29,455 nt of DNA from the NCBI GenBank assembly GCA_028717785.1, contig JAQUND010000018.1:1-29455 (forward strand), given 5' to 3'. Position numbers and translations under genes: made by a program. This stretch comes from Candidatus Nanoarchaeia archaeon (GTDB lineage: Archaea > Nanoarchaeota > Nanoarchaeia > SCGC-AAA011-G17 > JAFCDX01). Below, in pieces: positions 1-29,455 of the stretch. The notes beneath the pieces were generated by a model. That model searched no databases, was not told the DNA's origin, and worked only from the letters and a program-made list of their open reading frames with translations. The number at the start of each line of letters is the position of its first letter. Positions within the stretch are counted from its first letter, which is position 1.

Positions 1-1
1 C

Positions 2-181
2 TGCAATTGGGATCCTCATGGTACTTGTGTGGCTCTTGGAGTGTTTATGTGTGCCGAAAGTACAAAAAAAAATTTAGAAATAAAACCAAATTTATATTCT
101 GAAAAACAAATTATTGAAGCATTGCAAGATTTAAAATTAAGTGGATTAGAAGATACTTTATTAACAAAATTAAGAAAGTAA
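2..181 (+). CDS. 3' end of an unidentified gene (truncated by window edge)
   Basis: An open frame enters from the left edge and stops with TAA at 179-181. The 59 visible residues begin CNWDPHGTCVALGVFMC and end in a charged helical tail (GLEDTLLTKLRK). The DPHGTCVALGVF stretch loosely recalls the DPHTAVGV motif near the C-terminus of PLP fold-type II enzymes such as threonine synthase. The Gly after His does not fit that motif and the tail is different, so I do not assign a function. The gene converges directly on the DedA gene, whose stop codon begins at the next base. Confidence 0.6.
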   Translation, partial: CNWDPHGTCVALGVFMCAESTKKNLEIKPNLYSEKQIIEALQDLKLSGLEDTLLTKLRK

Positions 182-802
182 TTATTTTCTTCTATGTTTA
201 ATATATTCTATTATTATAGGTATAAATGATAATATTATAATAGCAATTATTACTAAGCTAAAATTGTCTTTTACGAATTGAATACCCCCAAAGAAATAAC
301 CTAATAATGTAAATAAAGAAACCCAACAAATACCACCAATTATATTATAACTTAAAAATTTTACATAATTCATATTGCCTATTCCTGCAATAAAAGGGGC
401 AAATGTTCTTACAATAGGTATAAATCTAGCAATTACTATTGTTTTAGTACCATATTTTTTATAAAAATCCTTTGTTTCTTCATAATATTTTTTATTTATT
501 ATGTTACTTGAAAATAATTTTTTACCGAAGTATTTACCTATAGAATAATTAATAGTATCACCTAAAACTGCAGCTATACAAAATATTACTAATAATAATA
601 TAATGTTTAATGAACCTATTGCAGCAAATGTTCCTGCAGCAAATAATAATGAATCACCAGGTAAAAATGGAGTAAAAACTAATCCAGTTTCTATAAATAT
701 TATAAAAAATAATAAAAAGTAAGTTAAAAACCCATATTGAGATATAATAATACTGAGATATTTATCTATATGTAATATAATATCTATAAATTCTTTTATC
801 AT
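182..802 (-). CDS. DedA/VTT-family membrane protein
   Basis: This 206-residue integral membrane protein carries the DedA (SNARE-associated/VTT) hallmarks. Near residues 40-60 is the ETGLVFTPFLPGDSLLF block. Near 125-150 is the re-entrant-loop signature RFIPIVRTFAPFIAGIGNM. After these come hydrophobic segments and a basic C-terminal tail (KHRRK). DedA proteins are flippases or transporters linked to undecaprenyl or other polyprenyl phosphate and phospholipid handling; the substrate here cannot be read from sequence. Its ATG overlaps the stop of the upstream archaeosortase-like gene by 4 bp, so the two are probably co-translated. Recycling of a lipid carrier next to a surface-protein processing enzyme would make sense, but that is inference. 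Confidence 0.88.
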   Translation of the reverse strand: MIKEFIDIILHIDKYLSIIISQYGFLTYFLLFFIIFIETGLVFTPFLPGDSLLFAAGTFAAIGSLNIILLLVIFCIAAVLGDTINYSIGKYFGKKLFSSNIINKKYYEETKDFYKKYGTKTIVIARFIPIVRTFAPFIAGIGNMNYVKFLSYNIIGGICWVSLFTLLGYFFGGIQFVKDNFSLVIIAIIILSFIPIIIEYIKHRRK

Positions 803-1353
803 CTTTTCTTGTGTTTTATTTTATTTATAAACTTACTTTTTTGGAAGATACTTTGTTTATACAAATATGCTAAATCAGAATATACAGGAATAGATTTAAT
901 CTTAAATAAGTAAACTAATAATATCCACACTAAAGCAATATAAATACCAGATACAAAATACCAAAAAGTCATATGAATTAGATCAAACCAGATTTTATCA
1001 TAATTAATAACTAGTAAACTAAGTATTAGTATCCTAATTATATTCATTAGTAATATTAAAAAACTTCCAGATAAAAATAAATAAATTCCTTTTTTTAAAT
1101 TAATATCTTTTGTAGTTAGTACTAATAATAGTATTAAATAATAAGCTGAAACTGCAATACAAGCAGGAGCGAATATTAACGTATAACCATTTAGTAGTAT
1201 ACTGTCAAAACTGATTTTTGGAGTGTAACCTATTAAAGATAAAACAAAATATACTGGATACAGCGTCAATGGTTTTATAATAAATAATAATAAATTAAAT
1301 GGAATTAAAATTAGTAATAATACTCTTATTATTAGATTATAAGTATATTTCAT
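799..1353 (-). CDS. Exosortase/archaeosortase-like transpeptidase
   Basis: A 184-residue polytopic membrane protein. The three residues defining the exosortase/archaeosortase active site appear in the expected order and topology. Cys65 lies in FAPACIAVSAYY, Arg107 in NIIRILILS and His127 in LIHMTFWYFVSG, each at a membrane boundary. These enzymes cleave the C-terminal tripartite signal of secreted proteins (short motif, transmembrane helix, basic tail) and transfer them to a lipid or other anchor. The gene leads a two-gene unit with DedA and is divergent from a large surface-protein gene. The call rests on the triad and topology; which subfamily it belongs to is not settled. A candidate substrate with a TGNAV-helix-KKKR tail is encoded at 13608-14591. 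Confidence 0.75.
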   Translation of the reverse strand: MKYTYNLIIRVLLLILIPFNLLLFIIKPLTLYPVYFVLSLIGYTPKISFDSILLNGYTLIFAPACIAVSAYYLILLLVLTTKDINLKKGIYLFLSGSFLILLMNIIRILILSLLVINYDKIWFDLIHMTFWYFVSGIYIALVWILLVYLFKIKSIPVYSDLAYLYKQSIFQKSKFINKIKHKKR

Positions 1354-1369
1354 TATATTTATATTAGAA

Positions 1370-1394
1370 ACTGTAAAACAGTAACATTTAAATA
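1370..1394. promoter_or_regulatory. Divergent promoter with shared TATA and a 13-bp inverted repeat
   Basis: The 69-bp spacer between the divergent starts at 1353 and 1423 contains one obvious TATA-like element, ATTTAAAT (1386-1393), which is palindromic. Its centre is about 37 bp from the minus start and 33 bp from the plus start. Just beside it, 1370-1382 reads ACTGT-AAA-ACAGT, a perfect inverted repeat that could be an operator on the archaeosortase side. Use of the TATA in both directions is inferred from spacing. Confidence 0.45.
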
Positions 1395-1422
1395 GTAGTT
1401 ATCCCTTGAAAATAACAACACA

Positions 1423-3063
1423 ATGGGGTTAGTCAATATGAAAAATAAATTTACTATCGTAACATTAATATTTTTATTAACTATATTTTCAGTTTGTGCA
1501 GCTAATTTAAATGTACAACCTGATAAAGTTGTAATTGAAAGCCAAAAAGGTGTTACAACTACTTCTTCATTTACAATTTATAATTTAGATACACTAAATC
1601 CAGTTACATTATCTACTTCAAGTTTTACATTTGATTCTACAGAATTTGTCGATTCAGATGGTAATGCAGCTATTGTTTCATTTACAGCACCTGGAACTAT
1701 TACAGCTTCAGGATCAGCAAGTGTAACTGCAAAAGCAATTGTTAATTCAAAAATGAATGAAGGTTCATATTCAGCAAATGTTCTTGTTCAAAATGGTGAA
1801 TTTAATGATACTTTTACTTTAGAAGTAATAGTTAATCCAGATGTTTGCGATTCTGGTAAACAACCAAGTACACCAAATTTAGCATTTTCAGATTGGGAAT
1901 TAAAGAAAAATCCTGAAACTGATGAAAAAGATGAATATTACCCTGGAGATAAAGTTGTTGTTCAAAGTATAAAAGTTGAAAATAATGGTGATGATGAAAT
2001 AACTGATATTGTGGTAGAAGCAAAATTATATGATTTAAGTACTGGTGATGAAATTGAATCTATTACTAGTGATTCTTTTAATTTAAAAAGTGATAAAGAT
2101 AGTTCAGTAGATGATTTAGAATTTAGTGTTCCTTCAGATGTTGATGAAACAGATGATTATGCAATTTTTATGAAAGTATACGAAGATGGATCAGAAGATG
2201 ATAATTGTAACTTTGAATCAATTCCAGTTACAATAAAGAAAAGATCCAGAGATATGCAAGTAGATTTAACAAGTATTAATCCACAAAATGCAAAATGTGG
2301 AGATGCAGTTGATTTTAGTATTAATGTTAAAAATATAGGTTCAAAAGATGATAGTTCAGTTTTTGTAAAAATACAAGATCCTGCTTTAAAAATTACAGGA
2401 CAAACAGCAATCTTTAGTTTAGATAGTGATGATGAAACAACTAAAACTGTAAGAATAAATTTACCAATTGATTTAGTTTCAGGTGTTTATTCAATTGAAT
2501 CTGCTGTAATTTATTCAGGAACTACAGCAAGATCTGATTTTGGAAATTTAACTGTAACTTGTGAACCTGAAAATAGAGCTCCAGTTGCAAATGCAGGTGG
2601 ACCACAAACTGTTGAATCAGGAAATATTGTTACTTTAAATGGTGCTTCAAGTTCAGACCCAGATAATAATCAATTAACTTATTTATGGACACAAGTTGGT
2701 GGAATGGCTGTTCAATTATCAAGTCCAACATCAGCACAAACTACATTCACACCAAATGTTGCAGATACTTATACATTCAAATTAGATGTAACAGATGGTA
2801 AATTAACTAATTCAGCTACAACTTCAGTTGTTGTTCAAGCAGCAGCTACAAGTGGAACTGATTCTACAACTTATCAACCAACTGGTGTTATGGATTTATT
2901 ATTAAAAAATAATTCATTACAACAAGTGGCTTGGGGTTTAGCAATTTTAGTTTTACTATTAATTGCAGTTTATTTAATTAAACTAATTTTCTTCCCACCA
3001 AAGAAGAAAATGCAAATGCCAATGCATAATGTGCCAACACCACAACCAGAATTTCCTGAATAA
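1423..3063 (+). CDS. Secreted, membrane-anchored surface protein with PKD domain (S-layer-like)
   Basis: A 546-residue cell-surface protein. The signal peptide is clear (MKNKFTIVTLIFLLTIFSVCAA), which argues that the true start may be the second in-frame ATG at 1438, not 1423. Beta-rich Ig-like repeats follow (about residues 25-140, 150-275 and 280-380, the latter two CARDB-like). A PKD domain spans about 388-475 (APVANAGGPQTVESG, SSDPDNNQLTYLW). A transmembrane helix lies near 505-527, then a basic Pro/Met-rich tail of about 25 residues. The middle region is rich in Asp/Glu, suggesting Ca2+ binding. The tail is longer than a classic sortase signal, so this is more likely a stably anchored S-layer-type protein than a cleaved archaeosortase substrate. 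It is divergent from the archaeosortase-like gene. Confidence 0.82.
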   Translation: MGLVNMKNKFTIVTLIFLLTIFSVCAANLNVQPDKVVIESQKGVTTTSSFTIYNLDTLNPVTLSTSSFTFDSTEFVDSDGNAAIVSFTAPGTITASGSASVTAKAIVNSKMNEGSYSANVLVQNGEFNDTFTLEVIVNPDVCDSGKQPSTPNLAFSDWELKKNPETDEKDEYYPGDKVVVQSIKVENNGDDEITDIVVEAKLYDLSTGDEIESITSDSFNLKSDKDSSVDDLEFSVPSDVDETDDYAIFMKVYEDGSEDDNCNFESIPVTIKKRSRDMQVDLTSINPQNAKCGDAVDFSINVKNIGSKDDSSVFVKIQDPALKITGQTAIFSLDSDDETTKTVRINLPIDLVSGVYSIESAVIYSGTTARSDFGNLTVTCEPENRAPVANAGGPQTVESGNIVTLNGASSSDPDNNQLTYLWTQVGGMAVQLSSPTSAQTTFTPNVADTYTFKLDVTDGKLTNSATTSVVVQAAATSGTDSTTYQPTGVMDLLLKNNSLQQVAWGLAILVLLLIAVYLIKLIFFPPKKKMQMPMHNVPTPQPEFPE

Positions 3064-3064
3064 A

Positions 3065-3270
3065 TTAAATAATATTTATTTCTTTTAAAGTTTCATTAAC
3101 CGTTTCTTCTATTAAATTTAAATTAATATTTTTATAACCTTTGGATATTCTAGACATTAATTCAGATTTAACTTTATTTATTATTTTACTTTTAATATAA
3201 ATAATGTCTTTATAGAATTAGAAATATTCCCTATAAATAAGTCAATTAACTTTTTTCTAGTTTGCACCAT
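3065..3270 (-). pseudogene. Small ORF broken by an apparent frameshift
   Basis: Between the nucleotidyltransferase stop and the surface-protein stop, two minus-strand frames look like one small protein. An ATG at 3270 overlaps the nucleotidyltransferase end and reads MVQTRKKLIDLFIGNISNSI, then stops at 3181. In another frame the region continues as KSKIINKVKSELMSRISKGY and on to a natural stop at 3065. The second part faintly resembles the N-terminal helices of HU/IHF-like proteins (KSELxxxI followed by VNxxLxxI). A one-base indel near the A-runs at about 3181-3200 would join them into roughly 65-70 residues. It could be a decayed gene, an assembly error or two unrelated short frames. The position fits a partner gene of the nucleotidyltransferase. 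Confidence 0.35.
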
Positions 3271-4045
3271 TTTTAATATTTTCCATTATTTTGTTGAATA
3301 GATTATTATAAATTTTTTTGTATATACTTAGAAATTTGTCTTTATTAATCATATTTAGTCTTATTTCTTGAATATCTATTTTAAATAAATTTTTTATTTC
3401 CTTATTAACTAGCTCTTTATTTATTTTTTTATGTTGGACATACAATAAAATAGTAATCATATTTCTTGTAAAATAATATTTTTCATTTCCATTTAAATAA
3501 TCAAAATTATCAATTAAAAGTTTACTTTTTAAAAGATGTAAATCCAATATTTTATAATTTATTTTATATTTTATATTGAAAATGAATCGTTTTTTAGCAA
3601 CGCATTTGCTTAACATCATTTGATATAATGGATCTGTAGATAATCCCTCTGTTAATGCTTTATTATTTAATAGAATAATATGAGTTTTAATTTTTATTAT
3701 GTTTTCAATGTATTCTTTTATATCTTTTTCATTTAATTTTTCTTCAGTTATTATAATAATATCAATATCATTAAAATCAAAGCCTTTATCTAAAAAAGAT
3801 CCTGTAATTATTATATTTTCATATTTTTCAGTTATATTATTTATAGCAGTTAGTATTTCTGTAATAATATTTACCTTTATTGGTTCTATATTTTCAATAT
3901 TATAAAAAAATGGCTTTTCAATAATTCTTTCTTTTTCTAATGATTTAATAATAACATAATTTCCAATATCAAAACCACTCCTATTTTTTGGAATATATAT
4001 CTGGTCCATCTTTGTTCCTTTACTGATTTTACTTATTAATTCCAT
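3257..4045 (-). CDS. AbrB-like N-terminus fused to a minimal nucleotidyltransferase
   Basis: A 262-residue protein. The first ~40 residues (ISKGTKMDQIYIPKNRSGFD, then IGNYVIIKSL) look like a swapped-hairpin SpoVT/AbrB-type DNA-binding domain. Residues 75-100 hold the nucleotidyltransferase signature: Gly82-Ser83, then Asp93 and Asp95 in FNDIDIIII. The rest is helical and Lys/Asn-rich. MNT-type nucleotidyltransferases are common in toxin-antitoxin modules, where they AMPylate a partner such as a HEPN protein; the substrate here is unknown. The gene is divergent from a Fic gene and is followed by a small broken ORF. TACGTAAT repeats between its TATA box and ATG suggest autoregulation through the AbrB-like part. 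Confidence 0.7.
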   Translation of the reverse strand: MELISKISKGTKMDQIYIPKNRSGFDIGNYVIIKSLEKERIIEKPFFYNIENIEPIKVNIITEILTAINNITEKYENIIITGSFLDKGFDFNDIDIIIITEEKLNEKDIKEYIENIIKIKTHIILLNNKALTEGLSTDPLYQMMLSKCVAKKRFIFNIKYKINYKILDLHLLKSKLLIDNFDYLNGNEKYYFTRNMITILLYVQHKKINKELVNKEIKNLFKIDIQEIRLNMINKDKFLSIYKKIYNNLFNKIMENIKNGAN

Positions 4046-4076
4046 ATTACGTAATAGTACGTAATTATATATAAAT
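4046..4076 (-). promoter_or_regulatory. Leaderless promoter and tandem TACGTAAT operator of the nucleotidyltransferase
   Basis: The TATA element TTATATATAAAT (4065-4076) is centred about 25 bp from the ATG at 4045, so the mRNA is probably leaderless. Between them, TACGTAAT occurs twice (4048-4055 and 4058-4065), exactly 10 bp apart, one helical turn. The first copy lies in a perfect palindrome, ATTACGTAAT (4046-4055). A protein bound here would cover the transcription start. The encoded AbrB-like domain is the obvious candidate, by analogy with autoregulated antitoxins. Confidence 0.55.
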
Positions 4077-4131
4077 CTTTTGGTTTAGAAATTTGTATTC
4101 TTTTTGATACCTATATATAGATAATTAATCT

Positions 4132-4171
4132 TATGGGCACAAATAGAAACCTTTATAAATATGTGCCCATA
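4132..4171 (+). promoter_or_regulatory. fic promoter with inverted repeat flanking the TATA box
   Basis: Ten-base arms TATGGGCACA (4132-4141) and TGTGCCCATA (4162-4171) form a perfect inverted repeat whose 20-bp centre ends in the TATA box TTTATAAATA (4152-4161). The TATA centre is about 25 bp from the ATG at 4182, implying a leaderless mRNA. A dimer bound to the arms would exclude TBP/TFB, as expected for tight repression of a toxin-like gene. The binding protein is unknown. Confidence 0.6.
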
Positions 4172-4181
4172 TACATAAGTC

Positions 4182-5087
4182 ATGGTATATCATGAAATTA
4201 GAGAAATAAATGGAAAATTGTACAATTACATTATTTATAATACGCGTATAAATAATAAATGGAAGAAAAAAAGTAAATATATTGGTAATGGAAAATTATC
4301 AGAATTAAAAATTAAAGAAGAGATTGAAAAGTTTGAATTCAAAATGAAGAAAGTAAAATATTTATCTAATGAACAGATTTTTAAAATAGAAGAAATTAAA
4401 AAAAAATTTAATGAATATCTCAAAAAATCAGGAAAACTTGGAAGTGAAAAATTTGATGAATGGTTTTTTACAGAATTAACTTATAATAGTAATGCTATAG
4501 AAGGAAATACTTTGTCTCTTGAAGATACCTCTTTAATAATTAATGAAAATCTATCACCTAAGGGGGCTAATTTAAGGGAGATTTATGAAGCAAAAAATTA
4601 TAAAGAAGCTATAGAATTTCTTCAAAATTATCAAGGAAATTTCGATGAAAGATTGATTCTTAAAATTCATTCTTTTATTTTAAAAAATATAGCAGATAGT
4701 TTTGCAGGAAAATACAGAAGAACTGAAGTTAGAATAAGAGGAACTGAATTTAAACCAGCTAATGCTGAATTAGTTCCATTAATGGTTAGTGATTTAATTA
4801 AATGGTATAAAAAAAATAAAAAAATAATGCATCCTTTTGAAATTGCTGCTATAGTTTCTGCTAAATTAGTTACAATTCATCCATTCATTGATGGTAATGG
4901 CAGAGTTTCTAGGTTAGTTATGAATTTTTTATTAAAAAAAGAAGGATATCCTGAATTAAATATATATGTTAAGAGAAGGAATGATTATCTTGATTCTGTA
5001 AAAGAAGCAAATTATGATAAATATTTACTTTTAATTAATTTTTTAGTTGAAATCTATAAAGAAAATTATTTGTTTTTATATAAATAG
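4182..5087 (+). CDS. Fic-domain protein (predicted AMP/nucleotide transferase)
   Basis: A 301-residue Fic protein. The catalytic motif is intact, HPFIDGNGR at residues 233-241 (His233 catalytic, Asp-Gly-Asn for metal and phosphate, Arg for the gamma phosphate). The inhibitory motif [S/T]xxxE[G/N] is also present as SNAIEG (103-108), so this is a self-inhibited, class II-like Fic enzyme. Fic proteins transfer AMP or another phosphate-containing group onto target hydroxyls; the target is not evident. Residues 1-60 form a separate basic module (YHEIREINGKLYNYI, YIGNGKLSELK) of the kind often seen in front of archaeal and bacterial Fic domains, possibly for nucleic-acid or target binding. It is divergent from the nucleotidyltransferase gene, and its promoter carries a strong inverted repeat. 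Confidence 0.92.
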   Translation: MVYHEIREINGKLYNYIIYNTRINNKWKKKSKYIGNGKLSELKIKEEIEKFEFKMKKVKYLSNEQIFKIEEIKKKFNEYLKKSGKLGSEKFDEWFFTELTYNSNAIEGNTLSLEDTSLIINENLSPKGANLREIYEAKNYKEAIEFLQNYQGNFDERLILKIHSFILKNIADSFAGKYRRTEVRIRGTEFKPANAELVPLMVSDLIKWYKKNKKIMHPFEIAAIVSAKLVTIHPFIDGNGRVSRLVMNFLLKKEGYPELNIYVKRRNDYLDSVKEANYDKYLLLINFLVEIYKENYLFLYK

Positions 5088-5091
5088 AAAA

Positions 5092-5176
5092 AGCACGCGT
5101 CAGGATTTGAACCTGAGGATAGTCGGGTACTACTATTAATTGCAGCCGACCGCGTTAACTACTTCGCCACGCGTGC
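5092..5176 (-). tRNA. tRNA-Cys (GCA) with a 12-nt intron
   Basis: The minus strand folds into a full cloverleaf. The acceptor pairs GCACGCG with CGCGTGC, the anticodon stem GTCGG with CCGAC, and the T-arm is TCAGG-TTCAAAT-CCTGA with variable loop TATCC. Loop residues CTGCAA...C give anticodon GCA (5141-5143). The discriminator is U, typical of Cys. CCA is not encoded. The 19-nt apparent anticodon loop exceeds the normal 7 by 12, which is the intron. Confidence 0.93.
5128..5139 (-). other. tRNA-Cys intron at canonical position 37/38
   Basis: Twelve nucleotides, TTAATAGTAGTA on the coding strand. The bulge-helix-bulge is readable: the central helix is CTGC pairing with GTAG (one G-U), the 5' bulge AAT is cut AA|T and the 3' bulge TAC is cut TA|C. 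This restores a 7-nt loop CTGCAAC. The inner loop is only 5 nt, so this is a minimal, relaxed motif. Confidence 0.8.
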
Positions 5177-5230
5177 ATAATATTATAGATATAATTGGTT
5201 TTATAAAAGTTTTTAAAATATTTTATTTAA

Positions 5231-5800
5231 TTAAAAAGTAACTTCTGGTGCATTTTCCGCTCCAGTTTTAGCTGCAAAAAATTCTCTTTGTTCAAATCCA
5301 AACATACTTGCAACAATATTTGAAGGGAACATTTTAACTTTTTTATTATAAGAACTTACAGCTTCATTGAATTTTTGTCTTTCAACATTAATTCTATTTT
5401 CTGATCCTGCTAATTCATCTTGTAAAGATAAGAAATTTTGATTCGCTTTTAAATCAGGATAACTTTCAACTACAACTAACAATCTTGATACTGCAGATTC
5501 TAAATTATTTGCTGCTGTAACTTGTTCTTTTGGTGTTTGAGCATTAGACCATTGACTTCTAGCAGCTGTTACAGCTTCTAAAACTTCTTTTTCATGGATA
5601 GCGTAACCTTTTACAGTATTAACTAAATTAGGTATTAAATCAGCTCTTCTTTGATATACTGATTGAACTTGTCCCCAAGATTTATCAACTTCTACTTGAG
5701 AATTAACTAATTGATTGTAAATACTAATAAAAGAAACTAATACGATTAAAATTAATGCAACAATAACAATTCCAGTTATAGCTAATTTACTTAATTTCAT
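5231..5800 (-). CDS. lemA: LemA family protein
   Basis: A 189-residue protein with a single N-terminal membrane helix (about residues 7-28) and a helical-bundle domain. It has the LemA signature VDKSWGQVQSVYQRRADLIP followed by NLVNTVKGYA near residues 38-68, the NINxxRxxFNEAVxxYN region (ENRINVERQKFNEAVSSYNK) and the end FPSNIVASMFGFEQREFF. The length matches the family. Its function is poorly known; it recurs beside TPM-domain membrane proteins, as here. It is last in a compact operon TPM - zinc ribbon - lemA, 11 bp after the zinc-ribbon gene. Confidence 0.95.
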   Translation of the reverse strand: MKLSKLAITGIVIVALILIVLVSFISIYNQLVNSQVEVDKSWGQVQSVYQRRADLIPNLVNTVKGYAIHEKEVLEAVTAARSQWSNAQTPKEQVTAANNLESAVSRLLVVVESYPDLKANQNFLSLQDELAGSENRINVERQKFNEAVSSYNKKVKMFPSNIVASMFGFEQREFFAAKTGAENAPEVTF

Positions 5801-5811
5801 GTTTTAGATAA

Positions 5812-5955
5812 TTATTTTATATTTAATAACTTTTCTATTTCTCCATTATCTAACCATAAACCTTTACATTTCTTACATTTATCTATTGTAATCCCTTTTT
5901 TTGTTATTTTTTCCATATTTATATTACATCTTGGACATTTCAATAATTTTTCCAT
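5812..5955 (-). CDS. Small TFIIB-like zinc-ribbon protein (47 aa)
   Basis: A 47-residue ORF begins at 5955, 2 bp after the TPM-gene stop, and ends at 5812, 11 bp before lemA. It reads MEKLLKCPRCNINMEKITKK, then GITIDKCKKCKGLWLDNGEI. This is the zf-TFIIB pattern: CPxC, a short strand ending GIxID, then CxxCxGxWLDxGE. Two CxxC knuckles would bind one zinc. The tight spacing supports translation within the LemA/TPM operon. Its role is unknown. Confidence 0.85.
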   Translation of the reverse strand: MEKLLKCPRCNINMEKITKKGITIDKCKKCKGLWLDNGEIEKLLNIK

Positions 5956-5957
5956 TT

Positions 5958-6674
5958 TTACTTCCAACCTCCACTAACGCCACCACCACCGAAATTTCCT
6001 CCACCAAAACCGCCAAATCCACCACTTCTACCTCCACCAAATAAAATAGAAGCATTTCTTGCTGCAGTGAAATCATTACTTTCATTAAATGAATTATTTC
6101 TATTTGCTTTATTTGCATAATAACTAACAATAAATAATAATATCATTCCTAAAATAATTAAAATAGTTATTGTCATTTGATATTTATTAGTTTCATTAGT
6201 TGTTTCTTCAATATTTTTATTTTCTATTATTCCTTTAATTTCTTTTACTGCTTTTAAAATACCTTCAGAATAATTTCCAGTTTTAAATTCTGGAACTAAA
6301 ATTTCACGTCCTATTCTTCCTACTTTTGCATCATTTAGTATTCCTTCTAATCCGTATCCAACTTCAATTCTATATTCTTTTTCTTCTAAAGCAACTAAAA
6401 TTAAGATTCCATTATTTTTTTCTTTATTTCCAAGAGTTTTATCTGCTAAATCAAATGAATATTGTTCTATTGGTTTTCCATTCAAAGATTTTACTGTGGC
6501 AATTACCATTTCAACAGAAGTATTTTCTTTTAAACTTTGTAATTCATTTGTTATTAGAATTTTATGATTATCATCAATAATATTTGCTTCATCATTAACA
6601 TAATTTGTTAATTTTTCTAGAGCAAAAACACTAGTTGTTAGAATTAATATTATTAGTAAATATATCTTTTTCAT
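5958..6674 (-). CDS. TPM-domain membrane protein (YgcG-like)
   Basis: A 238-residue protein with a signal peptide (MKKIYLLIILILTTSVFAL), an extracytoplasmic TPM domain at about 22-150 (NYVNDEANIIDD, VEMVIATVKSLNGKPIEQYS, IEVGYGLEGILNDAKVGRIG), a transmembrane helix near 167-187 and a Gly-rich C-terminus (GGFGGFGGGNFGGGG, then SGGWK). The layout matches YgcG-type proteins found next to lemA in many bacteria. TPM domains have been proposed to act as phosphatases or in membrane-protein quality control; no activity is asserted here. It is first gene of the TPM - zinc-ribbon - lemA operon. The signal peptide supports the start at 6674. Confidence 0.92.
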   Translation of the reverse strand: MKKIYLLIILILTTSVFALEKLTNYVNDEANIIDDNHKILITNELQSLKENTSVEMVIATVKSLNGKPIEQYSFDLADKTLGNKEKNNGILILVALEEKEYRIEVGYGLEGILNDAKVGRIGREILVPEFKTGNYSEGILKAVKEIKGIIENKNIEETTNETNKYQMTITILIILGMILLFIVSYYANKANRNNSFNESNDFTAARNASILFGGGRSGGFGGFGGGNFGGGGVSGGWK

Positions 6675-6720
6675 GATTATAAACCGGGACTGATGGGATT
6701 TGAACCCACGACCCTCTGCT

Positions 6721-6735
6721 CACTTCCTGGATTGA
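6721..6735 (-). other. tRNA-Arg intron 2, canonical position 37/38 (15 nt)
   Basis: Central helix CTTC (anticodon-loop side) pairs with GAAG in the intron. The 5' bulge TAT is cut TA|T and the 3' bulge TGA is cut TG|A. The outer helix is the CTGC/GCAG part of the anticodon stem. The inner helix is essentially absent, so this is a relaxed motif. Confidence 0.75.
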
Positions 6736-6745
6736 TAGAAGGCAG

Positions 6746-6775
6746 TTACGCATGCTTAGTACTACCTATAACATT
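6746..6775 (-). other. tRNA-Arg intron 1, non-canonical position 27/28 (30 nt)
   Basis: The central helix pairs the D-stem strand GCGC with intron GCGT (one G-U). The 5' bulge GTA is cut GT|A and the 3' bulge AAC is cut AA|C. The inner helix ATGTT pairs with AGCAT (one G-U). The predicted cuts are exactly those needed to rebuild the anticodon stem (T27-A43). Introns within the anticodon stem are unusual. Confidence 0.65.
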
Positions 6776-6780
6776 ACGCG

Positions 6781-7536
6781 CTATCCAGGCTGCGCTACAG
6801 TCCCTTGAAAATATGGACTTATCTCTCCTTTTAATATCTTTCGTCTTTCATTTAGGGTTGTATGAGCAGGGCAAAAACCGTACTTTTTCCATATTAGAAA
6901 TCTTGAAATTTGAGCATAATTATTTAATCCAATTTTTTTCATAAAGTCTAGACATTTAGTTCCTTGTAAAGTTAGTCTATATTGATCTACTTCATTTGAT
7001 TTTTTAGATTTTAAAATTGTAATAGTTTTGTTTATATTTAATATTTTTAACATAAATTGAATTTCTTCTATAATTTTTAGTGAAACACATTTAATTTCTA
7101 ATCTAGGATAACAAGGATAAGTTTTTTTGAATGTTGAATAATGTCCTCTTCTTCTGTCAAAGTTTAAATTTCCATCACAATCTGCAAAACCTCTAATAAA
7201 TGAAGAATAAATTTTCTTATTTTTACTTTTTAATATGATTGAAGGAGTTTTAACGGTATAAGTTTTCTTACCTATAGGAAATTCTAGTATTTTATTGAAG
7301 TAATTTACTATTTCCTTATTAGATAAATAAAATCCATAAACAGAATTACTTGGTTTTGCTTTTAAGTTTATATCTACATTAAAGACTTTTTTGAATAAGG
7401 GTTTTATTGTTTTATTATAATATTCAATTTCTTGATTTAAATTTCCATAGATACATAAATGATCTTTTTGTAAACATCCATCTGCAGCGAAAATTCCAGC
7501 TATTTCTGCTAGTTCTGGAGTTACTTTTATATTCAT
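6781..7536 (-). CDS. LAGLIDADG homing endonuclease overlapping tRNA-Arg
   Basis: A 251-residue, two-motif LAGLIDADG endonuclease. Motif 1 is LAEIAGIFAADGCL (about residues 9-22) and motif 2 is SSFIRGFADCDGNL (about 110-125). Both keep the catalytic acidic residue (ADG and CDG), so it may be active. Such enzymes cleave long, partly palindromic sites and usually sit inside introns or inteins. This one lies 5' of the tRNA on the same strand, and its last eight codons plus stop are the first 24 nt of tRNA-Arg (GTVAQPG then TAG). No stop precedes the tRNA. It is preceded by a 56-bp element also found upstream of the second LAGLIDADG gene. Confidence 0.9.
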   Translation of the reverse strand: MNIKVTPELAEIAGIFAADGCLQKDHLCIYGNLNQEIEYYNKTIKPLFKKVFNVDINLKAKPSNSVYGFYLSNKEIVNYFNKILEFPIGKKTYTVKTPSIILKSKNKKIYSSFIRGFADCDGNLNFDRRRGHYSTFKKTYPCYPRLEIKCVSLKIIEEIQFMLKILNINKTITILKSKKSNEVDQYRLTLQGTKCLDFMKKIGLNNYAQISRFLIWKKYGFCPAHTTLNERRKILKGEISPYFQGTVAQPG

Positions 7537-7567
7537 ATTAGAATTAGTTAAATTTTGCTTTTAAACC

Positions 7568-7623
7568 CTGCGCGCACACCTTGCAAGTTGCAATTTACTG
7601 TAAAATATATATTAAAGAATATA
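7568..7623 (-). repeat. 56-bp shared promoter/leader element, copy A
   Basis: The minus-strand sequence of 7568-7623 matches 16507-16562 (plus strand) at 54 of 56 positions. It holds a TATA-like AATATATATTTT, the 13-bp palindrome TTGCAACTTGCAA and the 8-bp palindrome TGCGCGCA. It ends 31 bp before the ATG of the LAGLIDADG gene at 7536. Spacing from the TATA places transcription start near the palindromes. Read in the frame used at 16537, it hits a stop right after the element, so the conservation is not coding. Confidence 0.8.
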
Positions 7624-7670
7624 GATTAATCTCTAATAAAGGTTAAATAGTTTAATTTTATTAAATTTAT

Positions 7671-8003
7671 ATGGCTATTCAAAAAGATGCAGGAGAAATA
7701 CTTATTTTTTTATATCAAGAGTATACAAATAATAATCAATGGATAGATAGTGATAAGATTATTAAGCTTACAAATTGGGAATCTGGTAGGATTAATAGAA
7801 CAATAGATTATCTTAAAGATTTAAACCTTATTAAAATTAACTTATTTTTAGGTAATATAAATGGTGTATATAATTTTGGTATAAATGGATTAACTCCCGC
7901 GGGTATAAATATTATTGAAAATACTAAAGAATTCGAAAAAAATTTTGGATTTGAACTTAATTTAGGTCTTATTAAATTTAGTTGGGGAACTACTAAAAAA
8001 TGA
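7671..8003 (+). CDS. Small winged-helix protein of an unrecognised operon
   Basis: A 110-residue cytosolic protein with a winged-helix-like layout. Helix 1 is AGEILIFLYQEYTNN, the helix-turn-helix region is WIDSDKIIKLTNWESGRINR followed by TIDYLKDLNLIKI, and a wing (NGVYNFGINGLTPAGINIIE) follows. The pattern recalls YjcQ-like and other phage/defence-associated winged helices, but I do not recognise a specific family. A TATA element GGTTAAATAG (7641-7650) lies about 25 bp before the ATG, implying a leaderless mRNA. Its stop overlaps the next ATG (ATGA), so it heads a three-gene translationally coupled operon. Confidence 0.75.
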   Translation: MAIQKDAGEILIFLYQEYTNNNQWIDSDKIIKLTNWESGRINRTIDYLKDLNLIKINLFLGNINGVYNFGINGLTPAGINIIENTKEFEKNFGFELNLGLIKFSWGTTKK

Positions 8004-8644
8004 AAATAAATAATATTTTAATAATTTTTTGTTTTTTAATATTTTTATTACCTACTATCTATAGCGTTACTACTAAAGAAGAAATTTTAATGAATGTAAG
8101 TAATTCTACAGAATTTTATAGACATTATTTTAATGTTCAAACTTTAGATGATAGTTTAATTATAGATTTGAGTAATATTCCCAGAAATTGTGATGATATG
8201 AAAGTACAATTGGATGTTTATAGCACAAATTCTAGTAAAACTGAAGATTATCTTTGTTATTCTATTGTTTTTCCATCCGAACATAATAATTTATGTATTA
8301 TTTCATTAAAAGATTTAGTTCAACATTCATATTATAATGATAAACAAAATTGTAATAATCAATTAAAAGATTTAAAAGGTAGAGATTTATATTTTAATAT
8401 AAAAATTGAAGAATCAAATTTTGGTCGTTATCATTTAGAATTAAAATCTTTTAGAGTAGTAGGATTTGATAAGTTTAATGAAATTAAAAAAGAATTTAAC
8501 AATAATATAGCAAATATTTGTGCGATAATAGGAACTATCATTTCTGCTTTATTATTAATTTTTTTAAGAGGAAAACATAAATTATGGGGAATTATTCCAA
8601 TTTTAATTACATTATTAAGTCAAATGATTAGGCTAATAAAATGA
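8000..8644 (+). CDS. Secreted/membrane protein, middle gene of unknown operon
   Basis: A 214-residue protein with an N-terminal signal peptide or anchor (about residues 4-22), an extracellular domain of about 145 residues with four cysteines (in RNCDDM, YLCYS, NLCII and QNCNN) that could form two disulfides, and two C-terminal membrane helices (about 171-190 and 195-211) separated by a short basic loop (RGKHK). I do not recognise the family. It overlaps both neighbours by 4 bp (ATGA), so the three products are probably made together. Topology suggests an external sensor or effector domain tethered to the membrane. Confidence 0.75.
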   Translation: MKINNILIIFCFLIFLLPTIYSVTTKEEILMNVSNSTEFYRHYFNVQTLDDSLIIDLSNIPRNCDDMKVQLDVYSTNSSKTEDYLCYSIVFPSEHNNLCIISLKDLVQHSYYNDKQNCNNQLKDLKGRDLYFNIKIEESNFGRYHLELKSFRVVGFDKFNEIKKEFNNNIANICAIIGTIISALLLIFLRGKHKLWGIIPILITLLSQMIRLIK

Positions 8645-9099
8645 AAAGTAAATATGCAGAAACTAGATTAAAAATACTTCATGAACTGTATGAATCTGGA
8701 AGAGAGGGAGTTAAGTTAGAACAGTTAAGAAAGATTGCTGGAAGTAAACATTTTGATGGTTTGATAAATAGTCTTTCTGGAGGATATATTAATACAGAAG
8801 ATAATTTTCTTTATACTATCAAAAATGCAGGTAGAGAATTATATGAAGAATTAAGAAAAGATGAATTATTAGAAAATCAAACAGAATTTAATAGAATATT
8901 AATGATTTTTACAATATTTGTAGCTATGGGTACATTAATAATGGCTTTGACTTCATTAGTAGATCTTGGTTTGAAATTATTAACTTTTAATCAAAATAAA
9001 TATATTGGGTTTGGAAGTTTTTTCTTAATAGGAATAGGTTTTATTATTTTATGGGGCTGGATCATTAAAACTTTTTTGATTAAAAAAGAAATTTTTTAA
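8641..9099 (+). CDS. Membrane-anchored winged-helix protein, third gene of unknown operon
   Basis: A 152-residue protein. Residues 1-75 look like a winged helix (AETRLKILHELYESGREGVK, KHFDGLINSLSGGYI, NFLYTIKNAGRELYEEL). Two membrane helices follow at about 85-110 and 122-145, with a basic C-terminus (IKKEIF). This is a DNA-binding-like domain on the cytoplasmic face of the membrane, reminiscent of one-component membrane regulators. It is translationally coupled to 8000-8644 by ATGA. The family is not recognised. Confidence 0.75.
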   Translation: MKSKYAETRLKILHELYESGREGVKLEQLRKIAGSKHFDGLINSLSGGYINTEDNFLYTIKNAGRELYEELRKDELLENQTEFNRILMIFTIFVAMGTLIMALTSLVDLGLKLLTFNQNKYIGFGSFFLIGIGFIILWGWIIKTFLIKKEIF

Positions 9100-9139
9100 A
9101 ATTTGTTAATATTGAATTATAATAACTTTAAACCTTTTT

Positions 9140-9166
9140 GTAACGTTACCGATAAGAATTTAAATC
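9140..9166 (+). promoter_or_regulatory. 10-bp palindrome beside the TATA box of the 84-aa gene
   Basis: GTAACGTTAC (9140-9149) is a perfect palindrome located just upstream of the TATA element AATTTAAAT (9158-9166). The TATA centre is about 26 bp from the ATG at 9188, so the mRNA is probably leaderless. The palindrome is where an activator, or a repressor blocking TFB, could bind. Confidence 0.4.
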
Positions 9167-9187
9167 CTTTTTATTCAAAATTTTGAA

Positions 9188-9442
9188 ATGACAGAAAGAA
9201 TTAAAGATAAAGTTGAAAGGTATAAAGTAACCTATAATAATTCTTTTAATACTTATATGGTTCTAAAATCAAATGGAAATGGAGATTTTCATTCTAAAGG
9301 AAGTTCTTATGAAGAACGCGGAATTTATAATAGGATTATAACCATTGTAAGAGAAGAAGGAAGTGAAGTAGTTTTTGATAAGTCTGTTCCTGTTAATATA
9401 AGATCAAAATTAGAAGAAATTGTTGATAAATTTAGAGAATAA
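9188..9442 (+). CDS. Conserved-looking small protein of unknown function (84 aa)
   Basis: An 84-residue, charged, soluble alpha/beta protein (KVERYKVTYNNSFNTYMVLK, GIYNRIITIVREEGSEVVFD, RSKLEEIVDKFRE). It has no signal peptide, cysteines or recognisable motif. It has its own TATA element and palindrome upstream, and ends 31 bp before leuS. leuS has its own TATA element in that gap, so the two are not necessarily co-transcribed. Confidence 0.65.
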   Translation: MTERIKDKVERYKVTYNNSFNTYMVLKSNGNGDFHSKGSSYEERGIYNRIITIVREEGSEVVFDKSVPVNIRSKLEEIVDKFRE

Positions 9443-9444
9443 GC

Positions 9445-9454
9445 TTTAAATATT
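9445..9454 (+). promoter_or_regulatory. TATA box of leuS (leaderless)
   Basis: CTTTAAATAT in the 31-bp gap, centred about 24 bp before the leuS ATG at 9474. No ribosome binding site is visible. This matches the leaderless spacing seen across the window. Confidence 0.5.
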
Positions 9455-9473
9455 CTTATAATAAATATTTTCT

Positions 9474-11942
9474 ATGTCTAATCCTCTTTTAAAAATAGAA
9501 AAGAAATGGCAAAAAGCCTGGGAAGAAAAGAAAGTTTTTAAGACTAAAGAGGATCCAAAAAAGAAAAAATATTACATTCTTGAAATGTTTCCTTATCCTT
9601 CAAGTTTAGGCTTACATATGGGTCATGCTCTAAATTATACTATTGGAGATATTTATGCTAGATTTAAAAGAATGAATAATTTTTCAGTTTTATATCCTAT
9701 GGGTTACGATGCTTTTGGATTACCTGCAGAAAATGCAGCAATTAAAGCAAAAGAACATCCAATGAGTTATACAAAAAAATCTATTGCTAATTTTATTAAA
9801 CAACAAAAAGCCTTAGGATTAAGTTATGATTGGGATAGAGAATTAATAACTTGTGAACCAGAATATTATAAATGGAATCAATTTTTCTTTTTAAAATTAT
9901 TTGAAAATAATTTAGTTTATAGAAAAAAATCTGCAGTTAATTGGTGTCCTAAATGTAATACTGTTTTAGCTAATGAACAAGTTCATAATGGAAAATGCTG
10001 GCGTCATGAAGATACCGACGTAGAAATGAAACAATTAGAACAATGGTTCATTAAAATTACAAAATATGCAGAAGAATTACTTGATTATATAAAAGAATTA
10101 GAATGGCCAGATAGAATAAAAACAATGCAAGAAAATTGGATTGGAAAATCTTACGGAACTGAAATTAATTTTAAAATTAATGGAAAAGATTGGCCAATCT
10201 TTACAACAAGACCAGATACAATTTATGGAGTTACCTTTATGGTTATTTCTGCTCAACATCCAAAACTAATGGAATTAGTTAATGAAAAACAAAAACCAGA
10301 AGTTGAAAAATTTGTTAAAAAATTAAAATCTGTTTCAGAAAAAGAATTAGAAGAGATGGATAAAGAAGGAGTATTCACTGGGGCTCATGCAATTAATCCA
10401 GTAACTAATGAAAAAATTCCAGTTTATGCAGGAAATTTTGTTATTGCTGATTATGGTTCTGGAATGGTAATGGCAGTTCCAACTCATGATCAAAGAGATT
10501 TTGAATTTGCTAAAAAATATAAAATTCCTATGAAAGTTGTTATTCAACCAGATGATGCAGAATTAAATGCAGATAAAATGATTAGAGCTTATACTGGAAT
10601 TGGAAAATTAATTAATTCTGAAAATTTTAATGGAACTTCTAATCAAGATGCAATGGAAGAAATTACAAAATATTTAGAATCAAAAAAATTAGGAAAAAGT
10701 GTTGTTCAATATAAATTAAGAGATTGGTTAATTTCTAGACAAAGATACTGGGGAACTCCTATTCCAATGATTTATTGTGATAAATGTGGAATTGTTCCTG
10801 TTCCAGAAAAAGATTTACCTGTAATATTACCAGAAAAAGTAAAATTCGGAGAAGGAAATCCATTATTAACAAATAAAGAATTTGTAAATGTTAAATGTCC
10901 AAAATGTAAAAGTAATGCAAGAAGAGAAACAGATACTATGGATACGTTTTTTGATTCATCATGGTATTTTATAAGATTTGCAGATAATAAAAATATTAAA
11001 GAAGCTTTTGATAGAAAAAAAGTTGATTACTGGCTTCCTGTTGATCAGTATATTGGTGGAGCTGAACATGCATGTATGCATTTAATGTATGCAAGATTTT
11101 TTGTTAAAGCATTACGTGATTTTAATTTATTGAAATTTAATGAACCATTTACTAGATTATTTAATCAAGGAATGTTACATGGTGCAGATGGACAAAAAAT
11201 GTCTAAATCTTTAGGAAATGTAATTAATCCTATAGAAATGATTGATAAATATGGAGCAGATGCATTAAGAATTAATTTAATGTCTTTAGCTTCTCCAGAT
11301 AAAGATAGTGTTTGGAGTGATAAGAGTATTGAATTTAGTTTTAAATTTATTAATAAAATTAAAGAATATTATGAAAATGTTAAAATTGGAAAATCTTCAG
11401 AAAGATTAGAAAGTAAATTAAATAAATCTATAAAAGAAATAACTGAAGAAATTGAATTATTTAGATATAATATTGCTATAATCAAATTAAGAAAATTGTT
11501 TGAATCTTTAAGTTCAACAGAAAGTAAGAAAAATTTAGAATCATTTTTAAAAATATTAAATCCATTTTGTCCACACATTACAGAAGAATTATGGTCTAAG
11601 TTAGGAAATAAAACTTTTATTAGTTTAGAAAAATGGCCAGAAGTTGATGAATCAAAAATTAATGAGAAATTTGAACAAGAAGAACAAATTATAGATAATT
11701 TAGTTACAGATATCATACAAGTTACAAAAATAATTAAAGAAAAACAAAATAAAGATGTTTCTAAAGTATTTATTTATGTAATTCCTAAAGAAAAAGAAGT
11801 TTATGAAACTAATAAAGAAGCAATAAAAGAAAGAATTAATTTAGATTTAGAAATATACGCTGTAAATGATCCTAAAAAGCATGATCCAACTGGAAAAGCG
11901 GCTAAATCTAAGCCTGGAAAACCTGCATTATTCGCTGAATAA
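9474..11942 (+). CDS. leuS: Leucyl-tRNA synthetase, bacterial type
   Basis: An 822-residue class I synthetase charging tRNA-Leu. The HIGH-type motif is FPYPSSLGLHMGHALNYTIG (about residues 40-58). Zinc knuckles are present (WCPKCNTV...GKCWRH, and later CDKCG/CPKC). The CP1 editing domain has TTRPDTIYGVTF (about 243-254) and YGSGMVMAVPTHDQRDFEFA with the conserved Asp. The KMSKS motif is GQKMSKSLGN (about 575). The DAFGLPAENAA block and overall domain order are those of bacterial LeuRS, not the archaeal/eukaryotic type. The C-terminus ends unusually in a basic Gly/Pro/Lys tail (DPTGKAAKSKPGKPALF). Bacterial origin by transfer is inferred. Confidence 0.97.
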   Translation: MSNPLLKIEKKWQKAWEEKKVFKTKEDPKKKKYYILEMFPYPSSLGLHMGHALNYTIGDIYARFKRMNNFSVLYPMGYDAFGLPAENAAIKAKEHPMSYTKKSIANFIKQQKALGLSYDWDRELITCEPEYYKWNQFFFLKLFENNLVYRKKSAVNWCPKCNTVLANEQVHNGKCWRHEDTDVEMKQLEQWFIKITKYAEELLDYIKELEWPDRIKTMQENWIGKSYGTEINFKINGKDWPIFTTRPDTIYGVTFMVISAQHPKLMELVNEKQKPEVEKFVKKLKSVSEKELEEMDKEGVFTGAHAINPVTNEKIPVYAGNFVIADYGSGMVMAVPTHDQRDFEFAKKYKIPMKVVIQPDDAELNADKMIRAYTGIGKLINSENFNGTSNQDAMEEITKYLESKKLGKSVVQYKLRDWLISRQRYWGTPIPMIYCDKCGIVPVPEKDLPVILPEKVKFGEGNPLLTNKEFVNVKCPKCKSNARRETDTMDTFFDSSWYFIRFADNKNIKEAFDRKKVDYWLPVDQYIGGAEHACMHLMYARFFVKALRDFNLLKFNEPFTRLFNQGMLHGADGQKMSKSLGNVINPIEMIDKYGADALRINLMSLASPDKDSVWSDKSIEFSFKFINKIKEYYENVKIGKSSERLESKLNKSIKEITEEIELFRYNIAIIKLRKLFESLSSTESKKNLESFLKILNPFCPHITEELWSKLGNKTFISLEKWPEVDESKINEKFEQEEQIIDNLVTDIIQVTKIIKEKQNKDVSKVFIYVIPKEKEVYETNKEAIKERINLDLEIYAVNDPKKHDPTGKAAKSKPGKPALFAE

Positions 11943-12016
11943 AGCTTGTTACCATTTATAAATAATGACTTTCGAAAGATTTTTAAATACCTTTTTTGTA
12001 ATATTATTGATTTACA

Positions 12017-12862
12017 ATGAACAGAAGAGATTTTTTGAAATTTTCTGCAAGTATACCTTTATTACCTAAATCCTTAGAAACCCAAATATGCGGATATGCT
12101 ACTAGTTATGAACTTGTTTTTGATTGTTCTGAATTAGATGATATAATTAAAGATGATTTTTTTATTGATCAAAAATTATTAAGACAAAAAATTAAAGAAA
12201 AAACAGAAAAACAAATTCCTTATTATTTATTTGGAACTCTTTTAGATAATATCACTAATAATATTGCTTTAGAACTTAATGAATCTTTACCATTAAAAGA
12301 ATGTATTTTTACAATTGATATACCTGAAAATTATTTAGTTGATAGTATGGATTTATCTCTAGAAGTTAATAAAACTAATTTTAATTTAAAATTATTTCAA
12401 AAATATAATAATAACAATATTCTTTTATTAGAATCTGGAGTTGCAATTGGTAGAGGAGAATATAGCGGTGGTAAATTTAAAACTCCTGAAGGAGATTTTT
12501 TCTTACAAAGAATTATTTTAGATCCTTGGTGGTATCCTCCTGAATGGGCGGGTACTACAATTCCAGAAAAACCAGGAATAAATAATCCTTATGGATTATA
12601 TATGGCTGAAATATGTAGTGTTGATTCCTTAAGTGGTTATGAATTCTCTCCTAGAGGAGATACTGGGACAAGATTACATGGTACAAATAAACCTAGAAGT
12701 ATAGGTACTGCTGCATCTCATGGGTGTATTAGAGTTGGAGAAGTAGAAGAATTATTCAAGGGAATGTTTAATTATGTAAGAACTAGAGAAGGAAAAACAA
12801 CTGGAAGAGGGAATATACATCCTTTAGAAAAAGTAATCCCAATTAAAATTTATAAAAATTAA
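12017..12862 (+). CDS. Tat-exported L,D-transpeptidase (YkuD) domain protein
   Basis: A 281-residue protein whose N-terminus MNRRDFLKFSASIPLLP carries a twin-arginine motif (RRDFLK) and a weakly hydrophobic stretch, consistent with Tat export. Residues about 135-278 form the YkuD catalytic domain, with LHGTNKPRSIGTAASHGCIR containing the conserved His near 221 and the nucleophile Cys in SHGC near 237. In bacteria this domain cross-links peptidoglycan or anchors lipoproteins to it. An archaeon without murein must use it differently, for example on a surface glycopeptide or another cell's wall. It converges with a lipoprotein gene (4-bp overlap) and has a TATA element TTTTTAAATA (11981-11990). 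Confidence 0.9.
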   Translation: MNRRDFLKFSASIPLLPKSLETQICGYATSYELVFDCSELDDIIKDDFFIDQKLLRQKIKEKTEKQIPYYLFGTLLDNITNNIALELNESLPLKECIFTIDIPENYLVDSMDLSLEVNKTNFNLKLFQKYNNNNILLLESGVAIGRGEYSGGKFKTPEGDFFLQRIILDPWWYPPEWAGTTIPEKPGINNPYGLYMAEICSVDSLSGYEFSPRGDTGTRLHGTNKPRSIGTAASHGCIRVGEVEELFKGMFNYVRTREGKTTGRGNIHPLEKVIPIKIYKN

Positions 12863-13515
12863 CCAGATTTATTAAGTAAAGCACCTATTAAACTATTTCC
12901 TGTTGTTGATATACATTTCTGTGTTGTTGTATTACAATATGCAGGAGATCTACAACCACAATCTGATTCACAATTTGCACAATTTTCATCTTCAGCACAA
13001 ATTTTATCTCCACATCCTGTTGTTACTATTACTGGTTGTGTTACTGTTGTTGTAGAAGTTTCAGTTGGAGTGGTTTCTTCTGTAGGAATTTCTAAATTTA
13101 TTTTTTCTGGTTCTGGTTGTTTAATTCCTAATTGTGAATCATAATTAACTGTTGTTTTACAAAATTCACTATCACAAACCACTACATTAAATTCATCAAA
13201 TGGTTTTGTTATAGCAAGTACACGATAACAATCATCAGCAGAATTACAATTTACAAATCCTCCATTAGAATTTACTATTTTTTTAAGTGTTGTTGTGCTA
13301 CATAATAAATTTTCTGTTTCTATTGATTTAAATTGTTCAAGATTATCTTTTAATTTAATACAATCATCTAATCCTTTGTCATTACAAAATACACCCATTG
13401 ATTTGGTTGTACCTACTCCTTCTCTATACAAGCATTCTTTTGTTACAAATCTGCTTGTACATCCAGAAATTAGTAAAGTAACTAAGAATAATATAATTAT
13501 TGATCCTCTTTTCAT
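12859..13515 (-). CDS. Cys-rich lipoprotein with TTGNS C-terminus
   Basis: A 218-residue predicted lipoprotein. The signal MKRGSIIILFLVTLLISGC has a lipobox (LISGC), so the mature protein would start at Cys19. The N-terminal half has several Cys pairs. A Thr/Pro/Glu-rich linker (about 145-165) leads to a compact knot-like motif CGDKICAEDENC-ANCESDCGC, a pattern repeated in many archaeal and bacterial surface proteins. The end, CISTTGNSLIGALLNKSG, has TGN followed by a short hydrophobic stretch, similar to TGNAV in the neighbour at 13608-14591, but without a full transmembrane helix. Function is unknown; it is divergent from that neighbour. Confidence 0.82.
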   Translation of the reverse strand: MKRGSIIILFLVTLLISGCTSRFVTKECLYREGVGTTKSMGVFCNDKGLDDCIKLKDNLEQFKSIETENLLCSTTTLKKIVNSNGGFVNCNSADDCYRVLAITKPFDEFNVVVCDSEFCKTTVNYDSQLGIKQPEPEKINLEIPTEETTPTETSTTTVTQPVIVTTGCGDKICAEDENCANCESDCGCRSPAYCNTTTQKCISTTGNSLIGALLNKSG

Positions 13516-13607
13516 ACTTTTTGTAATAATTATTTATTTAAATAATTTTCTATATTGTATTAAATCACAATAATCCTTAAATACCTATTTAAGATGTTAA
13601 ATCTTTT

Positions 13608-14591
13608 ATGAAATGGGGTTTACTTTTAGGGGTTATAATTTTAATGTCTTGTACAGTAAGTGCCTTAAATACAGATTTATCTAATTCCAAATATTCTTCA
13701 GAAATTTTTAAAATAAAGTTTGATGATAATCCAAATACAATAATATATAATTTTAGTATGCCTTATGAGTATGGTTGTAGTGCAGATGGAAGATTATTTA
13801 TTAATTTTGAGATAGATTCAGAAATTCTTAAAATACCTGATATTAAGATGGATTATAAACAATTAGGGGTTCCAATATCATCCCAAGAATTAAGTGGTCA
13901 TTATTATAGAAGAAATTTACAAACAGGTATATTTGAAGAAACTACAAAATTATTTAGTACATTTCCATATTATTTTTGGTCTGATTCTGTTTTTAAATCA
14001 GGAGATTATAAAATAAATGTTTTTAATTTAGATGGTAAATTCAAAGAAAGAACTTTATATATTCACTGTCCTGAATTTAGATATACTTGTGAAGATTTTA
14101 AACCAAAAGTAAATTGTTATAACACTAATGATGAAAAGTTAGTTATAGAATTTTCTAATATTAATATTAATGATAAAGAAAAATTTGAATTAAAAGATTT
14201 AAACATTTATACTAAAGGAACAAATGAAAGATCAAATCTTTTAGATAATACATTAGCTTCTGATGCAAAAATGGAAAAAATAGGAGATAAATATAGAATA
14301 GTTTCTTCATTATTATATGGAAATCCAAATGCAGGAACAAATATAATTAATTACGTTCATATACAACCAAAAGCTTGTTTTTATGATTTATATCCTAATG
14401 CTTATGTTGCACAAAAATGTGAAGGATTAAAAGAAGTAAGTTCAACTAGTTTATCTTCAGTAGATACTCAAATTACTGGGAATGCAGTTGCTTCAGAAAT
14501 AAATATGAAATCTTATACTGTTTATGGTGTAGCTTTATTAGTTCTTTTAGTTTTAGTTATTTTAATTGTTAGAAAGAAAAAAAGAATTTAA
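13608..14591 (+). CDS. Secreted surface protein with TGNAV-TM-basic C-terminal signal
   Basis: A 327-residue protein with an N-terminal signal (MKWGLLLGVIILMSCTVSAL) that could be either a Sec peptide cut after SAL or a lipobox around Cys15. An extracellular beta-rich domain with six or more cysteines follows. The C-terminus has three parts: ITGNAV (about residues 290-295), a transmembrane helix (about 305-321) and RKKKRI. This is the layout of archaeosortase substrates, although the TGNAV motif is not one of the classic PGF/PEF types. The family is otherwise unrecognised. TATA CTTAAATACC (13575-13584) is about 28 bp before the ATG, implying a leaderless mRNA. Confidence 0.8.
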   Translation: MKWGLLLGVIILMSCTVSALNTDLSNSKYSSEIFKIKFDDNPNTIIYNFSMPYEYGCSADGRLFINFEIDSEILKIPDIKMDYKQLGVPISSQELSGHYYRRNLQTGIFEETTKLFSTFPYYFWSDSVFKSGDYKINVFNLDGKFKERTLYIHCPEFRYTCEDFKPKVNCYNTNDEKLVIEFSNININDKEKFELKDLNIYTKGTNERSNLLDNTLASDAKMEKIGDKYRIVSSLLYGNPNAGTNIINYVHIQPKACFYDLYPNAYVAQKCEGLKEVSSTSLSSVDTQITGNAVASEINMKSYTVYGVALLVLLVLVILIVRKKKRI

Positions 14592-14605
14592 ATAATAAAA
14601 TTTAT

Positions 14606-15571
14606 CTAAAAGTATACAAATTTATGTTCTTTTAAAATTGTTATTATTTCAATATCCTTAATTATATCAGAATATTGATCCTTCATTTCTTGAAGAATTT
14701 TATTAAATTCAGATTCTGATTGAACTTCAAATTCTGGCTCTAAATCCCAATTACCTAAAACTTTTACATGATGAATTATATTCTTGTTTTGTCCTAAATA
14801 TCTTATTAAAGATTTTATTCTTTCTTCATTAGGATTGTCTAAATAAACAAAAGTTTTAAAAAATATTATACCTAATTTTTCATAATTTATTGCAATTTTA
14901 TAACCCAAAATTATTTTACTTTTTTCAAGTTGTTTTATTCTATAATTAATAATTCTAACACTTTGTTTTAGTTCAGATGCAATATTAATAATTGGTTTTC
15001 TTGCATTTTCTGCTAATTTTTTTAATATTTTTATATCTAATTCATCGATTTTTATAATCTTATCTTTTTTCATAATTATCCTAGAATTTGTAATTAAAGA
15101 TTTATCTTCAAGTAAATAATCTCTATTATAAGTTTGAGCTTCAATAAGTATAGATATTGCCTTTTTATTGATATAATTTTCAAATTTAGTTAATATATTA
15201 TTTTTTAATTCATCAATATTATCAATAGAATCTGTTTCCATGGAAATAATTAAGTCCCAATTACCTTTACAAGATATTATCCATTTGGTTGAATCTATTT
15301 TTTTTAGTTCTTGGATTATTTTATCTAATTCATTAGATTTTAAATGTTGGAAAGAAAGACAAATTTTAAATTGAATTATATTTAATTTTGATAAATTTAC
15401 TATTAATTGATATTGGGTTATTATATTTTCTTTTTCTAATCTTTTAATTCTATAATTAACTACTTCAGATGAAAGTCCTATTTTTTTACCTATTCTTGAA
15501 CAAGATTGCCTTGAATTATTATCTAATTCATAAAGTAATTTTTTGTCCTTTAAGTCAATTTCTATTACCAT
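14606..15571 (-). CDS. Tandem Lrp/AsnC-family transcriptional regulator
   Basis: A 321-residue protein made of two Lrp/AsnC units fused head to tail. Unit 1 has the AsnC helix-turn-helix LDNNSRQSCSRIGKKIGLSS followed by EVVNYRIKRLE (about 14-45), then a RAM-like effector domain to about 145. Unit 2 repeats this (LAENARKPIINIASELKQSV, RIINYRIKQLEKSKIILGYK; helix-turn-helix about 180-215), with a second effector domain to the end. Normal Lrp proteins are about 150 residues and dimerise, so this looks like a covalent dimer. The ligand is unknown. Similar double-length Lrp proteins occur in other small-genome archaea (family knowledge, not checked here). Confidence 0.88.
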   Translation of the reverse strand: MVIEIDLKDKKLLYELDNNSRQSCSRIGKKIGLSSEVVNYRIKRLEKENIITQYQLIVNLSKLNIIQFKICLSFQHLKSNELDKIIQELKKIDSTKWIISCKGNWDLIISMETDSIDNIDELKNNILTKFENYINKKAISILIEAQTYNRDYLLEDKSLITNSRIIMKKDKIIKIDELDIKILKKLAENARKPIINIASELKQSVRIINYRIKQLEKSKIILGYKIAINYEKLGIIFFKTFVYLDNPNEERIKSLIRYLGQNKNIIHHVKVLGNWDLEPEFEVQSESEFNKILQEMKDQYSDIIKDIEIITILKEHKFVYF

Positions 15572-15672
15572 ATCTTATAATAAATACAATTAATATTTAA
15601 ATATTGTGTTTTTTATAAAAAATACTATAAAAGGTTTTAAGTATAGTTAAAATAGTATTATTAAGAAATAAA

Positions 15673-16020
15673 ATGAGACAGTTTTTACTGTCCTTAAACA
15701 AAAGAAAGGAAATAATAAAAATGAATTCAATGAAATATGAAATTGGAAAGTGTATTCTATCTACTTTAATTTTTGTAGGATCAATGCAAGCAATACGAAC
15801 TGTAGCTATAACTGCAGATCAAATTATAAATGATAGACCTCTTTATGAGAGAGTTTATTATCCAGAAACTAATCTTTCTATTTGTAGTGGACCTAATGAA
15901 ATTGTAGATAATTCTTCAGGTAAAAAGTATATTCTTAATAAAGAAGAGATTGTAAATCCATGGGACAATATACCTTATAAAATAAAAACAGATAAATTGT
16001 TTTTAGAGGAAATAAAATGA
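15673..16020 (+). CDS. Small single-pass membrane protein, unknown function
   Basis: A 115-residue protein. The start is uncertain: ATG 15673 lies about 44 bp after TATA-like ACTATAAAAGG (15624-15634), while ATG 15721 (MNSMKYEIGKC) has a GGAA-like site upstream and would give 99 residues. One hydrophobic segment (CILSTLIFVGSMQAIRTVAI) is followed by an outside-type domain (YYPETNLSICSGPNEIVDNS). No family is recognised. It overlaps the next gene by 4 bp (ATGA), indicating a two-gene operon. Confidence 0.6.
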   Translation: MRQFLLSLNKRKEIIKMNSMKYEIGKCILSTLIFVGSMQAIRTVAITADQIINDRPLYERVYYPETNLSICSGPNEIVDNSSGKKYILNKEEIVNPWDNIPYKIKTDKLFLEEIK

Positions 16021-16475
16021 GACCTATAATAATTGAACTAAAAGATTATTTTAAAGAATTAATGTCAAAAGAATATAATCCCAATAGAGAAGTGTGTGAT
16101 GATATTGTAAAATTTTGTTATGAACATGATATAGAACTTGGAACAGAGAATGGTAGTCAACTTTTTACTGCATCCACTGGAAGAAAAATACCTATTTCCA
16201 ATAATCCTGAACATGGGACATTTAGAGAATTTAAGATCGTTGCAGCTCCAGGTAGAATAATTTATGAGGATAGCATCAATGAAGAGTGTTTTAGATGGGA
16301 TGCATATATTAAAGAATATAGTAATAAATATTATTACTTAAATGGAAAATTTGTTAAAGCAGGAAATGTTAGAGAACCTATTTCATTAGAATTTTTTGAA
16401 AAGGGAAAATTAGCAATAATTGCTTTGGAATCACTTCTTTATAGAAATCTTATAGAAAGAAGAACAGTTAATTGA
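16017..16475 (+). CDS. Soluble protein of unknown function
   Basis: A 152-residue protein with no signal peptide or membrane segment. It starts with an amphipathic helix (IIIELKDYFKELMSKEY). A central mixed alpha/beta part includes STGRKIPISNNPEHGTFREF and EECFRWDAYIKEYSNKYYYL. I see no catalytic motif or known fold. It is translationally coupled to the membrane protein before it and lies just upstream of the 56-bp element shared by the two LAGLIDADG genes. Confidence 0.65.
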   Translation: MRPIIIELKDYFKELMSKEYNPNREVCDDIVKFCYEHDIELGTENGSQLFTASTGRKIPISNNPEHGTFREFKIVAAPGRIIYEDSINEECFRWDAYIKEYSNKYYYLNGKFVKAGNVREPISLEFFEKGKLAIIALESLLYRNLIERRTVN

Positions 16476-16506
16476 ATAAATTTATAATCTTATTTCATAA
16501 AAGATA

Positions 16507-16562
16507 TATATTCTCTAATATATATTTTCCAGTAAATTGCAACTTGCAAGGTGTGCGCGCAG
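16507..16562 (+). repeat. 56-bp shared promoter/leader element, copy B
   Basis: Matches the minus strand of 7568-7623 at 54 of 56 positions, in the same orientation relative to a LAGLIDADG gene. It contains AATATATATTTT, TTGCAACTTGCAA and TGCGCGCA. It ends 40 bp before the ATG at 16603. Sequence identity stops abruptly after CGCGCAG, and the two downstream leaders differ. Confidence 0.8.
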
Positions 16563-16602
16563 CTCTTATAAAGCAATTTATCTTACGTATCAAAATAGTA
16601 AA

Positions 16603-17931
16603 ATGAATAATATAAAAATAGATTTGTTTAAATTACATGATCCAGAAAAAGACAATTCTCTTAGAAAATGTATAGTTGCTAAGGGTTTAAATTTAAATGA
16701 AAAAATAAAAGTTTTAATATCCGAGCTTAAGTCTAAAGGATGGAGAACTACAGATCTTATTAATTATTTTATGAAAAAATATAATCTATCTTCATCAAGT
16801 GTTCAGAGATTATTGTTTGATTATAAAATTTGGTATCCATTATTTTTTATAGAAGATTTATTAATACTAAATAATAAATTGGAAGATAAATATATTTTTC
16901 AAGAAAATATAGAATTTTTAAAAGTTACACAACCACCAGTTAAAATATACAAAGTACCTAAAATATTAACATTAGATTTATGTAAAATTGCAGGAGCTCA
17001 TGCTGCTGATGGAACAGTAAGGAATAATTATATTTCTATAACAGATAGAGATAAATCTAATATAGAAGTATTAGTATCATGGATTTATAATCAATTTAAT
17101 ATAAAATATTCAATTATTAAAATTTCAGAAAATGAATATGGAATTAAATTTAATAGTAAAATAATTTCTAGATTTTTAACAAAAATATTCGAATTTCCTA
17201 ATGGGTTTAAAACATATAATTTTAAAGAACCAAAAATAATAAAATATTCTTCTTATGAATTTAGGAAAGCATATACTATTGGAGCAATAATTTTTGAAGG
17301 GGGAGTTGGAATCATACCACAATTACAATTTAGTGTTACAAATAAATTGTTTAGAGATTCAATATATGAAGTGTTAAGTAAATCACTACCTGAAGAAACA
17401 ATAGTAATAAATAAAACTACAAATAATCTTTGGAGATTATGGACAAAATGTAAAACTAAAAAGGAATATCAAATATTGATGAGTTTTTTTGAAGAAAGAA
17501 CAGAAAAATGGTACAAATTGAACGATTTTATTAATGGATTTAATTCAAGGGCTAAAAATATAAATTCTGCTATACAAATACTTTCTCAAATTTATCCAAA
17601 AAAAGGAAGTAAATATAGTTTATTGGGTATATTTTTTATAATTAAAGAACTTAAATCTTCATCTAGGAATGAAATTGTAAATAAATTTTACCAAATAAAT
17701 CATTTAAATTTTGGTGATAAAATATGGACACATTCATTAATGAATTATTTAAATATATTAAAAAGATGTAATATTATTAAAGTTGAAAAAGGAAGATTTG
17801 GAAAGAAAAAATCATTTGGTACAATTATAAGAGAAGTATACAATTTTAATGAAAATATTGAGGAATGGAAATTACCTTATAGGCCCTGGCTAAATAAATT
17901 ATATCAGAAAAATTTATTTAACTTAGTTTGA
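16603..17931 (+). CDS. LAGLIDADG-like protein with flanking helix-turn-helix regions
   Basis: A 442-residue protein from the ATG at 16603. An in-frame TTG at 16537 exists but lies within the shared non-coding element. Residues 1-100 contain a helix-turn-helix-like region (KGWRTTDLINYFMKKYNLSS, SSVQRLLFDYKIWYP). LAGLIDADG motif 1 is LCKIAGAHAADGTV (about 126-139). Motif 2 is AYTIGAIIFEGGVG (about 223-236), where the usual D is Glu and the pattern is weak, so cleavage may be reduced or lost. After it comes about 200 residues with a winged-helix-like part (SLLGIFFIIKELKSSSRNEI). This could be a free-standing homing endonuclease or one turned regulator, like WhiA. Its 3' end overlaps nreA by 28 bp, convergent. 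Confidence 0.8.
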   Translation: MNNIKIDLFKLHDPEKDNSLRKCIVAKGLNLNEKIKVLISELKSKGWRTTDLINYFMKKYNLSSSSVQRLLFDYKIWYPLFFIEDLLILNNKLEDKYIFQENIEFLKVTQPPVKIYKVPKILTLDLCKIAGAHAADGTVRNNYISITDRDKSNIEVLVSWIYNQFNIKYSIIKISENEYGIKFNSKIISRFLTKIFEFPNGFKTYNFKEPKIIKYSSYEFRKAYTIGAIIFEGGVGIIPQLQFSVTNKLFRDSIYEVLSKSLPEETIVINKTTNNLWRLWTKCKTKKEYQILMSFFEERTEKWYKLNDFINGFNSRAKNINSAIQILSQIYPKKGSKYSLLGIFFIIKELKSSSRNEIVNKFYQINHLNFGDKIWTHSLMNYLNILKRCNIIKVEKGRFGKKKSFGTIIREVYNFNENIEEWKLPYRPWLNKLYQKNLFNLV

Positions 17932-19142
17932 GATATAGTTTTTTTAATTAAAATACTATCTTTGTAAATTTGGTCTATATTAAAATTAAATTTGTTTAAA
18001 ATTAAACTTTTTACATGATTAAACGCGTCTTTAAATGAATTAAATTCCAAGGGTAAATTTTCTAATGCTTTTTTAGTTCCTGCACCCGTAACCCACACTC
18101 CCAAAGGAGCAGAATATTCAGGTGTTTCAAATCTTATTACTAAACAAGAAGCCTGTTTTTTAATATTATTCAAATATTCAAGTATTTTAAGCCTTGGAAA
18201 ATAATATCCTCCAACACAATGTTCTGCATAATTTTTTCTTCCATAATAATCTTCATAATCAGTAGATGTTTCAATTTTTCCTGAAAAATTCCATAAAGCA
18301 CCAGGTAAATAACTTTCGAATAATTCATAACTCCAAACATTAGGTATTAATAAAATATAATAATAATTACCAAAATAATTTCCTGTAAATAGTTGGTAAT
18401 TATCTATGGAATTATATTCTTTTATTTGTTCTATAATATTTTTTCCTATAATATCAATAGTTGCTACGATACTCCATCTAGTTGAAACTAATTTTCTATC
18501 TTTTTTTAATCCAAATATACCAATACTTAATAATTGAGATAAAGCATTTTCAGAAAATTCATTTTTGTATAAATATTTAATTGCATCAATTGCCTTTAGA
18601 TCGTAATCACCAAATACTTTATCAATTTTATTATTAATTTTTACATTTTCAGTTATTTTTACATCTTTTAATGGAGCATTAACACCAAAGGGCATTATTA
18701 TTTTTTCAAAATTGGGGGTTATTGTTGGTTTTTTCTTTAAATTTATTTCAATATCAACGGGTTTTTGGATCATAGCAATTTCTTGTGCTATATCTAAAAA
18801 TTTGGTACCTTTACGTACATCATTTACTTTTGCTTTAAATCTAGAATTAATTAAAGAAGATCTTAATTCTACTACTTGTTTTATGGATAAATTATTTTTG
18901 TACCAATATTCTGGACTATCATAAGTATAAGCTTCCTCTGTCCTTTGTGTTGGACTTAAAATACCTACATTTACTTCTGGATATTCTAATTTTGATTCGA
19001 TGAATACTGATGGGGGACTATTAGAATCAAAAATTTCTTTTAGTTCTTGATTAATTTTAAACATAGATTGAGCTTTTGTATAAATAGGACAAAAGTCTCT
19101 TTTACATAATAATTTCCCCCTACATTGCAAACAAGAAGCCAT
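17904..19142 (-). CDS. nreA: Archaeal DNA repair protein NreA with PIP box
   Basis: A 412-residue protein matching the archaeal NreA family. The N-terminus holds a zinc-binding cluster with Cys4, Cys7, Cys13 and Cys18 (CLQCRGKLLCKRDFC). Conserved blocks include FPPSVFIESK-like NSPPSVFIESKLEYPEVNVG, IGIFGLKKDRKLVSTRWSIV and GAGTKKALENLP. The last eight residues, QTKLNKFF, are a PCNA-interacting (PIP) box. NreA acts with PCNA in repair of DNA damage such as interstrand lesions in haloarchaea. It is downstream of a minus-strand HExxH gene with a 52-bp gap and convergent with the LAGLIDADG gene. Confidence 0.95.
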   Translation of the reverse strand: MASCLQCRGKLLCKRDFCPIYTKAQSMFKINQELKEIFDSNSPPSVFIESKLEYPEVNVGILSPTQRTEEAYTYDSPEYWYKNNLSIKQVVELRSSLINSRFKAKVNDVRKGTKFLDIAQEIAMIQKPVDIEINLKKKPTITPNFEKIIMPFGVNAPLKDVKITENVKINNKIDKVFGDYDLKAIDAIKYLYKNEFSENALSQLLSIGIFGLKKDRKLVSTRWSIVATIDIIGKNIIEQIKEYNSIDNYQLFTGNYFGNYYYILLIPNVWSYELFESYLPGALWNFSGKIETSTDYEDYYGRKNYAEHCVGGYYFPRLKILEYLNNIKKQASCLVIRFETPEYSAPLGVWVTGAGTKKALENLPLEFNSFKDAFNHVKSLILNKFNFNIDQIYKDSILIKKTISQTKLNKFF

Positions 19143-19194
19143 GATATAATATAATTTTAAAGTATATTAATATTATTAGTTTAAAAGATATAAA

Positions 19195-20454
19195 TTAAAA
19201 AATTACATTTTCATTAGACATTAAGATATCATTAACTCCATTAGTAGGTAAAGAGGTATCTCCATTATTTAATCTGATTAGATACTCTTTATACGCTTTT
19301 CTATATAAATTTGACATTTCTAAATTTCCTTTTATTTGATATAAACTTTCTAGTCTTTGTAATGCAACAGGATAAACAACTAAATCTTTATATCTGGAAT
19401 TTAGTATATATTCATATTCATCTATAGCATTTTCAATTTTAGTTTTAGAATTTTTTTTCTTTATTTCATTAAGTAATAAATCTGCTCTATCTAATTTTAT
19501 TTGACTTTCATAAATACTTTCTGGATTTTCCTTTAAAAATTTATCTGTTAATACAAAATATTCTTTAGTTTTTAATTTATTTTTAGATATAAGATATTGT
19601 AATTCTAAATAGTTAGTATAATCTTTAGGAATTAATCCATATCTTTGTGCTAATTTAATTTTTTTAATAATAGTTTCATTTTTATTATCTCCATAAAATA
19701 AATTCATTAATTCTTTTGGTTTACATTCTACTAGTTCAGATAATTCTGCAATATCTTCAAATATATTTGTTCTAGCATAATTATCAATAAATCCTAATTT
19801 TACATTTTCAGAAGAAACTTTTTTTCTTTCATCTATTAAAGATTCTAATCCGCTTATATAGGTATAAACTTGTTCTAAATTAGATAAGTAAAGACTATTT
19901 CCATTTTGATCTAAAGATAATTTTTTCCATTCAGTTAGCAATTCAGGATTTTGTTCCATTATATCAAATGTTTTTGCATGTTTTATTTCATGGTGTAATA
20001 CATTTTCTTCTGCATTTTCACCTAAAACAATTTGATTATTAATATAATATCCCACTGGATTTACAATTTTTTCTTCTAATTTATCCCATAATGATTGATT
20101 ATCTTTATTATTTGTTTTAATTCTTATTGAATTTAAACTAAAATTTCTTTCTTGTTTTTCAGTTTCTATTACTTGTATTATTTTAGATATATTTTTTCCA
20201 TTGCCTTCTATATCTTCATACCATCCTTTAATTGGAAATCCAAATTGTTTTTTAAAATCAGTTCTAATTTCAGAAGGATGAATATAATTATATAAATCAT
20301 TTAAAGAATGATTAATTTGACTTCTTCCAAATACTAAAACTCCGGCTATTGTTGCAATTTTTAATATTTTTTTAAATTTTTTATTTATTTTCATTGTAAC
20401 TACTGTTTGATTACTAAATATTTCAAGTATATAACATGAATTACCTTTTTTCAT
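19195..20454 (-). CDS. Membrane-anchored HExxH protein with helical repeat tail
   Basis: 419 residues from 20454. A better start is probably ATG at 20394 (MKINKKFKKILKIATIAG, 399 residues), because a TATA element TATATAGA sits only a few bases from the upstream ATG and another lies about 25-30 bp before 20394. One N-terminal membrane helix (about 28-43) is followed by a domain with HHEIKHAKTFDIM, where HEIKH (155-159 in long numbering) is an HExxH zinc-metallopeptidase motif. From about 250 on, amphipathic helices resemble TPR-type repeats (LNEIKKKNSKTKIENAIDEY, YPVALQRLESLYQIKGNLEM). The family is not recognised; peptidase activity is predicted from the motif only. Confidence 0.7.
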   Translation of the reverse strand: MKKGNSCYILEIFSNQTVVTMKINKKFKKILKIATIAGVLVFGRSQINHSLNDLYNYIHPSEIRTDFKKQFGFPIKGWYEDIEGNGKNISKIIQVIETEKQERNFSLNSIRIKTNNKDNQSLWDKLEEKIVNPVGYYINNQIVLGENAEENVLHHEIKHAKTFDIMEQNPELLTEWKKLSLDQNGNSLYLSNLEQVYTYISGLESLIDERKKVSSENVKLGFIDNYARTNIFEDIAELSELVECKPKELMNLFYGDNKNETIIKKIKLAQRYGLIPKDYTNYLELQYLISKNKLKTKEYFVLTDKFLKENPESIYESQIKLDRADLLLNEIKKKNSKTKIENAIDEYEYILNSRYKDLVVYPVALQRLESLYQIKGNLEMSNLYRKAYKEYLIRLNNGDTSLPTNGVNDILMSNENVIF

Positions 20455-20557
20455 TCTATATAAAGCTTATTAATTTTTAGATTATAACAAACTAGAGATA
20501 ACAATAATTATATTTTATTAAATAAATCCTTAAATAAACTAATTCTTTATAATAAAT

Positions 20558-20908
20558 ATGCAAAAAAATTATCCTCCAAGTGCATTTGCTAAAGATTTGA
20601 TAGAAATGTTAACAAGATACGATTGGAGATTGATTCCTTTTGTTACTAATTATCTTATAGATCCTAATAAAGAAGAATTTGATGAAGGAGAACAAAAACC
20701 TATTTACGGATTACATCAAAATAGAGATGGAAAAAATATTATTTATATAGATGATTTACAACCATTTGAAACAAGAAGAATTGTTGCAATCCATGAAGCA
20801 CTTCATGCTATAAATGTAATAAATGGGCGTTTCGATGATGATTTATTAGTAGAACCAAAAGCAAAAGAATTATTCAAAAAATTATACGGATTTAAATGTA
20901 GATACTAA
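20558..20908 (+). CDS. Small HExxH metallopeptidase-like protein (minigluzincin-like)
   Basis: A 116-residue soluble protein with IVAIHEALHAINVINGRF, where His79, Glu80 and His83 form HExxH, and a downstream Glu in DDDLLVEPKAKELF as a possible third zinc ligand. The size and arrangement resemble minigluzincins or ImmA/IrrE-like peptidases. Substrate unknown. TATA TCCTTAAATAAA (20528-20539) is about 24 bp before the ATG, implying a leaderless mRNA. It lies divergent from the larger HExxH gene. Confidence 0.7.
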   Translation: MQKNYPPSAFAKDLIEMLTRYDWRLIPFVTNYLIDPNKEEFDEGEQKPIYGLHQNRDGKNIIYIDDLQPFETRRIVAIHEALHAINVINGRFDDDLLVEPKAKELFKKLYGFKCRY

Positions 20909-20945
20909 ACCAAAATAAATATAAATTAACAAATAACTAAATTCT

Positions 20946-21455
20946 ATGAACCTAAAGATAATAATTTTAGTATTAACTTTATTTATTATTGGGGGATGTA
21001 ATATGGATAAAACAGCATTATTAAAAACAAATCAAGGGGATATTAAAATAAAGTTATATGGAGATATGCCTATAACTGCTGGAAATTTTGAAAAATTAGT
21101 TAAAGATGAATATTATGATGGAATTATTTTTCATAGAATAATAGATGGTTTTATGATTCAAGGTGGAGATCCAACTGGAACAGGAATGGGTGGTCCTGGT
21201 TATAAAATAAAAGATGAATTTAAAGGTCATAAAAATAAACGTGGAACAATAGCAATGGCAAATTCAGGTCCTAACACAGGTGGAAGTCAATTTTTTATAA
21301 ATTTAGTAGATAATTATCAATTAGATCCTAAACATCCTGTTTTTGGAGAAGTAATAGAAGGTATGGATGTTGTTGATAAAATTGGAAAAGTTAAAACAGA
21401 TATGCAAGATCGTCCAATAAATGAAGTTATTATAATCAAAGCAGAAATATTATGA
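20946..21455 (+). CDS. Lipoprotein cyclophilin-type peptidyl-prolyl isomerase
   Basis: A 169-residue protein. The signal MNLKIIILVLTLFIIGGC ends in a lipobox (IIGGC), so the enzyme is probably anchored on the outer face of the membrane. The cyclophilin fold follows: DIKIKLYGDMPITAGNFEKL, GIIFHRIIDGFMIQGGDPTG (catalytic Arg in FHRI), GTIAMANSGPNTGGSQFFIN and HPVFGEVIEGMDVVDKI. It assists proline isomerisation in secreted proteins, in keeping with the many exported proteins nearby. Its stop overlaps the next ATG by 4 bp, indicating coupling with the U32 gene. Confidence 0.95.
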   Translation: MNLKIIILVLTLFIIGGCNMDKTALLKTNQGDIKIKLYGDMPITAGNFEKLVKDEYYDGIIFHRIIDGFMIQGGDPTGTGMGGPGYKIKDEFKGHKNKRGTIAMANSGPNTGGSQFFINLVDNYQLDPKHPVFGEVIEGMDVVDKIGKVKTDMQDRPINEVIIIKAEIL

Positions 21456-23149
21456 AAAAAATAGAATTACTAGCACCAGCTGGTTCTTTAGGTACATTAA
21501 AAGCAGCAGTTTCTTCTGGAGCAGATTCTGTTTATTTAGGAATGAATAAATTTAATGCTAGAGAGTACGCAACTAATTTTAATGAAGATTATTTTAAAGA
21601 AGCAGTAAAAATTTGTAAATCTAATAATGTTAAATTATATTTAACTATGAATACTTTAATTAAAAATAATGAATTAAAAGAATTCTTTGAACAAATGAAG
21701 TATGCTTATGAAGAAGGAATTGATTCGGTAATTATTCAAGATCCTAGTTTTATTGAAGTTATAAAAGAAAGTTTTCCAGAATTACGTATTCATTTATCAA
21801 CTCAAGCAGGAATAATGAATTCAGTTCATGCAAATATTTTTGAAAATATAAATAGAATTAATTTAGCAAGAGAATTAACAAAAGAAAATATTAAATTGAT
21901 TAGGAATAATTGTAAAAAGGAATTAGAAATATTTATTCATGGTGCCTTATGTGCTTGTGTTTCTGGTTCTTGTTTATTTTCTTCTTTATTAGGTGGAAGA
22001 TCTGGAAATAGAGGAAAATGTGCCCAACCTTGTAGAAAATTATATAATAATTTTTATTTATTTTCAACAAAAGATCTCTGTTTAATTGATAAATTACCTG
22101 AAATAATTGATTTAGGAATAGATTCATTAAAAATTGAAGGAAGAATGAGAACTCCTTATTATGTTGCTACAGTTACTTCTATTTATAGAAAAGCAATTGA
22201 TTCTTTTTATGAAGGAAAATTTAATGTTACAGATAAAATAAAAGCAGAATTAAAAAATGCATTTATTAGAGAATTTACACAAGGAAAATTTTCAAATGAA
22301 TTTATTTTTAATCCTAATCAAGTTTTAAATAATACAAATATACAAGAAAAAATGTATGAAGTTAAGATTAAAGATATAAAATTACCGAAGAGAAAATCAA
22401 ATTTAAAAGAATTAAAATTTATAGAAAAAAAATCTTCAGGAAAACAATTAATTGTTAGAGTTTACAATAAAAAAGATGCATTAATTGCAGAAAAGTATGC
22501 AGATATAGTTGTTTTAGATTTATTTAATAAAGATTTTGAAAATATTAAAATAAATAAACCATTATATGCTTTAACTCCAAGATTAATGTTCGATTCTGAT
22601 TTAGAAAAAATAACTAAAAGAATAAAAGATTTATCTCCAAATGGTTTAGTTGTAGGTAATTTAGGTATTTTAAATATGAATTTTAACTTACCAATAATAT
22701 TAGATTATAATTGTAATTGTTTTAATGATTTACAAATTAATTATTATAAAAAATTAGGAGCAAAATGTATTATTTCTCCAGAATTATCTTCAAGAGAGAT
22801 TGAAGATTTTAAAAATAAAGATTTTATTGTTTTTGTTCATGGAAAAATAAGATTAATGACTTTAGCTCATGATTTAAAAGAACAAAAAGTAAAAGATGAA
22901 AAAGGTTTTAATTTTGATATTAAAAAAATATTTAATGGAATTGAAGTTTTAAATGAAAAAGAGCTTGGATTATTTTCTCAAATTTCTTTTATGTTAAAAT
23001 CAGGAGTAAATCAATTGTATATTGATACTGAAGAGAATTTAGAAGAAATTTTAAGTATTTATAGAAATATTTTAGATAATAAGCCGTTTAAGGGGGCTAA
23101 ATTAAAAAAAGATTATGTTTTAGGTTGGGTTAAACTTGGAACTTTATGA
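21452..23149 (+). CDS. U32 family protein (RlhA/TrhP-like)
   Basis: A 565-residue U32 protein. It starts with IELLAPAGSLGTLKAAVSSG followed by ADSVYLGMNKFNAR. The U32 signature lies at about 160-196 (FIHGALCACVSGSCLFSSLL, GGRSGNRGKCAQPCRKLY), where clustered cysteines are thought to hold an Fe-S cluster. LGIDSLKIEGRMRTPYYVA follows. A C-terminal beta-rich domain completes the protein. Though named peptidases, studied bacterial members (RlhA, TrhP) hydroxylate cytidine or uridine in 23S rRNA or tRNA with prephenate, so RNA modification is more likely than proteolysis. Its last 37 bp overlap a convergent small gene. Confidence 0.92.
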   Translation: MKKIELLAPAGSLGTLKAAVSSGADSVYLGMNKFNAREYATNFNEDYFKEAVKICKSNNVKLYLTMNTLIKNNELKEFFEQMKYAYEEGIDSVIIQDPSFIEVIKESFPELRIHLSTQAGIMNSVHANIFENINRINLARELTKENIKLIRNNCKKELEIFIHGALCACVSGSCLFSSLLGGRSGNRGKCAQPCRKLYNNFYLFSTKDLCLIDKLPEIIDLGIDSLKIEGRMRTPYYVATVTSIYRKAIDSFYEGKFNVTDKIKAELKNAFIREFTQGKFSNEFIFNPNQVLNNTNIQEKMYEVKIKDIKLPKRKSNLKELKFIEKKSSGKQLIVRVYNKKDALIAEKYADIVVLDLFNKDFENIKINKPLYALTPRLMFDSDLEKITKRIKDLSPNGLVVGNLGILNMNFNLPIILDYNCNCFNDLQINYYKKLGAKCIISPELSSREIEDFKNKDFIVFVHGKIRLMTLAHDLKEQKVKDEKGFNFDIKKIFNGIEVLNEKELGLFSQISFMLKSGVNQLYIDTEENLEEILSIYRNILDNKPFKGAKLKKDYVLGWVKLGTL

Positions 23150-23427
23150 TGTTCTTTTTTTATTCTTTCTACATTCTTCTTAAAAGCTTCAATTTGTTTT
23201 TCGGTTAAACTTCCAAATTTTATATAATATAATTTTATATTTCTTAAAAATGAATTTTCTTTATAATAATCTTCAGGAATATCAAATAGTTTTTTCATTT
23301 CAGGATTTCTTATTTGTTTTTTAAGATCATCTTTTTGACATTCATAACATAATGCATAATTTTGCTTAGAGGTTATGGTAACGTAATTTTTTTTACATTT
23401 ATTACATTGTTGTTTAAATTTTACCAT
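23113..23427 (-). CDS. Small zinc-ribbon protein
   Basis: A 104-residue protein with a four-cysteine zinc site near the N-terminus, CNKCKKNYVTITSKQNYALC followed by YECQ (CxxC...CxxC), then a helical, basic part (MKKLFDIPEDYYKENSFLR, TEKQIEAFKKNVERIKKEHH). The pattern resembles small zinc ribbons seen beside RNA-related genes, but no specific family is assigned. Its 3' end overlaps the U32 gene by 37 bp, convergent. It lies 30 bp downstream of nothing on its own strand; alaS ends the other side at 23458. Confidence 0.7.
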   Translation of the reverse strand: MVKFKQQCNKCKKNYVTITSKQNYALCYECQKDDLKKQIRNPEMKKLFDIPEDYYKENSFLRNIKLYYIKFGSLTEKQIEAFKKNVERIKKEHHKVPSLTQPKT

Positions 23428-23457
23428 CCCAAAAATTTATTATAAAAGTATTTAAAA

Positions 23458-25347
23458 CTATTCTAAAACAGCCTTAATTCTTCTTACGCCTGCAGAAACA
23501 CTTTCTTCTTTTAAAATTTTAAATTTGCCTAATTCTTTGGTATTTTTAACATGTGGACCAGCACAAATTTCTTTAGAAAAATTTCCAATTGAATAAACTG
23601 AAACTTTTTCCCCATATTTATGTTCGAATACTCCTTTAGCTCCACGTTTTTTAGCTTCATCTGGGCTCATTTCTTCTTTTTTAACTTCTAAATTTTCTTT
23701 TATTTTTTCATTAACTAAATTTTCTATTTTCTTTAATTCCTCTTCAGTCAATTTACGATCAAAATTAAAATCAAATCTTAATCTTTCAGGTGTTATATTA
23801 GAACCTTTTTGATGTATATCTTCTTTTTTTAGTACAATACGTAAAGCTTCATTTAACATATGAGTTGCTGTATGTAATTTTGTTGTTTCATTAGAATTAT
23901 CTGCTAATCCAGATTTGAACATTCCTTCTGTTGCTGTTCTACTTAGTTCTTGATGTTTTTTGAGTTCTTCTATAAATGAATGATGATCAACTAAAAAACC
24001 TTTTGCCATTGCTAATTCATCTATCATTTCTAAAGGGAAACCATAACTTTGATATAAAATAAAAGATTCATTTCCTTTAATAGTTGCTAAATCTATTTCT
24101 TTTTCAGACAATTTTGGTTCTTTTAATGAATAATCTTTTTTATTTCTTTTTAATTCAAATATTCTTCCAATCAATAATGATTTATTTGGATTATTTATTA
24201 ATATTGAAAATTTTTCTTTATCTATTGGTATTTTTTCTTTAAAAAGATTTTCTATTAATTTTAATCCTTTTTCAAGAGTTTCTAAAAATCTATTTTCTTC
24301 ATTATTTAATTCTTCAACAATTTTTTTCTTATTATTAATTAATTCAGGATATTCATCTTTATACATATCAATAACAACTACAGCTATTTTAGAACAGAAA
24401 TTTTCTTTAATTCCCAACAATCTTCCAAATCTTACAGCTCTTCTAATCAATCTTCTTAAAACATAACCACGTTCAACATTTGAAGGAATTCCTCCATCTG
24501 CAATAATAAATGTAGAAGCTTTCAAATGATCTGCAATTATTCTAATATATTTTTCATTTTCTTCTTTTATTAAAGATTTAATTTCTTTTATTATTGGAAT
24601 AAATAATTCTGTTTCATAAACTGATTTTTTTCCTTGTAATGCAGTAATAGTTCTTTCAACACCCATTCCAGTATCAACATTTTTTTGTTTTAGCGGTTCA
24701 AATTTACCTTCTTTTGTTTTATTATATTGCATGAAAACATCATTCCAAATTTCTACCCAATTTTTATTTTTGGGATCAAATTTTTTTGGAACGGGTTCAT
24801 TTGAAATCCAATAAAACATTTCACTACAAGGCCCACATGGACCTGTTATTCCTGCTGGACCCCACCAATTATCTTCTTCAGGTAAAAATGCAATTCTTTC
24901 TTTTGAAATTCCTAATTGTAACCATATATTTGCTGCTTCTTCATCTTTTGATGCATCTTTATTACCAATAAAACAAGTTACTCCTAATCTTTCAATTGGA
25001 ATATTTAACCATTTTTTTGATGTTAAGAATTCAAATGAAAATTCAATTGCCTCTTTTTTAAAATAATCTCCTAAAGACCAGTTACCAAGCATTTCAAAAA
25101 AGGTTAAATGAGTATTATCTCCTACTTCCTCTATATCTCCAGTTCTTATACATTTTTGAACATTAGCTAATTTTTTACCTAAAGGATGTTTTTCTCCTAA
25201 TAGGAATGGAACTAATGGGTGCATTCCAGCTGTTGTAAATAATACAGTAGGATCATTTTCTGGAATTAAAGAAGATGATTTAATAATACTATGATTTTTA
25301 GACTTAAAAAATTCCATCCACTTTTTTCTTAACTCATTTGCCTTCAT
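23458..25347 (-). CDS. alaS: Alanyl-tRNA synthetase, short bacterial/CPR-like form
   Basis: A 629-residue class II synthetase. The catalytic core starts RKKWMEFFKSKNHSIIKSSS and includes the motif 2 region GDNTHLTFFEMLGNWSLGDY and GGIPSNVERGYVLRRLIRRA. The editing domain keeps its zinc ligands, HTATH (about 490) and CAGPH (about 593). Full-length AlaRS is about 870 residues; here the protein ends right after the editing domain (SAGVRRIKAVLE), so the C-Ala (DHHA1-containing) domain is missing. Core motifs are of the bacterial type, as in short AlaRS of candidate-phyla bacteria, not the archaeal type. The mRNA appears leaderless, from a TATA box shared with the divergent lipoprotein gene. Confidence 0.96.
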   Translation of the reverse strand: MKANELRKKWMEFFKSKNHSIIKSSSLIPENDPTVLFTTAGMHPLVPFLLGEKHPLGKKLANVQKCIRTGDIEEVGDNTHLTFFEMLGNWSLGDYFKKEAIEFSFEFLTSKKWLNIPIERLGVTCFIGNKDASKDEEAANIWLQLGISKERIAFLPEEDNWWGPAGITGPCGPCSEMFYWISNEPVPKKFDPKNKNWVEIWNDVFMQYNKTKEGKFEPLKQKNVDTGMGVERTITALQGKKSVYETELFIPIIKEIKSLIKEENEKYIRIIADHLKASTFIIADGGIPSNVERGYVLRRLIRRAVRFGRLLGIKENFCSKIAVVVIDMYKDEYPELINNKKKIVEELNNEENRFLETLEKGLKLIENLFKEKIPIDKEKFSILINNPNKSLLIGRIFELKRNKKDYSLKEPKLSEKEIDLATIKGNESFILYQSYGFPLEMIDELAMAKGFLVDHHSFIEELKKHQELSRTATEGMFKSGLADNSNETTKLHTATHMLNEALRIVLKKEDIHQKGSNITPERLRFDFNFDRKLTEEELKKIENLVNEKIKENLEVKKEEMSPDEAKKRGAKGVFEHKYGEKVSVYSIGNFSKEICAGPHVKNTKELGKFKILKEESVSAGVRRIKAVLE

Positions 25348-25367
25348 ATTAAATATAAAAACATCAG

Positions 25368-25377
25368 ATTTATAAAT
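25368..25377. promoter_or_regulatory. Palindromic TATA box serving alaS and the divergent lipoprotein gene
   Basis: ATTTATAAAT is its own reverse complement. Its centre (25372.5) is 25.5 bp from the alaS start codon (25347) and 25.5 bp from the opposite start codon (25398). No other equally good TATA is in this 50-bp gap. Both mRNAs would begin at or next to their start codons. Confidence 0.6.
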
Positions 25378-25397
25378 ATTATTCTATTTAATAAAAT

Positions 25398-26117
25398 ATG
25401 AAAAAACATTATGTAAACCCATTAATATTAATTTTAATCGTATTAATTATTGGGGGGTGTGTACTTACAAATAATCTACTAAATAAAAATACACTTCCAG
25501 TAGAAATTACAGCCCCTTTGTTATTAAATTTAAATTTTGATGATTTAAAAGATTCAAGTGATTATAATAATGTTTTAGAAAATAATGGAGCAACACTAAT
25601 TAATTCTACAATAATTTTTGATGGAAAATCTTATATAAAAGTAGATAAAGATTTCAATAATAATCAAAATTTGTCAATTGCTTTTTGGATAAATCCAACT
25701 AAAATGCAAAATGGATTTGTTTTAGCTAATGGACCAACTGATAACGTTCCTACATTATCTATCTATTTTGATAGTTTTAAAAGATTAAAATTTAGCAGAG
25801 GAAAAGAATCAGTATATACAGAACCAAATACAATTTTATTTAACACTTGGTCTTATGTTATTATAACTAATAATGGTGAATTAACTAAATTTTATGTTAA
25901 TGGACAAAAGATAGATGAAGTTCAACAATTTGTAAAGTATAATGAAAATCAAACAGAAACTTATATTGGTAAGGGATATGAATGTTCCTCAATACATTTA
26001 ACATTTAGATGTGCAGATCTTTTCTTTTATGGAAAATTAGATGATTTAAAAATTTATAATAAAATTTTAGAAGACACTGAAATAAAACAATTATATAATG
26101 AAAACAAAAAATTATAA
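25398..26117 (+). CDS. LamG-domain lipoprotein
   Basis: A 239-residue protein. The signal MKKHYVNPLILILIVLIIGG ends in lipobox IIGGC (Cys21). The mature part is a concanavalin/LamG jelly-roll: NLNFDDLKDSSDYNNVLENN, FDGKSYIKVDKDFNNNQNLS, IAFWINPT, then a C-terminal YGKLDDLKIYNKILEDTEIK. This is the typical pattern of LamG-like repeats, which bind glycans or proteins on the cell surface. Two extra cysteines (in ECSSIHLTFRCADLF) may form a disulfide. The ligand is unknown. It converges with the coiled-coil gene at 26112 with a 6-bp overlap. Confidence 0.88.
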   Translation: MKKHYVNPLILILIVLIIGGCVLTNNLLNKNTLPVEITAPLLLNLNFDDLKDSSDYNNVLENNGATLINSTIIFDGKSYIKVDKDFNNNQNLSIAFWINPTKMQNGFVLANGPTDNVPTLSIYFDSFKRLKFSRGKESVYTEPNTILFNTWSYVIITNNGELTKFYVNGQKIDEVQQFVKYNENQTETYIGKGYECSSIHLTFRCADLFFYGKLDDLKIYNKILEDTEIKQLYNENKKL

Positions 26118-26501
26118 AGTTTTTAACTTCTTTTGAATTTCCATTAATTCTTTAGTTAATTTATCTTCTTCTTTAGAAACAACTACTTTTGGTTCTTCAA
26201 TTTTAACTTCTTCTTTAGGAATTTCTTTTTTAACTTCAATTTGTTTTTCTGTTTTTGGTTCTACAACTTTTTCTTCAGGTAATTCTGGCAAATTTTTATT
26301 CATTTCTCTAAATGTTTTTTTAGCATCCAATAATAGACCTCTTAACTCTTGTAATTTCTTTGATTTTCTATCTTTAGTATATTTATATTCTTCATAATTT
26401 TTTAAAATTCCAGTAACATCTATTGCAGTTTCTAAAATTTCCTTTCTAAAAGAAATCGAGTTTTCTATATTAACATACATAGGATTTTCTATATTTTCCA
26501 T
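26112..26501 (-). CDS. Coiled-coil/acidic helical protein, unknown
   Basis: A 129-residue soluble protein. Residues 1-75 are helical (ISFRKEILETAIDVTGILKN, KSKKLQELRGLLLDAKKTFR). A low-complexity Lys/Glu/Val/Pro linker (about 75-110) and a short terminal coiled coil (KLTKELMEIQKKLKTL) follow. Its ATG overlaps the stop of the preceding gene by 1 bp, so the two are co-translated. The linker and helix arrangement suggests a scaffold or adaptor. No family is recognised. Confidence 0.75.
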   Translation of the reverse strand: MENIENPMYVNIENSISFRKEILETAIDVTGILKNYEEYKYTKDRKSKKLQELRGLLLDAKKTFREMNKNLPELPEEKVVEPKTEKQIEVKKEIPKEEVKIEEPKVVVSKEEDKLTKELMEIQKKLKTL

Positions 26502-26956
26502 TATACTTCAAATAATTTTTTATCCACATCAAGAAGTTTTTCTTTTACTCTATTTATTTCAGATCTCCAATTTTCTAATTCTCTATTTTCTTCTATTCTA
26601 ATTCTGTCAATTTCATCAAGTAAATGTTCTGCTTCTCTTAATCTGTTTTTAACATGTTCTAGATCATTAACTGCTTGTTTATATTTATCAATTTTAACAA
26701 ATAATGGCTTTTCTTCTTTAATATCAAATGTTCTAGTATGAATTGGTCTTTCAAGCCCTTGTTGAGGTATAATTTTTCTTACTGGAATTTCAGATTGCTC
26801 TCTAGTTTCTCTAATCATTTGTTTCATTTCATTTAATTCAGGTCTTTCTTCCCTATAAAGCGGTTTTACTTGTTGTTCATAGCTAGGAAAGTCTAATTTT
26901 GGTAGTTCTGGTAATCGTGGAGAATCTTCTGGCCTCTTTTTTGGAAATAATACCAT
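26501..26956 (-). CDS. Coiled-coil protein with Pro-rich N-terminus, unknown
   Basis: A 151-residue soluble protein. The N-terminal ~80 residues are Pro/Glu/Arg-rich and probably disordered (FPKKRPEDSPRLPELPKLDF). Residues about 85-148 form a coiled coil with regular hydrophobic spacing (YKQAVNDLEHVKNRLREAEH, LLDEIDRIRIEENRELENWR). It pairs with the coupled gene downstream (1-bp overlap), and the two may form a hetero-complex. Such pairs are familiar in DPANN genomes as unknowns, but I cannot name a function. Confidence 0.75.
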   Translation of the reverse strand: MVLFPKKRPEDSPRLPELPKLDFPSYEQQVKPLYREERPELNEMKQMIRETREQSEIPVRKIIPQQGLERPIHTRTFDIKEEKPLFVKIDKYKQAVNDLEHVKNRLREAEHLLDEIDRIRIEENRELENWRSEINRVKEKLLDVDKKLFEV

Positions 26957-27054
26957 ATAGTTTAGTGTAATAACCCCTTTATTAAACTTTTTCTTATTAT
27001 TTATCTGTAGTGAATAATCAAAAGGTTTTTATATTTCATCTATTTTAAAAAGCC

Positions 27055-27669
27055 ATGTCTAAGAAAGCAATTAAAAAAAAGAAGGTTTCTGTTAAAAAAG
27101 TTATACCTAAGAAAGTACCTAAAAAAGTAGTAGAAAAACCACAAGAATTAACAGTTTCTAAAAAAGAATTGGAAGATTTAGTAGCTCATATGATTAGTAA
27201 AGATGCAGCTCCAGTTATTGATCAATTATTAAAAAGAAAAAATGTTTCTGAATTTACTTTAGCAGAAAAATTAAAAATGTCTATTAATCAATTTAGAAAT
27301 ATTATTTACAAATTAGATGCACATAATCTAGTTTCTTCTACAAGAAAAAAAGATAAACAAAAAGGATGGTATGTTTATTATTGGACATTTTATCCTGAAA
27401 GATTAGAAAAATTATATTGGAATTTAAAAAGAAGAAAATTAGAAAAATTAAAGAAAAGATTTGCACTAGAACAACACAGTGATTTTTATGTTTGTCCAAA
27501 TAAATGTACTAGAGTTTCTGCTAATGAGGGAATGGAATTAAATTTTAGATGTCCTGAATGTGGTAAATTATTACAGGAAGATAAATTTAATACTTTAAAG
27601 AAATTAACTCAAGAAATTGAAAATTTAGAAGCAGAATTAACTAAAGCTAATCAATTAATTGTTTCTTAA
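27055..27669 (+). CDS. tfe: Transcription factor E, alpha subunit (TFE)
   Basis: A 204-residue basal transcription factor. A Lys-rich N-terminal tail of about 35 residues precedes the extended winged helix (about 35-105: EDLVAHMISKDAAPVIDQLL, VSEFTLAEKLKMSINQFRNI, KGWYVYYWTFYPERL), a helical linker (WNLKRRKLEKLKKRFALEQ) and a zinc ribbon with CPNKC (about 147) and CPECG (about 172). TFE helps RNA polymerase open promoters, which matters for a genome with AT-rich, leaderless promoters. TATA TTTTTATATT (27028-27037) is about 22 bp before the ATG. The basic N-terminal extension is longer than in many TFEs. It converges with the M50 gene with a 4-bp overlap. Confidence 0.95.
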   Translation: MSKKAIKKKKVSVKKVIPKKVPKKVVEKPQELTVSKKELEDLVAHMISKDAAPVIDQLLKRKNVSEFTLAEKLKMSINQFRNIIYKLDAHNLVSSTRKKDKQKGWYVYYWTFYPERLEKLYWNLKRRKLEKLKKRFALEQHSDFYVCPNKCTRVSANEGMELNFRCPECGKLLQEDKFNTLKKLTQEIENLEAELTKANQLIVS

Positions 27670-28214
27670 AATAAACTTATTATTCCCATTAAAACTTTAT
27701 ATCCATCTAATGGTGGAATCGGTATCATATTGAATATAAATAATATCATATTGATTTGTTGTGTTAAATATAAAAATAAAGCTGTTTTTCTTTTTAATTT
27801 TCTTGATTTATTCAATACTAACCAAGAACCAAGCCATAAAATTAAATTAACTAATGGACCTGCAAAAGCAATAATACCACTTTGAATTCCAGTTGGATTT
27901 TCCAAAATAGAAACATAACCAGGAGCAAGCATAATAAAAGGGCTTTTTATCCATTTTAAGAAAATTCCTAAGAATAAACCAAATGTAAATATGTAAAATA
28001 AAGCTTCAAAACCTAAACTCATAGCCATAAATTTATGTCCTAATTCATGTAATATAATTCCTGGAGCTGCAACTAAAGCTGCAAACTTAAAACTTTTCCA
28101 ATTAAACTTATTAAAATTCAATTCAGTTGGTAATTTAATATAATCCATAAAAATGTAAGCTATTACAGCTGTAGTTATAATTAAATACAATATTTCTAAA
28201 GGGGTTATTAACAT
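27666..28214 (-). CDS. M50 (site-2 protease family) intramembrane metallopeptidase
   Basis: A 182-residue, four-helix-type membrane protein. The zinc motif HELGH is at 56-60 in the first core helix (APGIILHELGHKFMAMSLGF). The third ligand motif NMIPIPPLDGYKVLMG is near 160-175. The order and spacing match a minimal site-2 protease core without PDZ or CBS domains. It is expected to cleave membrane-spanning substrates; none is evident nearby. The gene ends convergent with tfe (4-bp overlap). Confidence 0.93.
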   Translation of the reverse strand: MLITPLEILYLIITTAVIAYIFMDYIKLPTELNFNKFNWKSFKFAALVAAPGIILHELGHKFMAMSLGFEALFYIFTFGLFLGIFLKWIKSPFIMLAPGYVSILENPTGIQSGIIAFAGPLVNLILWLGSWLVLNKSRKLKRKTALFLYLTQQINMILFIFNMIPIPPLDGYKVLMGIISLF

Positions 28215-28339
28215 GTTTTTTAACAGAAGATATTATTTAAAAAGTTTTTGAAATAAGATTAAATTAGTATAAATTTGATAGTTTTATATATTAAACTATT
28301 AAATGAAGAATGTCCTAGTAAAGGATGTGTTTGGTGTGA

Positions 28340-28816
28340 ATGAAGATGAAAAAAATAAAAAAATCATATAATCCATTCAAAATGTGGGGAGTTTGGATAA
28401 GTGTAATACTCTTTTTAATAATGAGTACCATAATTATACCACAACTTCATCATATAAACAATAAATGTAATTTTTATTCCTTTGCTGAAGAAGTACAAAG
28501 TAAACTTGATAAGGGTTATACTATAGGATGCCCCGAGTGTGAAGGAATGTTATGTGGGGGTTCAGTATCTAAAATCTTAAGATGTATTAGCATTAATCAA
28601 ATGGAAGTATTTGAAAAATATAAAGTTCGTGAAATAAGTAAATTTAATTGTAAATTATCTAATATAATTTCTAATTCTTTTGATACTGTAACTTATACAT
28701 TTAATCTTGAAGAAATAGATATGATTGGTGGCTTTTTTGAGATATTATCTTCAATTATTATCGGATTTTTATTCGGGTGGAGTATACATTCTTTAATTAG
28801 GATTATTCATAATTGA
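28340..28816 (+). CDS. Two-pass membrane protein with external CxxC motif, unknown
   Basis: A 158-residue protein. The start may be ATG 28340 or the ATG two codons later. Membrane helix 1 is at about 14-33 (MWGVWISVILFLIMSTIIIP) and helix 2 at about 134-155 (FEILSSIIIGFLFGWSIHSL). Between them lies an external domain of about 100 residues with six cysteines, including TIGCPECEGMLCGGSVSKIL, where CPEC could be a redox pair or metal site. The small Cys-rich loop between two helices recalls some thiol-disulfide membrane proteins. The family is not recognised. Confidence 0.65.
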   Translation: MKMKKIKKSYNPFKMWGVWISVILFLIMSTIIIPQLHHINNKCNFYSFAEEVQSKLDKGYTIGCPECEGMLCGGSVSKILRCISINQMEVFEKYKVREISKFNCKLSNIISNSFDTVTYTFNLEEIDMIGGFFEILSSIIIGFLFGWSIHSLIRIIHN

Positions 28817-28889
28817 ATATATAAAAAACATTCTGTTTAAAAAGTAGGTCATTCGAAAGAATTATTAAACAAAATCATCAAACAAAACC

Positions 28890-28898
28890 TTTAAATAT
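28890..28898 (+). promoter_or_regulatory. TATA box of the L15e gene, with a ~40-nt leader
   Basis: TTTAAATAT is centred about 68 bp before the ATG at 28962. Transcription would start near 28920, leaving a leader of about 40 nt, unlike most genes here. The leader contains GTGA-GTT-TCAC (28930-28940), a short hairpin, and a repeated ACTTGAACTTGA. Confidence 0.45.
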
Positions 28899-28961
28899 CT
28901 TTCATTTTTGGTTATAACGTCAAGAGTTGTGAGTTTCACTTGAACTTGAATCTTGTTAAAA

Positions 28962-29455
28962 ATGGGAATTTATAAATATATTAAAGAATCTTGGAAGGGC
29001 GTACGAAATAGAGATCTATGGCAGGAACGTCTAATTAGATGGAGACAAGAACCTGCAGTTGTTAAGATAGAAAACCCAACAAGATTAGATAGAGCAAGAT
29101 CATTAGGTTATAAAGCTAAAACTGGTTTTATTATAGCAAGAGTAAGAGTATTAAGAGGTGGAAGAAAAAGATTAAAGATTAGACATGGTAGAAGAAGTAA
29201 ACATAATGCTAGAAAAAAGATTTTAGGTAAAAATTATCAATTAGTTGCTGAAGAAAGAGCAAATAAAAATTTTATTAATATGGAAGTTTTAAACAGTTAT
29301 TATGTTGCACAAGATGGTAAACATTATTGGTATGAAGTAATTTTAGTTGATCCTGAAAGACCAGAAATTAAAGCTGATTCAAGAATAAGTTGGATATGTT
29401 CAGGTAAAAATAGAGGTCGTGTTTTTAGAACTTTAACATCTGCAGGAAGGAGAAG
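28962..29455 (+). CDS. rpl15e: Ribosomal protein L15e (3' truncated by window edge)
   Basis: The start and 164 codons are visible: MGIYKYIKESWKGVRNRDLW, ERLIRWRQEPAVVKIENPTR, LDRARSLGYKAKTGFIIARV, GRKRLKIRHGRRSKHNARKK, DPERPEIKADSRISWICSGK and NRGRVFRTLTSAGRR. This is the archaeal/eukaryotic large-subunit protein L15e (eL15), which has no bacterial homologue and so confirms an archaeal chromosome. It is very basic, as expected for rRNA binding. About 20 or more residues remain beyond the right edge. Confidence 0.97.
   Translation, partial: MGIYKYIKESWKGVRNRDLWQERLIRWRQEPAVVKIENPTRLDRARSLGYKAKTGFIIARVRVLRGGRKRLKIRHGRRSKHNARKKILGKNYQLVAEERANKNFINMEVLNSYYVAQDGKHYWYEVILVDPERPEIKADSRISWICSGKNRGRVFRTLTSAGRR

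What the first reader, a model, noticed from the sequence alone, without database searches (positions are those of the whole stretch)
7568..16562. A 56-bp promoter/leader element is duplicated upstream of two LAGLIDADG genes
Minus-strand 7568-7623 and plus-strand 16507-16562 agree at 54 of 56 positions, and each lies 31-40 bp before a LAGLIDADG gene in the same relative orientation. The genes themselves and their 5' leaders diverge. The element combines a TATA-like stretch with two palindromes, TTGCAACTTGCAA and TGCGCGCA, near the expected transcription start. It is not coding in both copies. It may be a shared operator, a self-regulation or homing target of the endonucleases, or a mobile cassette end. 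A linked regulatory network of homing endonucleases would be new.
Basis: partly seen in the sequence, partly recalled or inferred. Interest (0 to 1): 0.82.

Follow-up and report, generated by a model that had tools for sequence, protein, structure and literature searches.

The report
Homing nucleases share a recombinase promoter
Selfish DNA-cutting genes in a group of tiny, uncultured archaea carry the same switch-like promoter as the cell's own DNA-recombination gene, which suggests that these parasites cut DNA when the cell is equipped to repair it.

Summary
The duplication is real: 54 of 56 positions agree. The conserved block is about 74 bp, ends in a TATA box and sits just upstream of the core promoter, not at the transcription start. 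It is neither specific to LAGLIDADG genes nor a recent copy. Three of the four genomes held for one archaeal family carry 7-12 sites; all four have it before a small-protein-plus-RadA operon and a metallophosphoesterase gene. In one genome those are the only two strong sites. Most other family sites precede free-standing homing endonucleases. More distant members of the order keep the architecture (AT-rich box, operator, TATA box) with another operator, and within a genome RadA, Lhr and endonuclease genes share that genome's version. Operators of unrelated genes in one genome are 0.855 identical; those of related genes in distant genomes 0.661. The best reading is a trans-regulated recombination/repair promoter captured by homing endonucleases. 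Endonuclease 1 sits on a tRNA-Arg gene that lacks it in two relatives. Of the 30 RadA loci checked, 18 lack the architecture by a strict test. Regulator, inducing signal and benefit to homing are inferred. The papers searched showed no report of it.

The parts
7554..7627 (-). Element copy 1, whole conserved block (AT-rich box, operator, TATA box)
7602..7623 (-). Copy 1: upstream AT-rich box TATATTCTnnAATATATATTTT
   Evidence: kept, by eye, in more distant genomes
7568..7594 (-). Copy 1: operator with two TTGCAA half-sites 7 nt apart and TGCGCGCA
   Evidence: genome-specific in other genomes
7558..7565 (-). Copy 1: TATA box TTTAAAAG, ATG 29 nt after its start
6781..7536 (-). LAGLIDADG homing endonuclease gene 1 (251 aa), 3' end inside the tRNA-Arg gene
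   Evidence: PF14528 7.4e-10; overlap with tRNA; PDB V-ATPase chain 2.9e-5 (that the matched part is an intein is recalled)
6685..6804 (-). tRNA-Arg(TCT) gene overlapped by gene 1; 30- and 15-nt insertions absent from the G001 and G003 orthologues
16503..16576 (+). Element copy 2, whole conserved block
16507..16528 (+). Copy 2: upstream AT-rich box
16536..16562 (+). Copy 2: operator
16565..16572 (+). Copy 2: TATA box CTTATAAA, ATG 38 nt after its start
16603..17931 (+). LAGLIDADG homing endonuclease gene 2 (442 aa); motif 1 CKIAGAHAADGT, motif 2 IGAIIFEGGVG
   Evidence: no Pfam hit; 55 homologues besides itself, conserved motif residues in 26 aligned, profile of those matches PDB V-ATPase chains (best 2.7e-8) and endonuclease 1dq3 (6.7e-7)

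Best explanation
The element is the promoter module of a recombination/repair regulon in an order of DPANN (Nanoarchaeota-type) archaea. It has an AT-rich upstream box, an operator bound by an unidentified trans-acting factor, and a TATA box that would give a (nearly) leaderless mRNA for most endonuclease genes. The members shared by the four family genomes are the small-protein-RadA operon and a metallophosphoesterase gene; Lhr helicase and EndoQ join in some genomes. Free-standing homing endonuclease genes, and in two genomes IS605 TnpB-type genes, have acquired the host's version of this promoter, so their nucleases should be made together with RadA. Shown here by sequence: the shared promoter, its position, its gene set, and its genome-specific co-variation. 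Inferred: the regulator, induction by DNA damage or recombination stress, and the advantage (cutting when RadA can repair the break by copying the endonuclease-bearing allele).
For: Exact scan of genome contigs (one genome for each of 84,980 species): 5 copies, all in one Nanoarchaeota MAG; 11 copies with up to 3 mismatches there against 0 in the reversed control; 3 of 4 family genomes match the pattern and all 4 have strong profile hits. RadA operon behind it in 4 of 4 family genomes and a metallophosphoesterase gene in 4 of 4; in G002 these are the only sites better than E = 0.02. Across the order, 12 of the 30 best RadA loci show box + operator + TATA upstream, against 0 of 30 on the reverse strand and 0.1 of 30 expected from mononucleotide shuffles. 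Operator identity: same genome and unrelated gene 0.855 (213 pairs); genomes not both in the window's family, related gene 0.661 (75); same, unrelated gene 0.638 (1701); own genome beats the related gene in 132 of 134 comparisons. G043 has its own operator, 10 copies against 0 in the control, before RadA and five LAGLIDADG genes; Lhr there has a variant with more than 3 mismatches. TATA-to-ATG distance is 29-33 nt at 35 of 59 measurable sites. Repair genes among the other targets: RadA, Lhr, EndoQ.
Against: No regulator identified and no expression data. Eighteen of 30 RadA loci examined lack the architecture by the strict test, although one of these, G047, is a profile hit at 8.2e-7 and G066 looks partial by eye. 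Nine of 22 family LAGLIDADG ORFs lack the element. One site precedes alaS in G047, and 12 of 70 sites have no identified gene. In three distant genomes the metallophosphoesterase homologue lies 0.9-1.5 kb downstream, so membership is not shown there. At E up to 0.5, 97 of 103 order genomes have some profile hit, many only to the AT-rich part, so weak hits alone mean little. Gene conversion between 70-bp repeats could also homogenise sites within a genome. The distant sites were found with a model trained on the family, and I fetched only a chosen part of the hits.
Confidence: 0.74

Rival explanations
1. A strong constitutive promoter class (for example read by a special TFB/TBP pair or chromatin protein), shared by RadA and endonuclease genes, with no damage-responsive regulator.
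For: The block is contiguous with the TATA box and very uniform; alaS carries one copy in G047; no regulator is known.
Against: Only 2-12 strong sites per family genome and a strong bias to RadA and nuclease genes, with Lhr and EndoQ. The operator core changes as a set between lineages while the AT box and TATA stay, as expected of a regulator site.
Confidence: 0.18
2. Self-regulation site or homing target of the endonucleases.
For: Nearly half of the 70 sites precede LAGLIDADG genes; some homing enzymes are known to bind their own promoters (recalled, not from a call).
Against: In G002 the only strong sites precede RadA and metallophosphoesterase. LAGLIDADG genes of unrelated sequence and a PD-(D/E)XK nuclease share one operator per genome. 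Related endonucleases in distant genomes have different operators.
Confidence: 0.04
3. Ends of a mobile cassette or recent segmental duplication, homogenised by recombination.
For: Near-identity of copies inside a genome; endonuclease genes are mobile; HEG1 is absent at the orthologous tRNA-Arg in G001 and G003.
Against: Similarity stops at the block on both sides, by eye; no copy at the 3' ends of the genes in the window; the same element sits before RadA and metallophosphoesterase in 4 of 4 family genomes.
Confidence: 0.04

Closest known systems
Orc1-2 / DDRE DNA-damage regulon of Sulfolobales
   Same: An archaeal regulon defined by a promoter motif and tied to DNA damage (PMC9738581, passages read).
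   Different: The DDRE motif is ANTTTC; that hexamer is in only 4 of 20 elements here, at two different places. The genes named in the passages read (ups, ced, orc1-2, cell division) differ from RadA/Lhr/nucleases.
UV-inducible radA1 of Halobacterium
   Same: RadA as a regulated archaeal gene (PMC1224876, abstract and passages read).
   Different: No SOS-like response reported, and no shared promoter motif or endonuclease gene in the passages and table part seen.
Bacterial LexA/SOS regulon
   Same: Works-like analogy: one operator in front of the recombinase and other repair genes (recalled).
   Different: LexA-type SOS is described as lacking in archaea (PMC1224876, passages); no search for LexA or its box was made here.
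Free-standing LAGLIDADG homing endonuclease genes
   Same: LAGLIDADG motifs, outside introns and inteins, some next to tRNA genes that are likely targets, gene 1 absent at the orthologous site of two relatives.
   Different: They carry the host recombinase promoter, in a host-specific version; I saw no such case in the paper searches listed in the report.

Membership tests
Trans-regulated regulon with a shared operator | Same operator before functionally linked, non-homologous genes in one genome | tested here: met
   RadA, metallophosphoesterase, Lhr, LAGLIDADG
Trans-regulated regulon with a shared operator | Operators co-vary across genomes as a set | tested here: met
   0.855 against 0.661; 132 of 134 comparisons
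Trans-regulated regulon with a shared operator | A regulator protein binds the operator | not testable with these tools
   no candidate established
SOS-like DNA-damage regulon | Recombinase and repair genes are members | tested here: met
   RadA (PF08423), Lhr (PF19306), EndoQ (PDB 5zb8)
SOS-like DNA-damage regulon | Induction by DNA damage | not testable with these tools
   uncultured archaea, no expression data held
Orc1-2 / DDRE regulon | ANTTTC promoter element | tested here: not met
   4 of 20 elements, at two different columns
Free-standing LAGLIDADG homing endonuclease | LAGLIDADG motifs with acidic residues | tested here: met
   gene 1 PF14528; gene 2 alignment and profile match
Free-standing LAGLIDADG homing endonuclease | Presence/absence polymorphism at the insertion site | tested here: met
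   gene 1: no match in the leuS-tRNA-Arg interval of G001 and G003; gene 2: in G003 two genes that flank the region are about 50 bp apart, but the missing block is larger than the gene
Free-standing LAGLIDADG homing endonuclease | Site-specific cleavage and homing | not testable with these tools
   needs purified protein and target
Mobile cassette end | Matching repeats at both ends or shared flanks | tested here: not met
   two copies only in the window at up to 3 mismatches, both 5' of genes; flanks differ by eye

The most novel reading that the evidence does not exclude
DPANN archaea have an SOS-like recombination switch, and genomic parasites of several unrelated kinds (LAGLIDADG, PD-(D/E)XK and TnpB nucleases) have independently plugged into it. 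They follow its lineage-specific operator as it drifts, so that DNA cutting is timed to RadA-mediated repair.
Probability: 0.4. Interest if true: 0.92.

Novelty: new variant of a known kind. Interest (0 to 1): 0.8.

Why it matters
How free-standing homing endonucleases avoid killing their host, and when they are expressed, is to my knowledge poorly known. Here sequence alone points to a rule: share the recombinase's promoter. It also gives an operator and a target-gene set for a candidate DNA-repair regulon in DPANN archaea, and a route to the regulator (purify whatever binds the operator). The drifting operator offers a natural record of regulator-site co-evolution.

Tried and rejected
Homing-target, self-regulation, cassette-end and leader-RNA readings were considered and set aside (see rivals; the operator is upstream of the TATA box, so it should not be transcribed from that promoter). 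Pattern hits in G016, G058, G095 and G073 appear to lie in coding sequence, by eye. Exact scan of viral contigs, and blastn of phage and plasmid collections, found nothing. I first took the G001 C86 site (L026) for a decayed endonuclease; the only similarity found lies elsewhere on the contig, so it is counted as unidentified. Searches gave both window genes one name; one search repeats the statistics with unique names. Of 40 distant regions fetched I dropped 4 (L144, L148, L151, L158) before the counts; L151 and L144 do contain the RadA small protein. The 40 were chosen by me from the capped list, not all of it. A partial profile hit in G003 (C37, 41 of 74 positions) is not counted.

Full report
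What is there. The two copies are real and nearly identical (54 of 56 positions), with no match in 100 shuffles. Aligned with relatives, the conserved unit is an ungapped block of about 74 bp in 20 sites: an AT-rich box TATATTCTnnAATATATATTTT, an operator with two TTGCAA half-sites and TGTGCGCGCA, and a TATA box. ATG codons lie 29 nt (gene 1) and 38 nt (gene 2) after the start of the TATA box; of 59 measurable sites among 70, 35 lie at 29-33 nt. With the archaeal start about 25 nt after TATA (established knowledge), these mRNAs would be leaderless or nearly so, and the operator lies upstream of transcription. The RadA and metallophosphoesterase genes have longer leaders.

Where else it occurs. 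An exact 28-base scan of genome contigs (one genome for each of 84,980 species) gave 5 hits, all in one Nanoarchaeota MAG. With up to 3 mismatches that genome (G001) has 11 copies and none of the reversed control pattern. Of 4 genomes held for the family, 3 match the pattern; the fourth (G002) has two profile hits at 3.2e-15 and 2.4e-12 and none other better than 0.02. The window is a different species: its LeuRS is 79% identical to that of G001 and G003, 68-69% to G004 and 59% to G002.

What stands behind it. Family sites number 34 with the window: window 2, G001 11, G002 2, G003 7, G004 12. They are: the small-protein-RadA operon 4 (once per genome), a metallophosphoesterase gene 4 (once per genome, 202-291 nt after TATA), Lhr 1, LAGLIDADG genes 19, a PD-(D/E)XK-type nuclease 1 (L103), an RNase_H-type gene 1 (L111) and unidentified 4 (L023, L026, L102, L116). 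Of the 19, 15 have PF14528 at E of 0.001 or better (two of them, L108 and L109, under Pfam's own cut-off); the other four rest on motifs or homology (window gene 2, L018, L022, L121). G002 has only the RadA and phosphoesterase sites, so these look like the ancestral members (inference). In G001 the RadA operon itself carries a LAGLIDADG ORF as its third gene. The association is not exclusive: of 22 ORFs under 500 aa with PF14528 in the four genomes, 12 are directly behind the element, 1 is in the RadA operon and 9 lack it; at least one of those 9 lies in 23S rRNA, judged by eye. A tenth ORF, of 534 aa in G003, also lacks it.

Beyond the family. A sequence profile of the block was searched in 103 genomes of the order. 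At E up to 0.5, 97 of 103 have some hit, many only to the AT-rich part, so weak hits by themselves mean little. But several genomes have multiple hits with the whole architecture and a shared, different operator. From the capped list I fetched 40 regions and kept 36 from 13 genomes (E from 1.8e-9 to 0.01). They include 5 more RadA operons, 2 Lhr genes, EndoQ, alaS, one full TnpB (L157) and one 87-aa ORF with the TnpB-type N-terminal domain (L142); 12 LAGLIDADG genes at 0.001 or better (L128 and L159 under Pfam's cut-off) and 2 probable ones, L138 and L152; 3 with a metallophosphoesterase homologue 0.9-1.5 kb downstream on the same strand; and 8 without identified gene. In G043 the operator is ACAAATGTTGCATGTGCAAGACGCCCGCGCAG, 10 copies with up to 3 mismatches against 0 in the control. 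One of these, found only then, precedes a protein 38% identical to G004 L116 over 276 aa (E 4.9e-61), again one gene family with two host-specific operators. Independent of the profile, 12 of the 30 best RadA loci show box, operator (25-44 nt between box and TATA) and TATA in the 650 bp upstream, against 0 on the reverse strand and 0.1 expected from mononucleotide shuffles. So 18 of 30 do not; one of these (G047) is nevertheless a profile hit and one (G066) looks partial by eye.

Co-variation. I compared the 28 nt before TATA for all 70 sites. Same genome with unrelated downstream gene: mean identity 0.855 (213 pairs). Genomes not both in the window's family, related downstream gene: 0.661 (75 pairs); unrelated gene: 0.638 (1701 pairs). 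Random 28-mers: 0.55. In 132 of 134 comparisons a site is more like its genome's other sites than like the site of the related gene elsewhere. Thus endonuclease genes carry the operator of their host. This is what one expects if a trans-acting factor reads all sites; gene conversion among repeats is the alternative I cannot exclude.

The endonucleases. Gene 1 has PF14528. Gene 2 has no Pfam hit, but it has 55 homologues besides itself, conserved CKIAGAHAADGT and second-motif acidic residues in 26 aligned sequences, and the profile of these matches PDB V-ATPase chains and endonuclease 1dq3 (that these are inteins is recalled). Gene 1 ends inside a tRNA-Arg(TCT) gene. The orthologous tRNA next to leuS in G001 and G003 is uninterrupted, and gene 1 has no match in those intervals; the window's copy has insertions of 30 and 15 nt; the G004 orthologue has a roughly 600-nt insert with a broken frame that looks LAGLIDADG-like by eye. 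Of the 19 family LAGLIDADG genes, 5 overlap or lie within about 30 bp of an Rfam tRNA (window gene 1, L120, L110, L109, L024). This fits homing into tRNA genes, with the interrupted tRNA protected from cutting (inference).

Mechanism. A factor binding the operator (repressor or activator, unknown) controls RadA and repair genes. Endonuclease genes that hold the same promoter are expressed with RadA. Homing needs RadA-type strand exchange to copy the endonuclease allele into the cut site (established for homing in general), so co-expression should raise homing and lower the cost of cutting. The shared promoter rests on sequence; the factor, the regulation by damage and the benefit are inferred.

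Literature. Searches of the held library (only the listed titles and starts of abstracts, at most 15 papers per search, plus passages of PMC1224876 and PMC9738581) showed no report of this motif or of homing genes under a recombinase promoter; most subscription papers and all preprints are not held. The TTGCAACTTGCAA string is in no held paper.

Noticed in passing
window 6685-6804 (-): tRNA-Arg(TCT) with two insertions (30 and 15 nt) absent from orthologues in G001 and G003; missed by ARAGORN, found by Rfam.
   Followed up: partly
L225 7090-7925 (G004): The orthologous tRNA-Arg is split in the D-loop by about 600 nt with a broken frame that looks LAGLIDADG-like by eye.
   Followed up: partly
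L157 (G007), L142 (G047): A full TnpB (PF07282, PF01385) and an 87-aa ORF with the IS605 OrfB N-terminal domain directly behind the host version of the element.
   Followed up: partly
L017 318-581: Conserved small protein (about 85-105 aa) upstream of RadA, 87 homologues, no Pfam match, predicted beta4-alpha fold (mean pLDDT 87).
   Followed up: partly
L116 and L253: A protein family without Pfam match (L116 tested), 38% identical over 276 aa, behind the element in both G004 and G043 in each host's own version; possibly a nuclease, by eye.
   Followed up: partly
L156 454-3036: EndoQ gene in G045 carrying an intein domain and preceded by the element.
   Followed up: partly
window 17904-19142 (-): Nre family protein with C-terminal QTKLNKFF, convergent with and overlapping gene 2; no match in the four family genomes.
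   Followed up: partly
window 5092-5176 (-): tRNA with an anticodon-loop insertion; its likely counterpart is in tandem with tRNA-Arg in G001 and G003, while in the window the two are 1.5 kb apart.
   Followed up: no
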